From Picosynechococcus sp. PCC 7117 (GTDB lineage Bacteria > Cyanobacteriota > Cyanobacteriia > Cyanobacteriales > MRBY01): 64,000 bases of DNA. The notes beneath the pieces are model-generated. The model was not told the DNA's origin, did not search any database, and saw only the letters and a program-made list of their open reading frames with translations. Every line of letters starts with the position of its first letter. Positions within the stretch are counted from its first letter, which is position 1. Shown here piece by piece: positions 1 through 64,000 of this stretch. The translations under genes were made by a program, and so were the position numbers. Location of the stretch: the NCBI RefSeq assembly GCF_001693275.1, contig NZ_CP016477.1, forward strand, positions 2,542,001-2,606,000, given 5' to 3'.

Positions 1-1
1 A

Positions 2-973
2 CGGAGTGGCCGGGTAGACCGACCCAACGAGCGGAAAGTCCATGACCGACCGATGGTGCGCTTGGGTGGCGTGGCGATTTTTATGGGCACCCTCGTCTCC
101 CTGGGGACGGCTTGGCAGATGGATTGGTTCCCCCCTTTATTCCCTGGGGAGCAATGGCCGATCTTAGGGGTGCTGTTCGGGGCGATCGCCTTTTTTGGAA
201 TTGGCTTTGGGGACGATTTATTTGAATTAAGCGCCTTATCTCGACTGTTGATGCAATTCGTCGCAGCAGGCATCGCCTGGTTAATGGGGGTACAAATCGA
301 ATTTTTGACGATTCCGTTTACCGGGGAAGTGTTTTCTGTGGGCTGGTTGAGCCTACCATTAACTCTGATTTGGCTTGTGGGCATGGCCAACGCGATCAAC
401 TGGATTGACGGCCTTGATGGTCTAGCGGCGGGGGTTTCGGGGATTGCGGCGGCGGTGTTGTTGGTGACGACCCTCTATCTCAACGAACCCATGGTGGCTT
501 TTATTGCGGCGGCCTTAGCGGGATCGGCCCTCGGCTTTTTGCGCTACAACTTCAACCCCGCCCAAATTTTCATGGGGGATGGTGGCTCTTATTTTATGGG
601 CTTTACCCTGGCGGCGATGGGGGTGGTGGGCCTCGTGAAAACGACGGCGGCGGCAGCAGTACTCTTGCCCTATGTGATTTTGGCAGTGCCCTTGATCGAT
701 ATGACCACGGTGGTTTTTTCGCGGATTAGCAGCGGCTCTTCTCCTTTCAAACCGGATAAACGGCACCTGCACCACCGACTTTTGGCGGCAGGTTTTTCCC
801 ATCGCACCACGGTGTTATTTATCTATGGCCTTACCCTCTGGGCAGGGAGTTTGGCGATCGCCTTTTCGGGTCTCCCCAGCGGCACCCTCTATGCGGGGAT
901 TACTTCCCTAATTGTCGGGGTTTGGGGGTGGCAACTGTGGCGCAGGCGAGATTTTCCTGTCCACCGCAAATAG
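2..973 (+). CDS. WecA/TagO-family polyprenyl-phosphate sugar-1-phosphate transferase (5' partial)
   Basis: Integral membrane enzyme of glycosyltransferase family 4 (MraY/WecA/RfbO type). The family moves a sugar-1-phosphate from a UDP-sugar onto undecaprenyl phosphate to start surface-polymer synthesis. The frame is open to the left edge of the window, so the gene is cut: residues KVHDRP just before the first ATG (position 53) belong to the conserved VH-x-x-P motif. Other family motifs are the acidic FGDDLFE, NAINWIDGLDGL, MGDGGSYFMGF and the C-terminal KRHLHHRL. About ten hydrophobic segments are visible. It is followed after 5 bases by the folate-ligase-like gene, so the two are probably co-transcribed. 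The sugar specificity cannot be read from the sequence. Family assignment is firm; the true start is outside the window. Confidence 0.88.
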   Translation, partial: RSGRVDRPNERKVHDRPMVRLGGVAIFMGTLVSLGTAWQMDWFPPLFPGEQWPILGVLFGAIAFFGIGFGDDLFELSALSRLLMQFVAAGIAWLMGVQIEFLTIPFTGEVFSVGWLSLPLTLIWLVGMANAINWIDGLDGLAAGVSGIAAAVLLVTTLYLNEPMVAFIAAALAGSALGFLRYNFNPAQIFMGDGGSYFMGFTLAAMGVVGLVKTTAAAAVLLPYVILAVPLIDMTTVVFSRISSGSSPFKPDKRHLHHRLLAAGFSHRTTVLFIYGLTLWAGSLAIAFSGLPSGTLYAGITSLIVGVWGWQLWRRRDFPVHRK

Positions 974-978
974 TACCA

Positions 979-1731
979 ATGGCAGATTCCCCTTGGCAGC
1001 ATTACAACCCCGCAAAAGCACGCCTTAGGCAAACCATTTGGGACCGCTTGGCAACGGCTGGAGCAACGGTAACGCCTCCCCACGGCCACATTCCGAATTT
1101 CGTCGGGGCGATCGCCGCCGCTGAGAGGTTAACTGCCTTGGCAAGTTGGCAACAGGCCACGGTGATTAAGTGCAATCCCGATCAGCCCCAGGCCCCTGTA
1201 CGTCACCAAGCCTTGGCTGCGAGAAAAACCTTGTATATGGCGGTGCCGCAGTTGGTGAATGAATCTTGCTTTGTCGCCATTACGCGGGAGCAGCTACCCC
1301 AAGGTCTCGATTTGGCGATCGCCGCTGAAAAAAACAACATCCTCAGATATGGCCGTCCCGTTAGATTCGCGGAAATGAAAACCATTGATTTAGCGGTGGT
1401 GGGCTGTGTGGCGGTGAGTGTAGCCGGCGGACGTACGGGGAAAGGAGCAGGTTTCGCCGATTTAGAACTAGCGATGCTTCAGCACTTTGGCCTGATGAAC
1501 GAAAAAACGACCATTGTGACCACGGTGCATGATTTGCAGGTGGTGTCCCCCACCGCGTTACCCTTAGAAGCCCACGACTGGCCCCTAGATTGGCTTTGTA
1601 CGCCCACAAATACTTATCAAACGCACCACAACCAGCCGCAACCCCAAGGCCTGGATTGGCAACAGATTCGCCCCCAGCAGTGGGAAACAATCCCGATTCT
1701 CAAAAAGCTTTATCGAGAAAGTTCGCCTTAG
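979..1731 (+). CDS. 5-formyltetrahydrofolate cyclo-ligase family protein
   Basis: Belongs to the 5-formyl-THF cyclo-ligase (MTHFS) family, which uses ATP to turn 5-formyl-THF into 5,10-methenyl-THF. The glycine-rich signature GGRTGKGAGF (about residues 150-159) corresponds to the nucleotide-binding GxRxGxGxGxxD motif, with D two residues later. The 250-residue length is longer than the ~190 of bacterial FAU1/YgfA, closer to the MTHFSD-like branch, so the exact substrate is less certain. I chose ATG 979, five bases after the previous stop, over an in-frame ATG at 922 that would overlap the transferase by 52 bases. The 3' end overlaps the convergent sugar transferase by 4 bases. Confidence 0.75.
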   Translation: MADSPWQHYNPAKARLRQTIWDRLATAGATVTPPHGHIPNFVGAIAAAERLTALASWQQATVIKCNPDQPQAPVRHQALAARKTLYMAVPQLVNESCFVAITREQLPQGLDLAIAAEKNNILRYGRPVRFAEMKTIDLAVVGCVAVSVAGGRTGKGAGFADLELAMLQHFGLMNEKTTIVTTVHDLQVVSPTALPLEAHDWPLDWLCTPTNTYQTHHNQPQPQGLDWQQIRPQQWETIPILKKLYRESSP

Positions 1732-2477
1732 TAGGCACCGTTATTTTTCGGGAATAGCATCACAAAAACGGTTTTACAGACAATCCACAAATCCATAAAC
1801 CAATGGCGATGGTGCACATAATACGAATCCATCCGTACCCTCGTGCCGTAGGGAATATCGTTGCGCCCAGACACCTGCCATAGCCCCGTGAGACCCGGAC
1901 GAATGGTCAAAACTTTGTCGATGTGGCGACCGTATTTATAAAGTTCTTTGGGGACGAGGGGCCGGGGGCCAACAATGCTCATATCGCCTTTTAAAACATT
2001 CCAAAATTGGGGAAATTCATCGAGGCTGGTGAGGCGTAAAATATGGCCAATGCCAGTAATTCTTGGGTCTTTTTTGAGCTTGAAATCCTGTTCAAATTCG
2101 GCGCGCAACTCTGGCGATCGCCGCAACATTTCTTCGAGTACGGCGTCAGCATTAATAACCATCGTCCGAAACTTGATGCAGCCAAAGGGACGAAAATCCT
2201 TGCCAACCCGCCGTTGTACATAAAAAACAGGGCCGGGAGAGGTGAGTTTAATGATTAGGGCGATCGCCAAATAGAGGGGAGAAAATAGCACCAGAACGCC
2301 GAGGGAAAAACAAATGTCAAAGCTCCGCTTCGCCACCGCCCCATCAAGCCAACGCCGCAGGGACAGGGAACGGTGGTCGCTGGGGGCAAACAAAAATTCT
2401 GAGCCTTGTCGTGCTAGCCCAGCCACAAATTTCAGCGCATCAAACTGCCGATAAACTGCCATTACGATCCTCTCCAC
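1728..2477 (-). CDS. Polyprenyl glycosylphosphotransferase (bacterial sugar transferase)
   Basis: Short WcaJ/EpsL-type sugar transferase, expected to attach the first sugar-phosphate to undecaprenyl phosphate in exopolysaccharide assembly. Seen: KRSFDICFSLG followed by one long hydrophobic membrane segment, then SPGPVFYVQRRVGK and FGCIKFRTM, which form the family's catalytic signature. Further on are LTSLDEFPQFWNVLKGDMS, IVGPRPL and PGLTGLWQVSGR, all hallmarks of the family. At 249 residues it has the single-helix short form without the N-terminal multi-helix domain of WbaP. A second in-frame ATG five codons in (MAVYRQ) is a possible start. It lies 34 bases downstream of the GT4 gene on the same strand, so the two form an operon. 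Product sugar unknown. Confidence 0.9.
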   Translation of the reverse strand: MERIVMAVYRQFDALKFVAGLARQGSEFLFAPSDHRSLSLRRWLDGAVAKRSFDICFSLGVLVLFSPLYLAIALIIKLTSPGPVFYVQRRVGKDFRPFGCIKFRTMVINADAVLEEMLRRSPELRAEFEQDFKLKKDPRITGIGHILRLTSLDEFPQFWNVLKGDMSIVGPRPLVPKELYKYGRHIDKVLTIRPGLTGLWQVSGRNDIPYGTRVRMDSYYVHHRHWFMDLWIVCKTVFVMLFPKNNGAY

Positions 2478-2511
2478 ACACCAAAAACTGCCTGGCTGTT
2501 AGGGTCACGCC

Positions 2512-3669
2512 TCACCACTGGTCAAACCCTGGGAAAATGGAGCGGGGCGATCGCCATTTGCGCCATTTTTCTTGACAGTTGTCTACAAATTCTACATAGC
2601 TTTGCCGAAAAATGTTAGCGGCGAATTGCTGAGCTCTCACAAAACAAGCTTCCGGCTGAATATCTTGGGCCTGGGCTTCAAAACGCTCGACTCCATTGGC
2701 GATCGCCTGGGCCGATTGTTGAGGAAACAAAATCCCCGTTTTGCCATCGGCGACAATTTCGGCAGCCCCCCCGCGATTGAAGGCAATCACAGGCGTCCCG
2801 CAGGCCTGGGCTTCGACCAAAACAATGCCAAAATCTTCACAGCCTGCATAAACATAGGCCTTTGCCCGCGCCAGGTAATCTTCCACCACTTCATCCGGTT
2901 GCCGCCCCAGGATTTGCACATTGGGTTTTGCCATCTTTTGGAGCTTTTCTAATTCTGGCCCGCCACCAATGACCACCAAATTTTTGCCCAACTGGTTAAA
3001 CGCTTCTACGATTAACGCCACTTTTTTGTAGGGCACCAACCGCGACACCGTCACATAAAAATCATCCTTTTCCTCTCGGTAGGCAAAGCGCTCTAAATTG
3101 ACCGGAGGATAAATTACCGCCGCCCGTCGCCGATAGCAGCGCCAGATCCGTTGGGCTGTCCAGTGGGAATTGGCAATAAAATAATCCACCTGGTTGGCAC
3201 TGATCACATCCCATTGCCGCAGTCGATGGAGAAAATACCGCGCCAAAATCCCTTTAATGCCCTTGCCGAGGCCAGAATTATCTAAATAATCAAAGGTTAA
3301 ATCCCAGGCATAGCGCATCGGTGTGTGGCAGTAGCAAATGTGTAGCTGGTGGGGCCGCGCCAAAACCCCTTTAGCCACCGCATGGGACGACGACAAAATT
3401 ACGTCATAAGCTTCAAGGTTAAATTGCTCAATCGCCAGGGGCATCAGCGGCAGATAGTTTTGTAAACCATATTTTGCCCGGGGAAATTTTTGTAAAAAAC
3501 TGGTGGCGATCGCCCGACCATAGAGATAGCTATCAGGGTTAGACGACTCAAAATCAATCAGAGCAAAAAGATCCGCCTCAATGTCCTGGAGCATTTCTCG
3601 CACCACCAGCTCTGAACCCCCCGTGGCGTAGGGCGTCAACCATTCATGAACAAGCGCGTAACGGGTCAT
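2512..3669 (-). CDS. Glycosyltransferase family 4 (group 1)
   Basis: GT-B fold glycosyltransferase of the GT4 family, probably adding a sugar to a lipid-linked exopolysaccharide intermediate at the cytoplasmic membrane face. Seen: N-terminal VHEWLTPYATGGSE loop, FYVTVSRLVPYKKV at the domain junction, VIGGGPELE, and the C-terminal nucleotide-sugar motif EDFGIVLVEAQACGTPVIAF ending in the E(x7)E pattern. I placed the start at the ATG complementing 3667-3669 because GGAGAAGGGAG lies just before it; an upstream ATG at 3699 would add ten residues. Shares a transcript with the downstream sugar transferase. Donor and acceptor cannot be told from sequence. Confidence 0.86.
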   Translation of the reverse strand: MTRYALVHEWLTPYATGGSELVVREMLQDIEADLFALIDFESSNPDSYLYGRAIATSFLQKFPRAKYGLQNYLPLMPLAIEQFNLEAYDVILSSSHAVAKGVLARPHQLHICYCHTPMRYAWDLTFDYLDNSGLGKGIKGILARYFLHRLRQWDVISANQVDYFIANSHWTAQRIWRCYRRRAAVIYPPVNLERFAYREEKDDFYVTVSRLVPYKKVALIVEAFNQLGKNLVVIGGGPELEKLQKMAKPNVQILGRQPDEVVEDYLARAKAYVYAGCEDFGIVLVEAQACGTPVIAFNRGGAAEIVADGKTGILFPQQSAQAIANGVERFEAQAQDIQPEACFVRAQQFAANIFRQSYVEFVDNCQEKWRKWRSPRSIFPGFDQW

Positions 3670-3929
3670 GGGGACTCCCTTCTCCAAAGCAGTGGTCAAA
3701 CCGAAAATGCCAGCTTCTAGCGAATTCCAGACCTTTTAGTATATTTCACCCCACAAAATCCTCAAACCGGGAACCCCAGCAGGGGACAAAAGCGTCAATA
3801 TATGTTTAAGTGCAGTGAAGTGCATCAGTGTCAGTATGCGGCATATACATACAAGCGTATAAATATAAGGGCAAGCATACGGCACCATCCAAAATTTTGT
3901 CCTTATTCTGTAGCATCTGAAAGAAACCC
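3670..3929. promoter_or_regulatory. Divergent intergenic region between GT4 and CsgG-like genes
   Basis: About 260 bases separate two divergently transcribed genes, so both promoters should lie here. The stretch 3800-3880 is rich in short related words (repeated AGTGCA/AGTG-type words, and GTATGC at 3834 mirrored by GCATAC at 3875). These could mark regulator binding or simply an AT-rich promoter. No reading frame of note. I see no decisive -35/-10 pair. Confidence 0.35.
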
Positions 3930-4715
3930 ATGAAAACCAATCAGCTTTTAACATCCGTGAGTCGCTCTACTGCCCTGGCCTTTCTCGCACTCACCCTAGG
4001 ACTTGGGGGCGAAAAAGCGCTGGCTCAGTGGCAACCGACTATTTCTGTCCCAGAATTTAAAAACGAAACCAATGGCAGCTATTGGTGGTGGAACAGCAGC
4101 ACCTCCCAAGAACTGGCCGATGCCCTCAGCAATGAGCTTACTGCCACTGGCAACTTCCGCGTCGTTGAACGGCAAAACCTAGGGGCTGTCCTGTCAGAAC
4201 AGGAATTAGCTGAATTGGGAATTGTTCGCCCAGAAACGGGAGCCCAACGGGGCCAAGTCACAGGGGCGCAATACATCGTGCTCGGTCAGATCACCTCCTA
4301 CGAAGAAGGGGTCAAGGAAGAATCGACTGGCTTTGGGCTCAGTGGTATTCGGATCGGTGGCGTCCGGCTCGGCGGTGGTGGCCGTGGCTCTAGTGAAGAG
4401 GCCTACGTTGCCGTGGATCTACGGGTTGTTGACTCTACCACTGGGGAAGTGCTCTATGCGCGTACCGTTGAAGGAAAGGCAAAATCTGATTCGACTTCCG
4501 GAGGTGCAACAGCGAGTTTTGCTGGGATTAATCTTGGTGGCGATCGCACCGAAACAAATCGCGCTCCCGTTGGCCAAGCGCTCCGGGCGGCCTTGATTGA
4601 AGCCACTGATTATCTCAGTTGTGTAATGGTCGAACAAAATGGCTGCATGGCTGAATATGAAGCGAAGGACGAGCGCCGTCGGGAAAATACCCGGAGTGTC
4701 CTTGATCTTTTCTAG
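3930..4715 (+). CDS. CsgG/HfaB-family exported protein
   Basis: Resembles the CsgG family, whose members include the curli secretion pore. Seen: a Sec signal peptide with hydrophobic core (LAFLALTLGLGG) and likely cleavage after ALA, then the family fold: SVPEFKN, ELADALSNELTATGNFRVVER, VTGAQYIVLGQITSYEE, and DLRVVDSTTGEVLYARTVEGKA. There is no cysteine at the cleavage site, so unlike E. coli CsgG it is not a lipoprotein. A glycine-rich insertion (about residues 145-155) sits where the pore hairpin would be. No csgA/B/E/F partners are nearby. The role is therefore open; an outer-membrane or periplasmic protein is a reasonable inference. Confidence 0.75.
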   Translation: MKTNQLLTSVSRSTALAFLALTLGLGGEKALAQWQPTISVPEFKNETNGSYWWWNSSTSQELADALSNELTATGNFRVVERQNLGAVLSEQELAELGIVRPETGAQRGQVTGAQYIVLGQITSYEEGVKEESTGFGLSGIRIGGVRLGGGGRGSSEEAYVAVDLRVVDSTTGEVLYARTVEGKAKSDSTSGGATASFAGINLGGDRTETNRAPVGQALRAALIEATDYLSCVMVEQNGCMAEYEAKDERRRENTRSVLDLF

Positions 4716-4916
4716 ACCATTGAGCTCATTGCCCTTCCTTTAGGGACAATCAATATATAAGTCAGCGATCGCCGCTGATTTTTTTTGCCCATTTTTAGAA
4801 GACTTGTACCCCAAAAAAGCCCTTGAATCTTTGACGGCGGCTGCATATAATATAGAAAAGATAGTTTCTGTATCAAAAGTAACTAAATCAAGTTTTTTTA
4901 AAGGGAGTTTAAGGCT
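4716..4916. promoter_or_regulatory. Leader/promoter region before the 48-residue gene
   Basis: About 200 bases with no long reading frame. It contains one HIP1-like GCGATCGCCGC at about 4766 and an AT-rich stretch with TATAATATAG near 4847-4858 that could serve as a -10 region. The Shine-Dalgarno sequence AGGGAG lies at about 4902-4907, ten bases before the small gene. Confidence 0.35.
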
Positions 4917-5063
4917 ATGCGGATGCGTAAAGAGAAAAATGAAACCCTCCGGGCGATGGAACGGGTTTGGGCGAGACATATGCTCAAGCAGCAAGATGCC
5001 CAGAACAAAAATGCGGATGCAGTCCGGGAAGCAAAGGAAATTCTTAACGAATACGGCGAATAA
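4917..5063 (+). CDS. Small basic/acidic helical protein, 48 aa
   Basis: A 48-codon frame below the usual length cut-off. It begins MRMRKEKNETLRAMERV and ends ILNEYGE. It has a good ribosome binding site (AGGGAG about ten bases upstream), a TATAAT-like promoter, and a clean hairpin-T6 terminator 25 bases after the stop, so it forms a self-contained transcription unit. The composition is strongly charged and free of hydrophobic segments, which predicts a single cytosolic amphipathic helix. I do not recognise a family. Because promoter, RBS, frame and terminator agree, I consider it a real gene, with function unknown. Confidence 0.6.
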   Translation: MRMRKEKNETLRAMERVWARHMLKQQDAQNKNADAVREAKEILNEYGE

Positions 5064-5088
5064 GTCAGTTAAATAATTTTTACGGTAG

Positions 5089-5116
5089 GCATATGTGTTC
5101 AAACATATGCTTTTTT
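5089..5116 (+). terminator. Rho-independent terminator
   Basis: GCATATGT / ACATATGC 8-bp perfect stem with a 6-base loop, followed directly by six T. It ends the transcript of the 48-residue gene; the convergent GNAT gene stops 25 bases further on. Confidence 0.75.
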
Positions 5117-5140
5117 CATGGCTTGAAACCCCAGAGTGGG

Positions 5141-5989
5141 CTAGCCTAACTCAAAACTGGTCACCCCAAAAATATTTTGGACAGGAATTGTTGGGGGCGC
5201 TTGGGTATACATCCGTGCTGTTTCAAACACGGGCTGTAGTTGGTAGCGTTGAGCCAAGGCGATCGCCTCTGGATTGACCATGGGCACATCGAGGAAAAGT
5301 TCACTACCAGTGGGAAGACTGCCTTTGAGGGCGAGAAAGAGAATTTCTGCAATTTCAGCATTGTCAGCAAAGAGGGGGCCAATTTTATAACCCCGACGAC
5401 AGGGACGTACCATGCCATAGCCTGTAATTTCAGTATTATTGACCATCACCCAGGTGGTGCTGTCCGGTTGCTGCAGCCAAGCTTTTAAAAAGGAGCGGCG
5501 ATCGCCTGGAAAAAACTGCTGGTCATACTGACAAACTTCTTCAATATCGACCGCTGTCAAGGGCTTCAAGCCCGGAGATTCCGGAATCTGGCCACCACCG
5601 AGACCACTGTAACGCACGTTGTTATAGGCCAGATTAAAGCCCGATTTTTTGTAATTTTCCTGCTGGGCGACGACCCCATCGAGACCAACATTGCGACCAG
5701 CCACGGAGGCGATCGCCGCCTGCCAAATTTGCCAACCATAACCCTGGCCACGGTACTCTGGTTTGACGATATAGAAACCAATGAACGCAAAATTTGGGGC
5801 ATATTTCACCGCCGAAATACTGGCGATCGCCGCCCCATCCAGCAAACCTACAAGAAATCCTGTGGGATCGGCGGCATAGAAACTGGCGGCATCCTGTAGG
5901 CCGGGATTCCAACCTTCCTGGGCGGCCCACTCAATCGCTAAATCTAGTTCCGTCCGGGTCATGGTTCTGATGGTGTAGGTTCCGCTCAT
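5141..5989 (-). CDS. GNAT family N-acetyltransferase (two-domain, YitH-like)
   Basis: Acetyl-CoA-dependent acyltransferase. The N-terminal half (about residues 1-140) carries the GNAT core: FAFIGFYIVKPEYRGQGYGWQIW contains the R/Q-x-x-G-x-G/A pyrophosphate-binding loop (RGQGYG). Next come YKKSGF and a C-terminal domain (about 155-280) with a GYGMVRPCRRGYKIGPLFAD stretch typical of the Acetyltransf_18 domain found in YitH-type proteins. Length (282) matches that two-domain group. Monocistronic on the minus strand. Substrate unknown. Confidence 0.82.
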   Translation of the reverse strand: MSGTYTIRTMTRTELDLAIEWAAQEGWNPGLQDAASFYAADPTGFLVGLLDGAAIASISAVKYAPNFAFIGFYIVKPEYRGQGYGWQIWQAAIASVAGRNVGLDGVVAQQENYKKSGFNLAYNNVRYSGLGGGQIPESPGLKPLTAVDIEEVCQYDQQFFPGDRRSFLKAWLQQPDSTTWVMVNNTEITGYGMVRPCRRGYKIGPLFADNAEIAEILFLALKGSLPTGSELFLDVPMVNPEAIALAQRYQLQPVFETARMYTQAPPTIPVQNIFGVTSFELG

Positions 5990-6100
5990 CGGCGATCGCC
6001 CCCGTAAATTTTTTTCAGTCTAGCTTGGATATTTTGGCGACTTTTTGCTCTGTTGCATTTCCTGATAATTGCGTAGGATAAAAACAGTTTTTGGAGCGAC

Positions 6101-6415
6101 ATGGCGATGATTCCAGGCGAACTACGCCCCCAAGCCGGGGAAATTGAACTGAATGCAGGCCGAGAAACAAAGATAGTTACGGTGGCCAACACGGGCGATC
6201 GCCCCATTCAGGTGGGTTCCCATTTCCATTTTTTTGAAGTCAATCGTGCTCTGCAGTTTGACCGGGCAGGCACCAAGGGAATGCGTTTAAATATTCCGGC
6301 GGGCACAGCAGTACGCTTTGAACCCGGTGACGAAAAGGACGTAGAATTAGTGGCCTTGGCGGGTCGTCGCCATGTGTATGGTCTGAATAATTTGGTAGAT
6401 GGAGCATTGGACTAG
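6101..6415 (+). CDS. ureB: Urease subunit beta
   Basis: Small structural subunit of nickel urease, which splits urea to ammonia and carbon dioxide. Seen: MIPGE near the start, the [19 protein letters not shown] core, [18 protein letters not shown] and the C-terminal [15 protein letters not shown], all characteristic of UreB. The length (104) is normal for an unfused beta subunit. Neither ureA nor ureC lies in the window, so the urease genes are scattered here, as in other cyanobacteria. The stop codon is immediately followed by the ATG of the ROK kinase, so the two are almost certainly translated from one message. Confidence 0.95.
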
Positions 6416-7315
6416 ATGAGCACAGTGATTGGGATTGATCTGGGAGGCACGGCCATCAAAGGGGGAAAATTTAGCCCTGATGGTCTTTGTTTAGCGGAAA
6501 AAGCAGTACCTACGCCCCAACCCAGTACCCCAACCGCTGTCGCCGAGGCGATCGCCAATTTAGTCAATGAACTCAACTCAGATCGTAGTTGTAAAGCGGT
6601 GGGGATCGGCATTCCTGGCCCAGTGGATGGTACAGCGCGCATTGCCAAGGTTGCGATCAATCTCAGTGGTTGGCAGGATGTCCCCCTCGCCGATTGGGTG
6701 GAAGCAAAAACTGGTTTACCCACAACGTTAAATAACGATGCCAACTGTGCCGGTCTGGGAGAAGCTTGGTTGGGGGCGGGGCGCGATCGCAAAAATCTCC
6801 TGCTCATCACCCTAGGAACGGGAGTCGGTGGGGCGGTAATCCTCAACGGAAAACTTTTTACGGGCCATTACGGTGCCGCTGGCGAGTTGGGCCTGATTAC
6901 CCTCAATCCCGATGGCCCCCCCTGCAATAGCGGTAATAATGGTTCCTTCGAGCAATATTGTTCGATCAATGGCGTTAAGCGGATTTCTGGTAAAGATCCT
7001 GGGGAATTAGGAGAACTGGCCCAGGCGGGAGATGCTGAGGCGATCGCCCATTGGCAAACCTACGGCAAACTGTTGGGGGCCGGGCTGACGAGCTTAATCT
7101 ATATTTTCACCCCGGAAATGATTATTCTGGGGGGCGGCATCAGTGCCAGCAGTGACTTTTTCCTCCCAGCGGCGATCGCCGAAATTGAACGGCGGGTGCT
7201 GCCTTCTTCACGGGTGGATTTAAAACTGACCAAGGCCCAGTTAGGTAACAATGCCGGTATGGTCGGCGCAGCAAAACTCGCCCTCGAAAAAATCTCAAAT
7301 ACCCTGGACAATTAG
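6416..7315 (+). CDS. ROK family sugar kinase (glucokinase-like)
   Basis: ATP-dependent sugar kinase of the ROK family. Seen: N-terminal phosphate loop GIDLGGTAIKGG, GIGIPGPVDG, the DANCAGLGEAWLGAGR sugar-binding region, LGTGVGGAVI and GELGLITL, ending with GGGISASSDFFLP. The usual zinc site CxCGxxGC is degraded to CNSGNNGSFEQYC, so a structural zinc is unlikely in its normal form. Glucose is the likeliest substrate because cyanobacterial glucokinases are ROK proteins, but this is inference. No HTH domain, so it is an enzyme and not a ROK repressor. Starts directly at the ureB stop codon. Confidence 0.85.
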   Translation: MSTVIGIDLGGTAIKGGKFSPDGLCLAEKAVPTPQPSTPTAVAEAIANLVNELNSDRSCKAVGIGIPGPVDGTARIAKVAINLSGWQDVPLADWVEAKTGLPTTLNNDANCAGLGEAWLGAGRDRKNLLLITLGTGVGGAVILNGKLFTGHYGAAGELGLITLNPDGPPCNSGNNGSFEQYCSINGVKRISGKDPGELGELAQAGDAEAIAHWQTYGKLLGAGLTSLIYIFTPEMIILGGGISASSDFFLPAAIAEIERRVLPSSRVDLKLTKAQLGNNAGMVGAAKLALEKISNTLDN

Positions 7316-7503
7316 GGAGAATTATTGATGCCATCTCTGTTAGCTTGATCTTTTTAAAAAGCCTCCGCCAAAATACGGAAAACACCATAAACGTCATAGA
7401 AATTCACTGCAATTAGTTAAAAAACGAGATATTTGCATTTGTTTAGGGGAACTACAACTAAAGTAATCTCGTCCCTTAGTTGTCCTCCTGGAATCCCTAA
7501 ACC

Positions 7504-8391
7504 ATGGCTTTCTACAAACAAATATCTGCTTTTTGCAGTGCCGCTTCTTTGTTGACAATTCCCCTGGCGATCGCCCCGGCCCAAGCTCAACAAAACTATC
7601 CCCTGACCTGTCGAGGTGGCGGGAATTTAAGCATTACCAACACCAGCGGTAACAATGTAAAAATTGTCTTCCGGCCAGCAACGGGCAGTGCTCCCCAAGG
7701 CCTGCAACCAGGGGAATGCAGTTGGCAAGATCGCGCCCTTCGTCCCGAAGAACCGAATGTGATTTGTGACACTGGTGTCCGCGCTGCCCAGTATCTCCCC
7801 AAACTCATGCAAAGTAGCGAATCTACGACATTCCGCGTTTTTAACGATAATACTCAAGGCTGTATGCAAGTCGTTGGCTTAGGCGCGGCTCCGGTACCCC
7901 CTACCACCACCAACGCCAATGAGCGGGCTCGTAATCCTGGCACGCCGAACACAAACCCAGCGACGCAGAATACGAATAACAATAACAACTCGTCTAACAC
8001 CGAAAATACCGCAAATACGGGAAATACTGGGAATGGTTCATTTACCAGCGGAAATCCTTCTGGTTCTGGGCAATTCCGGCCTGCTTTAAGGGGAATTTGG
8101 GAAACTACTTACAGCTATACCAATGGGGAACTGCAGGGCTCTATCGATTGGGGATTGTCGACGGTCTTTGGCCCGGATAGCACTGATTTCATGACTATCA
8201 CCACAGAGGGTTGGGACGCAAATCAAAATGCCTATGTAATCAAAGGAACTGTTCAACTAGGACTCCTTGGTGCCCCTTTGGGTGGCCCTGTGAGAGATTT
8301 TGAGATGACTTTTACGACGCCTTGTCAGTTTGAAGGGGTCTATGGCAACTCCCTAAACCGACCAATACCCTGGTCTGGCACTTGCCGCTGA
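7504..8391 (+). CDS. Secreted protein with Asn-rich linker, unknown function
   Basis: No family recognised. Seen: signal peptide (hydrophobic core LLTIPLAIAPAQA, cleavage likely before QQN), then a cysteine-containing domain (about 30-125) with CRGGGNLSIT and PGECSW. A low-complexity linker of Asn, Thr and Gly follows (about 140-185, with runs of N). The C-terminal domain (about 190-295) starts GIWETTYSYTNGEL and carries two cysteines (TTPCQFEG and the final SGTCR). The two-domain linker layout fits an exported periplasmic or extracellular protein with disulfides. Own promoter likely in the 188-base upstream gap. Monocistronic. Confidence 0.65.
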   Translation: MAFYKQISAFCSAASLLTIPLAIAPAQAQQNYPLTCRGGGNLSITNTSGNNVKIVFRPATGSAPQGLQPGECSWQDRALRPEEPNVICDTGVRAAQYLPKLMQSSESTTFRVFNDNTQGCMQVVGLGAAPVPPTTTNANERARNPGTPNTNPATQNTNNNNNSSNTENTANTGNTGNGSFTSGNPSGSGQFRPALRGIWETTYSYTNGELQGSIDWGLSTVFGPDSTDFMTITTEGWDANQNAYVIKGTVQLGLLGAPLGGPVRDFEMTFTTPCQFEGVYGNSLNRPIPWSGTCR

Positions 8392-8469
8392 TCACGAGAT
8401 TTTTTGACGGTGCAGAGAAATTTCCTTTAGGATAAAACCAGTTTTTCTGCACTGTATCTAGGTTGCGCC

Positions 8470-9132
8470 ATGGTAGGCCGAAAGCTTGCTTTTAACCGTA
8501 ATGCTGCCCTTGAAAAGGCGATGGAATTGTTTTGGGAAAAGGGCTATAGCGCCACAAGCCTTGCGGAACTTTTGGACTACATGGGGATCCAGCGGCAAAG
8601 TCTGTACAACACCTTTGGCAATAAACATGATTTGTTCCTGGAGGCGATCGCCTACTACGGCAAAATCGCAGTGCGCCAGCTAGAAGAGCGGCTCAATTAT
8701 TCCGCTTCCCCCCTCGAAAATCTCCGAAATTTGTTTTACCAAACCGCCGACAATGCCAAACTCCTCGGTTGTCGGGGTTGTTTTGTCGTCAATGCGATGA
8801 TTGAACTCGCGCCCCATGACCCCCAGGTGGCTGTCCTCGTGGAAGATATTGCTACCAATGTCGAACAAATTTTTATGGCCACTCTCAATCAGGCGATCGC
8901 TAAAGGTGAACTGCCTCCAGATTTTGACAGTCCGAAAACTGCCCGCTACCTCTACCACGTCCTTCTAGGATTAAACACCCGCATTAAAGGCTTGCCGAAT
9001 CCCAACCAACTCCGAGAAACCCTCGATCTCGCCCTTATGGTATTGGAGCAATCCCCATCAAAAAGCCCCCTGGCTAATGAACCAGAGAGCCCATTCTCCC
9101 CCAGGGGAGATGTCGAAGACAGGAGAGGTTAG
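8470..9132 (+). CDS. TetR/AcrR family transcriptional regulator
   Basis: DNA-binding repressor type. The N-terminal helix-turn-helix covers about residues 10-55: YSATSLAELLDYMGIQRQSLYNTFGNKHDLFLEAI matches the TetR signature, with the recognition helix at IQRQSLYNTF. The C-terminal ligand-binding half contains GCRGCFVVNAMIELAPHDP, found in the TetR subfamily with a TetR_C-type domain that has a C-x-x-C pair. The tail after residue 195 is Pro/Ser rich. The target gene is not evident: the neighbour upstream is the secreted Asn-rich protein, and downstream is a convergent membrane gene overlapping by 4 bases. Confidence 0.88.
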   Translation: MVGRKLAFNRNAALEKAMELFWEKGYSATSLAELLDYMGIQRQSLYNTFGNKHDLFLEAIAYYGKIAVRQLEERLNYSASPLENLRNLFYQTADNAKLLGCRGCFVVNAMIELAPHDPQVAVLVEDIATNVEQIFMATLNQAIAKGELPPDFDSPKTARYLYHVLLGLNTRIKGLPNPNQLRETLDLALMVLEQSPSKSPLANEPESPFSPRGDVEDRRG

Positions 9133-9857
9133 TCGCGGCTATTGATGGCAATCAACAAGCGCAGAATAAATACAAATAAGTTGATATAGGTCAAATACAT
9201 TGACAGAGCAGCCGAGAGATATTGCTCATTACGGTAGGCACGGGGCAAGACATAGAAGTCAACCACCGCCGAACCAGCGAATAGTAATGTCCCCAACCCA
9301 GAGATCCCGACCTCTAACCAACTCGGCGTGTACACCCCAAAAAAGGCAAAACCGAGCTGGGCCAGCAAAACGACGAACAGGGCGATAATCCCCAGGCGTA
9401 CTGTTTGGGCCAGGGCTAAACCATCTTCATCGGAGAGGTTTGAGCCGATATTGCGCCCAATAATAAAGGTAATACCACAGCCGAGTGCCGCGATCCCAAC
9501 CCCTTGGATACCGACTCCCGCAGTACCAATGGCGAGGGCAACAATACCTGTGAGGGTGTACCCAGAAAGTAGACTGTAGCCGGCCAAGAGAGGGAGGGCG
9601 ACACCATTGTTTCCCTTTTCAGCAACCCCACGGGCAACGAAAAAGAGGGCCAATTCAGCGATCAAGGCCACCCAGAAGGTGGGCATAAAGATGCTGGGAT
9701 TGTTTTGGATCACCCCCAAACCACCATAGGTTCCGAGGGCTGTCAGGAGTAGGCCGCCCCCCAAGTAGGGCAGGGCATTTTTAATGACTTCTGGGCCAAC
9801 CAGGGCTTGACCTTTGGCCTGCCGAATGGCGTCACGAAAATTACTGGTGTTGCTCAT
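9129..9857 (-). CDS. Bax inhibitor-1 (BI-1/YccA) family membrane protein
   Basis: Seven-helix membrane protein of the BI-1/TMBIM family, whose bacterial members (YetJ, YccA) act in calcium leak or protease control. Seen: alternating hydrophobic segments from about residue 30 to the C-terminus. YLTYINLFVFILRLL near the end resembles the conserved C-terminal helix, and an acidic pair (VDFYV, EDG region) could form the pH/calcium sensor. 242 residues is the normal size. Monocistronic, with a 157-base divergent region shared with accA. The physiological role in cyanobacteria is not established. Confidence 0.78.
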   Translation of the reverse strand: MSNTSNFRDAIRQAKGQALVGPEVIKNALPYLGGGLLLTALGTYGGLGVIQNNPSIFMPTFWVALIAELALFFVARGVAEKGNNGVALPLLAGYSLLSGYTLTGIVALAIGTAGVGIQGVGIAALGCGITFIIGRNIGSNLSDEDGLALAQTVRLGIIALFVVLLAQLGFAFFGVYTPSWLEVGISGLGTLLFAGSAVVDFYVLPRAYRNEQYLSAALSMYLTYINLFVFILRLLIAINSRD

Positions 9858-10014
9858 AGAATAAGTGATTTGATGCTTGAAAAGTTAAAACTGCTTACTT
9901 TCTATTTTGGCAAAACTTTTCGGGGGTGGCAGTACGGATTCCTTTACTGTTGGGGAGGCTTCCGGGGATAATAGAGTTTAGTTTGTGAACAGTTGTCAGT
10001 GAATTGAACTCACC

Positions 10015-10992
10015 ATGCCGAAAACGGAGCGCCGGACGTTTCTGCTTGATTTTGAAAAACCTCTTTCGGAATTAGAATCACGCATCCATCAAATTCGTGA
10101 TCTTGCTGCGGAGAATAATGTTGATGTTTCAGAACAGATTCAGCAGCTAGAGGCGCGGGCAGACCAGCTCCGGGAAGAAATTTTTAGTACCCTCACCCCG
10201 GCCCAACGGCTGCAATTGGCGCGGCATCCCCGACGTCCCAGCACCCTTGATTATGTTCAAATGATGGCGGACGAATGGTTTGAACTCCATGGCGATCGCG
10301 GCGGTTCTGATGATCCGGCCCTCATCGGTGGGGTGGCCCGCTTTGATGGTCAACCGGTGATGATGCTAGGGCACCAAAAGGGACGTGATACGAAGGATAA
10401 TGTCGCCCGGAATTTTGGCATGCCAGCTCCTGGGGGCTACCGTAAGGCGATGCGGTTGATGGATCATGCGAACCGTTTTGGGATGCCGATTTTAACGTTC
10501 ATTGATACCCCTGGGGCTTGGGCGGGTTTAGAAGCGGAAAAATTGGGCCAAGGGGAGGCGATCGCCTTTAACCTCCGGGAAATGTTTAGCCTCGATGTGC
10601 CGATTATTTGCACAGTCATTGGCGAAGGCGGTTCCGGTGGGGCCTTGGGGATTGGCGTCGGCGATCGCGTCTTGATGTTAAAAAATTCCGTTTACACAGT
10701 GGCGACCCCAGAGGCCTGTGCCGCCATTCTCTGGAAAGATGCCGGAAAATCAGAGCAGGCCGCCGCCGCCCTCAAGATTACAGCAGAGGATCTGAAAAGC
10801 CTTGAGATTATCGATGAAATTGTCCCAGAGCCAGCCTCCTGCGCCCACGCCGATCCCATTGGGGCCGCCCAACTCCTGAAAGCAGCGATCCAAGATAACC
10901 TCCAAACCCTGCTGAAGCTGACGCCAGAACGCCGCCGTGAATTGCGCTACCAGCGGTTCCGGAAAATTGGTGTGTTTTTAGAAAGTTCCTAA
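10015..10992 (+). CDS. accA: Acetyl-CoA carboxylase carboxyltransferase subunit alpha
   Basis: Alpha half of the carboxyltransferase, which moves the carboxyl group from biotin to acetyl-CoA to give malonyl-CoA, the committed step of fatty acid synthesis. Seen: N-terminal coiled region [38 protein letters not shown]-type segment ([12 protein letters not shown]), [52 protein letters not shown] and [13 protein letters not shown], all diagnostic of AccA. 325 residues is full length. accB, accC and accD are not nearby, as usual in cyanobacteria. Monocistronic promoter between it and the BI-1 gene. Confidence 0.98.
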
Positions 10993-11709
10993 CTTTAGGA
11001 TCTGGTTTGGCATTCATGGGTACTGATTCTAATCATTTAGCAATATTTTGTAACATTTCCGAAATTTTGCTAGGATAAGAAGCCGCTGAGCCCTAATGTG
11101 AACTATGGGACTTTCCCCCAATTTTGTTCCTTTGCAAGGCAGTTACATCATCAGTATCCTTTCGTCTTTATTGGTAAACAGAGTTTAGGTCGTGGCCATT
11201 TTTTCTGGGATTTTCTATGGACTAAGCTAAATTTTTTTGCCCACCCATCGCGCTATGTTGAGTGCAGTTCCCTGCCCATGATCTCTCCTGTCCACCTTTG
11301 GCGATCGCCTCTGCCCCTAAATTCTTGCAAACCCTTGGCCCTTTTTCCTTCCTTTGCGATGGCAGCCCCCCTGATATCTAAGCTCAATGTTCAACAGCAT
11401 GGCAGATTCGGGATTTTGTTTAACGCCTCATCCATTGCCATTCCGCAACTCCTGATCCCCAGACCCACCCGGCTGTGCCGTCATCGAATGACGCAGCTTA
11501 ATCATGTCTGGCTAAAGTTTTGGCCGCTCCAGGATTTTTATTTCCGAAAGCGTCCCCAAAGTATTCTTCAAGGGATTCGACCATCCGTTGAGCCCAGTAT
11601 TGAAGAATTGACCATGATCTCTAAAGCAGGGAATCCAACAGTTTATTGTTAGCGAGGATCTACTCTCCCCTGCCCCAGTTCCTTTTACTTCTTCATTCCA
11701 TACCGAATT
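10993..11709. other. 717-base region between accA and folE with no recognised gene
   Basis: Apart from the doubtful 184-codon frame listed separately, nothing recognisable lies here on either strand. A -10-like TAGGATAAGA occurs at about 11071. A single HIP1 site lies near 11299. The gap is large for this compact genome, so a decayed gene or an untranslated RNA is possible. Confidence 0.4.
11098..11652 (+). CDS. Doubtful orphan reading frame, 184 codons
   Basis: An open frame of 184 codons starting at an ATG near MNYGTFPQF. Its composition is odd for this genome: many Phe, Pro, His, Arg and Cys, few acidic residues, and no recognisable domain, signal peptide or membrane helix. There is no clear Shine-Dalgarno sequence before the ATG. 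It may be a chance frame, part of a decayed gene, or the leader of folE. Listed because it fills an otherwise empty region; I would not assign it a function. Confidence 0.22.
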   Translation: MNYGTFPQFCSFARQLHHQYPFVFIGKQSLGRGHFFWDFLWTKLNFFAHPSRYVECSSLPMISPVHLWRSPLPLNSCKPLALFPSFAMAAPLISKLNVQQHGRFGILFNASSIAIPQLLIPRPTRLCRHRMTQLNHVWLKFWPLQDFYFRKRPQSILQGIRPSVEPSIEELTMISKAGNPTVYC

Positions 11710-12429
11710 ATGACAACATCTTCTTCAAGCGGCTTCAATGGTTCTACAAAAACCATGGCGACTGATGCTCTAGGTCGTGACCTCAATGATCTGGTAACTC
11801 GGCCAGACCGCAATAGCCACAATGGCAAAGCAGCAAGCATTCGCCCTGCCACAGAAGAAAGCCAACAGAGAATGGCAGAGGCTGTGCATACGATGCTAGA
11901 AGCCGTTGGCGAAGATCCTGACCGTGAAGGTCTCCTAAAGACGCCGCTGCGGGTGGCAAAAGCCATGCAGTTTCTGACCCAAGGCTATAACCAGTCCCTT
12001 GAAGACATCGTCAATGGTGCAATTTTCGATGAAGGGCACAATGAAATGGTATTGGTGCGGGACATCGATTTCTTTAGCCTCTGCGAACACCATATGTTGC
12101 CCTTTATGGGTCGTGCCCACGTGGCCTATATCCCGAATCAAAAAGTTGTGGGCCTCAGCAAATTAGCGCGGATTGTTGAGATGTATTCCCGTCGTCTCCA
12201 GGTGCAAGAACGCCTGACCCGACAAATTGCAGAAGCGGTCCAAGAAATCCTTGACCCCCAAGGGGTTGCGGTGGTGATGGAAGGGATTCACATGTGTATG
12301 TCCATGCGGGGTGTCCAAAAGCCCGGTTCTTGGACAGTTACCAGTGCCATGATTGGGTGCTTCCAGAAAGAACAAAAAACCCGTGAAGAGTTTCTCAACT
12401 TGATTCGTCACCAACCCAGCTTTATTTAA
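11710..12429 (+). CDS. folE: GTP cyclohydrolase I
   Basis: Converts GTP to 7,8-dihydroneopterin triphosphate, the first step of folate and pterin synthesis. Seen: an unconserved polar N-terminal extension of about 55 residues, then [37 protein letters not shown] (zinc Cys-His site), [23 protein letters not shown] and the second zinc cysteine in [11 protein letters not shown]. The catalytic core is complete. An internal ATG at 11755 (MATDAL) is an alternative start that would trim the tail. A hairpin terminator follows 47 bases after the stop. Monocistronic. Confidence 0.97.
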
Positions 12430-12475
12430 GGCAATTTGGGATTGTAGCGTTGCAATCTAAAACATAAGTAAGAGA

Positions 12476-12501
12476 AGGACAGCCCTAGGGTTGTCCTTTT
12501 T
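12476..12501 (+). terminator. Rho-independent terminator of folE
   Basis: AGGACAGCCC pairs with GGGTTGTCCT (ten pairs, one G-U) around a very short loop, followed by five T. It lies between folE and the convergent reductase gene. Confidence 0.75.
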
Positions 12502-12539
12502 GCTAAATTGTCTATCAGCAATGGAAATCGATCAGCATC

Positions 12540-13640
12540 CTAGGCGGCATAGGTCGGAAAATCGGTATAGCCTTCCGCGCCTGTGGGGGCATACCAAGTG
12601 GCCATATCTGCATCAGGGTTTAAGGCCCAGTTATTTGCATAACGTTCAACGAGGTCAGGGTTACTAATAAAAGGACGGCCAATGGCAATTAGGTCCGCTT
12701 GCCCAGTGGCGATCGCCGTTTCTGCACTGCTTCGATCATAGCCACAATTACCCATGAGAACACCATCATAAACGGCCCGGAAATCAGCCAAGGTCAGCGG
12801 CTCTCCCAGTTCATGGAAGCCAAAGGCCAAACCATCCATCACATGGAGATAGGCCAAATTGTACCGATTTAGTTGACTGGCAGCATAGGTAAACTGCTCC
12901 CGGAAATCGGGCGAACCCATATCATTAAAGGAACCATTGGGGGAAAAACGAACACCCACCCGACGGGAATCCCAGACCGTTGTTACCGCATCTAAAATCT
13001 CGAAGAGCAACCGACAACGATTCGTGGCGCTACCCCCATAGGCATCCGTGCGATGGTTCGTTTTCGATTGGAGGAATGTATCGAGTAAATAGCCGTTGGC
13101 GGAGTGAATCTCAATACCATCAAAGCCCGCTGCTTTTGCCCTGATTGCCGCCTGGCGATACTCCTCAATAATCCCAGGGATTTCTTCTGTTTCAATGGCC
13201 CTGGGGACTTCATAGGGCTGTTTGCCAAGGGGCGTATGAATTTCTTCGCCGTTATTAATTTTGATTGCGGAAGGGGCGATCGGCAATTGACCCCCATGGA
13301 AACTGCTATGGGAAGCGCGGCCCATGTGCCACAATTGCAAGAAAATCTTGCCGCCTTTGGCGTGGACGGCTTGGGTGGTGAGTTGCCATCCTTCAACCAT
13401 GGCGTCTGTATAAACACCTGGCGATTCATTCCAACCATTAGCCTGTTCTGAAATGGTTGTGGCCTCTGCAATAATTAGACCCGCCGAAGCCCGTTGGCCA
13501 TAGTATTCCGCCATGAGCGCGTTGGGAATGCGATCTTTGCCAGCCCGTGCCCTGGTCATGGGAGCCATTACTACACGGTTTGTCAAAGGGAGATCCCAGA
13601 GGTGAAAGGGCTCTAAAAGCATTGCAAAAGTCGTTGTCAT
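12540..13640 (-). CDS. Alkene reductase, old yellow enzyme family
   Basis: FMN-dependent NAD(P)H oxidoreductase of the OYE/NemA family, reducing activated C=C bonds or nitro groups. Seen: LTNRVVMAPMTRARA near the N-terminus, WNESPGVYTD, IFLQLWHMGRASH, the substrate-binding His/Asn pair in IEIHSANGYLLDTFLQ, GVRFSPNGSF, and the phosphate-binding LIAIGRPFISNPDLVER. 366 residues is typical. The start may instead be the seventh codon (MLLEPF) because neither ATG has a clear ribosome site. Monocistronic. The physiological substrate is unknown. Confidence 0.94.
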   Translation of the reverse strand: MTTTFAMLLEPFHLWDLPLTNRVVMAPMTRARAGKDRIPNALMAEYYGQRASAGLIIAEATTISEQANGWNESPGVYTDAMVEGWQLTTQAVHAKGGKIFLQLWHMGRASHSSFHGGQLPIAPSAIKINNGEEIHTPLGKQPYEVPRAIETEEIPGIIEEYRQAAIRAKAAGFDGIEIHSANGYLLDTFLQSKTNHRTDAYGGSATNRCRLLFEILDAVTTVWDSRRVGVRFSPNGSFNDMGSPDFREQFTYAASQLNRYNLAYLHVMDGLAFGFHELGEPLTLADFRAVYDGVLMGNCGYDRSSAETAIATGQADLIAIGRPFISNPDLVERYANNWALNPDADMATWYAPTGAEGYTDFPTYAA

Positions 13641-13712
13641 AGATTTAATTGTTCTTTTTGACTACTTGGTCAATAAAATATTTGTTCATTGTAAACTTTT
13701 TTAACAATCTTC

Positions 13713-15386
13713 CTAAAAACCGAGATCTGTCTTAGCCAAATCTGCCTCGACAAACAAGGTTTCATCCGCCATCGTTTGCCAGTCATGGCAGCCAATTTCT
13801 TGGTAAAACGCCTGGTCATAGGAGCGCGTCCGCATCACTACCGGCATCGGGAGAGCATGACCAAGCACGAGAGCCTGTTGTTTAGAATCTAATTTGGCCA
13901 GGACAGAGCGTAGGTTGCCGCCCCCAGAGACCCCCGTAAAAATCGCATCAATATCTTTTTCGTCATTGAGCAAGCAAGTTACCCGCGTGCCAATTTGGGA
14001 CATGACTTCGTTGTCGATACCGGAGGGACGTTGATCGACGACCAGGAGAGTGACAAAATATTTCCGCATTTCCCTGGCGATCGTGCCAAAAATGGTTTGG
14101 TGGACAATCTTAGAGTCTAAAAATCGGTGGGCTTCTTCAATGGTGATCACCAGGGGCGTCGGTTTATTTTGGACGTTTTTGGTTTGCAGGTACAGATCTG
14201 CTTTTTTCACATAGGCGGCGTGAATACGTCGGGTAATCATATTTGTCGCCAACATATACGACAGCATATTAGATTGAGAACCAAACTCAATGATTACGTG
14301 TTTCCCGGCATCAAGGCTCTGAAGCAGTTGGTCGATATAGTTAAAGGGGCAAGTTTGGCGGATATATTTAAGGTTTTCGAGTCGTTTTAATTTCCGTTGT
14401 AGGGCCATAATAGAACCAGCATGGCCTTGGCGTTCTTCGCAAAAGAGGCGGATATCTTCATTGCTCATCTCCAGAAGTTTGACAATCCAGGTACGACCAA
14501 ACTCAGAATAGAGGACGTTGGCATTATCGAGACTCGCCTCAGATAGCCCCAGCTCAAAACCAACGAGCCGAATATCTTCAATTTCAATTTGATCGAAGCT
14601 GAGGTAAAGTTCTTGGGCATCGCGTACCCCCCGCCGTTGGGTGGATTCTGAATCGAGGGTATAGATTTCAACTTGACCGGGGAAAAGTTGCCGGAGACCT
14701 TTAACGGTACTGACGCCTTTGCCCTCTTCAATCGCTTCCCAACCGTATTCAGAATGCATATCAAACATCAGGTTTACGGCGGCCCGTCGCTTGATAATGC
14801 CAGACAGCAATAACCGGGTTAGGAAGGATTTGCCGGTGCCAGACTTACCAAAAATGCCGTTACTTCGTTCCACGAAGCGGTCAAGGTCAAGGCAAATGGG
14901 CACATCCATATCAAGGGGACGGCCAATGGCAAATTTTTTGTGGTGGGGGTCGTCCTCCCAACCAAATACTCGTCGAAAGTCCTGTTCGTTAGCTTCGTAA
15001 ACTTGACTGAAGTGACTGGGGATCGTTTTTACGGGCAGTAGCTCAAGGGTCTCAAAGTTTTCTGTTTCATGCTCTTCTGCTTGGCTGGGGGTAAACATCA
15101 GCATCGGTGCGAGTTCGACGGTGCCATAGGTGCTGGTTCCGGCGAGGACGGCTTGGAGGAAATCGTCGTTGGGATTGGGCGGATCGGCAAGGATGCGGGG
15201 GCTAGAGGTGCCCAGGGAAACATCGGTGAGAAGACAGAAAAATTGGGAGCGGCTCCCTTTGACGACGAGAAATTTACCGACGCGCATTTCTTCGACGGAC
15301 ACATCGCCATGGAGACGGACTTCGAGGCCTTGGCTTAGGGAACCTTGAATTACGGAACCAAGGGGGTGTTCGGTGGTCATGGGCAA
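13713..15386 (-). CDS. HerA-like ATPase (DUF87 domain)
   Basis: P-loop ATPase of the HerA/FtsK superfamily. Seen: an N-terminal beta-barrel-like region (HAS-barrel position, residues 1-100), Walker A GKSGTGKS (180-187) within RSNGIFGKSGTGKSFLTRLLL, FDMHSEYGWE after strand 2, and the Walker B acidic pair in LVITIEEAHRF (E417/E418). The sensor VVDQRPSGID and an arginine-finger-like IGTRV follow. HerA works with the NurA nuclease in archaeal DNA-end resection; no NurA is seen here. Instead it lies 15 bases downstream of a membrane-anchored repeat protein, implying one operon. Family is clear, role is not. Confidence 0.85.
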   Translation of the reverse strand: MPMTTEHPLGSVIQGSLSQGLEVRLHGDVSVEEMRVGKFLVVKGSRSQFFCLLTDVSLGTSSPRILADPPNPNDDFLQAVLAGTSTYGTVELAPMLMFTPSQAEEHETENFETLELLPVKTIPSHFSQVYEANEQDFRRVFGWEDDPHHKKFAIGRPLDMDVPICLDLDRFVERSNGIFGKSGTGKSFLTRLLLSGIIKRRAAVNLMFDMHSEYGWEAIEEGKGVSTVKGLRQLFPGQVEIYTLDSESTQRRGVRDAQELYLSFDQIEIEDIRLVGFELGLSEASLDNANVLYSEFGRTWIVKLLEMSNEDIRLFCEERQGHAGSIMALQRKLKRLENLKYIRQTCPFNYIDQLLQSLDAGKHVIIEFGSQSNMLSYMLATNMITRRIHAAYVKKADLYLQTKNVQNKPTPLVITIEEAHRFLDSKIVHQTIFGTIAREMRKYFVTLLVVDQRPSGIDNEVMSQIGTRVTCLLNDEKDIDAIFTGVSGGGNLRSVLAKLDSKQQALVLGHALPMPVVMRTRSYDQAFYQEIGCHDWQTMADETLFVEADLAKTDLGF

Positions 15387-15401
15387 CTGAAGCAGGGGGG
15401 A

Positions 15402-17408
15402 TTAGAGGTTGGTCGGAACGTCGATGGTTTGGGGACTAGGGCTGGGGGTGGTGAGACGTTGCCAGGTGTTGATTTGGGTTTGGGCGGCGTCGTAGGCAGC
15501 GGTATTGCGGGGGATCTGGCGGGCGGTGGCGATCGCCTGGGGGATTGAGATATTGGCTTGGCTCTGGGCCACGGAGAGAATCCGATAGCTCCATTGGTCA
15601 GCGGCTTGCTTTCCTTCGGCCCGCAGTTGGCTAGCGCTGCTGGGAATTTCTTGGGTAAGGTTGATGGCTTCTACCCAGGCAGAGACGGAGTTGCCATTGG
15701 CCACTTGGTAGGCGCGATTGAGATTATTGATCGCGGTTTGTTCTTGACGCCAACTCCTGACCCTGGCTTGCATTTCGTCATAAAGGACACGGTTCGGGGC
15801 AATTTGGTTGGCAACGGCGATCGCCTCATCGAAGCGTTTTTGTTGGCCGAGGGCCACAGCTCGGTCAAAGATCGGCTGATCTTCAGTCCGTTCAATGGTG
15901 TTGCGCCACTGACGAATATTTTCTTGGGCTTCGTTGTAGAGGGCGCGACCGGATTGGATCGTGCGGGCTTCGGCGATCGCCTCCTGGAGACGATTGGTCG
16001 CCGCTAAATCTTTTGCATAGGCCAGGGTGGGAGAGTCTTCAGCGATTTCAATTTGGCGACGCCATTGGCGAATTTTTTGGCGGGCTTCATCGTAACGGGG
16101 GTTGCCTGAGGGGACACGGTTGAGCTGGGCGATCGCCCGTTCATAGTCGGCGATATTTCCCCCCTGGGCCAATTCCTCAGCCTGTTCTAGGATCGCCACG
16201 TCTTCAATTTCCCGTTGCCAACGACTAATCAGACCTTGGGCCTGGTCATAGACAGCACTGGCGGGCTGAATACTTTGGATTTGCACCAGGGCTGTTTCGA
16301 GATCCTTAACGGTTCCTTGGTTCGCCTTAAGGCCAGCTTGGGCCAGAATTCGCCAATCGACCACCACATTGTCGAGGTTCAGTTGATCCGGTAGGCGATC
16401 GCAGAGGGCCAGTAAGTCATCCCAGCGGCGTTCATCAATGATGTTGTCGGTGTAGTCAATGATTTTTTCGCGGGCGTCACTAATTAAACGTTGGGCCTGG
16501 GGGTAAGCATAGCTATCTTGGCTAATGTTGCTCGCCTGGGCGATCGCCTGGAGCCAATTTTCTAAACCGCCCCGACGCAGGGCTGCATAGGCCCCTTCTA
16601 GCTGCTCCGTTTCCTTGCGAGCCAACTGAATTTGCGCCATGGCCTCATCGTACTTCACCGTAGCCCAGTAGCGATTGTCTAAATAACTGAGTTGGACGAC
16701 TGTCCGCATCGCCTGGCTTAAATCCCCTGCTTCGAGTTGCCGTTGCAGGCTAGCTAGAATCGCTTCTCCCTCTTGCCAAATATCTTCCCAGGCCGTGATT
16801 TGGGCCTCAATTTCTGCTTGAAAACCGGCCTTTTCGGGAATATCGCGCACCATGGCGATCGCCTCATCCAACTTTCCCGCCTGGAATTCCACCTCAGCAA
16901 GGGCAATAATTTGCGAAACCCACACCTCAATGTTGCGGTCAATATCCGCCCGGAGGGGGTGATTCTCCGAAAAACCACTCACCATCCGAATCGCCTTTAG
17001 GTAGCTGGCAAGGGTCTGTTTCTCCGCCTCAATCTGGGCGCAGTATAAGCGGGTTGTGGCGGAGGCTAAAGGCAAGAACAGGGCACTGCAATTGTTGCTG
17101 CCATTAAAACTCAGGAGAACCGATGTCGCCAAAAAGCCTACGCCTCCCGATAGGAAAATTAAGAGCAACCCTAACCATTGCCAATTGGGGAGAAGAAATT
17201 GGCGTTTACGCGGAACCTCAAGGATTTCTGTCTCTGTCTCTGCCGTTGCTTGCTCTGGATCCCCATTGGCGATCGCCGTCGTTTCCATGCTTAAATCTTG
17301 CGTCCCAGACGCTTCCGATAAACCTGCTTCAGTCGATAACACTGGCTGCGATTGGGTGCCAACGGAAGAAACGGATTGCACTTGCGAGGGATCAGGTTTC
17401 TGGCTCAT
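15402..17408 (-). CDS. Membrane-anchored helical repeat protein, 668 aa
   Basis: No named function. Seen: a polar N-terminal tail (1-85), one transmembrane helix (about 92-115, LGLLLIFLSGGVGFLATSVLL), then a long C-terminal region of tandem helical units about 45-55 residues long. Their recurring core is EAIAxAxxI...LYxEAQxxIxxWR (for example IRQWRNTIE, VRSWRQEQ, INTWQRL), a TPR-like pattern in single-pass topology. Several repeats encode Ala-Ile-Ala with the HIP1 word GCGATCGCC. Ends with a Pro/Ser tail. Shares an operon with the HerA-like ATPase, whose membrane scaffold it might be; that link is inference. Confidence 0.7.
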   Translation of the reverse strand: MSQKPDPSQVQSVSSVGTQSQPVLSTEAGLSEASGTQDLSMETTAIANGDPEQATAETETEILEVPRKRQFLLPNWQWLGLLLIFLSGGVGFLATSVLLSFNGSNNCSALFLPLASATTRLYCAQIEAEKQTLASYLKAIRMVSGFSENHPLRADIDRNIEVWVSQIIALAEVEFQAGKLDEAIAMVRDIPEKAGFQAEIEAQITAWEDIWQEGEAILASLQRQLEAGDLSQAMRTVVQLSYLDNRYWATVKYDEAMAQIQLARKETEQLEGAYAALRRGGLENWLQAIAQASNISQDSYAYPQAQRLISDAREKIIDYTDNIIDERRWDDLLALCDRLPDQLNLDNVVVDWRILAQAGLKANQGTVKDLETALVQIQSIQPASAVYDQAQGLISRWQREIEDVAILEQAEELAQGGNIADYERAIAQLNRVPSGNPRYDEARQKIRQWRRQIEIAEDSPTLAYAKDLAATNRLQEAIAEARTIQSGRALYNEAQENIRQWRNTIERTEDQPIFDRAVALGQQKRFDEAIAVANQIAPNRVLYDEMQARVRSWRQEQTAINNLNRAYQVANGNSVSAWVEAINLTQEIPSSASQLRAEGKQAADQWSYRILSVAQSQANISIPQAIATARQIPRNTAAYDAAQTQINTWQRLTTPSPSPQTIDVPTNL

Positions 17409-17779
17409 ATAAACCGGAGGCTAAAATTTTGCAGACATGGATAGCTAAGATCTATGATACGTTCTACGCGATTTCATAAAAATTGGCATCATCATAGCAT
17501 AGGCATCTTAAGCGTTTAGGCGCAGTACAAACCAAAAAATTGACAGCCTTTCCAAAGTTCTTTTCCAATAAATTAAGGAAGAGATATCGCCAAGGCCGTT
17601 TTATATCAGCTATTCTTGATTCTCTCAGTAGGATGTAGACAGAGATTTATAGATATGTCTGATAATATGGGCATCATTCGTCCCTTACTCAAAATCTGAA
17701 AGGCACCTCCGCTGCATCCTAGTGAGACTGCCCCATCACCACTCTGTACTATATAAATCGTTAAGGATAGGTTTGAAAG
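17409..17779. promoter_or_regulatory. Divergent intergenic region upstream of the CurT-like gene
   Basis: 371 bases between divergent genes. No convincing gene on either strand. ACTATATAAATC at about 17748-17759 just upstream of the CurT-like ATG resembles a -10 region. GTTAAGGATAGG gives a ribosome site (AAGGA) about 13 bases before ATG 17780. Confidence 0.4.
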
Positions 17780-18187
17780 ATGGAACAACAGCCTGAAACC
17801 CAAGTAGAAACTGGTACAACTCCGTTTAACAACGAAGCACCCGGTCCCATGACCTCCCCCCAAACCGAGCAGCCTTGGCAAGAAGCAGTCAAACCCATCA
17901 CGGATTTTCTGTCTGAACTGCCTGAGGAGCTAGGGAAATTTTTCGCCGACTACAAACAACCCCTGATCACCGTCGGTTTGATTGTGGCAGCTTTGATTAC
18001 CGTCAAGCTGACCTTTGCACTAATCGGTGCCATTAACGATATTCCCCTATTAGCACCCACCTTTGAGCTGATTGGTATCTCTTACACAGCATGGTTTGTC
18101 TATCGCTATTTGCTTAAAGCTTCAAACCGTGATGAATTGCTGGCAGAATTCAATTCTCTTAAGTCTCAAGTGTTGGGTAAAAAATAA
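17780..18187 (+). CDS. CAAD-domain protein, CURT1/CurT-like thylakoid curvature protein
   Basis: Thylakoid membrane protein of the CURT1/CAAD family, which bends thylakoid membranes and shapes thylakoid margins. Seen: a polar acidic N-terminal tail (1-50), an amphipathic helix (ELPEELGKFFADYK), two closely spaced transmembrane helices (LITVGLIVAALITVKLTFALIGAI and LLAPTFELIGISYTAWFVYRYL), and a C-terminal amphipathic helix. 135 residues and this order match the family. A strong terminator follows, so it is monocistronic. Gene name not assigned because curvature activity is inferred by family. Confidence 0.82.
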   Translation: MEQQPETQVETGTTPFNNEAPGPMTSPQTEQPWQEAVKPITDFLSELPEELGKFFADYKQPLITVGLIVAALITVKLTFALIGAINDIPLLAPTFELIGISYTAWFVYRYLLKASNRDELLAEFNSLKSQVLGKK

Positions 18188-18215
18188 ACCTAGATTTCTC
18201 GTCTGGACTTGACTC

Positions 18216-18246
18216 TCCTCGGCACATGCCGAGGAATTTTGATTTT
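18216..18246 (+). terminator. Rho-independent terminator of the CurT-like gene
   Basis: TCCTCGGC / GCCGAGGA perfect 8-bp stem with ACAT loop, then a T-rich tract (ATTTTGATTTTT). Confidence 0.75.
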
Positions 18247-18462
18247 TAAGAGAGATAGTCAGTAACAGCTTTCTCTAATCGTGAAAATAGAATTATAAAA
18301 TTAAAAATCCAACTATGCTCTGTTGAAAGTTTTGTTGGATTAAATAAATTCTTATAAAAGAATCTTCATTACAGGTGGTTCTGAAAATAAAGTCGCAATA
18401 CTCTTATATTTTATTTGGAACTGCTATATTTTAACTCCTTTTTTATAAGTGTTCTCTAGAAA

Positions 18463-19314
18463 ATGAAATTCTCCTTAATCACCAGCACATTAGGTGAAGA
18501 TAGGCATGATAAAATCGTGCGCCTAATTCACTCTTTAATAAAACAAAAACATCAGGATTTTGAATTGATTATTGTCGATCAAAATGAGACTTCAAAACTC
18601 AAAGTAACATTAGAAAGTTATTTTAATGAGATCAATTTGATTTACCTGAAGCATGATCAAAGGGGGGTGTCAGCGGGGAGGAATTTTGGATTTAGGTATG
18701 TATCTGGTGAAATTGTCAGTTTTCCTGATGACGATTGCTGGTATCCAGATATACTTTTAATGTCAGTCAATACTTGGTTTTTAAATAATATTAATTGGGA
18801 TGCTTTAAGTGGTTGTACCATTGATCTAAAAAAAAATTTGACAACAAGCAGATGGGATAAGAATCCAGGAGAAATTCATAAGTTTAATGTCTGGCGTAGA
18901 GGAATTACTTCATCCATTTTTTTGCGAACCTATGCACTTGCAAACGCCCAAGGTTTTGATGAGACACTTGGACCAGGTGCAGACTCTCCTTGGCAATGCT
19001 CAGATGAGACTGATTATCTTCTAAACTTGCTATCACAAAATAAGAAACTATATTATGATCCAGAAGTAAAAGTCTACCATCTTGAACCAATTACCCAGTA
19101 TGACCAACAAGCATTGGCACGCGCAAAAAGGTATGCTCCAGGAACGGGCCGCGTATTAAAAAAGCATAGTTATCCATTTTGGTTTGTTGCAATCGCTTTA
19201 TTAAGACCAATTTTGGGAACTTTATATTATGCAACTAAAATGCAGGGATGGCGGGCTAAATTCCACTGGCTTATTTTTCAAGGTAGATTAAATGGTTGGC
19301 TTTCTTCTAAATAA
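18463..19314 (+). CDS. Glycosyltransferase family 2
   Basis: GT-A fold transferase. Seen: SLITSTLGEDR start, FELIIVDQNE (nucleotide-binding), GVSAGRNFGFRYVSGEIVSFPDDDCWYP with the metal-binding DDD motif, GPGADSPWQCSDETDYLL acceptor-site region and a C-terminal helix-rich tail (FWFVAIALLRPILG) that may associate with the membrane. Visibly AT-rich with almost no HIP1 sites, unlike flanking core genes, which suggests acquisition. It starts a small polysaccharide islet with convergent GT4 and flippase genes. Donor sugar unknown. Confidence 0.88.
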   Translation: MKFSLITSTLGEDRHDKIVRLIHSLIKQKHQDFELIIVDQNETSKLKVTLESYFNEINLIYLKHDQRGVSAGRNFGFRYVSGEIVSFPDDDCWYPDILLMSVNTWFLNNINWDALSGCTIDLKKNLTTSRWDKNPGEIHKFNVWRRGITSSIFLRTYALANAQGFDETLGPGADSPWQCSDETDYLLNLLSQNKKLYYDPEVKVYHLEPITQYDQQALARAKRYAPGTGRVLKKHSYPFWFVAIALLRPILGTLYYATKMQGWRAKFHWLIFQGRLNGWLSSK

Positions 19315-19363
19315 TTACTCCTAAAGCCTCTTAAAAAAGTAGATCAAAAAACAAGCCTGAAAA

Positions 19364-20446
19364 TCAACTTAAATTCCGGAGAATTTGTCTGGTTTCTTGT
19401 CCTGTTTTTTCCCATGAAAACATACTTGCTCTTTGGAGTCCTTTTTGCATTAGATCAGCATAAAGATTATCGTCTTTGGTGATGCGTTCCATCGCACTAC
19501 GTATTTCTTGAACATTTTTTGGGTCTACTAAGATGGCAGAATCTTTTGCCACTTCGACTAATGAAGATTGATTAGATGTGATGACAGGTAATCCGCAAGC
19601 CATTGCTTCCAATAAAGGGAGACCAAAGCCTTCCCAAAGGCTTACAAACATTAAACAAAATGCTTGATTAAGAATCATAGGCAAGTCTTGAAAGGAAACA
19701 TAATCTTTAAACAAGACTTGATTTTCTAATTCTAGATTTTTCACCAAATCAATTAACTGTGGCGTGTAACGTTTATCTTTAGGCCCAATAAGCCAAAATT
19801 CATAATCTTCTTTATCCTTAAGCAGAGAAAATGCTTTAATCATTCTAGGGAGATTTTTGTGTGGGTTATGGCGACCCAAGTATAAAAAATAAGGCTTTTT
19901 AGATTTTGACTTATTTGATTGCATGTAAAATTTTTTAGGATTATAAGCAAGATGAATAGGTGTAATTTTAGTAGCAGAAATATTGAAAAAACTCATCAAG
20001 TCATCTGCAGTTGCTTGGGAGTTACAAATAATATGCTTACTTTGATCTAACACAATAGGTAAAACAAATTTCTGATAATAGTGTAATGGAGATCGCTTGT
20101 CTGGATGGCGTAATGGAATTAAATCATGAACCATAACAACAGTTTTAGCAGTGGTATAAATAGGTGATTCTGGTAAAGGAGAAAAAATCAAGTTTGATTC
20201 TAGTTTTTGATAAATCTTTGGCAAAGTAAGCTGAGTCCAATATAGCCGTTTAAGATGCCCCTTTAAGCCAAAATCTGGACTAAGTTCTTTTGGAATTAGA
20301 TAAGAATTAAAAGTTGTAAATTGATCATCAAAATTACAAACAAGAAATTTAGAATTTAGTTGAGAAAGGTATGGTGATATATTGCGAGCATAAATACTAA
20401 TCCCTGTCGGCTTTTTAGATAAGATAGATAAGTTGACGAGTATCAT
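19364..20446 (-). CDS. Glycosyltransferase family 4
   Basis: GT-B transferase of GT4, similar in layout to mannosyltransferase-type enzymes. Seen: TGISIYARNISPYLS N-terminal loop, VVMVHDLIPLRHP, ICNSQATADDLM, YFLYLGRHNPHKNL at the domain junction, FWLIGPKDKRYTP, and the C-terminal motif SLWEGFGLPLLEAMACGLPVI with the E(x7)E pair. AT-rich. Lies 14 bases downstream of the flippase on the same strand, hence one operon. Likely builds the repeat unit that the flippase exports. Confidence 0.9.
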   Translation of the reverse strand: MILVNLSILSKKPTGISIYARNISPYLSQLNSKFLVCNFDDQFTTFNSYLIPKELSPDFGLKGHLKRLYWTQLTLPKIYQKLESNLIFSPLPESPIYTTAKTVVMVHDLIPLRHPDKRSPLHYYQKFVLPIVLDQSKHIICNSQATADDLMSFFNISATKITPIHLAYNPKKFYMQSNKSKSKKPYFLYLGRHNPHKNLPRMIKAFSLLKDKEDYEFWLIGPKDKRYTPQLIDLVKNLELENQVLFKDYVSFQDLPMILNQAFCLMFVSLWEGFGLPLLEAMACGLPVITSNQSSLVEVAKDSAILVDPKNVQEIRSAMERITKDDNLYADLMQKGLQRASMFSWEKTGQETRQILRNLS

Positions 20447-20460
20447 ATTAAAGATGCATC

Positions 20461-21798
20461 TTAGGTGTTTTTATTGATTTTTTTTGGAAATTTTAATGGA
20501 TTTAAAGTATTTAATTGAAGACGAAATACAATTCTTGTCTGTGAAAAAAAAGCGTTGATTAAAAATCCAGAAAATAACTGAGAAATAACTGTAGAAATTG
20601 CTGCACCGACGCCAGAATATTTAGGAATCAAAAAGATATTTAGAATAATATTAAGTAACGCACCAGAAAAAGTTATCCAGAAGGAATAATTGCTTAATTT
20701 CTCTGCAATAAACCATGGAGAAATTCCTGTTCCCATAAATACAAATAATGTTGCCCAGATATGAATTTTCAAGATTGTCCCTGCAGCAAGATATTCTGGC
20801 CCATAAATCATCAAAATAAGAGGAGATGCAGTGAACAAAATGGGAAGTGAAATCATCAAAGATAGACGAATCAAAAAGGATAGTAAGTCTTTGATTTTTT
20901 CGTAATATTGTTTTTTGTTTTTTTCTTTTGCTGCATAAATTGAAGGGGAAACTGAAGCAATAATTATATTAGGAATAAAATACCATATTTCAGATATTTT
21001 AGTTGCGGATGAATAAATGCCAACTGCTTCTTCTCCAACGATGCTCCCCAACATTACTAAGTCTGTCTTCATATATAAGATGATGCTCAAACCAGATAAG
21101 ATTAAGGGCCAGCTTTCATGAAGTAACGATTTTGCAATTTCAGTATTCCATTCAAGTTTGAACGGGCATTTTTTTAATTGATAAACTAAGACAAAACCAC
21201 TTGCTTCCAGAGCAGCTTCTCCAAATATAATCCAGGCAAAATAAATCAATGGAACTTGTAGAATTAAGAGCGCAACTTTACTGAGAGTGACAACTATGAA
21301 TACAAGAATTTTAATGGCAACTATATATTTAGATTGAACTTGAGCAGAAAACCAAAAATTAACGACTTCAAAAGCTTGGAATAAAATACTTGAACTTAGT
21401 ATTAGAAAAATCAAGCTAAATTCAGTATTGTCTGTTCCCAAAAAAAGATAAACTCCTGTAGCAATAAGCCCAAGTGAAATAATGCTAGATATCACAAGTT
21501 TGAGCCAAAATACAGTGCCTAAAATTTTATTTTTTTCTTGAGGAAAATTAACTAGAGAACGAATAACTAAAGTATCTAATCCAAGCTTGGATAGGGGGTG
21601 AAGTAAAACAATAATTGCCCCGGCATAATTCAATGTACCTAATTGAGCAGCTCCTAGATATCTTGCCATCCAAGCACTCATAAAAAAACCGATTATCATC
21701 CGAACAGTATATTCAAATGACAACCACGAAATGTTACTCAAAATGGCTTTTTGTTCACCTATCAACTGCTTTTTGCATAACGACAGTCTTTTGAACAT
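20461..21798 (-). CDS. Polysaccharide flippase (Wzx/RfbX, MATE-like superfamily)
   Basis: Oligosaccharide-lipid flippase that turns undecaprenyl-linked repeat units across the cytoplasmic membrane. Seen: about 12 hydrophobic helices across 445 residues. The N-terminal SWLSFEYTVRMIIGFFMSAWMARYLGAAQLGTLNYA and later LHESWPLILSGLSIILYMKTDLVMLGSIVGEEAVGIYSSATKISE are typical of the family. AT-rich. No Wzy polymerase is visible nearby, so the locus is incomplete in this window. An operon with the GT4 downstream. Confidence 0.9.
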   Translation of the reverse strand: MFKRLSLCKKQLIGEQKAILSNISWLSFEYTVRMIIGFFMSAWMARYLGAAQLGTLNYAGAIIVLLHPLSKLGLDTLVIRSLVNFPQEKNKILGTVFWLKLVISSIISLGLIATGVYLFLGTDNTEFSLIFLILSSSILFQAFEVVNFWFSAQVQSKYIVAIKILVFIVVTLSKVALLILQVPLIYFAWIIFGEAALEASGFVLVYQLKKCPFKLEWNTEIAKSLLHESWPLILSGLSIILYMKTDLVMLGSIVGEEAVGIYSSATKISEIWYFIPNIIIASVSPSIYAAKEKNKKQYYEKIKDLLSFLIRLSLMISLPILFTASPLILMIYGPEYLAAGTILKIHIWATLFVFMGTGISPWFIAEKLSNYSFWITFSGALLNIILNIFLIPKYSGVGAAISTVISQLFSGFLINAFFSQTRIVFRLQLNTLNPLKFPKKINKNT

Positions 21799-21866
21799 AA
21801 ATGAGAGAAGTCGAGTCAGATGATGGTGTTATATTTAAGCGAAATGATAATATCAATTAAGCTAGA

Positions 21867-24476
21867 TTAAATATCTTCAGATAAGTACAGAGTAAAGCGG
21901 TGTACCTTAGGCAATTTTATATTTTGCTGACTCATAGTATGCATCATATAAAGGATATGATCTGCTTGTAATAAAGTGCCATCATTGCGGCAACTACCTC
22001 GATAACGGAGTTGGACTTGGGTGGGGCTAATGACTTTTTCGAGGGCGATCGCCGTTAACATTTCTCGGAGATTCAGTTGCTTAATTTTGCCAGACTTTGT
22101 TTTCTTTTCGAGGAGAATTTCCGGAGTCTGACGGATGGTTTCGAGCCAAGCTTCCCATTGTGCCGCAGAAACAGGTTCTTCAGTTTCAAGATCAATCAGG
22201 TATTCTGCTTCCGTAAGGAGCGCAGTGGCGGCCTTAGAACGGACGGGCACTTCCTCAACGCGATAGATGGGCATATCGATGGGCAACTGTTCAGCGAGTC
22301 GTCGCCGGAAATCTTCTAGATCCAAGACTTGGCGCAACTCAAAATCAATAATTTCTCCTGAGCTGGTGGCTCCTAATGATAGGGCATTGGCGATGGAAAT
22401 GCGGGGGCTCGGATGAAAGCCGTTGGTAAAAGCCACGGGAATTGAAGCGCGGCGCACGGCTCGGTCAAATAAACGGACTAAATCGAGGTGGCTCACTAGA
22501 CGCATATCCCCTTGTTTACCAAACCAAACCCGGAACCGTTGTAGGCGTTCTTGATCCTTTTGGAATTGACCGACAAATTCGGGAATTTCGGGCGGTTGAT
22601 AGACGACATTATGGCCAAAATCGGTGCTGCAGACGCCACAATGGGAACAACCATCAAAGGCACAGTCGGGAATGGTTGCTGCTTCGAGGGCTCGCTTTAG
22701 ATCGTCCTTGAGCCACTGCTTGTCAATGCCTGTGTTGAGGTGATCCCAGGGCAAGGGGGCGTCGAGGGGATCATTGTCGGTGGTTTCAAAGATATTCCAC
22801 TCGCCACTTTCGACTTTGCGGTATTTCCAGGTGAGGTCGGATTCGGCGATCGCCTGTTCCCAAGCGCCATAGGCTTTGTCTAAATTCTCCCACCAGGAAT
22901 CCATGCCAGCCCCCAGTTCCCAGGCTCGGCGAACGACTTTACCCAAACGGCGATCGCCTCGGCCAACGAAATCCTCCATGGCTGAAATGCGCACATCGGT
23001 ATAGTTCACCTTCACGCCGCGAATCGGTCGAAAAGCTTCCCGCAACAGTTCCTGTTTACGCTTAAATTCCGTCGTTGAAACCGAATGCCATTGGAAAGGC
23101 GTGTGGGGTTTTGGGGTGAAATTAGAAATGGTGATGTTGAAGTTTAAACGGCGATTGCTCAGGGACGCACATTCCCGCCGCAGCCATTGCACCGTTTCCG
23201 CGATGCCCAACACATCGAGATCCGTTTCTCCGGGGAGACCGATCATAAAATAAAGTTTGACCTTATCCCAACCCTCTTTTACCGCCGTTTGGATACCCCG
23301 TAGCAGTTCTTCATTGGTCAAACCCTTATTGATCACATCCCGCATTCGTTGGGTGCCTGCTTCTGGAGCAAAGGTCAAACCCGCTTTACGCGTCCCACCG
23401 ACAATATTGGCAATATTTTCATCAAAACGATCCACCCGCTGGCTGGGCAGAGATAGGGAAATATTTTCGTCCTTGAGGCGATTTTTAATCTCGACTCCTA
23501 CCGCTGGCAACGAGAGATAGTCAGAACAACTGAGGGAAAGTAGAGAAAATTCGTTGTAACCCGTCGCCCGCATTCCTTTTTCGATAGCATCGACGACTTT
23601 CTCTGGTTCGACATCCGTCGCAGGTCGCGTTAGCATTCCCGGTTGGCAGAAGCGGCAGCCCCGGGTACAACCCCGGCGAATTTCCACCGTCAGGCGATCA
23701 TGAACTGTTTCTACATAGGGCACGAGGCCGATGGAATAGGCGGGAATTGGCGTGGCGACACGGCGCAAAATTCGCTTGGGCACTTCGTCACGGGTTGGAT
23801 GCACAGAACCATCCGCCGCCATTGCGTAGAAGCGAGGCACATAAACCCCCGGTACCTGGGCTAAATCCAGCAGAGTTTCTTCCTTACTCAGACCGTTAAC
23901 CTTGGCTTCTTCGAGGATGAAACCCACTTCGGGCAAAAGTTCTTCGCCATCGCCCAGAACGATAAAGTCAAAAAAGTCAGCGTAGGGTTCTGGGTTAGAG
24001 GTGGCTGTTTGTCCCCCCGCAAAAATGAACGGATAATTTCCTTGATCTCGTTCCTGCCAAGTGAGGGGAATCTGGGCAAGGGTAAGCATTTCCAGAATAT
24101 TGGTCGCTCCCAGTTCATAGCTCAAGCTAAAGCCGAGAATGTCAAATTCCAACAGCGATCGCCTGGATTCGAGGGCAAACAGCGGCAGATTTTTTTCCTT
24201 TAACTTCTCGCTCAGATCAGCGGCGGGTAGATAAGTGCGATCGCACAACTGTCGAGGTTGAGCATTAATCACGTTGTAGAGCAGGATATGGCCCAAATTC
24301 GAGGAACCCACCTCATAGACTTCCGGATAGGTCAGCACCCAACGCACCACCGCCCCTTGCCAAGGCTTATGGATTGCACCCAGTTCATTACCCAAGTAGC
24401 GCGCTGGTTTGAAAATATCCGTCGTAATCAGCGCTTCGTAATCAGCCGGTTGAGGAAGACAGGGAGCCGTTGCCAC
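21867..24476 (-). CDS. B12-binding-type radical SAM protein with C-terminal DUF2344
   Basis: Large two-part protein of the TIGR03960/TIGR03936 type. The N-terminal region resembles a B12-binding fold (SNLGHILLYNVIN; FIFAGGQTATSNPEPYADFFDFIVLGDGEE). The radical SAM core has RRGCTRGCRFCQPGML, giving the CxxxCxxC iron-sulfur ligands, and a later GLPGETD. Cysteine-rich CAFDGCSHCGVC at about residue 610 may bind a second metal centre. The C-terminal part (RVWFGKQGDMRLVSHLDLVRLFDRA) is DUF2344. 869 residues fits the fused cyanobacterial form. Reaction unknown. Confidence 0.9.
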   Translation of the reverse strand: MATAPCLPQPADYEALITTDIFKPARYLGNELGAIHKPWQGAVVRWVLTYPEVYEVGSSNLGHILLYNVINAQPRQLCDRTYLPAADLSEKLKEKNLPLFALESRRSLLEFDILGFSLSYELGATNILEMLTLAQIPLTWQERDQGNYPFIFAGGQTATSNPEPYADFFDFIVLGDGEELLPEVGFILEEAKVNGLSKEETLLDLAQVPGVYVPRFYAMAADGSVHPTRDEVPKRILRRVATPIPAYSIGLVPYVETVHDRLTVEIRRGCTRGCRFCQPGMLTRPATDVEPEKVVDAIEKGMRATGYNEFSLLSLSCSDYLSLPAVGVEIKNRLKDENISLSLPSQRVDRFDENIANIVGGTRKAGLTFAPEAGTQRMRDVINKGLTNEELLRGIQTAVKEGWDKVKLYFMIGLPGETDLDVLGIAETVQWLRRECASLSNRRLNFNITISNFTPKPHTPFQWHSVSTTEFKRKQELLREAFRPIRGVKVNYTDVRISAMEDFVGRGDRRLGKVVRRAWELGAGMDSWWENLDKAYGAWEQAIAESDLTWKYRKVESGEWNIFETTDNDPLDAPLPWDHLNTGIDKQWLKDDLKRALEAATIPDCAFDGCSHCGVCSTDFGHNVVYQPPEIPEFVGQFQKDQERLQRFRVWFGKQGDMRLVSHLDLVRLFDRAVRRASIPVAFTNGFHPSPRISIANALSLGATSSGEIIDFELRQVLDLEDFRRRLAEQLPIDMPIYRVEEVPVRSKAATALLTEAEYLIDLETEEPVSAAQWEAWLETIRQTPEILLEKKTKSGKIKQLNLREMLTAIALEKVISPTQVQLRYRGSCRNDGTLLQADHILYMMHTMSQQNIKLPKVHRFTLYLSEDI

Positions 24477-24547
24477 AGGTGATGAACCTCCAAGGGAGTC
24501 GAGGGAAACAATTCAGTCCCCCATTATACCGGAGAGCCTTCGAGATG

Positions 24548-24889
24548 CTAGGCCGCGAGCAACCGGGATGCCTGCGCAAAAAATTCTGCTTCATCTTTGA
24601 AAATGCGCACAAACTGCTCCATTTGGGTCAGCTCCAATACCATACGCACCTGGGAATTGATCCCACAACAGCCGAGGCGTTTACCATGGGATTCTGCCAA
24701 TTTTGTGCCCTGACTGAGCACCACCGCCGCCGCACTGTCGATAAATTCTACCTGCTGGAGATCGACTAAAATTTCTCGACTGAATTCGTCATTGATCGCC
24801 CCATGGAGCGATCGCCAAAATACGTCAAGATTTGAGGTTGTCAAAGCACAATTTGGGCGCAGAATAACAGGCTGTTGGTTTTTATCCAT
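24548..24889 (-). CDS. STAS-domain protein (anti-sigma-factor-antagonist type)
   Basis: Single STAS domain like SpoIIAA/RsbV. Seen: ILVDLQQVEFIDSAAAVVLSQG, the conserved strand-loop with DS at the phosphorylation position. GKRLGCCGINSQVRMVLELTQM and the FKDEAEFF tail follow. I chose the ATG complementing 24887-24889 (MDKNQQPVILRP), which has GGGGAGAG just upstream and gives a 113-residue single domain. Longer starts add a poorly conserved segment of up to 51 residues. No kinase or phosphatase partner is adjacent. Confidence 0.82.
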   Translation of the reverse strand: MDKNQQPVILRPNCALTTSNLDVFWRSLHGAINDEFSREILVDLQQVEFIDSAAAVVLSQGTKLAESHGKRLGCCGINSQVRMVLELTQMEQFVRIFKDEAEFFAQASRLLAA

Positions 24890-25341
24890 CGGTAGACTCT
24901 CCCCAGGGGAACTTCCCTGTTCACCCATCGTCTTAGTCACAACTTTTATACAAAAATCAAACAACTTTTTCGGTTGAGAAAACCCTGAAAAGGCTGCTAA
25001 ACATTTGATTTGGGATAGAACCATTGTATGGGGGAGACTCAAAAATCAGGTGTGATGATAACTTATCCTGAACAAAAACATCTCGTTACCAAAAGATCCT
25101 TTATTGCTTCGAGAACGGTATGTTTGTTTACATTTTTTCTAAAAAAAGAAGCCCGAAGTTTAAAAATTATTTAAGACCGGGGAGAAATTGTGTAAACACC
25201 TCGAAAATGGAACCATGACCTAAACAAATTTCACCACTTTACGCTATTTAGACCATTCATTATTTACCCTTAATCAGCGACAATAAGAGAATCTTTCTTT
25301 TGTAATGAAATCAGTTCCTCATTTAGGGAAACATTACTACT
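24890..25341. promoter_or_regulatory. Divergent intergenic region, 452 bases
   Basis: AT-rich and without a supported gene on either strand. It should hold the promoters of the minus-strand STAS gene and the plus-strand 67-residue gene. The latter has AGGGA about 14 bases before its GTG. No striking inverted repeat or structured element noticed. Confidence 0.4.
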
Positions 25342-25545
25342 GTGAGTACGCCATTTATGATTCGTCGTTTAGTGGAAAAAGCCCTTTTCATTAAACAAAT
25401 GACCCCCGAAATTGAAAACGCGATCAACTCCGAGTTGACACGCCTTGGCCATGTTTCCGATGCGGATTATGAAGCCCTCGAACTTTTGATGGCAGAAATG
25501 GATGCGGGCCGGATTCAGCTTGTGCCCAGTCGCTTTATCTTTTGA
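25342..25545 (+). CDS. Small conserved-looking protein, 67 aa
   Basis: GTG start with AGGGAAACAT upstream. The protein is a compact acidic helical domain (FMIRRLVEKALFIKQMTPEIE then DADYEALELLMAEMDAGRIQ) ending VPSRFIF. There are no cysteines or membrane segments. Its tidy amphipathic pattern and independent leader region suggest a genuine gene, probably of a cyanobacterial small-protein family, but I cannot name it. Ends 14 bases from the convergent nth stop codon. Confidence 0.7.
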   Translation: MSTPFMIRRLVEKALFIKQMTPEIENAINSELTRLGHVSDADYEALELLMAEMDAGRIQLVPSRFIF

Positions 25546-25559
25546 TTTTGACAAGACCC

Positions 25560-26225
25560 TTAAGCTGGCTGGGGTTTGGGGGCTGAGGGACAAAGGTTGG
25601 CGATCGCACAAATCTCACATTGAGGTTTTCTGGCATTACAGACGGCGCGACCATGGTAAATCAGACGGATCGACCAGTTTTCCCACTCCGGCTGGGGAAT
25701 TAATTTCATCAAATCCCGTTCAATTTGTACCGGATTCTCAAATTTTGTCAGGCGCAAACGATTACTCAGCCGTTTCACATGGGTATCCACCGTCACCCCC
25801 GCACAAATCCCAAAAGCATGGGCCAGAACCACATTGGCCGTTTTCCGGGCCACACCGGGCAAGGTCAGAAGCTCTTCCATGGTTTGCGGCACTTCCCCAT
25901 TGAAAACCGCCATAATTCGCTGGCAAGCTCCCTGAATATTTTTCGCTTTATTTCGATAAAATCCCGTTGAGCGCACTGGCTGTTCAATGTCTGCCACATT
26001 TGCCCCGGCAAAGGCCGCCGCATCAGGAAATTGAGCAAAGAGCGCCGGTGTAACTTTATTTACTCGCTCGTCGGTACATTGGGCTGAAAGAATGGTTGCC
26101 ACCATGAGTTGCACAGGGGTTTCATAGTCCAAACTACAGGTGGCATCGGGATAGAGTTCGTGGAGTTTTTCGAGAACGGCGATCGCCCGTTTTTTCTTAC
26201 TACGCGGGTAATGGGTAGAAACCAT
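25560..26225 (-). CDS. nth: Endonuclease III (DNA glycosylase/AP lyase)
   Basis: Base-excision-repair enzyme removing oxidised pyrimidines. Seen: the helix-hairpin-helix LLTLPGVARKTANVVLAHAFG with catalytic lysine in the motif, VDTHVKRLSNRLRL holding the catalytic aspartate, and the C-terminal [4Fe-4S] ligands in CNARKPQCEICAIANLCPS (C-x6-C-x2-C-x5-C). ATILSAQCTDERVNKVTPALF is the N-terminal signature. 221 residues is full length. Monocistronic. Confidence 0.96.
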   Translation of the reverse strand: MVSTHYPRSKKKRAIAVLEKLHELYPDATCSLDYETPVQLMVATILSAQCTDERVNKVTPALFAQFPDAAAFAGANVADIEQPVRSTGFYRNKAKNIQGACQRIMAVFNGEVPQTMEELLTLPGVARKTANVVLAHAFGICAGVTVDTHVKRLSNRLRLTKFENPVQIERDLMKLIPQPEWENWSIRLIYHGRAVCNARKPQCEICAIANLCPSAPKPQPA

Positions 26226-26370
26226 GGAGAAAGCAATAAAGCAGAAACAAGACCAACAATCTTAACAGAAATAAATAATTTGACTATTTTTTAAGTTTAT
26301 GATGTAGCTCTCACCTGGACAACCCAAGTGGGAACAGAGTTAAAGTGTGGTGACATTGTGCTGACACCTG

Positions 26371-26400
26371 TTAAGATAGACGTTAAAGAAGCAATCTTAA
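26371..26400. promoter_or_regulatory. Inverted repeat upstream of the toxin-antitoxin pair (candidate operator)
   Basis: TTAAGAT (26371-26377) is mirrored exactly by ATCTTAA (26394-26400) with a 16-base spacer, about 53 bases before the antitoxin ATG. Ribbon-helix-helix antitoxins of the TacA type autoregulate by binding repeats in their own promoter, so this is a reasonable operator candidate. The seven-base arms are short, so chance cannot be excluded. Confidence 0.35.
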
Positions 26401-26452
26401 AAACAGTTTCAATATTTTCCATAGGATTATTGAAGCTGTCTGCGAGGAAACT

Positions 26453-26752
26453 ATGAGTAATACTTTGCTTGAAGAGAACCAAGCCACATATTCTCGGAAC
26501 ATTAAAATCAATATCAGAGCACAGCAAAATCAGCGAGATCTCATTGATCGAGCGGCTCAAGTGCAGGGCAAGAGTCGGTCAGATTTTATGCTGGAATCTG
26601 CTTGTCAAAAGGCACAAGAGGTTTTGCTAGATCAGGTATTTTTTACGCTAGATAATCAAAAGTACCAGCATTTTTTGGATTGTCTTGATGCCCAACCCTC
26701 ACCAAATAATCAGTTAGCGACACTCCTGGCGAAGCCAGCACCCTGGGAATAA
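26453..26752 (+). CDS. DUF1778 (TacA-like) antitoxin
   Basis: Ribbon-helix-helix antitoxin of the DUF1778/TacA type. Seen: INIRAQQNQRDLIDRAAQVQGKSRSDFMLESA, the DNA-binding N-terminal domain. The C-terminal tail (VFFTLDNQKYQHFLDCLDAQP) normally wraps the toxin's active site; the FxLDxxxYxxFLxxLDxPP-like pattern is diagnostic. AGGA lies just before the ATG. The toxin gene begins 8 bases after the stop. Confidence 0.92.
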   Translation: MSNTLLEENQATYSRNIKINIRAQQNQRDLIDRAAQVQGKSRSDFMLESACQKAQEVLLDQVFFTLDNQKYQHFLDCLDAQPSPNNQLATLLAKPAPWE

Positions 26753-26760
26753 CTGTCGCA

Positions 26761-27261
26761 ATGATCTCGGCACCGCAAAAGTTAAATGAGAATCATGATA
26801 TTCAGTCTTTTCAGTCTGGTGAAGTTTCGTTGGATAAGTGGCTAAAACAGCGGGCACACAGAAATGAGCAAAGTGGCGCCTCAAGAACTTACGTTATCTG
26901 TGTCCAAAATCGGGTGATTGGTTACTATTGTCTCGCGAACGGGGCGATCGCCGCCCAGGTTGCTACCGGAAAAACCCGTCGGAACATGCCCAATTCGATT
27001 CCTGTGATGGTAATTGGTCGCCTCGCTATTGATCAGGCTTGGCAAGGGCAGGGATTAGGAAAAGCGCTATTACGGGATGGCATTTTGCGCATTTTACAAG
27101 CCGCAGAAATTGCCGGGATCCGAGCGATTCTTGTCCATGCTCTTTCCCCTGGGGCCAAACAATTTTACGAGGGTTGCGGTTTTATGCCGTCTCCCTTGGA
27201 ACCGATGACTCTGATGATTACGATCGCCGATGCCCGCAACGCCCTAGAATCAAATCGGTAA
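26761..27261 (+). CDS. GNAT toxin of a TacT-like toxin-antitoxin module
   Basis: GNAT-fold toxin; characterised TacT enzymes acetylate the amino acid on charged tRNAs and stop translation. Seen: SLDKWLKQRAHRNEQSGASRTYVIC near the N-terminus, VIGYYCLANGAI, VMVIGRLAIDQAWQGQGLGKALLRDGI with the acetyl-CoA loop QGQGLGKA, and ALSPGAKQFYEGCGFMPSP with the catalytic tyrosine region. 166 residues is typical. Paired with the DUF1778 antitoxin upstream. tRNA specificity unknown. Confidence 0.92.
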   Translation: MISAPQKLNENHDIQSFQSGEVSLDKWLKQRAHRNEQSGASRTYVICVQNRVIGYYCLANGAIAAQVATGKTRRNMPNSIPVMVIGRLAIDQAWQGQGLGKALLRDGILRILQAAEIAGIRAILVHALSPGAKQFYEGCGFMPSPLEPMTLMITIADARNALESNR

Positions 27262-27350
27262 ACTTTCCATTCGGTAAGGCTACGCTTTAAGTTTTCTGGT
27301 GGCTTCAGGTTAAACTAACTAAGTTCATTATTGACCTGATTTCGTTTCCC

Positions 27351-29492
27351 ATGGCAACCTACCTCATTGAAGTTGGTACAGAAGAACTCCCTGCTGATTT
27401 TGTCGCGGCGGCGATCGCCCAATTAAAAGACCGCGTTTCCCATAGCCTCACGGAGTATTTTCTCACCCCAGACGGAATCGAAGTCTACGGAACCCCCCGA
27501 CGCCTGGCTGTGTTAATCCAAGGGTTGCCAGACCAGCAGGCTGATCGGGAAGAAGAAATTAAAGGCCCCCCCGCTGCCGCCGCATTCAAAGAAGGTCAAC
27601 CCACCAAGGCCGCTGAAGGCTTTGCCCGCAAACAGGGGGTTGAACTCTCCGCCCTGGAAGTACGCCCCACGGAAAAAGGAGACTTTGTCTTTGTCCAAAA
27701 GAAAACCCTCGGTCGCCCCACCCCAGAAATTTTGCAGGAACTGGTTTTAGGTTGGTTTACGGCCCTCGAAGGGCGGCGCTTTATGCGGTGGGCCGATGGT
27801 GATCTGCGCTTTCCGCGGCCGATTCGCTGGTTGGTTTCCCTTTGGAATGATGCTGTTTTACCCCTGGAATTGGTGAATGGCTCCGGTAAGTTAGAAGCGG
27901 GTTGTATTTCTCGTGGGCACCGGATTTTACATCAAGGGGATGTGACCCTGAGTAATGCGGCTGATTATGTGGTGACCTTGCAACAAGCCTTCGTGGAAGT
28001 TGATCCCCAGGTGCGGGAAGAAAAAATTGTTGCTGGTGTCAAAGCGGCGGCAGCAGAGATTGGTGGCGAAGCAGAAATGCCCGCTGATCTCCTCGCTGAA
28101 GTGGTGAATTTGGTGGAATATCCCACGGCGGTAGTCGGCGATATTGAAGCGGAATTTTTAGAGCTACCCACAGAGGTAATTACGACGGTGATGGTCACCC
28201 ATCAGCGGTATTTTGCGGTGCGCGATCGCCAAGATAAAACAAAACTCCTCCCGAAATTTATTACGATTTCCAATGGTGATCCCAAGAAATCAGAGATCAT
28301 CGCTGCGGGGAATGGTCGGGTGATCCGGGCGCGGTTAGCCGATGGCCAATTTTTCTACCGAGCCGATTGCGATGAACATTTAGAAACCTATCTGCCCCAA
28401 CTAGAAGCTGTCACCTTTCAGGAAGAATTAGGGACGATGCGGGACAAGGTAGACCGCATTATGGAAATTTCCCAGCAGATCGCGGAACAGCTTGGCCTGT
28501 CTGAGGCGGACAAAGAAATTATTGCCAGCACCGCCATGCTCTGTAAGGCGGATTTGGTGACCCAGATGGTCTATGAATTCCCAGAACTCCAAGGCATCAT
28601 GGGTCAAAAGTATGCCCTGGTCAGTGGGGAAGCGCCCGCCGTGGCCGAGGGAATTTTTGAGCATTATCTACCCCGCAATGCCGATGATATTTTGCCCCAA
28701 ACCCTTGCGGGTCAAGTGGTGGGCATGGGCGATCGCCTCGATACGTTGCTTAGTATTTTTGGCCTGGGGATGATCCCTTCTGGTTCCTCGGATCCTTTTG
28801 CACTGCGACGGGCGGCCAATGCAATTATTACTGTCGCTTGGGACGCGGGTCTGGAAATTGACCTTGGAGAACTGTTAGCCCAGGGTGCGAAGGATTTTGT
28901 TACGGCTCATTCCGATAAAACGTCTCCCATCGAAGCCCTGCAAAGCTTCTTTCTTCAGCGGATTCAGACTCTGCTCCAGGACGAAAAAGGTATTGATTAT
29001 GACCTGGTGAATGCGGTGCTGGGTGATGATGCAGAATACACTGAACGGGCCTTAACGGATTTACTGGATGTCGGCGATCGCGCTGCCTTTTTACAGAGCA
29101 TTCGTGACGATGGCCAACTCGCAAAAATCTACGCCACCGTGAATCGTTCTGCAAAGTTGGCCGCCAAGGGGAACCTCAGCACGGATAGTCTCGATCCGAC
29201 AGGGGTAATTAACCCGGAGAAATTTGCGCAAAATTCCGAGCGCGATCTCTTCGCCGGTTTAGTGGAACTCGTGCCCACCACCGAAGCGGCCCGCACCGAA
29301 CGGGATTACCAAAAACTGATCGATGGATTAGCGGCCCTGGCCCCCACAGTTGAGCGGTTCTTTGATGGGGAAGATAGTGTTTTGGTGATGGCAGAGGATC
29401 CTGCTGTGCGGGAAAATCGCCTCAATCTCCTTGGGCTGTTGCGGAACCACGCGCGGGTTCTGGCAGATTTCGGGGCGATCGTTAAACAATAG
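27351..29492 (+). CDS. glyS: Glycyl-tRNA synthetase subunit beta
   Basis: Beta subunit of the heterotetrameric bacterial glycyl-tRNA synthetase, which binds tRNA and supports charging by the alpha subunit. Seen: start [66 protein letters not shown], and the C-terminal anticodon-binding-like region ending [19 protein letters not shown]. 713 residues is full length. The alpha subunit gene (glyQ) is not in the window. Monocistronic. Confidence 0.97.
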
Positions 29493-29646
29493 ATCCTTGT
29501 TTATTTTTAGAGTCATGGCAGGGACAGAAAGCTGTCTCTGTCAGGGTTTCCCCTGAGAAGCAATACAGTTCAATTTTTGGGGCGATCTAAAGTTCGGGAA
29601 CCCGTACATTATCAGGAGTTGTCTGGATTTAATTTTCTCCGCTAAA

Positions 29647-29673
29647 TTAGCACTCAGAGATTGAGAGTGCTAA
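29647..29673. promoter_or_regulatory. CIRCE heat-shock operator
   Basis: Exact match to the CIRCE inverted repeat: TTAGCACTC, nine-base spacer, GAGTGCTAA. This is the binding site of the HrcA repressor. It lies 50 bases before groES, so groESL is expected to be HrcA-repressed and heat-inducible. Seen directly in the sequence. Confidence 0.97.
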
Positions 29674-29722
29674 ACTTCAATCTAGCTAAATTTAGTCGTT
29701 TATTGATCTGGAGAAATTATCC

Positions 29723-30034
29723 ATGGCAGCAATTAGCATCAATGTTTCTACCCTCAAGCCCCTCGGCGATCGCGTTTTCGTAAAGGTCAGCGAATCTGAA
29801 GAGAAAACTGCTGGTGGGATCCTCCTCCCCGATAGCGCCAAAGAAAAGCCCCAAATCGGTGAAGTTGTGGCTGTTGGTGAAGGGAAGCGCAATGATGACG
29901 GTAGCCGTTCCGCCGTTGATGTCAAAGTTGGCGATAAAGTTCTCTACTCTAAGTACGCTGGTACTGATATCAAACTCAGTGGTGATGACTACGTGCTTCT
30001 TTCTGAGAAAGATATCCTCGCAACCGTTGCGTAA
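29723..30034 (+). CDS. groES: Co-chaperonin GroES
   Basis: Ten-kDa lid of the GroEL chaperonin. Seen: [34 protein letters not shown] including the mobile loop [42 protein letters not shown] and [12 protein letters not shown]. 103 residues. Preceded by a CIRCE operator and followed 83 bases later by groEL; the pair forms one operon. Confidence 0.98.
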
Positions 30035-30090
30035 TTATTTTTAGGTTTGACCTAAGCAATCGTTTCAGATTTTTCTATTTTTTCTCGTAA

Positions 30091-31743
<1,653 letters not shown>

Positions 31744-31788
31744 AGCTTAACTCCAAAATCTTGTAAAACTAATTTAATTTAAATTTTA

Positions 31789-31819
31789 TTCCTCTGATTT
31801 ACTTCAGGGGAATTTTTTT
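31789..31819 (+). terminator. Rho-independent terminator of groESL
   Basis: TTCCTCTGA pairs with TCAGGGGAA (nine pairs, one G-U) around a six-base loop, followed by seven T. It closes the groESL operon and separates it from the AT-rich retron islet. Confidence 0.85.
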
Positions 31820-31876
31820 GTGGGTATAATTTTAAATAGGAACTATTTAAATTTGAACATTATCCATATCTCAAAC

Positions 31877-32938
31877 ATGCTAACAAAAGAAGAATGTATA
31901 TTTGGTCAACAGGTATCATTAGAAGAAGGACAATACATTGAGTTTAAATCTTTTACAACAGACAAGTTGACACAGAAAAAGATCTCAGACAAATCCCTAA
32001 ATTATTTTGAAGATTACTTTTTGGGTTTTATGAATGCAAATTTTGATCAAGATTCTTTTCTATACATGGGGGTTGATGATAATGGACTTATTCAAGGAGT
32101 CCCCATTGAAAGAAATACTCGTGACAAAATCCAAAAGTTATTATCAAGTAAATTACAACAGAAATTTAATCGTAAAATTAATCCTGAAATTTGTTCTGTA
32201 AACTTCCTGAAAGTTTCGGAATGCCCAGAAGATTATTACATAATTGAGTTTGTAATTGGCAGTCATCCAAAAAAAGAGTTTTTTTATACCAGAAAAGGTA
32301 GCTCAACTGTTTATCTACGTGATGGTGCGACAAATCCCAAAATACAATCAGATCAGTTACTGAAAGAGATAATCAGAGGGAGAAAAGTTAACAGATTAAC
32401 AAGGGAGTCTCAAGAATTAAAAGACCAAATAGTCAATGATAAAAATAATATCGATCTAAGATATCAATTAATTAAGATTCTTGAAGAATTGGGTGATGCA
32501 AAGTCCATAGCTGGGCACTACGAAAAAATCATTCAAATACGTACTAATAAAGGAATACAAGATAGTGAAAATGATTCTGTCAGGATGCAACTTGCAAAAT
32601 CCTTAGAGCGTCTCGAAAATTCGGAAGGGGCATTAGATGTATTAGAAACAGTTCAAGACAAAAACAATGATGATTTCAAGAGAGAAAAAAGTAAAATTCT
32701 AAGTTCCCTTCATAAAGAACAGGAAGCTATCTCAATCTTAGAATCAATTGTAGAAAATAATCCCCAAGATTACCTTTCAATAACACAAATGGGGTTGATG
32801 TATTATAAGCAACAATCATGGATTGAATCTATTCGCTGTTTTTCTAAAGCACTCAAGATAGAACCTCGATATAGATTTGCAAAGTACTGGAAAAAATCTG
32901 CATATCATCAGATGTTAGCAAAAAACGGTCAATGCTAG
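31877..32938 (+). CDS. AlbA_2/Schlafen-type domain fused to TPR-like repeats (retron-linked)
   Basis: 353 residues. The N-terminal part (about 1-170) matches the AlbA_2 putative DNA-binding/Schlafen-type domain: an early EGQYIEFKSF, then FMNANFDQDSFLYMGVDDNGLIQGV (family pattern FaN...GG.l.iGVdD.G...G) and YTRKGSSTVYLRDGATN. The C-terminal part (about 180-353) is helical with TPR-like units (KSLERLENSEGALDVLE; LMYYKQQSWIESIRCFSKALKIEP). I start at ATG 31877; a GTG at 31820 abuts the groEL terminator and is unlikely. AT-rich, no HIP1 sites. The retron-type RT follows after a 179-base gap that encodes a candidate RNA. An effector or regulator of that retron is my inference. Confidence 0.75.
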   Translation: MLTKEECIFGQQVSLEEGQYIEFKSFTTDKLTQKKISDKSLNYFEDYFLGFMNANFDQDSFLYMGVDDNGLIQGVPIERNTRDKIQKLLSSKLQQKFNRKINPEICSVNFLKVSECPEDYYIIEFVIGSHPKKEFFYTRKGSSTVYLRDGATNPKIQSDQLLKEIIRGRKVNRLTRESQELKDQIVNDKNNIDLRYQLIKILEELGDAKSIAGHYEKIIQIRTNKGIQDSENDSVRMQLAKSLERLENSEGALDVLETVQDKNNDDFKREKSKILSSLHKEQEAISILESIVENNPQDYLSITQMGLMYYKQQSWIESIRCFSKALKIEPRYRFAKYWKKSAYHQMLAKNGQC

Positions 32939-32944
32939 TAAGAT
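32915..32944 (+). promoter_or_regulatory. Candidate promoter for the retron RNA
   Basis: TTAGCA, 18-base spacer, TAAGAT: each box matches four of six consensus bases. A start about seven bases downstream would fall at 32950-32952, exactly where the long inverted repeat of the candidate retron RNA begins. It overlaps the 3' end of the AlbA_2 gene. The fit is suggestive only. Confidence 0.35.
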
Positions 32945-32949
32945 ATGGG

Positions 32950-33093
32950 GTAAGTATCTAAAGGCTATGCATTGATTTCTGTTGTGTTAACTGCGACAGT
33001 GTCCTTTAACGTTAGCTATATGCTACTAACAATTATAATAATGTGCTCTGATGACAGGGCTAAAAGCTGGAATGTATAGTCTTAGGTGCTTGC
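32950..33093 (+). ncRNA. Candidate retron msr-msd RNA
   Basis: The two ends pair over 23 bp: 32950-32973 with 33071-33093, containing one bulged A (32960-32962 run) and about five G-U pairs. This is the position and role of the a1/a2 repeats of a retron. Inside are smaller hairpins: GTTAA/TTAAC (32986-32990 with 33006-33010), GTTAG/CTAAC (33011-33015 with 33026-33030), and GCTCTG-ATGA-CAGGGC (33045-33060). The first unpaired base after a1 is a G (32974), where the branch guanosine would be, though the usual AGC context is absent. The 97-nt interior is small for msr plus msd. The RT starts 24 bases downstream. Confidence 0.62.
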
Positions 33094-33117
33094 AAAAGTG
33101 ACTTGAATTATTGAGTA

Positions 33118-34173
33118 ATGTATTTAGAGTCTTCTTGTGAGCGATTAAAACATGATTTTTTAAAGCTCGAAAACAATAGAGAGTTAGCGGAACTATTAAA
33201 TATTTCCTTCAGCAGAATCACTTATTATGTAGTAAGAATACCTGATTCCGCACGCTACCGCTCATTTCAGATCAAAAAAAGATCAGGGGGATTTAGAAAA
33301 ATAGATACTCCTATTAAATCTTTAAAGATTATTCAACAAAAGCTCAGCCAAGTTTTATATAGCGTTTATCAAGAAAAATCATGTGTTCATGGATTTGTAG
33401 TGAATAAGGATATCATTTCAAATGCAAGAGCGCATACAAAGAAAGATTTTGTGTTAAATATAGATTTAGAAAACTTTTTTGGAACAATTAATTTTGGAAG
33501 AGTTAGGGGTCTTTTTATTGGTGAACCATATAATCTTCCCCAAGATGTGGCAACTATGATAGCTAATATTTGTTGTTATAATAATCAGCTACCTCAAGGA
33601 GCTCCTACCTCACCAATAATTTCTAATATGATCTGTGAAAGATTAGATAGAAAACTTCAGCAATTTGCACGCAAATATAAGCTTTTTTATACAAGATATG
33701 CTGATGATATAACTTTATCAGCAACACGTAAAGAGATTCCTTCTTCGCTAGCTACCGTATCTCCAGAAAACCGGAATAAGATTGAATTAGGAGATGAGTT
33801 ACAAAAAATAATTTACGAAAATGGATTTAGTATCAATCATAAAAAAACACGTATTGCATATTCTGATCAATCACAGAAAGTAACGGGTTTGATAGTCAAT
33901 AAAACTGTTAATGTTCCTCGAAAATATATTCGTGATGTTCGAGCTGCATTACATGATTGGGACAAAAATGGATATAGTAAGGCACAAGAAAAGTATCATT
34001 TAAAGTACGCAAAACAACCTTCTCTACAATCAAAAGATTCTCCTAGCTTACATGATTCCCTTAGGGGAAGTATTGAATTTATTGGTCATGTTCGTGGAAG
34101 GAAAGATAAAGTTTTTTGTCGTCTCATCGCTAAGTTAACTGTTTTAAAATATCGAGATTTAAGCAAGTCATAA
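33118..34173 (+). CDS. Retron-type reverse transcriptase
   Basis: RNA-directed DNA polymerase, 351 residues. Seen: fingers motif SGGFRKID (56-63), region X motif NARAH (102-106; retron NAxxH), motif A NIDLENFF with D116, QGAPTSP (160-166), catalytic YADD (194-197), NHKKTR (240-245), and region Y VTG (255-257). NAxxH plus VTG are the hallmarks of retron RTs. It lacks maturase and endonuclease domains of group II introns and has SP, not the SQ of diversity-generating RTs. A structured RNA candidate ends 24 bases upstream and an AlbA_2-TPR gene precedes that. AT-rich; no clear Shine-Dalgarno. A phage-defence role is inferred from other retrons. Confidence 0.93.
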   Translation: MYLESSCERLKHDFLKLENNRELAELLNISFSRITYYVVRIPDSARYRSFQIKKRSGGFRKIDTPIKSLKIIQQKLSQVLYSVYQEKSCVHGFVVNKDIISNARAHTKKDFVLNIDLENFFGTINFGRVRGLFIGEPYNLPQDVATMIANICCYNNQLPQGAPTSPIISNMICERLDRKLQQFARKYKLFYTRYADDITLSATRKEIPSSLATVSPENRNKIELGDELQKIIYENGFSINHKKTRIAYSDQSQKVTGLIVNKTVNVPRKYIRDVRAALHDWDKNGYSKAQEKYHLKYAKQPSLQSKDSPSLHDSLRGSIEFIGHVRGRKDKVFCRLIAKLTVLKYRDLSKS

Positions 34174-34233
34174 AATCTATTCTTAATGCCATTATTTAAC
34201 AGTTTTTTTCATACGGAGTTGGGGCACTAATAG

Positions 34234-34416
34234 CACAATAAATCAAAATCAATACCACAATTAACAGCTTTTCTTAATCAGCAAGCTGGACGAGAGAGAT
34301 TACAGAACTAATTTGTGTCCATTTTAAAAAATCAATCATCATTGCTTAATGTTGCTTTTGAAGCCAGCCAAGCTGGGGTCTGCTATATATTTGGGATAGA
34401 TATGGAGGGACTATAA
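34234..34416 (+). pseudogene. Possible decayed transposase fragment (IS110-like)
   Basis: The frame reads a protein-like stretch (SIPQLTAFLNQQAGRERLQN, a TAA at 34309, then LLNVAFEASQAGV) in an otherwise non-coding gap. The pattern N-x-KSIPQL...FL followed by a VAFEAS segment resembles the N-terminal DEDD domain of IS110-type transposases (usually ...EATG/EASG). It has no start codon, is interrupted by a stop, and the rest is missing. The similarity is from memory and weak, so this is only a possible relic. Confidence 0.25.
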
Positions 34417-34420
34417 ATTT

Positions 34421-34885
34421 ATGGATGCAGAACAGGAAAGAAATTGGGCGATCGCCTGCCATTTGTCGAGCTTGGCTTGGATTGTCTTAGCCTTTGTCGG
34501 CATTGGGGCGATTCCCTTTGTCAATGTGATTGCGCCGGCGGTGGTCTGGTATCTCAAAAAAGAGGAGTCCGAGCTGATCGATGCCCACGGAAAGGAATCG
34601 GTTAATTTCCAGATTTCGATGACCATTTATGGTTTGGCGGCGGGAATTATTCTTAGTATTTTGATCATCGCCGGAGTTGTTTTGATGATCCTGTTGGGCA
34701 TTGGTGGCAGCAATAATCCCTTTGCGGCCCTGGTGGCAATTGTGACGGGGATTGGTTTCTTTATCTTTTTGGCGCTGATTGTGGCGATCGCCATTTTTCA
34801 GATTGCGGTGGTGATCTTGGCGGCGACCAAAGTTCAAGAAGGACAAATGTATCGTTATCCCTTTAATCTCAGACTACTGAAATAA
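34421..34885 (+). CDS. DUF4870 domain membrane protein
   Basis: Small integral membrane protein of the DUF4870 (Tic20-like fold) family. Seen: ERNWAIACHLSSLAWIV, FVNVIAPAVVWYLKKEESELIDAHGKESVNFQISMTIY (the family's conserved helix-loop with VxWxxKKxxSxFIDxHGKEAxNFQ) and two long C-terminal hydrophobic helices, ending YRYPFNLRLLK. AGGGAC lies 13 bases before the ATG. The function of the family is unknown. A terminator follows. Confidence 0.9.
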   Translation: MDAEQERNWAIACHLSSLAWIVLAFVGIGAIPFVNVIAPAVVWYLKKEESELIDAHGKESVNFQISMTIYGLAAGIILSILIIAGVVLMILLGIGGSNNPFAALVAIVTGIGFFIFLALIVAIAIFQIAVVILAATKVQEGQMYRYPFNLRLLK

Positions 34886-34903
34886 ATAACTTTCATAAAA
34901 CAG

Positions 34904-34935
34904 CCCCCCTGGAATGATTGGCCAAGGGGGTTTTT
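34904..34935 (+). terminator. Rho-independent terminator of the DUF4870 gene
   Basis: CCCCCCTGG pairs with CCAAGGGGG (eight of nine pairs, one C-A mismatch) and is followed by five T. It separates this gene from the convergent pepA. Confidence 0.7.
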
Positions 34936-34957
34936 AATTAAACTTTAGATGCAAAAA

Positions 34958-36433
34958 TTAGCTCAAGACCCAGTGGACGAGGGTACGCACCGGGAACCCT
35001 GTACCGCCTTTGCTGTAAATATCGGCGTCTTTTTCTGACCAGGCTGGCCCGGCAATATCGAGGTGTGCCCAGGGCGTTTTTTCGACAAATTCCTTGAGGA
35101 ACAACGCCGCCGTAATCGAACCGCCTTCCCGTGGCCCGGTGTTTTTCATGTCGGCGATGGGAGATTTTAAGCCTTCAAAGTATTTTTCTTCGAGGGGCAT
35201 CTGCCAGAATTTTTCGCCCGCTTTCTCTGATGCGGTGGCGATTGCCTGGGCGAGATCATCATTGTCACTCCACAGGCCACAAATATCGTCACCTAGGGCA
35301 ATGACGCAGGCTCCGGTCAAGGTGGCAATGTCCACAATCGCCTCGACCCCTAGCTTTTCGGCATAAACGAGGGCATCGGCGAGGGTGAGACGACCTTCGG
35401 CATCGGTGTTGTTCACTTCGATGGTTTTACCGTTGGAAGCCGTGAGAATATCCCCCGGACGCATCCCCCGACCACTGATCATATTTTCAGTAGCCGCACT
35501 AATGAAATGCACTTCCACATCGGGTTTGAGTTCGGCGATCGCCTTTGCTGCCCCAAAAGTTGCCGCTGCGCCCCCCATGTCCATTTTCATCATCGCGATG
35601 CTGGGGCCGGAGGGTTTGATGTTATAGCCACCAGAATCAAAGGTTAACCCTTTGCCGACAATCGCCACTTTCTTCCGGGGTGTGCCTGGGGGTTTATAAA
35701 CGAGGTGGATAAATTTCGGGGGTAAATCCGAGGCCGCCGCCACCCCAAGAAAAGATCCCATTCCTGCTGCTTCGCAGTCTGCTTCTTCGAGGATATTCAG
35801 TTCCAGGCCATAGGTGCTGGCGAGGCTTTCCACGGAAGCGGCCAGGGTCACAGGATTAATAATGTTAGCCGGAGCGTTAACCAATTCCCGCGCATAGATC
35901 ACCCCTTCACAGAGGCTTGTGCCCAAGGCGATCGCCGCTGCTTGGTCGCCAATGCCAAGGATTTCAACAGCTTCGAGGGCTAGGGGGTCTTTTTGTTCTG
36001 ATTTGAAGCGATTATCTTCATAAAAGCCCAGATACATCCCTTCTGTAACCATTTGCGCTGTGATTGCCTCAGTTTCGGCCACTGGCAACTGCAAACCCAA
36101 AGTTGTGATGGCTTTGTCCCCTTTCACAGCCCGGGCGATCGCCGCTGCGGAACTCCGTAAGGCGGCACTATTCCATTTCTCGGCATTTCCCAGACCCACC
36201 AGGATCAACTTTTTGATCGGCGCACCACTCCCAAGACGGGTCACCGATAGCTCGCCGGATTTGCCTTTAAATTCCGTTTCAACGATTACTTCTGAGATCA
36301 CCCCCGATAAGCGTTCGTCCAGGGCCGTCAAACTTTCGGGTACCGTGAGTACCGTTTCACTTTCAAAAAAACCCAAGGCGATCGCCTCACCAGCCCAAGC
36401 CGCTGCCGTTTGCGAACTACCGCGAATTTCCAT
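34958..36433 (-). CDS. pepA: Leucyl aminopeptidase (M17 family)
   Basis: Di-metal cytosolic aminopeptidase. Seen: [16 protein letters not shown] with metal-binding Lys/Asp, MKMDMGGAA, the family signature [28 protein letters not shown], and [17 protein letters not shown] near the end. 491 residues is normal. The N-terminal domain begins [15 protein letters not shown]. Monocistronic on the minus strand, following the PBP-GGDEF-EAL gene after 80 bases. Confidence 0.96.
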
Positions 36434-36513
36434 AACTAAACCTCAAAACTTGTTACTGTCCTTTAGTCTGACATTTCCGGCAAACCCTGTCCAAGAAATT
36501 GCCCAGAGCAACA

Positions 36514-39120
36514 TTACGAGGAAGAGCGCAACTTCTCTAGCACCTCGAAGGAGTGACCCTGTAGCAAATCTGTTGCTTGATCCAAAGAAACAGGCCGAGA
36601 AAATAAATAACCCTGACCAAACTGGCAATCCTGGCTCTTTAACCACTGGTATTGCTGTTTTGTTTCGATACCTTCTGCTACGGTTTTAATCCCAATGGAT
36701 TTAGAAAGGGCGAGAATAGATTCTGCAATCACCCGGTTGCGGTCATTCAACTCAGAAATATTTACAAAGCTCCGGTCAATTTTTAGCGCATCAATGGGGA
36801 GCTGGTGTAAATAGCTTAAACAAGAATACCCCGTACCAAAATCATCAACGCTAATAAAAACCCCCTTGAGGCGAATTTGGTTTAACAAACGACAAGTTAT
36901 GTCGATATTTTGAATTAGCATACTCTCAGTGATTTCTAATCCTAAGGTGTTAGGAAAAACCGGATAGCGTTCTAATAATCGATCCAGTGAAAATAACAGC
37001 GAATCTTGGAGTTGTTTAACGGATAAATTGACATGGACTTTCAGGGGCGTTTTAAACGCCTGCTGCCACTCAAATAATTGACGACAGGCCGCATCTAAAA
37101 TCCATTCACCAAGGGGAATAATGAGCCCTGTTTCTTCGGCAACATCAATAAATTCATAGGGGGATAACAAACCCCGTTGGGGATGCTGCCACCGAATTAA
37201 CGCTTCAAACCCTTCAATGTTGCCTTGTTCTAAATTAATAATCGGCTGATAGTACAAAACAAATTGCTTTTCTTCAATGGCAGATCTGATTTCCCCTTCT
37301 AATTGGAGACGTTTCATCGCCTGTAGGTGCATCTGGGGATCAAAAATTGCGTACTGTGACTTCCCATTTTGTTTGGCCCGGTACATGGCAATATCGGCAT
37401 CCCGGAGCAGATCCTGGGCTGATTCATGGCGAGAGTCACCGATGATAATCCCAATACTCGTCGTGATAAAAACGCCGTAGTTAGAAATCTGGAAAGGCAT
37501 ATTCAATGTATTGAGGATGCGATCGGCAATATGCACAGCATCTTCTACCCCGTGAATTTCCTCTAGGAGAATGACAAATTCATCTCCCCCTAGGCGGGCG
37601 GCTACATCTGTATCGCGAATAAAAGATTTGAGTAAATGGGCGACTTCAATGAGTAATTCATCCCCAACAACATGGCCCAGACTATCATTGACTACTTTGA
37701 AATTATCCAGGTCTAAAAACAGGGCTGCAAATTCATGGATGGGATATCGCTTATAACGTTTTAGGGCTAGGTTGAGTCGTTCAATTAGTAGATTACGATT
37801 GGCGAGGCCAGTAAGACGATCATGGAGGGCGTCATGTTTGAGTTGTTGCTCCATTTTGATCCGGGTACTGATGTCGGTAATGGTCGCAACATAGCCTTGG
37901 GGTTCACCCTTACTATCAAGCTCAGCGGTGCCCTGGCCATATACCCAAAGTATCGAACCGTCAGAACGCTGAAATCGATATTCTAGGGTAAATAGTTCTT
38001 GATTAGTGATGGATTTTAGCCATTGTTCTCGAACGTAGTCAATGTCGTCGGGATAGACTTTTTCTAACCAGCCTTTATGGAGAGCCTCTTCGGGTTGAAT
38101 TGCCAGCAGTTTACAATAGTAATCGTTGACATAAATACATTCATGGCGCAAATTAGTGCGGAAGATCCCAATGGAAACGGTATTAGCGAGGTTGGCATAT
38201 CGCTGTTGACTTTCAAGGAGATTAGTCTCAATTTGATTGCGTCGTTTAATTTCTTTTTTCAGGCTATAGTTCCGGAGAATAAACCATCCTAGAAAGAGGA
38301 ATGGTAGATAGACAATCAGGCTAAAGAAAAAATTTTGTAAGCTGATCCAATTAAATTTTTCGGGCGGCTCTAACCATTGGGCGATCGCCTGATAATAGAC
38401 AGAATCACGATCTTGTAAGAGACGACTCATTTGCCGATCAATGCCAGGCAGGAGCTGCTTGGGATCGCCTTCGGGAACGATATAATGTAACCGGGCTGGA
38501 TTAAACAGAATATTGGTTTTATTGACTGGATAGTCGGGACTAAATTTATTCCCAAAGAAATTATTGACAATGGCAGCATCAACTTCCCCTGTCTCTAACT
38601 GCTCAAACATCCCAGGATAACTATCGATGGGCACCAGTTCCGGCTGAATGCCATAGGCTTTAATTCTTTCTCGGAGGACTTCCTGTTGAATCCCAGAGGC
38701 GAGGATGCTAACTCTCCGTTGGTCGAGGTCTAAAATCGTCTCTAAATGAACACCCCGGCGCGCATAAATCTGTGACCAACTTGACAAAACGATGATGGTA
38801 TTAAAATCAAAGACTTCATCTCGCGTGTCGGAATAGGCGACATCCACCATCAAATCGAGTTGCCCCTGTTCAATTTGTTGGAGACATTGATTCCATTCAC
38901 AGGGAACATAGGTCACTGCCCAATTTTCCACACGCCCAATGTCACTCGTAATATCTACCCAAAAGCCCCGGGCCCGCCCACCTGAATCGATAAAAACCTT
39001 GGGATCATTTTGATAAACCCCCACGGTAATCGTTTTTGCTGGCTGATTTTGGGCGATCGCCTCTGTGCCGGAGAGCATCGCGGCAAGACCTAGAGCCAAG
39101 AGCACAGTGCTTTTATTCAT
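36514..39120 (-). CDS. PBP-PAS-GGDEF-EAL signalling protein (c-di-GMP metabolism)
   Basis: Membrane sensor predicted to make and/or degrade cyclic di-GMP. Domain order: signal peptide (1-24), a family-3 solute-binding domain (about 30-245; TITVGVYQNDPKVF, GFWVDI), a transmembrane helix (about 260-282), PAS/PAC (about 300-425; FQRSDGSILWVYG), GGDEF (about 430-590; intact LGGDEFVILLEE), and EAL (about 605-860; GFEALIRWQHP, DDFGTGYSCLSYL, DALKIDRSFV). Both catalytic signatures look complete. The periplasmic binding domain suggests sensing an amino acid or similar solute. Monocistronic; 868 residues. Confidence 0.92.
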   Translation of the reverse strand: MNKSTVLLALGLAAMLSGTEAIAQNQPAKTITVGVYQNDPKVFIDSGGRARGFWVDITSDIGRVENWAVTYVPCEWNQCLQQIEQGQLDLMVDVAYSDTRDEVFDFNTIIVLSSWSQIYARRGVHLETILDLDQRRVSILASGIQQEVLRERIKAYGIQPELVPIDSYPGMFEQLETGEVDAAIVNNFFGNKFSPDYPVNKTNILFNPARLHYIVPEGDPKQLLPGIDRQMSRLLQDRDSVYYQAIAQWLEPPEKFNWISLQNFFFSLIVYLPFLFLGWFILRNYSLKKEIKRRNQIETNLLESQQRYANLANTVSIGIFRTNLRHECIYVNDYYCKLLAIQPEEALHKGWLEKVYPDDIDYVREQWLKSITNQELFTLEYRFQRSDGSILWVYGQGTAELDSKGEPQGYVATITDISTRIKMEQQLKHDALHDRLTGLANRNLLIERLNLALKRYKRYPIHEFAALFLDLDNFKVVNDSLGHVVGDELLIEVAHLLKSFIRDTDVAARLGGDEFVILLEEIHGVEDAVHIADRILNTLNMPFQISNYGVFITTSIGIIIGDSRHESAQDLLRDADIAMYRAKQNGKSQYAIFDPQMHLQAMKRLQLEGEIRSAIEEKQFVLYYQPIINLEQGNIEGFEALIRWQHPQRGLLSPYEFIDVAEETGLIIPLGEWILDAACRQLFEWQQAFKTPLKVHVNLSVKQLQDSLLFSLDRLLERYPVFPNTLGLEITESMLIQNIDITCRLLNQIRLKGVFISVDDFGTGYSCLSYLHQLPIDALKIDRSFVNISELNDRNRVIAESILALSKSIGIKTVAEGIETKQQYQWLKSQDCQFGQGYLFSRPVSLDQATDLLQGHSFEVLEKLRSSS

Positions 39121-39538
39121 TAAATTAGGAAGTTAGTAGATGGCAACTGAGGGAACAGGCTTCTTAAGTATAATTAAGATAAAAAATTAACGGCAACAGT
39201 ATTAAGTAACACAAATATTACAACGCCATTATTCGTGAATTTTTGCCAGTGAAGCATATTGTTTATGGAGTGGTGGCTAAATAGCCAACAAGTGATTAAT
39301 TGTTGACCCTAAAGTAAAGTTAGGCACAAAATTTGCAACTTTATTTTCGACTGTTTGACGGTTGACGGCGCTGATTTAAAGGTTTGTTTTCAGCTAGATT
39401 TTGATTTTTTGCCCCGGTTCTTTTTAAGAATTGGTTAAGAAAATTGATTTGCTGGATCGGGTCGCTTATCTTTATAGGGGCGATGACATTTTTATCTTTG
39501 TTTATCGTTTTTAATCCATCACTAAGGGATGAGCGTTT
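39121..39538. promoter_or_regulatory. Divergent intergenic region, 418 bases
   Basis: AT-rich gap between the GGDEF-EAL gene and mscL, holding both promoters. No gene with a credible start or composition is visible on either strand, and I noticed no strong repeat or structured RNA. Confidence 0.4.
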
Positions 39539-39976
39539 ATGGCAAAAAAAAGTAGTTTTTGGAGTGATTTCCAAGCCTTCATCATGAGGGGAAATGTAAT
39601 TGATTTGGCAGTGGCCGTCGTGATCGGCGGGGCCTTTGGTCAAATTGTCAATTCTTTAGTTGCAGATATTATTACGCCGGCGATCTTACAACCCGCCTTA
39701 AGTGCAGCTAATTTAGATGCCCTGGGTGAATTGTCTTTTAATGGCATTAAATACGGTCTTTTTTTGGCGGCTGTAATTAACTTTTTGGTGATTGCATTTG
39801 CGATTTTCTTGGTTATTCGGGCCATCGAAAAAATGCAACGGCGATTTAACCGAGCGAAAGCCATGGAAGAAATAGACGCGCCGCCACCTGCACCAGATCC
39901 AGCAGTTGTGGCCCAAGAAAACCTCACGGCGGCCATCGAACGTCTGGCTAATTTAATGGAAAATCGTCAGCAATAG
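39539..39976 (+). CDS. mscL: Large-conductance mechanosensitive channel MscL
   Basis: Osmotic safety valve in the cytoplasmic membrane. Seen: FQAFIMRGNVIDLAVAVVIGGAFGQIVNSLVADIITP, the conserved N-terminal helix and TM1 pore segment, NGIKYGLFLAAVINFLVIAFAIFLVIRAI (TM2), and a C-terminal helix EENLTAAIERLANLM-type bundle. 145 residues is typical. A hairpin terminator follows. Confidence 0.96.
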   Translation: MAKKSSFWSDFQAFIMRGNVIDLAVAVVIGGAFGQIVNSLVADIITPAILQPALSAANLDALGELSFNGIKYGLFLAAVINFLVIAFAIFLVIRAIEKMQRRFNRAKAMEEIDAPPPAPDPAVVAQENLTAAIERLANLMENRQQ

Positions 39977-40009
39977 AGCTGAATTCTCACAATACCTGAC
40001 GGAAGGATT

Positions 40010-40033
40010 GCCTCCTTTGGTGGGGGCTTTTTT
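40010..40033 (+). terminator. Rho-independent terminator of mscL
   Basis: GCCTCC pairs with GGGGGC (one G-U) around a six-base loop, followed by six T. It overlaps the stop codon of the convergent CDF gene. Confidence 0.65.
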
Positions 40034-40991
40034 ATGAGTGAGAAGAGGTGCCATCAAAGCCGATGTGATCGGAGCTATAGGCTTTGGGTTCGATGTGAAC
40101 GGTGACCCTCGCTGGGGCGAAAATTTGCTCTAGGTGACGTTCAACTTTTTCGCTAATGGCATGGGCAGTGGCCACATCCTCGGCGGCGGCAATGAGGTGC
40201 ATTTCAATAAAGACTTGCCGACCGCGCAAACCCCGTGACGCAATGTCATGGCAATTAATCACCCCAGGAATTGTCATCACTTGTTTGTGGATCGCTTCGG
40301 GGGCGATCGCCATTTCATCGACTAACCAAGGCAAATTATCAGTGAGCACTTCCCAGGCACTTTTAAATACTAAAGCGGCCACGGGAAATGCCAGCACCAC
40401 ATCTAACCATTGCAGTTGTGGTAGCCCCCAAATCTTCGCTTGCCAGACCCCCAAGAGACCCAACATCACAAGGATCGTCACCCAAATATCGCTCATGGTG
40501 TGTTTGGCATCGGCGAGTAAAATCGCACTGCCTACCCGTTGGCCTGCCCGCCGCTCGTAGAACGCCACAAAAATATTGATTCCCAGCACGACAATTAGCC
40601 AACTCAGTTCCCCCAGGCTGATGCTGATCTCACTTTGCCCAGCAATTAATTTGGCGATCGCCCCCTGTAAAATTTCAAAACAGGCAATCCCCAGAAACAT
40701 CCCAATCCCCAAAGCGCCGACTGCTTCAAACTTTTGGTGACCGTAGGGGTGATCCCGGTCGGGTTCCGGTGAAGAGAACTTATTGGCAAATAAGCCCAGC
40801 ACATTATTGGCGCTATCCGTAAAACTATGGAGAGCGTCCGCCTGGAGACTCAGGGAACCCGTGATCAAACCCACCACAGCCTTTAACGTCATCACGAGCA
40901 AGTTTAGCCACAACGTTAACCACAACACCCGCCGTACCTCCCGACGATTATCTTGGGGCAAGTGGTGCGAGGAATGACTATGCTCTGGCAT
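40032..40991 (-). CDS. Cation diffusion facilitator family transporter
   Basis: Proton-coupled exporter of divalent metals. Seen: His-rich N-terminus (HSHSSHH), six membrane helices, the metal site in TM2 (SLQADALHSFTDSANN, HxxxD) and TM5 (LADAKHTMSD, HxxxD), and a cytosolic ferredoxin-like C-terminal domain (GVINCHDIASRGLRGRQVFIEMHL). HxxxD/DxxxH arrangement suggests zinc or iron; the exact metal is not determinable. 319 residues. Monocistronic. Confidence 0.93.
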   Translation of the reverse strand: MPEHSHSSHHLPQDNRREVRRVLWLTLWLNLLVMTLKAVVGLITGSLSLQADALHSFTDSANNVLGLFANKFSSPEPDRDHPYGHQKFEAVGALGIGMFLGIACFEILQGAIAKLIAGQSEISISLGELSWLIVVLGINIFVAFYERRAGQRVGSAILLADAKHTMSDIWVTILVMLGLLGVWQAKIWGLPQLQWLDVVLAFPVAALVFKSAWEVLTDNLPWLVDEMAIAPEAIHKQVMTIPGVINCHDIASRGLRGRQVFIEMHLIAAAEDVATAHAISEKVERHLEQIFAPARVTVHIEPKAYSSDHIGFDGTSSHS

Positions 40992-41060
40992 GGTGCTTAT
41001 GGGGAGAAGACGGATTGAATCGCAAATCCAGCGTAACCGAAGTTGCTTAATTCACACCCC

Positions 41061-43103
41061 TCACCGCTGTAAACTTGTTTGAAGCTGAGTCGCCAATTGA
41101 CTTTCGCTGCGACAAGGTTCTAAACAATTTAACCCTTGACAGACGAGAGCAATACTATCCGCAGGCAATTCCTGGGTGGGTTTAAGCACCACCGTATTTA
41201 ACAGGGTTTTTCTGAGTTTCAACAATTGCTGCGGCTTCGCTTTTACGACGGTGCCATGTAAGTACCAATCCAAGGCTAAAAGTAATGTGGGGCACTGTTG
41301 TGGGGATTTTTCGAGCACAGACCCAAAGGCCTGCAATGCATCCGTGGCGCGGTCGAGGTACTGGGTGTTTTCTGTAAGCAAGAAAAGACGCATCAAATTA
41401 CAGATAGCAACGCCGTTGGCCGCAGGGGTGGCATTGTCTTGGTAACTGCGTTCTTGGATCAAGAGTTCGGGACTTTGGCGGTTGTTGAAATACCCCTTCA
41501 AATCTGTTGACCAAAACTGCTGATCGAATTCTGTCTGGAGGGCGATCGCCTTTTCGAGCCAATGCGTCTGCTCAGGGTGATTGGTCTGCAAATCCAGTAG
41601 GGCTTTAATAAGAAAGGCATAATCTTCCGACTGGGCCATCCCATCAGCTTCCCCATCAAAATTTAGCCGATATAAACGCCCCCCTTGCCATTGGTGTTCG
41701 AGGATAAAATTGATACAGTTGACGGCTAGTTCCCAGGCTTTTTCGAGGCCTAAAACCCCATAAATCCGTGCTAATCCCGAAATCATCAAACTATTCCAGG
41801 CCACAATTAATTTCGTATCTGTAACCGCCGGAATTCTGCCGGGCCAAGCTGTTGCCTTTGCTTCGGTGTTATCACGGGCGGGGGGAAACTGATCGAGGGC
41901 CTGCCGGGGCGTACCGTAGCGCTCTGTAAATAACTGGTCGAGAATCCCTTGCAAGCTCTCTGAAATTTCTGTGGACTGCCGTCGTTTTAAAACAATTTTC
42001 CCCTCAAAATTACCGTCCGGCGCAATAAAAAATGCCTGTTCCAATTCAGCAAATTGTGCCGCCGTGAGTTGCGTCTGGAGTTCGTCGTAATCCCAGACAT
42101 AGAAAGCGCCTTCTTCTGGTTCTGGGTGCCCGGCATCGAGAAAACTATCGGCATCCTGGGCCGCGTAAAAATAGCCTTGAGGGGCCGTCATTTCCCGGGC
42201 GAGCCAAGCGACGGTTCCCTCTAGGGCCGTTTTAAAGGCAGGCTCCGTCACTCCCTCAGCCCACAGATTGGCGAGAAACTCGGTGATTTGCCCATTGTCA
42301 TAGAGCATTTTTTCAAAATGGGGCACCGTCCAATGGGGATCGACGGTATAGCGATGGAAGCCGCCCCCCACATGGTCATAAATTCCCCCCAGGGCAAGGT
42401 CTAAACCCCGTTTGGTACTCACTAACAAACCGTTGTGGCGCGCATTCGAGGTAAAACGACTTCCCTGTAAGGCGATCGCCCCGTAGGGGATCATCGGAAA
42501 ACTTGGCCCCGCATCACCCCGGCCCACAATGGCAGTACAAGGCTCTAGGCCTTTGAGAAACAGATTTTGATCGAGGGGCGCTTGGCCCTGGGGCAGTTGA
42601 GCAGAACGGTCTAAAATTGTGAAAATTTCAGTTTTAATCTCCTGGAGTTTCTCCGGCTCCTCATCAAAGAACCGTCGCAGGGACGTCAGCACATCCAAAA
42701 ATCCAGGGCGATTATACCGGGGGGAAACAGGAAAATAGGTACCCCCATAAAATGGCATCAAATCAGTCGGCGTCAGGAAAATATTCAGTGGCCAGCCTCC
42801 TTGCCCCGTCATCAGTTGCAACGCTTGCATATAGATGCTGTCGATGTCTGGTCGTTCCTCGCGATCCACTTTGATTGGTAAAAAATTTTCGTTTAAATAG
42901 GTGGCAACTTCTGGATCCGAAAACGCCTCCCCTTCCATCACAGTGCACCAATGGCAGGAAGAATAACCAATGGAGAGAAAAATGGGCTTATTTTCTACCT
43001 TTGCCTGGGCCAAAGCCTCATCACACCAATACCACCAGTCGATGGGATTATCCGCGTGTTTACGGAGATAGAGACTTTTGGTGTCGGCCAAGCGATTCGC
43101 CAT
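41061..43103 (-). CDS. DUF255 thioredoxin-domain protein (YyaL/SSP411-like)
   Basis: Two-domain protein: N-terminal thioredoxin-like DUF255 (about 1-165) with the redox motif CHWC in [38 protein letters not shown] and [10 protein letters not shown]. It is followed by an alpha/alpha six-barrel (about 180-680) containing [32 protein letters not shown]. The family is widespread, but its biochemical role is not established. 680 residues is normal. Confidence 0.93.
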
Positions 43104-43238
43104 GGAAAGTGCTGCTCCTGGAAAGAATTTCTAAAGGCATTCTAGCGAATGGATTCTGTGCCAAATTTGCCAGGGTGATCAGTTAGAATCGAACAGCAAT
43201 CTTTTGCCATCTATCTGCCCTCGGCCCCCTTTGGATTC

Positions 43239-44531
43239 ATGTTAGACAAAAGCCTCGCTAGTCCCAGAGACCAATTCTTCCAAAGCTTCAGAAATTTGGG
43301 TGATTATGCCCGGCGTCCCCAGGGAGCAGCCGTCATCGGTTCCATTGCCTTGCATGGGTTGGCCGCAGCGACGATTCCCCTGTGGGCCAGCTTTGACAAT
43401 GCGCCCCCAGAGTCCCAGGAGCGTTCGGTAGTGAGGGTGGTGGATTTACCCCCAGAGGTGCAAAATCGTCTTCCTTCGACAACAGCGTCCTTAGATTTAT
43501 CAATTTTCGAGGCGAGCCCGGATTTCAATTTAGACTTGTCTGACTTAAGTGGTCAGGGGATGAATCCCAACGGGACCTACATTACTGGCCTCAATACCCT
43601 ACCGACCCCCATGGCCCCTAGTCTAGGGCAAGATAGTTTTTCCTTTATTCCCCTCAGTCCGCCCCCAATCTCCAGTAGCTATACCGGGTTTGCACCACCG
43701 CCGCCGCCCCGGAATATGAGCTTTTTACCGCCACCACCGAACGTTCCGAACCAGACCAGTTCCCAGCTTCCTAATGCACCAACAGAGACAGAGCGGGGCG
43801 CTTTACCGACCTTGACACCTCCCAGACCCAATGGAAATTCTAGCCAACAGCAACAGTTCACGATTCCCACCAAACCCGACCCGGAATTAGTGGAACGGCA
43901 ACGGCGACTGGAAGAAGAAGCGGCGATCGCCCTCCAACCCCGCACCAATAACCCCAACAGGGGCGAAGTGTACTTTGATGCTGATCTGCTTAAACCACGG
44001 GAACTGCGCAATAACAATGGCAGTAGCAATAGCAATAGTAACGGTAATAGTGGCACGAATAATACGAATAACCGCCCTCCCACACCCAGCGCCAACACAC
44101 CGCCCCCAAGCCAAACGGCGGCCCGCAGCAATACAGCGGCAGTCAATCGTAGCCTGACAGGAAACTATCCCAAGGGGGCCTGTAGTAGCCAAGCTAGCGG
44201 TACCGCGACTTACAATGTCACCGTGTCCCCAGAAGGTAGTCCTTCCCAATGGAACCTGGTGCAAAGCTCTGGGACAAATGCCTTGGATAACCAAGCGAGT
44301 CAAGATATTCGTAACGCCCGCTTTGATGGGAAAAATAGCAACTACCGGGTCAGCGTGAACTATAGATACGAACCCGCTTTTTGTGCGGCGTTTATGCCGA
44401 AACCCCAACCTGCCCCCACCAATTCAACAAACTCAACTCCGGCTAATCCGCCAGCTCCAGCGCGTACGACCCCGAAAGCACCGGAGGCTTCAACTGAAAC
44501 TGAGGCGATCGCCCCCGATGAAACTCCTTAA
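43239..44531 (+). CDS. TonB-like proline/asparagine-rich periplasmic-spanning protein
   Basis: Layout resembles TonB: a short cytosolic segment, one N-terminal membrane helix (about 28-48, AAVIGSIALHGLAAATIPLWA), then a long Pro/Ser/Asn-rich spacer (about 120-300) with PPPP runs and an Asn/Gly/Ser run at about 255-275. A C-terminal domain follows (about 305-390) with YNVTVSPEGSPSQWNL and ARFDGKNSNYRVSVNYRYE, similar to TonB C-terminal repeats. It could couple membrane energy to an outer-membrane receptor, but no ExbB/D or receptor lies nearby. Followed after 12 bases by the sugar kinase. Confidence 0.65.
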   Translation: MLDKSLASPRDQFFQSFRNLGDYARRPQGAAVIGSIALHGLAAATIPLWASFDNAPPESQERSVVRVVDLPPEVQNRLPSTTASLDLSIFEASPDFNLDLSDLSGQGMNPNGTYITGLNTLPTPMAPSLGQDSFSFIPLSPPPISSSYTGFAPPPPPRNMSFLPPPPNVPNQTSSQLPNAPTETERGALPTLTPPRPNGNSSQQQQFTIPTKPDPELVERQRRLEEEAAIALQPRTNNPNRGEVYFDADLLKPRELRNNNGSSNSNSNGNSGTNNTNNRPPTPSANTPPPSQTAARSNTAAVNRSLTGNYPKGACSSQASGTATYNVTVSPEGSPSQWNLVQSSGTNALDNQASQDIRNARFDGKNSNYRVSVNYRYEPAFCAAFMPKPQPAPTNSTNSTPANPPAPARTTPKAPEASTETEAIAPDETP

Positions 44532-44543
44532 CTTATCCCTGCA

Positions 44544-45584
44544 ATGACCCCAGCTTTTTTCCAAAAACTACAGGCACACCAGGATCGCCTTAATGCCTGT
44601 CTGGCTGATTTTCAGCGGGTTAAAGTGCTCGTCATCGGCGACTTAACCCTCGATGAATTTTTGGTAGGTGCCGTGGAGCGACTATCCCGAGAAGCTCCAG
44701 TGTTAATCCTCCGCCATGAGCATACCCAACAAATTCCAGGCGGTGGGGCCAACGCTGCCTACAATCTTGCAAAACTTGGTGCTCAGGTTAAAGTAGCTGG
44801 GATTGTCGGCCAGGATTCCCAGGGAGAAGCCCTTTGCCGAATTTTTGCTGCTGCGGGTATCGATACCACTGGTATTATCCATGAAGCCCAGCGTCCAACC
44901 GTTACCAAAACCCGAATCTCAGGCCACGCTCGCCAGTCTGTCACCCAGCAAATTGTCCGCATTGACCGTAAATCCGACGCCCTCCCCAGTCACGAAATTC
45001 AAAGCCAATTAGTCGCTTATATACGCAGTCAAATTCCCCACGTTGATGCGGTGGTCTGCTCTGACTATGGGGATGGTGTTTTCAACGCAGCTGTTATTGA
45101 AGCTGCCCTTGAGCACCCCCATGTGATTGTCGATGCCCAAAGGGATTTACACCGTTTTCGGGGAGCGATGGTTTTTACACCAAACTTACCAGAAGCAGAA
45201 CAGGCTGTTGGACAACTCATAGAAACCCCCACTGCCCTCAATCAAGCGGCTCAAACGCTTCTAGAGCAAACTCAAGCGAAATTTATGTTAATTACCCGTG
45301 GGGAAGATGGCATGAGCCTTTTTCATTCTGTAGATAATCAACTACAGGAAGAATATATTCCAGCCTTTAATCGGACTGACGTTTTCGATGTTACAGGCGC
45401 TGGGGACACGGTGGTCGCCGCTTGGGTTCTAGGTTTTTGTGCTGGGGCAACACCTTGGGAAGCAACGGTTTTGGGCAACCTTGGTGCGAGTATTGTTGTG
45501 AGAACTTTTGGCACAGCGACGACTTCCGTAACAGAGATGCAGGAAACTTTGCAATTGTTGCTGGATGAAGGTCTGGAAAATTAG
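44544..45584 (+). CDS. PfkB-family kinase, heptose-7-phosphate kinase-like (HldE N-domain/RfaE1)
   Basis: Ribokinase-fold ATP-dependent sugar kinase most like the kinase half of HldE. Seen: VLVIGDLTLDEFLVGAVERLSREAPV (RfaE-type GD...D.y..G...RiSPEAPVPV), QIPGGGANAAYNLAKLGAQV, KTRISGHARQSVTQQIVRIDRK, VCSDYGDGV, and the catalytic FDVTGAGDTVVAAW. It lacks the C-terminal nucleotidyltransferase domain. A heptose-phosphate substrate is likely from the family, yet not proven. Twelve bases after the TonB-like gene. Confidence 0.85.
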   Translation: MTPAFFQKLQAHQDRLNACLADFQRVKVLVIGDLTLDEFLVGAVERLSREAPVLILRHEHTQQIPGGGANAAYNLAKLGAQVKVAGIVGQDSQGEALCRIFAAAGIDTTGIIHEAQRPTVTKTRISGHARQSVTQQIVRIDRKSDALPSHEIQSQLVAYIRSQIPHVDAVVCSDYGDGVFNAAVIEAALEHPHVIVDAQRDLHRFRGAMVFTPNLPEAEQAVGQLIETPTALNQAAQTLLEQTQAKFMLITRGEDGMSLFHSVDNQLQEEYIPAFNRTDVFDVTGAGDTVVAAWVLGFCAGATPWEATVLGNLGASIVVRTFGTATTSVTEMQETLQLLLDEGLEN

Positions 45585-45706
45585 TCTTCCAGCAGCTCTT
45601 TTGCGCAATTAATTGGAGAAAATGAGCAAACCCAGGCCGGGCAATCAGGTTAAAATATAGGACGCCATTATCTATTTTTATCCTAATACCGCCGAAACAT
45701 TTCTCC

Positions 45707-48700
45707 ATGAAAAGTGCCTTCCTCGATCGCCTACATAGTCCTGAGCGTCCTGTCCTTGTGTTTGATGGGGCAATGGGCACCAATCTGCAAGTACAGAATT
45801 TGACGGCGGCAGATTTTGGAGGGGCCGAATATGAGGGCTGTAATGAATATTTAGTCAAAACCAAGCCGGAAGCCGTGGCGACGGTACATCGCGCTTTCCT
45901 GGCGGCTGGGGCCGATGTGATCGAAACGGATACCTTTGGTGGTACATCGGTGGTGCTCGCAGAATATGACCTCGCCGACCAAGCCTATGAACTGAATAAA
46001 ACAGCCGCAGAACTCGCCAAAAGCGTCACGGCAGAATTTTCGACTCCCGAAAAACCCCGTTTTGTCGCCGGATCTATTGGGCCAGGGACAAAATTACCGA
46101 GCTTGGGCCACATTGATTACGACACCCTAGAAAATGCCTTTGCGGAACAGGCCGAAGGTCTCTATGATGGCGGCGCAGATCTGATGCTCGTGGAAACCTG
46201 CCAGGATGTGCTGCAAATTAAAGCGGCCCTCAATGGCATTGAACGCACCTTTACGAAAAAAGGCGATCGCCTGCCGATTATGGTCTCGGTAACAATGGAA
46301 ACCATGGGCACGATGCTGGTGGGCACTGAGATTGCCGCCGCCGTTGCCATTCTCGAACCCTACAAGATCGACATTTTAGGGTTGAACTGTGCCACTGGTC
46401 CCGACCTAATGAAGGAACACGTTAAATATTTGTCGGAGCATTCCCCCTTTATCGTGTCTTGTATCCCAAACGCTGGATTGCCCGAAAACGTTGGCGGCCA
46501 GGCCCACTACAAGCTCACCCCCCTCGAAATGAAAATGGCAATGATGCACTTCGTCGAGGATCTTGGTGTCCAGGTGATCGGTGGGTGTTGTGGGACGCGC
46601 CCCGAACATATTCAAGCCCTAGCAGAAATTGCGGCTGAACTCACGCCAAAAGAGCGTCACCCTGACTATGAACCCGCTGCGGCCTCGATTTACAGTCCCC
46701 AACCCTATATCCAAGACAACTCCTTTTTAATTGTCGGCGAACGCTTAAATGCCAGTGGCTCGAAAAAATGCCGCACATTATTAAACGAAGAGGATTGGGA
46801 TAGCCTGGTGTCCCTCGCCAAATCCCAGGTAAAAGAAGGTGCCCATGTCCTCGATGTGAACGTCGATTATGTCGGGCGGGACGGGGTGCGCGATATGCAT
46901 GAATTGGCTTCCCGCTTGGTGAATAACGTCACCCTGCCCTTGATGCTTGACTCCACCGAATGGGAAAAAATGGAGGCTGGTTTAAAGGTGGCTGGCGGGA
47001 AATGTATTCTCAATTCCACCAACTACGAAGACGGCGAAGAACGCTTTTATCAGGTGCTTTCCTTGGCGAAAAAATACGGGGCCGGGGTGGTGATCGGCAC
47101 CATCGACGAAGAAGGAATGGCCCGCACCGCCGAGAAAAAATTTGAGATTGCCAAACGTGCCTATGATGCGGCGATCGCCTATGGCCTTCCCGCCCATGAA
47201 GTGTTCTTTGATCCCTTGGCTTTACCGATTTCCACGGGGATTGAGGAAGACAGAAACAACGGACAGGCGACCCTCGACGCGATTGAAAGAATCCACAAGG
47301 AATTGCCAGGATGTCATATCATCCTTGGGGTTTCTAATATTTCCTTCGGCCTAAATCCGGCAGCGCGCCAGGTGTTGAACTCTGTCTTTTTGCATGATGC
47401 GATGCAGTTGGGAATGGATTCGGCGATTGTGAGTGCCAGTAAGATTTTACCGATGGCGAAAATTGATCCAGAGCATATCAAAATTTGTCGCGATCTGATT
47501 GGCGATCGCCGCGAATTTGAGGGGGAAGTTTGCACCTACGATCCGCTAACGAAACTCACTGAATTATTTGCTGGTAAAAAAGCGAAAAAATCCGAAGCCA
47601 TTGATAAAAATCTGCCTGTTAATGAACGCTTAAAACAGCACATTATTGATGGCGAACGACTTGGTTTAGAAGAGGCTTTAACTGAAGCTCTGGAGCAATA
47701 TCCACCTCTTGATATTATTAATATTTTCCTGCTCGACGGCATGAAAGTTGTGGGGGAACTGTTCGGCTCTGGCCAAATGCAATTACCCTTTGTTTTGCAG
47801 TCAGCCCAAACCATGAAAGCCGCCGTTGCTTTTCTCGAACCCTACATGGATAAAGAAGAAGGCGATGATAGCGGTAAAGGCACATTTATCATTGCCACCG
47901 TGAAGGGCGATGTCCATGATATCGGTAAGAATTTAGTCGATATTATTCTGTCTAATAATGGCTATAAAGTCATTAATTTGGGTATTAAACAGCCCGTTGA
48001 AAACATTATCCAAGCCTACGAAGAAAATGGTGCAGATTGTATTGCTATGAGTGGGTTGTTGGTAAAATCCACTGCCTTTATGAAGGACAATTTAGAAGCC
48101 TTTAACGAAAAAGGGATTACCGTTCCCGTGATTTTAGGGGGAGCTGCTTTAACGCCCAAATTTGTTTATCAAGACTGTCAAAATACCTACAAAGGACAAG
48201 TGATTTACGGGAAAGATGCCTTTGCTGATCTCCATTTCATGGATAAACTCATGCCCGCCAAGGCCGAGCAGCAATGGGACGATTTTGATGGTTTCCTAGG
48301 GGACTATGCCGAGGCGAACCAGCGCACCTATAGCGGCGATGGTGAAGAAATTGCAGTCGAAGAAACCAAATCCCAAGAACCAGAAGTTGTCGATACCCGT
48401 CGTTCTGAATTTGTCGAGGATAATATCGCCCGTCCCCGGCCTCCCTTCTGGGGGACAAAAATTCTCCGGGCGGAAGACATTGATCTAGAGGAAATTTTTT
48501 GGCATCTCGATCTTCAGGCGTTATTTGTCGGTCAATGGCAATTCCGCAAAACCAAAGAACAATCTAAAGAAGAATACGATCAATTTATCCAAGACACCGT
48601 CCATCCGCTTTTAGAACAATGGAAACAAAAGGCGATCGCCGAAAAAATCCTTGATCCGACAGTGATTTATGGTTATTTCCCCTGCCAATCGGAAGGCAAC

Positions 48701-49249
48701 ACCTTGATCATTTATGATCCCGACGAATATGTCAGCGAACAGACCCTTAGCGAAGTGGCTCGCTTTGAATTTCCCCGGCAAAAATCCGGCAAACGCCTGT
48801 GCATCGCCGATTTCTTTGCGTCCACTGAATCGGGAGTTTTGGATGTATTTCCCATGCAGGCGGTGACCGTGGGGGAAGTTGCGACGGAATACGCCCGAAA
48901 ACTCTTTGCCGCCGACGAATACACCGATTATCTCTACTACCACGGCATCGCTGTCCAAACGGCGGAAGCCCTTGCAGAATGGTGCCACGCCCGGATTCGA
49001 CGGGAATTAGGCTTCGGGGATGCTGAACCCGACAATATTAAAGATATGCTGAAACAGCGCTACCAAGGCTCTCGCTATAGTTTTGGTTATCCGGCCTGTC
49101 CGAATATCTTGGATCAATACACCCAGTTAGACCTCCTGAAAACTGACCGCATTGGCATGTACATGGATGAAAGCGAGCAAATCTATCCCGAACAATCCAC
49201 CTCGGCGATCATTACCTACCACCCTGTCGCGAAATACTTCAATGTTTGA
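45707..49249 (+). CDS. metH: Cobalamin-dependent methionine synthase
   Basis: Transfers a methyl group from methyl-THF to homocysteine via cobalamin. Four modules in order: homocysteine-binding barrel (about 1-320; [12 protein letters not shown], zinc cysteines in [10 protein letters not shown] and IGGCCGTRP), pterin-binding barrel (about 340-610; [23 protein letters not shown]), B12-binding cap and Rossmann domain (about 640-880; [11 protein letters not shown] with the cobalt-ligand His), and an AdoMet activation domain (about 930-1170; [22 protein letters not shown]). 1180 residues, complete. Its 3' end overlaps the DCC gene by 8 bases. Confidence 0.97.
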
Positions 49250-49643
49250 TCAAGCAAAGCCAATTATTTTCTTTGATGGGGAATGCAATCTTTGCAATGG
49301 TTTTGTTGATTTGATGCTTAAAATCGACCCAGACCAAAAGTTTTATCTCGCTCCCCTCCAAGGAAAAACGGCCCAGCAATATTTACCACCCCTCCCCGAA
49401 AATCCAGAAGACTGGGCGATCGCCTATTTTGATGGAGTGAATACCTACTATGCCTCCGATGCTTGCTTGGCTATCTGTCAAAGGCTGGGCGGCCCCTGGC
49501 AACTGTTCACTTTGGCCCGACCTTTACCGCAAAACTTCCGGGATTGGCTCTATCGGCTGGTGGCGACTAACCGTTACCGCTGGTTTGGCCAACGCACCTG
49601 TCGCACCATGGATTTGACGAAACCGTCCCCATTTCTGCCCTGA
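49242..49643 (+). CDS. DCC-family thiol-disulfide oxidoreductase (DUF393)
   Basis: Small thioredoxin-like protein. Seen: [19 protein letters not shown] with the DxxCxxC motif that names the family, [16 protein letters not shown], and a C-terminal RYRWFG-type segment [10 protein letters not shown]. The start ATG at 49242 overlaps the last eight bases of metH, implying translational coupling; a longer in-frame start at 49152 would overlap metH by about 100 bases and is unlikely. Substrate unknown. Confidence 0.88.
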
Positions 49644-49714
49644 ACCCCTCAAACTCGGTAAGATAAAGGGCGCACTTGTTTTTAGTTCCTCTACCTCAGA
49701 CTCGATCAACGACC

Positions 49715-51097
49715 ATGCGCATTAAGGAAATCCTCAACACCGCCGCCATCAATAGCACCATCACCGCCGAAGGATGGGTCAAAACCAAACGGGAATTGAA
49801 GGGATTTTCTTTCATTGAAATTAGCGACGGCTCCACGATGAATGGCCTCCAGGTGATTATCGATGGCAATCTGGCCGACTACGAAGCCATCATTAAAAAG
49901 CTCAATACAGGGGCTGCGGTTACAGCGACGGGGTTAGTGGTGGAATCTCCGGGTAAGGGGCAACGCATCGAACTCCAGGCCAAAGCGGTGACTGTTCACG
50001 GGGAAGCAGATCCGGAAACCTATCCCCTCCAGAAAAAACGCCATAGCTTTGAATTTTTGCGCACCATCGGCCACCTGCGCGGCAAAACCAATACCATGGG
50101 GGCAGTGATGCGGGTGCGGAATGCCTGTGCCACCGCGATTCACCAATTTTTCCAGGAACGGGGCTTTATCTGGGCTCACACGCCGATTATTACCGCCAGT
50201 GATTGCGAGGGGGCCGGGGAAATGTTTGCGGTCACCAATTTTGATCTGGCCAATCCGAAGCGGACAAAAGAGGGAGCCGTTGACTATGCCGAAGACTTCT
50301 TTGGGCGACCGGCTTATCTCACCGTCAGCGGTCAGTTGGAAGCGGAAGTGATGGCAATGGCTTTCAAAGATGTGTATACGTTTGGGCCGACCTTCCGGGC
50401 AGAAAACTCCAATACCTCCAGGCACTTGGCGGAGTTTTGGATGGTCGAACCGGAGATGGCCTTTTGCGATATTGTCGGCGACCAGGATTTGGCCGAGGAA
50501 TTTTTGCGCTACATCTTCAAGTATGTGCTGGAAGCTTGTCCTGAAGACATGGAATTTTTCAACAAGCGCATTGATAATTCTGTCCTCGCCACGGCTCAAA
50601 ATATTATCGAGAATGAGTTCGCCCGCATTACCTACACCGAGGCGATCGCCCTTTTAGAAAAAAGCAATAAAACCTTTGAATTTCCAGTGGAATGGGGGAT
50701 CGATCTCCAGTCAGAACATGAGCGTTATCTCGCCGAAGACCTATTCAAAAAGCCCTTGATCGTGAGCAACTATCCAAAAGATATTAAGGCTTTTTATATG
50801 CGTCTCAATGATGACCAGAAAACCGTGGCGGCCATGGATGTGCTCGCACCAAAAATTGGCGAAATTATTGGCGGCTCCCAACGGGAAGAACGGCTCGATG
50901 TGCTGGAACGACGCATTCAGGAGATGAACATCGAAGCAGCAGATCTGTGGTGGTATCTCGATCTACGGCGGTTTGGCACCGTCCCCCATGCGGGCTTTGG
51001 TCTTGGCTTTGAGCGCTTAGTTCAATTTATGACCGGGATGGGCAATATCCGCGATGTAATTCCTTTCCCCCGTACCCCTCTAAATGCTGAGTTTTAA
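49715..51097 (+). CDS. asnS: Asparaginyl-tRNA synthetase
   Basis: Class IIb synthetase charging tRNA-Asn. Seen: OB-fold anticodon-binding N-terminus ([25 protein letters not shown]), class II motif 2 [24 protein letters not shown], and motif 3 [30 protein letters not shown] 49715 (MRIKEIL) is chosen over one 13 codons upstream because the family begins close to the OB-fold. 460 residues. Own promoter in the 70-base gap. Confidence 0.96.
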
Positions 51098-51297
51098 GGT
51101 TTGTTCTTTAGTTTGCGATTCACAAATAAATTCAATCAAGACATATTTATCTTGTTGAAATCTCTGACATTGTTAGGGTGCAGAATAGCAGGCGATCGCC
51201 GCAATAAATAAACTTGGAAATTTGGTTAGCTAAAGGTGTGATCGGATTAAAGATAAACTTCAACCTTTAGCTACATTCCAGTTGTCAGGAACTATGT

Positions 51298-51825
51298 TTA
51301 TTGGGTCTTTAAGGCTTCTGTGATTCGCACCAAATCATGCACCAATTCTGCTAATCGGGTTTCGATTGTTTCATCTACAATTTTCCCTTCCGCAAAAGCT
51401 TCCCGCGTCGCGTAAACAAAACGTGGCACGATTAAACAGCGGAAATCTAACATCAAATTGTTCGCAAAGGACATCACAGACATATAACTAGATTTGCCCC
51501 CCGCAGCACAGAGAAAACCCACCGTTTTTTCTTGCCAAGACTGACCAGTGAGTTCCAAGAAGTTTTTGAGAGCAGCATTCACATCGTAATTGTAAATAGG
51601 AGTAGCGACGATGATGCCCTCGGCTTCGGCCACCATTTCATTCAATGGAGGCAGGCTTGGGTGATCGTAGGTGCTTCTCCCGGCACAAAAAGGTAAATCA
51701 AGCTTTCTAAGATCCAGCCATTGGGCAGATTTTCCTTGATTTTGCAGCAGTAATTGTGCCTGTTCTGCGAGAATTTGACTGCGGCTTTCAGGATTAAGAC
51801 TCGCACCAATAATTAAATAACTCAT
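51298..51825 (-). CDS. NADPH-dependent FMN reductase-like flavoprotein
   Basis: Flavodoxin-fold oxidoreductase. Seen: YLIIGASLNPESRSQILAEQA phosphate-binding start, LDLRKLDLPFCAG, GIIVATPIYNYDVNAALKNFLEL, and VGFLCAAGGKSSYMSV. 175 residues is typical for the azoreductase-like FMN reductases. Monocistronic minus strand. Physiological substrate not known. Confidence 0.9.
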   Translation of the reverse strand: MSYLIIGASLNPESRSQILAEQAQLLLQNQGKSAQWLDLRKLDLPFCAGRSTYDHPSLPPLNEMVAEAEGIIVATPIYNYDVNAALKNFLELTGQSWQEKTVGFLCAAGGKSSYMSVMSFANNLMLDFRCLIVPRFVYATREAFAEGKIVDETIETRLAELVHDLVRITEALKTQ

Positions 51826-51980
51826 TTGTGATCTTGCTGATTTTTATGACATAGATGACAACGTTTCTAATATAGCTTCTAAAACTCTATGATTGGGGAC
51901 GGCGCGTGCGGCGATGATTCATTAAGAGGCTCATTAGGTCAGGAATTTAGACATTTTTATTGCGTCAGCAACATAGAAAT

Positions 51981-53195
51981 TTATGCGATAATTTGCAAAA
52001 TATTTTTAGCTGGCAGTTTGTTTTTAAACCAAATAATTGGGTTCGGTAAATCGTCGAATTTTACGCCCGCTTTTTGAAGGTTGAGACGGTCTGAAATGGC
52101 AATGATTAGATTGGGTTGTTCAGCACGACGAATCTGAGCGAATTTTTTCTGAAGATATTCCGGTCGCCAATAACCGACAATTTCTAAAAGATATTCCTGG
52201 CCATCGGGATGCACGAGACGAAAATCGGGAATCATTACACTCCCCGGCAACGGAATCAAATCAACTTCCCGTTCAAGTTGCCATTCGGTTTTCAGTTTTT
52301 GCCAGCCTTTCACAAAAGATGCTTCGAGCATACTGTCGTAGGGTTTACCGGGGGGATAGTGGCTCACGAGATTACAACTGTCATCGAGGCTAAATTGTCC
52401 CTGGCGCATGGTGTTGCTGTAGGTGTCTTTGTATTGCAGGTGGGCCTCTAGTTGCCATTTGCTCACATGGAGCAGGGCCGGAATCATTTTGGCGATCGCC
52501 AAGCCATAGCGGGTACTGGCCTTAAATAAACTGGTGGGGCCATCGATGGTGATCGTAAAGCCCGTGTCCGCATCCCCTTCGATGTAGGTCATCAGTTGAA
52601 AAAGCTTCAGGTAGCGGAACAGCAGTTTGTATTCCCCTGGGTCATTGCGGTGGGCATGGATAATGAGCTGGCTCGCCTTGTAAAAAATGCCCTGGACTTG
52701 GGAGAGGTTATAGCGGTCGATGAGGGTTTCTGGGCTGGGGGCCGTAAACTCCGTAAGAATGTGATTTTCGGGTAAATCGGCATAGAGACCAGTGGCAACG
52801 GCTTCGGGGGTAACGGATTGGTCTCCGGCTTGACTGAGTTCCGTGGCGATCGCCTCCAGGATTTTGAATTGTTGTTCGGGAATTGGCATCGTTGCGGCGG
52901 CCTGGGCAAACACCTTTTCCCGCAACATCTGGGGTTCGAGGGGACTAACAATTTCAAAGGTGCTGAAATGATTTTTCAACAGGTGGGCCAAACCCCGCTG
53001 CACTTTAAAATCGGTGCTATCTCCTTCGATTTCCTGGAGTTCCGCCTGGAGGACTTTTTTCGCTTCCCCCTGACACCGTTGAAAACAGTCAATTAAGGTT
53101 TCGGCTAAGGCGATCGCCTGCTTGTTGGGAGCTAAATATTTCGGGATGAGGCTCTCCCCCTGGCGACGGTGCATGAGTAAATCCGTGGGCAGCAT
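51981..53195 (-). CDS. DUF790 (Bax1-like) nuclease family protein
   Basis: DUF790 family. Archaeal members (Bax1) are nucleases that partner the XPB helicase. Seen: start LPTDLLMHRRQGESLIPKYL (family N-terminus), a C-terminal PD-(D/E)XK-like nuclease core VMIPDFRLVHPDGQEYLLEIVGYWRPEYLQKK (D...E-x-V) and LIIAISDRLN. 404 residues. No XPB-type helicase lies in the window, so a partner would be encoded elsewhere. Divergent from the TPR gene. DNA-repair role is inferred from the archaeal relatives. Confidence 0.85.
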   Translation of the reverse strand: MLPTDLLMHRRQGESLIPKYLAPNKQAIALAETLIDCFQRCQGEAKKVLQAELQEIEGDSTDFKVQRGLAHLLKNHFSTFEIVSPLEPQMLREKVFAQAAATMPIPEQQFKILEAIATELSQAGDQSVTPEAVATGLYADLPENHILTEFTAPSPETLIDRYNLSQVQGIFYKASQLIIHAHRNDPGEYKLLFRYLKLFQLMTYIEGDADTGFTITIDGPTSLFKASTRYGLAIAKMIPALLHVSKWQLEAHLQYKDTYSNTMRQGQFSLDDSCNLVSHYPPGKPYDSMLEASFVKGWQKLKTEWQLEREVDLIPLPGSVMIPDFRLVHPDGQEYLLEIVGYWRPEYLQKKFAQIRRAEQPNLIIAISDRLNLQKAGVKFDDLPNPIIWFKNKLPAKNILQIIA

Positions 53196-53374
53196 AAAAA
53201 TCGTAAAATTTGTAACAAAACGTCGGCGCGAATAATCCGTCCCAATGGCCCATTCAACCGGGCAAAATCGCCCAAAGCAGGTTAAATCTAGACTTCAGAT
53301 TACCTTAACAAATCCGTTATCTTAGATATAGAAAAATTATTAATCTGCCAAAAAACGCAAGATTACCGCCTGGG

Positions 53375-54253
53375 ATGGAAGACTTACTCACCGTAGCCCG
53401 CACAACCTATCGCCCCCTAGAATGCCGTCCCGACAGTTATAGAGGTTGGTATCAGCAGGGACAACTCCGCTGGCTCGAAGGCAATGTCGATGAAGCGTTG
53501 CTCTGCTACCATCGCGCCTTGGAATATTATCCCAACGACTATTGGGCCTGGTATCACCTGGCGATCGCCCATGAGAAATTAGGCCATGTGGATGAGGCGA
53601 TCGCCGCCTACCAACGGGCCTGTGCCATTGGCCCAGAAAACTATTGGTCTTGGTATGACCAGGGTTGCCTCTACATGGAAGTCCTCCAGGTTTACACCCA
53701 GGCGATCGCCTGTTTTGAAAAAGCCCTCGCCGCCCAACCCAACGACTATTGGGCGATTTATCGTCAAGGGGAATGTTGGCGACTCCTGGGCCGTCAGGAT
53801 CGCGCTGTGGCTGCCTATGACCGTGCCCTCGAATTTCGCCCTGGAGATTATTGGTGTTGGTATCGTCGAGGCGATGCCCTCCAAGCCTGGGGAAAACCAG
53901 AAGCGGCCCTGACCAGCTACGACCAAGCCCTCAACGCGAAACCCAATGATTTTTGGGCCTGGTACCAACGGGGAAACACCCTCGCAAGTTTGGGGGATTA
54001 CCCAGCGGCGATCGCCGCCTTTACCCAAGCCCTAATTGATGCCCCCGACGATGCAGAAACTTGGTATGCCCAAGCCCGTTGTTTAGCCCAGATCGGTGAT
54101 GAACAAGGGGCTTTTCGGAGTTTAGAAAAGGCGATCGCCCTCGACCCGCTGACCTATTTCCCCCAAGCAGAAACGGCTCCCTGTTTTACACCGCTACGCT
54201 CCTTAGCTTCTTGGGAAAATCTCCAACAGTTAGCTCAGCCCACCCAAGCCTAG
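53375..54253 (+). CDS. Tetratricopeptide repeat protein
   Basis: Seven or more 34-residue TPR units from about residue 18, each carrying a P-x-D/N-Y-W-x-W-Y motif (PNDYWAWY, PENYWSWY, PGDYWCWY, PNDFWAWY). The regularity implies a smooth superhelix for protein binding. No catalytic domain or membrane helix. The stop is 3 bases from the rnhB ATG, so the two form an operon. Partner unknown. Confidence 0.88.
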   Translation: MEDLLTVARTTYRPLECRPDSYRGWYQQGQLRWLEGNVDEALLCYHRALEYYPNDYWAWYHLAIAHEKLGHVDEAIAAYQRACAIGPENYWSWYDQGCLYMEVLQVYTQAIACFEKALAAQPNDYWAIYRQGECWRLLGRQDRAVAAYDRALEFRPGDYWCWYRRGDALQAWGKPEAALTSYDQALNAKPNDFWAWYQRGNTLASLGDYPAAIAAFTQALIDAPDDAETWYAQARCLAQIGDEQGAFRSLEKAIALDPLTYFPQAETAPCFTPLRSLASWENLQQLAQPTQA

Positions 54254-54256
54254 ACC

Positions 54257-54859
54257 ATGGTTTTACTGGCGGGCGTTGATGAAGTGGGCCGGGGCTGTTT
54301 GTTTGGGCCGGTGGTGGCCGCGGTAGTGGTGGTTAATACAATCCAAGAACAAGCCCTGGGGGAGCTGGGCGTTACTGATAGTAAAAAGCTGTCGGCCAAA
54401 CGGCGAGAAACCCTCGTACCCCAAATTCAGGCTCTGGTAACGGACTGGGCGATCGCCTCGGCGTCAGTGGCCGAAATTGACCAGCTTAATATTTTGCAGG
54501 CGACGTTTCTCGCGATGACCCGTGCTGTTGAAAAATTACAGATTAAACCCACGGAAATTTTTGTCGATGGCCGCCAAACTATTCCTAAACTGAATTACCC
54601 CCAACAGGCGATTATTCAAGGGGACAGCAAAATAAAGGCGATCGCTGCCGCCAGTATCCTCGCTAAAGTGCAACGGGATCAAGACATTATTCAATTGGCA
54701 GAGCATTATCCTGAATATGATTTAGCCAATAACAAAGGCTATGGCACCCAAAAACATCGCCAAGCCATCTGGCAATACGGACTGACGCCCCACCACCGCC
54801 AAAGTTTTAAAATTCAGCCGCCGCCCCAACAGCTCGAACTCTTGCCGGAGCAGGAATAA
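54257..54859 (+). CDS. rnhB: Ribonuclease HII
   Basis: Removes RNA from RNA-DNA hybrids and single ribonucleotides from DNA. Seen: LLAGVDEVGRGCLFGPVVAAVVV with the catalytic DE pair, TDSKKLSAKRRETL, IFVDGRQTIP, IIQGDSKIKAIAAASILAKVQRD and NKGYGTQKHRQAI. 200 residues. Begins three bases after the TPR gene. Confidence 0.97.
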   Translation: MVLLAGVDEVGRGCLFGPVVAAVVVVNTIQEQALGELGVTDSKKLSAKRRETLVPQIQALVTDWAIASASVAEIDQLNILQATFLAMTRAVEKLQIKPTEIFVDGRQTIPKLNYPQQAIIQGDSKIKAIAAASILAKVQRDQDIIQLAEHYPEYDLANNKGYGTQKHRQAIWQYGLTPHHRQSFKIQPPPQQLELLPEQE

Positions 54860-54906
54860 AGCCGATACAGTGGGAGGCTAAACCCCACCCCGTTTGGTCT
54901 GCCCCC

Positions 54907-55401
54907 ATGAAGCTTGCGACGACCCTAGAGGCGATTCTCTACATCAAAGCCCAACCCCTGAGCCTAGAAGAATTGGCCGATACCGCTGGACAACCCCGGC
55001 ACCTGGTAGCCGATGCTCTTTTGGAATTGATGGATGATTATGCCCACCGGGACAGCGCCCTTGAAGTGATAGAAACCCCCACCGGATTTAGCCTGCAACT
55101 GCGGGAAAGCTTTCAAGCCCTCGTGACGAATCTCATCCCTACAGAGTTAAGCGTTGGTGCCCAAAGAACCCTGGCGGCGATCGCCTTAAAATCACCGATT
55201 CTACAAACGGAACTAATCGAATTGCGGGGTAGTGGTGCCTACCAACACATCCAGGATCTGCTGGCCCAGGGCTTTATTAAACGGCGACGGCAGCAAGAGG
55301 GGCGCTCCTATTGGCTCGAAGTGAGCGCGAAATTTCACCAATACTTTGAATTTGATGCTGAGGATCTAGGGCTATCCCCCAACCTTCCAGAAACCCCTTA
55401 A
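54907..55401 (+). CDS. scpB: Segregation and condensation protein B
   Basis: ScpB subunit of the SMC-ScpAB condensin complex, two winged-helix domains. Seen: KLATTLEAILYIKAQPLSLEELADTAG, GFSLQLRESFQALV, and LSVGAQRTLAAIALKSPILQTELIELRGSGAYQHIQDLLAQGFIKRRR, the diagnostic second wing (usually ...R-G-x-x-x). 164 residues. scpA and smc are not in the window. 47 bases after rnhB. Confidence 0.9.
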   Translation: MKLATTLEAILYIKAQPLSLEELADTAGQPRHLVADALLELMDDYAHRDSALEVIETPTGFSLQLRESFQALVTNLIPTELSVGAQRTLAAIALKSPILQTELIELRGSGAYQHIQDLLAQGFIKRRRQQEGRSYWLEVSAKFHQYFEFDAEDLGLSPNLPETP

Positions 55402-55489
55402 TCTCCCCTTAAAACCGCGATCCATTGTCAAGAAATGTCACCCCGTCTGATACCCTACAGACAAACTATTTTCTTCGTTTGCGATCGCC

Positions 55490-56629
55490 ATGCGTATAGC
55501 TCTGTTTACCGAAACCTTTTTGCCGAAAGTCGATGGGATTGTCACCAGACTGCGCCACACCGTAGATCATCTCCAACGCAGCGGAGATCAAGTAATGGTA
55601 TTTTGTCCCGACGGTGGCCTACGGGAACATAAAGGAGCCGTGGTCTACGGCGTTAAAGGCAATCCTCTCCCCTTATATCCCGAACTAAAAATGGCATTTC
55701 CTGGGCCTTCGGTGGGCCGTGCCCTAGAGGAATTTCAGCCGGATCTCATTCATGTGGTCAACCCCGCAATCCTTGGCTTGGGGGGGATTTTCTTCGCGAA
55801 AAAACTCCACATTCCCCTGATCGCCTCCTACCATACCCACCTGCCCCAATATCTCCAGCATTACGGTCTTGGTGCCCTCGAAGGCTTGCTCTGGGAACTT
55901 CTCAAAGCGGCCCATAACCAAGCGGAATTAAACCTCTGTACCTCCACGGCAATGGTCGAAGAACTCCGCAGCCATGGCATTAAAAACCTGGATCTGTGGC
56001 AACGGGGCGTAGATACAGAGATGTTCCAGCCCAGCTTAAAGTCTGAGAAGATGCGCGATCGCCTTTCCCAGGGACACCCGGAAGCGCCCTTACTGCTCTA
56101 TGTTGGGCGTGTGTCTGCGGAGAAACAAATTGACCAGATTAAACCCGTCCTCGAAGCAATTCCTGGATCACGCTTGGCGATCGTCGGTGATGGTCCCTAC
56201 CGCGCTGAACTAGAAGCCCATTTTGCGGGCACCAATACCCACTTTGTCGGTTATCTGCAGGGTTTAGAACTGGCGTCTGCTTTTGCTTCTGCTGATGCTT
56301 TTGTGTTCCCGTCTCGCACAGAAACCCTTGGCTTAGTCCTCCTTGAAGCGATGGCGGCAGGTTGTCCGGTGGTGGCAGCTAATTCCGGTGGCATTCCTGA
56401 TATCGTCACCGATGGCGAAAATGGTTATATGTTTGACCCCCAAGATCCTGACGGAGCCGTAAAAGCAACCCAAAAACTCCTCGCGATGGATGCAACCCAA
56501 CGGGAAATGCTCCGGGTACAAGCCCGCCAGGAAGCGGAAAAATGGGGTTGGGCAGCAGCAACGGCACAATTACAGAGTTACTATCAGCAAATTTTAGAAA
56601 AAAGTAAGCCCCTTTCCCTAGCTGCCTAG
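55490..56629 (+). CDS. sqdX: Sulfoquinovosyltransferase (SQDG synthase), GT4 family
   Basis: Adds sulfoquinovose to diacylglycerol to make the thylakoid sulfolipid SQDG. Seen: RIALFTETFLPKVDGIVTRL, PELKMAFPGPSVGRALEEFQPDLIHVVNPAILGLGG, SYHTHLPQYLQHYGLG, LWQRGVDTEMFQPS, YVGRVSAEKQI, and FVFPSRTETLGLVLLEAMAAGCPVVAANSGGIPDIV. This close match to cyanobacterial SqdX separates it from mannosyltransferases. 379 residues. sqdB is not nearby. Confidence 0.92.
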   Translation: MRIALFTETFLPKVDGIVTRLRHTVDHLQRSGDQVMVFCPDGGLREHKGAVVYGVKGNPLPLYPELKMAFPGPSVGRALEEFQPDLIHVVNPAILGLGGIFFAKKLHIPLIASYHTHLPQYLQHYGLGALEGLLWELLKAAHNQAELNLCTSTAMVEELRSHGIKNLDLWQRGVDTEMFQPSLKSEKMRDRLSQGHPEAPLLLYVGRVSAEKQIDQIKPVLEAIPGSRLAIVGDGPYRAELEAHFAGTNTHFVGYLQGLELASAFASADAFVFPSRTETLGLVLLEAMAAGCPVVAANSGGIPDIVTDGENGYMFDPQDPDGAVKATQKLLAMDATQREMLRVQARQEAEKWGWAAATAQLQSYYQQILEKSKPLSLAA

Positions 56630-56716
56630 GCCAGACTGCCGACATTTTTAGCCCCAAAAAGCGTTTGCCGCTACCCTAAAGGCATTTAGCTGTGATTGCA
56701 GGTGGTTTCGATTGCA

Positions 56717-57448
56717 ATGTTTATTAATCTTCTGATTTTCTGTGGGGTGGTGGCGATCGCCTTTGGTTTGTTTCGGGCCGGTCTGCCGCGCTTCAAAACG
56801 TTTAAAAATTTTGCCCAGCGTTTTTTGCCCGCAATTGGTGTTTTGATTCTCCTCTTGGGCGCTAATTTACTAGGGGCTTACCAAGCAAAGCAAACCTTAC
56901 AATTCACTGCTGATTTACCACCGATTACGACCTTGGCAACTCTCCGGGAAATTGAAGCAGGTCAACCTGTGGCGGTGGTGGCGGTGGCCAGCCCTGATAA
57001 CCCGGTGCGAGGTCGAAACAATGAATATCTGGCCTATGTAGATGACAATGGTCTTTGGACGCCCCAAAGGATTCTGTTCGATCTCGATGATGCTCAGATT
57101 GCCATGGACGATGACGCCTATAAAGTGCGCAATTGGCCCCTAGACCGAAATCTACGTTTTCTCAATCCTCGGCAACAGGTGGTGATTATTGGCGAAAAAG
57201 AAGAATTTACGCGGGTCACTGGCCCCCAAAAAGGTGAAGTTACCCACAGCGTTGAGGGGATCTTAATTTTTGCCGGCTCCCACCAAGCCTTTTTACAGGA
57301 TCTACAGCGGCGGATCTGGGGGCCAAGGATCATGGTAGGACTGAATGCCTTTGCCCTGGGGGCGATCGCCCTCTCGACCCTCGTCGCTGCTTTTCGGGTG
57401 ACGGGCCGCAAACTCCCCCAAGACGCCCAAGAAACCCCAAATTTTTGA
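56717..57448 (+). CDS. Membrane protein with extracytoplasmic domain, unknown
   Basis: Two N-terminal membrane helices (LLIFCGVVAIAFGLF; RFLPAIGVLILLLGANLLGAY), a soluble domain of about 130 residues (residues 55-200; VAVVAVASPDNPVR, VVIIGEKEEFTRVTG), and a C-terminal helix (IMVGLNAFALGAIALSTLVAAF). The pattern resembles GIDE/ERAP1-like or membrane-anchored beta domains, but I cannot name a family. A TTG at 56696 would add seven residues; the ATG has AGGTGG upstream. Monocistronic. Confidence 0.65.
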   Translation: MFINLLIFCGVVAIAFGLFRAGLPRFKTFKNFAQRFLPAIGVLILLLGANLLGAYQAKQTLQFTADLPPITTLATLREIEAGQPVAVVAVASPDNPVRGRNNEYLAYVDDNGLWTPQRILFDLDDAQIAMDDDAYKVRNWPLDRNLRFLNPRQQVVIIGEKEEFTRVTGPQKGEVTHSVEGILIFAGSHQAFLQDLQRRIWGPRIMVGLNAFALGAIALSTLVAAFRVTGRKLPQDAQETPNF

Positions 57449-57539
57449 ACCTGAAATTTTTCAACGGGGCAACCGGAGCATCAAGATAGAGGATTCCCTA
57501 GGATCAAGATTGCTTTTAGGGCGATCAACATTAACTTTT

Positions 57540-57555
57540 TTAACAAACTTGTTAA
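57540..57555. promoter_or_regulatory. Perfect dyad upstream of chlP (candidate operator)
   Basis: TTAACAA-AC-TTGTTAA: two 7-base arms, perfectly inverted, about 107 bases before the chlP start. The site sits in the 213-base gap that must contain the chlP promoter. It has the size of a homodimeric repressor or activator site; no particular regulator is implied. Confidence 0.35.
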
Positions 57556-57661
57556 GGTCTATTGCGAGATTTTCTGAAACCTTGGCGATCGCCTGCACGC
57601 CCCAGATAGTCCGTGATACCATGCCCAACGTATAGTTCATCACGAGACGAGGAGCAAAGCC

Positions 57662-58885
57662 TTGGTACTACGGGTCGCTGTTGTGGGAGGAGGGCCAGCC
57701 GGTTCTTCCGCCGCCGAAATCTTAGCTAAAGCTGGCATCGAAACCTACATTTTCGAGCGCAAACTGGACAATGCCAAACCCTGCGGTGGGGCGATTCCCC
57801 TCTGTATGGTTGACGAATTTGACTTACCCCCAGAGATCATCGACCGTCGCGTGCGGAAAATGAAGATGATTTCCCCTTCCAATATCGAAGTCAACATTGG
57901 TCAAACCCTCAAGGACGACGAATACATCGGGATGTGTCGCCGCGAAGTGATGGATAGCTTCATGCGCAACCGGGCCGCTGACCTCGGCGCAACGCTGATC
58001 AACGGCACCGTCTTTAAGCTTGAAATTCCCAACAACAATACCGATCCCTACGTTCTCCACTACTCCGACCACTCCAACGGCGAAGTGAAAGGGGAAATGA
58101 AAACCCTGAAAGTGGATCTGGTGATTGGTGCTGATGGAGCCAACTCCCGTGTCGCCAAAGCCATCGATGCTGGTGATTATAACTATGCGATCGCCTTCCA
58201 AGAGCGAATCCGTCTCCCCGAAGACAAAATGGCCTACTACGAAGAACTGGCCGAAATGTATGTCGGTGACGATGTCTCCCCTGACTTCTACGCTTGGGTC
58301 TTCCCGAAATATGACCACGTGGCCGTCGGAACAGGCACCATGAAAGTCAACCAAGCCAAAATCAAGCAATTACAAGCTGGCATCCGGGCCCGCGCGGCGA
58401 AACGCCTCGAAGGTGGTGAAATCATCAAAGTAGAAGCCCACCCCATTCCCGAACACCCCAGACCCCGGCGCGTTGTCGGTCGTGTCGCCCTCGTTGGTGA
58501 TGCAGCCGGTACTGTCACCAAGTCCTCTGGTGAAGGCATTTACTTTGCGGCCAAATCAGCGCGGATGTGTGCCGAGGTGATCGTCGAAGCTTCCAACAAT
58601 GGTCAGCGCGTTCCCACCGAAGCCGATCTCAAGCAATACCTGAAGCGTTGGGATAAGCAGTACGGTGCGACTTACCTCGTCCTGGACATTCTCCAGCGGG
58701 TTTTCTACCGTTCCGATGCGACCCGCGAAGCCTTTGTGGAAATGTGTGCCGACATCGATGTGCAGAAGCTCACCTTTGACAGCTACCTGTACAAGACCGT
58801 TGTTCCCGCTAATCCCCTTAAGCAGATGAAGATTACCGCGAAAACCATTGGTAGTCTGCTGCGGGGTAATGCTTTAGCACCCTAG
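57662..58885 (+). CDS. chlP: Geranylgeranyl diphosphate reductase
   Basis: Reduces the geranylgeranyl tail to phytyl for chlorophyll and tocopherol. Seen: the FAD-binding RVAVVGGGPAGSSAAEILAKAGIETYIFERKLDNAKPCGGAIPLCMV, VRKMKMISPSN, and VALVGDAAGTVTKSSGEGIYFAAKSARM. 407 residues is typical. The start is TTG at 57662, with AGGAG seven bases upstream; no in-frame ATG would preserve the dinucleotide-binding motif. Followed by a terminator, so monocistronic. Confidence 0.96.
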   Translation: MVLRVAVVGGGPAGSSAAEILAKAGIETYIFERKLDNAKPCGGAIPLCMVDEFDLPPEIIDRRVRKMKMISPSNIEVNIGQTLKDDEYIGMCRREVMDSFMRNRAADLGATLINGTVFKLEIPNNNTDPYVLHYSDHSNGEVKGEMKTLKVDLVIGADGANSRVAKAIDAGDYNYAIAFQERIRLPEDKMAYYEELAEMYVGDDVSPDFYAWVFPKYDHVAVGTGTMKVNQAKIKQLQAGIRARAAKRLEGGEIIKVEAHPIPEHPRPRRVVGRVALVGDAAGTVTKSSGEGIYFAAKSARMCAEVIVEASNNGQRVPTEADLKQYLKRWDKQYGATYLVLDILQRVFYRSDATREAFVEMCADIDVQKLTFDSYLYKTVVPANPLKQMKITAKTIGSLLRGNALAP

Positions 58886-58930
58886 TTGTGCCTGTGGATC
58901 TCAAATTAACAGATTAAATAGTTGACTTTT

Positions 58931-58963
58931 TGGGGGGAGCATTTTTATGACCCCCTATTTTTT
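58931..58963 (+). terminator. Rho-independent terminator of chlP
   Basis: GGGGG (about 58932-58937) pairs with CCCCC (58951-58955), with an inner CAT/ATG pairing and a TTTT loop, followed by TATTTTTTG. Confidence 0.65.
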
Positions 58964-59074
58964 GTTGTAAATAAAAAACAAGTAAACCTTGATTTCTATC
59001 TTTGGTGTCCCTAGGCTAAACAACAGCATCCCCTAGCATTATCATTTAGGGTGCATTGATCGCTTTGCCACGAG

Positions 59075-60703
59075 ATGAATTATCGGCAACGTCTCACTAT
59101 TTTCTATGGATTTGCCCTATTGTTTGTGGGGGGGCTAGTGAGTGCCCTGGTGGGTCAACAGGCGATTGTCAGCAACAAAGCCGCCGCCGCCGAACATCTG
59201 GGAGACATTAATCGTCAGTTTGCGAGTCTGCTGGATCTGCGAATGTGGGCAAGGCTCAATGAAGTCAAAACCCTCGCGGTGATTCCTGTATTTGGCGATC
59301 GCCAACGGGATCCTGAAGCCAGACGGCTCTTGGAACAAGCCCAAGAATTCGTACCCATGTTTACCTGGATCGGCTTTCTCGATCCCCAGGGAACCGTCAG
59401 CATTGCCACCGACCAAATCCTCGAAGGCCAGTCCATTGCCAGCCGCCCAGTTTTTCAGGAGGGCCGCCAAGGAGAATTTATCGGGGATGTCCATGACGCA
59501 GTGTTATTGGCCAATAAATTCCCCCGTTTACCCAACGGAGAACCAATTCAATTTGTCGATATTGCAATACCAGTCGAGAGCATTGATGGGGTGTTCCAGG
59601 GAGTCCTCGCCGCCCACTTAAGCTGGGAATGGGCCGATAATACCCAGTCAACTTTAATGGAGCCCATTGCTGGGGAAAGGCAAAAAGAACTCTTCATCAT
59701 TTCTGCTGAGGGAAATAAATTGCTTGGCCCAGAGGAATGGAGTGATGGAACATTGATGGGTTTTTTGCCCCTTGAGGAGCTCGCCCCAGGTGAATCCCGT
59801 TCCCTCGTGTTGCGTTGGCCCGGCGGCACCCGTTATTTAACGGATATTCGTCGCACCCAAGGTTATCAAAATTACCCTGGTTTAGGTTGGTTTACGGTGG
59901 CCAGACAACCAGAGGCGATCGCCCTCGCCCCAGCCCGCAGCTTAGCCCGCAATATCTGGGTGTATTCCTTGCTGATTGGTAGTTTATCCATTGTGGGGAT
60001 TTGGTATTTATCCGGTTGGCTGAGTCGTCCCTTGCGCCGTCTGAGTCGCATGAGCCAGCAGGCATGGTCTACACCAGAAACGCCTATTTCTTCTCGGTAT
60101 CGTGCCCCAGATGAGATCCAGACCGTAGAGCAAACCATCCGCCACCTCCAGTACGAAGGCGAACAGCAAAAAAAAGCTCGGCAGTTGGCAGAACAAGCCT
60201 CCCGCCGTGACCCCCTTACAGGTCTTACCAATCGTGAAGGTTTACGGTTGTTTCTCGCGGATTACCCAGAAGGGGCGATTCCCAATGATCAAGCCCTGGC
60301 AGTGCTGGCCCTCGATCTTGATGGGTTTAAGCAGGTCAATGATCACCACGGCCACGGCGTGGGGGATGAGCTTTTAAAAGCGGTGGCCAATCGGTTGCGT
60401 ATGGAATTGCGGGTTGGCCAAGCCGGGGTTCGACTTGGGGGCGATGAGTTTTTATTGTTATTGCCTCTGCCCATGGCGCAAGCTGAAAATATTGCGAGGA
60501 TCATTGCCCAAAAAGTTTTATTCGCCCTAACCCAGCCCTTTGAACTGAGTCACCATACCGTCGAAATTGGCACGAGCATCGGTTTAGCAATCTGGCCCAT
60601 TGACCATGAAGATGTGTTGCTGGTTTTAGACTTCGCGGATAAAGCGCTTTATCAGGCTAAACAGGCTGGCAAGCGCCGCTATATCCGTTGGAAGGCCGTG
60701 TGA
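59075..60703 (+). CDS. Membrane diguanylate cyclase (Cache-HAMP-GGDEF)
   Basis: Makes cyclic di-GMP. Seen: N-terminal membrane helix (about 9-30), an extracytoplasmic Cache-like domain (about 35-290; MFTWIGFLDPQGTVSIATD), a second helix (about 296-315), HAMP (RPLRRLSRMSQQAW), then a GGDEF domain (about 375-540) with LTGLTNREGLRLFL, DLDGFKQVNDHHGHGVGDELL and intact active site LGGDEFLLLLP. 542 residues. The stop TGA lies directly against a mobile-element remnant, which may have supplied it. Confidence 0.93.
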   Translation: MNYRQRLTIFYGFALLFVGGLVSALVGQQAIVSNKAAAAEHLGDINRQFASLLDLRMWARLNEVKTLAVIPVFGDRQRDPEARRLLEQAQEFVPMFTWIGFLDPQGTVSIATDQILEGQSIASRPVFQEGRQGEFIGDVHDAVLLANKFPRLPNGEPIQFVDIAIPVESIDGVFQGVLAAHLSWEWADNTQSTLMEPIAGERQKELFIISAEGNKLLGPEEWSDGTLMGFLPLEELAPGESRSLVLRWPGGTRYLTDIRRTQGYQNYPGLGWFTVARQPEAIALAPARSLARNIWVYSLLIGSLSIVGIWYLSGWLSRPLRRLSRMSQQAWSTPETPISSRYRAPDEIQTVEQTIRHLQYEGEQQKKARQLAEQASRRDPLTGLTNREGLRLFLADYPEGAIPNDQALAVLALDLDGFKQVNDHHGHGVGDELLKAVANRLRMELRVGQAGVRLGGDEFLLLLPLPMAQAENIARIIAQKVLFALTQPFELSHHTVEIGTSIGLAIWPIDHEDVLLVLDFADKALYQAKQAGKRRYIRWKAV

Positions 60704-60935
60704 ACTACCCCGCCGCAAGCAGCGAGGCTTCCTACCCAAAGAATAGCTTTCTATTCCGAGGAATAGCGAGTCTTATATTCTGGCGATAGGCGGACTCCCC
60801 GGTTCCCGGGGACAAAAATCACGGTTACAAAAAATACTTTGTATGTGTTTAGCTTGGTTTTCGCTATCCGTTGCCGTGTCAACGATATGATTATAGAGCA
60901 TTAATTACGCCCCAAGGGGCGGGATTTCAACCCTT
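60704..60935 (-). mobile_element. IS200/IS605-type (tnpB-element) remnant with structured right end
   Basis: Read on the minus strand, the right-hand end has three clean hairpins: CCTCGCTGC-TT-GCGGCGGGG (60708-60727, two G-U pairs), CTATTCC/GGAATAG (60751-60766), and TCCCCGG/CCGGGGA (60796-60812). The left-hand side has CGCCCC/GGGGCG (60908-60921). The sequence around the first hairpin (TAGTTCA after the stem) resembles ends of tnpB-carrying IS605 elements in cyanobacteria. A minus-strand frame of about 48 codons ending in TAG at 60751 (GNRGVRLSPEYKTRYS) may be the C-terminus of a deleted tnpB. No transposase gene remains. tnpB family elements make a guide RNA from exactly this end. Confidence 0.55.
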
Positions 60936-60989
60936 TGTCGTTAAATCCGCTTAGATTTGAATTTTAGCATTCGTTGATTCATCAAGTCG

Positions 60990-61313
60990 ATGCAATATCT
61001 CATGGCCGTTACCACCGTCAGCAGTCGCCAGGAAGCCCAGGCGATCGCCAAACAAATTATGGATCTCCGTCTCGCGGCTTGTATCCACATTAGTGAAGTT
61101 GAAAGCTTTTATTATTGGGAAGGCCAACTACAGCAGGAACCAGAATTTCGACTCCTGTTTAAGACCACTGCGGCCCAATATGCTGCTTTAGAAACCGCGA
61201 TCAAAGCCCACCACCCCTATGAACTGCCCGCCATTTACGCGATCGCCCTTGATCAAGTAGAAACCGCCTATGGCCATTGGATCGATACCAATGTCACCTC
61301 CGAGCATACCTAA
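60990..61313 (+). CDS. cutA: Divalent-cation tolerance protein CutA
   Basis: Small trimeric protein of the CutA1 family. Seen: VTTVSSRQEAQAIAKQIMDLRLAACIHISEVESFYYWEGQLQQEPEFRLLFKTT, and YELPAIYAIALDQVETAYGHWI, where the PE-IxxxPI strand of the family is recognisable. 107 residues. Role in metal tolerance is debated across species. Monocistronic; upstream gap carries the mobile remnant. Confidence 0.93.
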   Translation: MQYLMAVTTVSSRQEAQAIAKQIMDLRLAACIHISEVESFYYWEGQLQQEPEFRLLFKTTAAQYAALETAIKAHHPYELPAIYAIALDQVETAYGHWIDTNVTSEHT

Positions 61314-61540
61314 CCAAATCACTTCTAGGCCATGGTCTTTAGCCGCGACCAAAGGAGTTGTGTTAGCATTTTTTGGGTACTGTACTTCGTCACAGGAAAC
61401 ACTAGGGACGCGCCCACCGGGTGAATTCATCGCGTCTGTACCGTGAATCTTGTTAACGTTTGATAAAATTTTCTTTAACAACCCTGGGGAACCCGCTTTA
61501 ATTCTTTTATTGAAGCCCCCAGCCGTGAGCTTGCAGTTTT
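61314..61540. promoter_or_regulatory. Intergenic region before cdsA
   Basis: 227 bases without a recognised gene. The sequence holds the presumed cdsA promoter; a long AT-rich stretch (TTGATAAAATTTTC at about 61459) may contain the -10 region. No strong hairpin noticed. Confidence 0.35.
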
Positions 61541-62419
61541 ATGTCTTTGTCGCGAATCATTAGTGGTGTAGTGGCGATCGCCCTGGCCTTGACCCTCATT
61601 GTCTTGGGGGGATGGTACTTTACCTTGGGAATGGGCATCCTCGTCTTTCTCGGCCAACAGGAATACTTCCGGATGGTTCGGGCAAAGGGATTAGCACCAG
61701 CGGTAAAAACCACTCTAGTCGTGTCTCAATTGTTGCTTGTGATTGCGACCTTGAGTCCGAGCCTTGCTGACGCCCTTTTTCCCCTCGCCGGGACGTTTAT
61801 CTGCTTTTATCTTCTATTCCAGCCCAAAATGGCAACCATTGCCGATCTCTCCACCTCAATTTTGGGACTCTTTTACGGCGGTTATATGCCCAGCTACTGG
61901 GTACGACTGAGGATGGGCAGCCTCGCAGAAACGGAAGCCGTGAGTAACTTACCCTTCTATGGCTATCTTCCGGCTTCCTGGGGAGAGTGGTTTAATTTGC
62001 CCCAGGCTCTCAAGTTGACCTTTGTCGTGATGGTTTGTATTTGGGCCGCCGACATTGGGGCTTACTTCATGGGCAAATGGCTAGGAAAAACGAAACTCTC
62101 GGCCATTAGCCCTAAAAAGACCGTCGAAGGGGCTGTATTTGGAGCCTTGGGGACTATCTTCGTGGCGATCGCCGGTGCTTGGTATTTGGATTGGTCATGG
62201 TGGCCCATTACAGGCGCACTCCTGGGGCTGCTCATTAGCGTCACCACCCTGCTCGGAGATTTAACCGAATCCATCATGAAACGGGATGCAGGCTTTAAGG
62301 ATTCTGGACAGTTAATTCCGGGCCACGGCGGCATCCTCGACCGCACCGATAGCTATGTCTTTACTGCGCCAGTCGTTTATTTGTTTGTGACCATTTTTCT
62401 GCCGATTTTTGGCTCCTAA
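61541..62419 (+). CDS. cdsA: Phosphatidate cytidylyltransferase
   Basis: Makes CDP-diacylglycerol from CTP and phosphatidate for phospholipid synthesis. Seen: several membrane helices and the family signature SIMKRDAGFKDSGQLIPGHGGILDRTDS at about residues 245-272. The preceding WAADIGAYFMGKWLGKTKLSAISPKKTVEG is also typical. 292 residues. Monocistronic. Confidence 0.95.
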   Translation: MSLSRIISGVVAIALALTLIVLGGWYFTLGMGILVFLGQQEYFRMVRAKGLAPAVKTTLVVSQLLLVIATLSPSLADALFPLAGTFICFYLLFQPKMATIADLSTSILGLFYGGYMPSYWVRLRMGSLAETEAVSNLPFYGYLPASWGEWFNLPQALKLTFVVMVCIWAADIGAYFMGKWLGKTKLSAISPKKTVEGAVFGALGTIFVAIAGAWYLDWSWWPITGALLGLLISVTTLLGDLTESIMKRDAGFKDSGQLIPGHGGILDRTDSYVFTAPVVYLFVTIFLPIFGS

Positions 62420-62551
62420 ACAGCAACCCTTAAAAAGTATGGGTCGTCAAGCAAAAGAGATCTCCACCCATTCGGGAGATCCATGGCAGTCAGTCCGAAA
62501 ATTGAGGAGAAATTAAAAAATCGTTTCTAGACGAAGCAATTGAACCAGGGC

Positions 62552-62914
62552 CTAGAGGGTGACCAAAGAGTCAGATTCAGGACGCTGGTAAGAAAATTCT
62601 TTGGGCAGTTCCCGCTCGTACTTGATCATGTTGGCGAGCTCCTGGAGTTGGCTGATCGCTTCTGCGCCTTCTAGCTTCATCAGCTCCCGCTCATCACGCA
62701 TTTCTGTCCAGGTGATGCCGTAATCGGAAACGAGAAAACGAATGAGATGATTTTCGCCTAGACTCACCATAAAGGAAGCGCTATTGAGTTCGGTGCCGCA
62801 GGTATAGCAGGACGCGAGGTAACCACGGTTCTCAAGGGCGATCGCCAGGGCCTGTAGACTCATGACGAGGTCTTTTACGAAATCACGATGTTGTTGAGCC
62901 AGTCGAATAAACAC
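62552..62914 (-). CDS. DUF1815 family protein
   Basis: Cyanobacteria-typical small protein. Seen: FIRLAQQHRDFVKDLVMSLQALAIALENRGYLASCYTCGTELNSASFMVSL, and LIRFLVSDYGITWTEMRDERELMKLEGAEAI, nearly the family consensus. I start at the GTG complementing 62912-62914 because GGAG lies nine bases upstream and the family begins M-F-x-R-L; a further-upstream GTG adds eight residues. A CxxC pair is the only obvious functional residue set. Function unknown. Confidence 0.88.
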   Translation of the reverse strand: MFIRLAQQHRDFVKDLVMSLQALAIALENRGYLASCYTCGTELNSASFMVSLGENHLIRFLVSDYGITWTEMRDERELMKLEGAEAISQLQELANMIKYERELPKEFSYQRPESDSLVTL

Positions 62915-63067
62915 CTTATTGTCTCCATAGTGACACACCTATTCTAAACCTTATTAATACTTTTTTAAGATTTAAATTTACCGTGTAAAGTCAGCAAGAT
63001 TGATACGCTACAGTTATCATACCCAAATGGGCCGCAAACCCTGTCTATACCGTTACTTATCAGTAAT

Positions 63068-63535
63068 ATGACGTTAGAAAACTTAGACATTGTATTTAAT
63101 CTTACAAACTTATTTGTATTGCCCTTTTGGGGATTAATGGTCATTGCCCCCCAATGGCAAGGCACCCAAAAACTCATGGATTCCCTGGTGCCCTTTGGAA
63201 TTCTGGCCGTTGTATATGTCGGTTTGTTTGCCCTTTCCCTCGATCCAGACCAAGCTGCAATCTGGTCAAATCCCACCTTGGGTGATTTAGCGGCTTTATT
63301 TTCGTTACCGCCGGTGATGGCCACTGGCTGGACGCATTTTCTCGTGATGGATTTGTTTGTCGGGCGCTGGATTTATCAACAGGGGTTAGAAAAAGGCATT
63401 TTCACCCGCCATTCCCTCGCCCTATGTCTTTTTGCGGGGCCGGCTGGGTTGTTGTCTCATATTGTGACGGCTGGGATCACTGGTATTTGGCGAAACCAAA
63501 GTAAGGTTGCGGCGACCGATGCCCCAGAATCTTAA
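63068..63535 (+). CDS. ABA4-like family membrane protein (DUF4281)
   Basis: Four-helix membrane protein of the ABA4/DUF4281 family; the plant member is required for neoxanthin formation. Seen: LTNLFVLPFWGLMVIAPQW, LVPFGILAVVYVGLFALSL, GWTHFLVMDLFVGRWIYQ, and LALCLFAGPAGLLSHIVTAGI. 155 residues. Carotenoid role in cyanobacteria is unproven. The VOC-like gene begins 12 bases after the stop, implying one operon. Confidence 0.88.
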   Translation: MTLENLDIVFNLTNLFVLPFWGLMVIAPQWQGTQKLMDSLVPFGILAVVYVGLFALSLDPDQAAIWSNPTLGDLAALFSLPPVMATGWTHFLVMDLFVGRWIYQQGLEKGIFTRHSLALCLFAGPAGLLSHIVTAGITGIWRNQSKVAATDAPES

Positions 63536-63547
63536 AAACAAATAGCG

Positions 63548-63892
63548 ATGAAGAAACTACACCTCGCCCTTTCTACCGACAAAATTGCAGCAACCGTGGC
63601 GGACTATACAGCCCGTTTAGGGACAGCGCCTTACTTATTCATTCCGGGGGAATATGCCCTCTGGAGAACCAGCAGTTTAAACCTCTCAGTGCGCCAAGAT
63701 TCTACCTGCCCTCCAGGTTCCCTGAGACATTTGGGTTGGGAAGATTCTACGGCAACGGAATTTACCCAAGAAGTGGATGTGAATGGCATTATCTGGGAGC
63801 GATTTAATGCCCAGCACCAGGCCGATGAGATTAATAAAATTTGGCCAGCGGCTGATTATAAACTCAACCACAAAACTGAGGAAAAGCATTAA
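63548..63892 (+). CDS. VOC-superfamily-like small protein
   Basis: Resembles a short single-domain glyoxalase/bleomycin-resistance fold: KKLHLALSTDKIAATVADYTARLGTAPYLFIPGEYALWRTSSLNLSVRQ and GSLRHLGWEDS match the beta-alpha-beta-beta-beta start with the typical 'his-early' pattern (L-H-L-A). 114 residues. The metal ligands expected in the fold are not all evident, so it may be non-catalytic. Shares an operon with the ABA4-like gene upstream. Confidence 0.6.
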   Translation: MKKLHLALSTDKIAATVADYTARLGTAPYLFIPGEYALWRTSSLNLSVRQDSTCPPGSLRHLGWEDSTATEFTQEVDVNGIIWERFNAQHQADEINKIWPAADYKLNHKTEEKH

Positions 63893-63962
63893 AAGTATGA
63901 CTAGCGCCAAAACACTATATAAATCTGCGTTTACACCATCTCATTAGGGGGATCTACAAGCT

Positions 63963-64000
63963 ATGTCACTGGCGGCTTCTGAATCTTGGATGTGCGAGCA
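63963..64000 (+). CDS. Start of a further gene (3' partial)
   Basis: ATG at 63963 opens a frame to the window edge, with AGGGGGA about ten bases upstream as a ribosome site. Only 12 codons are visible (MSLAASESWMCE). I cannot identify the product. Confidence 0.35.
   Translation, partial: MSLAASESWMCE

Follow-up and report, generated by a model that had tools for sequence, protein, structure and literature searches.

The 144-nt stretch from 32950 to 33093 is almost certainly the msr-msd RNA of a retron, as judged from its sequence and that of its relatives. Together with the reverse transcriptase (RT) and the presumed Schlafen-type RNase effector encoded on either side, it probably forms a tripartite phage-defence retron, this grading being meant for the whole chain of events, including silencing of the effector and its release by phage. 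The window, i.e., the whole stretch of DNA that was analysed, comprises 64,000 nt of Picosynechococcus sp. PCC 7117 (GCF_001693275.1, NZ_CP016477.1, positions 2,542,001-2,606,000, forward strand), and all feature positions are window positions. The following features are discussed:

31748..34376, + strand: stretch not common to congener G081; blastn homology to its locus L067 stops at 31747 and resumes at 34377
31788..31813, + strand: terminator-like hairpin after groEL, near the left cassette edge; 10-pair stem with a T run, from a consensus scan, which is not proof
31820..32938, + strand: partner gene, SLFN_AlbA_2 domain (1.1e-12) plus TPR; homologues lie ahead of RNA and RT
32950..32973, + strand: a1 arm of the retron RNA; pairs with a2 over 23 bp, 5 of them G-U, with one A bulged out; the helix covaries across 25 RNAs
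32974..32974, + strand: guanosine directly following a1, candidate for the priming base; 22 of the 25 RNAs aligned have G here
32979..32999, + strand: msr hairpin; the window fold has 7 bp, and 6 pairs entered the count; predicted by RNAalifold without the window
33014..33016, + strand: conserved AGC, alternative context of the priming G; present in 22 of 25 aligned RNAs
33020..33070, + strand: probable msd template region with putative limits; length and sequence vary between relatives
33071..33093, + strand: a2 arm of the retron RNA, on the same basis as a1 (pairing and covariation)
33118..34173, + strand: retron RT, 351 aa, stand-alone; RVT_1 1.9e-23, retron motifs NAxxH, VTG and YADD

Retron RNA ahead of the reverse transcriptase

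A preliminary description of this DNA had reported a 23-bp imperfect inverted repeat with one bulge and G-U wobbles in the short gap before the RT. Both points hold. All 23 of 23 pairs form (18 Watson-Crick and 5 G-U) once the bulged A is removed; this base is set at 32960, its exact place being open within a run AAA. Upstream of the stem, an open reading frame ends at 32938, and downstream of it the RT frame starts at 33118. Its score in the gap 32939-33117 was 49, which none of 396 random window places and none of 400 mononucleotide shuffles reached; the top control stem scored 47 in both sets, a small margin on score alone. The stretch 32940-33100 folds at -47.6 kcal/mol (z -3.3; none of 200 dinucleotide shuffles reached this value), and its minimum-free-energy structure includes the a1/a2 stem.

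The comparative RNA tests are far stronger than those of stem score and folding energy. Upstream of the relatives' RTs, a common core was found that reads roughly TTGATTTCC-RTTG-loop-CGAYGG, followed by the conserved AGC; many of these RNAs also carry AAGC..GAAT just ahead of a2. From 17 relatives without the window, RNAalifold predicted the a1/a2 stem and the msr hairpin unaided, with double changes in 11 of 21 pairs. A covariance model was trained on 17 relatives with the window left out; its calibration was short, so that E-values are rough. It matches the window at 32953-33090 with 64.6 bits (E 3.8e-12, rough), the sole match in 64 kb up to E 10. Across 81 sources (the window and loci L071-L150), the model gave 39 matches at 0.01 or better, and 43 sources had none. 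All 39 lie on the RT strand, ahead of the RT; 13 are training sequences or same-contig copies, and the other 26, which include the window and loci with fused RTs, are neither. Among kin genomes, 17 of 195 hold a match, own and training genomes counted.

In 25 aligned RNAs, 94.6% of 523 cells in the a1/a2 stem and the msr hairpin are paired, and double changes occur in 15 of 21 pairs. Double-change cells number 82, compared with 27.7 in shuffles (0 of 500 as high). The msr hairpin by itself has 98.7% of cells paired and double changes at three of six pairs. Compensatory changes among the RNAs of related RTs, whose lack the preliminary description had named as speaking against its reading, are thus present, namely in 9 of 10 pairs of the outer a1/a2 helix and 3 of 5 of the inner one. 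The outer helix is favoured in this count because the RNA ends were picked by pairing. Such picking explains neither the covariance model match nor the slid control, in which shifting the partner by 1-3 columns lowers pairing from 94.6% to 33.9-51.5%. Outer arm sequences vary by group, e.g., ATCACTTGCGG/CCGCAAGTGAT in one group versus the window's own, and pairing is kept. The covarying helix and the match of a model built from window-free relatives support the earlier proposal that the two arms are the a1/a2 ends of a retron RNA.

Two genomes carry two tandem retron RNAs before one RT (L082 5286-5481 and 5731-5880; G074:C1:2320998-2321134 and 2321293-2321460). At L007/L037 (G022), a stop codon breaks the RT frame and the RNA model still recognises the RNA. 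An Rfam scan over 32000-35000 returned no retron family; its single row, PinT at 34709-34797, stays far below the gathering score.

As for the priming guanosine, G32974 is taken as the candidate because of its place next to a1. Where the base after a1 is not G, it is T (L071 and L074) or A (L101) in the 25 aligned RNAs. G32974 lies outside the AGC context, the AGC being found further downstream. In the available part of PMC6868368, the priming G adjoins the inner end of the stem, and the priming context of Retron-Eco2 is CAGA, not TAGC.

Stand-alone reverse transcriptase

The best PADLOC models for the window RT are RT-TIR_XII (5.3e-133), RT-Protease_XI (4.6e-132) and RT-Toprim_I-C (3.6e-124), which are matched in their RT parts only. 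Indeed, the XI, XII and I-C matches stop at profile positions 331/475, 318/506 and 312/529, respectively, and a fused effector at the RT C-terminus is absent. Solved retron RTs are matched as well, namely the Retron Ec67 protein (5.5e-58) and Ec86 (7.4e-38). NAxxH is a mark of retron RTs, and the window RT carries NARAH, YADD and VTG. The last motif is the start of region Y, according to the available part of PMC6868368. By these sequence matches, the RT is closest to types I-C/XI/XII, but it is stand-alone. An RT search of the window's own genome gave a single match at a cut-off of E 0.001; with the stricter cut-off of E 1e-40, an RT is found in 23 of 386 genomes of the phylum, its own counted.

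Schlafen-type partner protein

The gene ahead of the RNA, whose start, judging by the alignment, is more likely the ATG at 31877, looks like a Schlafen-type RNase domain joined to a protein-binding TPR domain. Homologues with 28-31% identity to the window protein precede RNA and RT in five further genomes of cyanobacteria among the loci listed (L072, L073, L074, L076, L099). A profile of the six homologues matches SLFN11 (7fex, E 3.2e-10) and SLFN14 (2.6e-7). By pattern, the window protein has the features by which a Schlafen endoribonuclease is recognised in sequence, i.e., an SLFN_AlbA_2 domain with the active-site residues E, E and K. E36, E41 and K43 fall on E209, E214 and K216 of SLFN11 by pattern and spacing, not by checked residue numbers. 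The predicted structure has a whole-model mean pLDDT of 63.5 and models the AlbA_2 part poorly; hence, the fold assignment of this part depends on sequence.

PADLOC gave no match for the partner at 0.001, a plasmid search with it likewise gave none, and the SLFN/AlbA_2 domain profile at 1e-12 found the window only, with no match in 385 other genomes. A full-length search of 386 genomes returned the window and one match limited to the TPR part.

The partner could instead be an RNA- or DNA-binding regulator with AlbA_2 as its binding domain, and not a nuclease, which we regard as unlikely yet worth keeping in mind. AlbA_2 was originally named as a DNA-binding domain, which counts for this reading, and the third carboxylate is not conserved, partner D86 being N in L073 and L076. 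E-x4-E-x-K (as E-x4-E-F-K), however, is found in all six partners, in the L099 copy before the mechanical start, and fits residues essential in SLFN11. In the available part of PMC9482658, E209, E214 and K216 of SLFN11 are required, and D252A retained activity.

Gene order in relatives and genomic site

Genome and viral contig scans with the RT alone and chosen peptide patterns confirmed no relative, probably because the patterns were too specific; an alignment query gave many. Of the loci recovered with a 14-row RT alignment, 569 in genomes and 373 viral, the best 80 of each kind were followed. The gene-order tally, sorted by hand, covers the 34 stand-alone-RT loci among the matches listed, i.e., 38 minus L035, L038 and L040, which share contigs with L079, L086 and L085, and minus L121, which belongs to another RT branch. 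The tally further excludes L034 and L092, which are copies, and L047 and L048, which are RT fragments.

Among these 34 listed loci, the SLFN-TPR gene is upstream in six (the window, L072, L073, L074, L076 and L099), and other TPR proteins are upstream in five (L043, L084, L087, L089 and L101). An R-x4-H protein is downstream in 18. In three, the partner is hidden by a contig end (L071, L075, L032), and in two no partner was seen (L037, where the RT frame is broken, and L039). A quick RT tree places the SLFN-TPR-partnered RTs in one 8-row set (support 96), which also includes L071 and the long-branched fused RT of L111. The group labelled HEPN in this tree has 22 rows, four of which (L032, L037, L039, L075) are without an R-x4-H protein in view.

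In the stretch 31748-34376, unshared with congener G081, the only long genes are those of partner and RT, with the RNA between them. In G081, the place between groEL and the DUF4870 gene is taken by a gene (L067 2745-4520) for a 591-aa protein that Pfam identifies as an AAA ATPase; it is called OLD/Gabija-like because its PADLOC matches include NsnB, AriA, ATPase-Toprim_I-B and GajA. The homology break at 31747/34377 thus suggests that partner, RNA and RT were the exchanged stretch, at a site where a different defence-type gene can sit as well. Sigma-70-like sites are no commoner than in shuffles (9 versus 12.2).

This arrangement bears on a further reading, in which RNA and RT do form a retron, but one that has lost its true downstream effector, and the SLFN/AlbA_2-TPR gene beside them is not part of it. 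Over half of the listed stand-alone-RT loci have the downstream R-x4-H protein and the window has none; its RT is followed, some 250 bases on, by the DUF4870 gene also found in congeners. Nevertheless, the SLFN-TPR gene recurs upstream in the five other genomes and tracks one RT group, no R-x4-H protein was seen downstream in those five loci, and the unshared stretch holds no further long gene besides the three components, which makes such a loss quite improbable. That the inverted repeat serves to control the RT, as an operator in the DNA or a leader in the RNA, and is no retron template, is very improbable, since its position ahead of a gene is the one, unspecific point in favour, while the five G-U pairs and the RNA covariation agree with the earlier argument that the wobbles betray a folded RNA, the msr-like core is common to RNAs before other retron RTs, and the window RT has retron motifs.

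Proposed TPR adaptor of the upstream partners

The five other TPR proteins differ in their remaining parts. In L043 (7621-9501) and L089 (1697-3583), a trypsin-like domain is on the same chain; in L084 (3394-5543), it is in the neighbouring gene; the protein of L101 (491-2092) is without a trypsin-like match. The L087 partner consists of two overlapping frames, perhaps a split gene. The middle part of the L043, L089 and L101 proteins resembles, we presume, CHAT peptidases.

All 11 of 11 upstream partners end in a C-terminal motif P-x-Y-R-x3-Y-x5-[YH], which no other of the 9189 ORFs of the examined loci has; the count is partly circular and speaks for specificity only, because the motif was read from the same proteins. 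With the TPR profile, hits to ordinary TPR proteins are common, occurring in 63 of 386 genomes at 1e-25. Above 123 bits, the profile has two matches only, the window and the genome of L043, both members of the query alignment. We infer that the TPR domain with its C-terminal tail is the part meeting RT and msDNA. More broadly, we lean towards a cyanobacterial retron branch in which swappable killing heads are set on the RT-msDNA via one shared TPR adaptor, encoded upstream and bearing this C-terminal signature; one clade would use a Schlafen-type RNase as its head, another trypsin-like protease architectures.

Proposed mechanism and known systems

In the tripartite retron proposed here, the RT would bind the msr, prime on the guanosine next to a1 and copy the msd into DNA, giving msDNA. 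The RT-msDNA complex would keep the SLFN/AlbA_2-TPR protein silent via its TPR domain and C-terminal tail. A phage product may then disturb the complex and free the Schlafen-type domain as an RNase, most likely acting on tRNA, and translation in the infected cell would halt. Beyond the existence of RNA, RT and partner, every step of this mechanism is conjectural. It follows the scheme of known retrons, in which, according to the available parts of PMC12548924 and PMC13405049, RT and msDNA restrain a toxic effector, which a phage product then frees.

Several known systems are comparable. Retron types I-C (Ec67/Eco2, RT-TOPRIM), XI (RT-protease) and XII (RT-TIR) provide the best PADLOC models, and loci with longer, fused RTs are among those recognised by the RNA model. 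In these types, the effector is fused, whereas the window RT stops at 351 aa and its partner is a separate upstream gene. The type IX retron Kva2 (HEPN and winged-helix effectors), as described in the available part of PMC13405049, has a separate effector, a proposed tRNA cutter held by RT and msDNA. Its RT, in contrast, belongs to another group (RT_IX 183 bits versus 442 for the best model), and its effector is HEPN, unlike the Schlafen-type partner of the window. The Schlafen RNases SLFN11, SLFN13 and SLFN14 and bacterial Schlafen defence proteins share SLFN_AlbA_2 with E-x4-E-x-K with the window partner, which differs in its TPR fusion and in having a retron as its neighbour. A full-text literature search found no paper joining retrons with an AlbA_2, Schlafen or TPR effector; the main typing paper was outside this search and may list the pairing.

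With these results, a repeat spotted by hand becomes a comparative RNA family of cyanobacterial retrons. Retrons would moreover be linked to Schlafen-type RNases, a family restricting viruses in mammals. A common TPR tail on different heads may offer a handle on how RT-msDNA complexes hold their effectors, an open mechanistic question.

Downstream proteins of related retrons

In L077 (7077-7949) and 17 other stand-alone-RT loci, the R-x4-H protein downstream of the RT has 178-335 aa, with the pattern in 18 of 18. R148 and H153 are invariant in 11 aligned rows, and seven scanned proteins gave no Pfam match above cut-off. Some of these loci have a larger protein next; the one in L041 matches AAA_33 and WYL. 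A model of the R-x4-H protein (mean pLDDT 86.8) matched nothing in the PDB at a cut-off of E 0.001, its top rows being mostly RRM-like, so that the HEPN fold is a lead only. The protein is a possible HEPN RNase; among known retrons, type IX has HEPN effectors (PMC13405049, available part).

A relative within the same genus is found on plasmid pAQ5 of Picosynechococcus sp. PCC 7002, a strain in common laboratory use (L027, 4681-8946). It carries a related retron RNA, the same kind of RT and, instead of SLFN-TPR, a downstream R-x4-H partner, as well as a protein annotated as ATP-binding. In L028 (4905-9268) and L046, the RTs are about 755 aa long, with a C-terminal extension of about 400 aa, and are followed by a protein of about 695 aa which starts alike in both.
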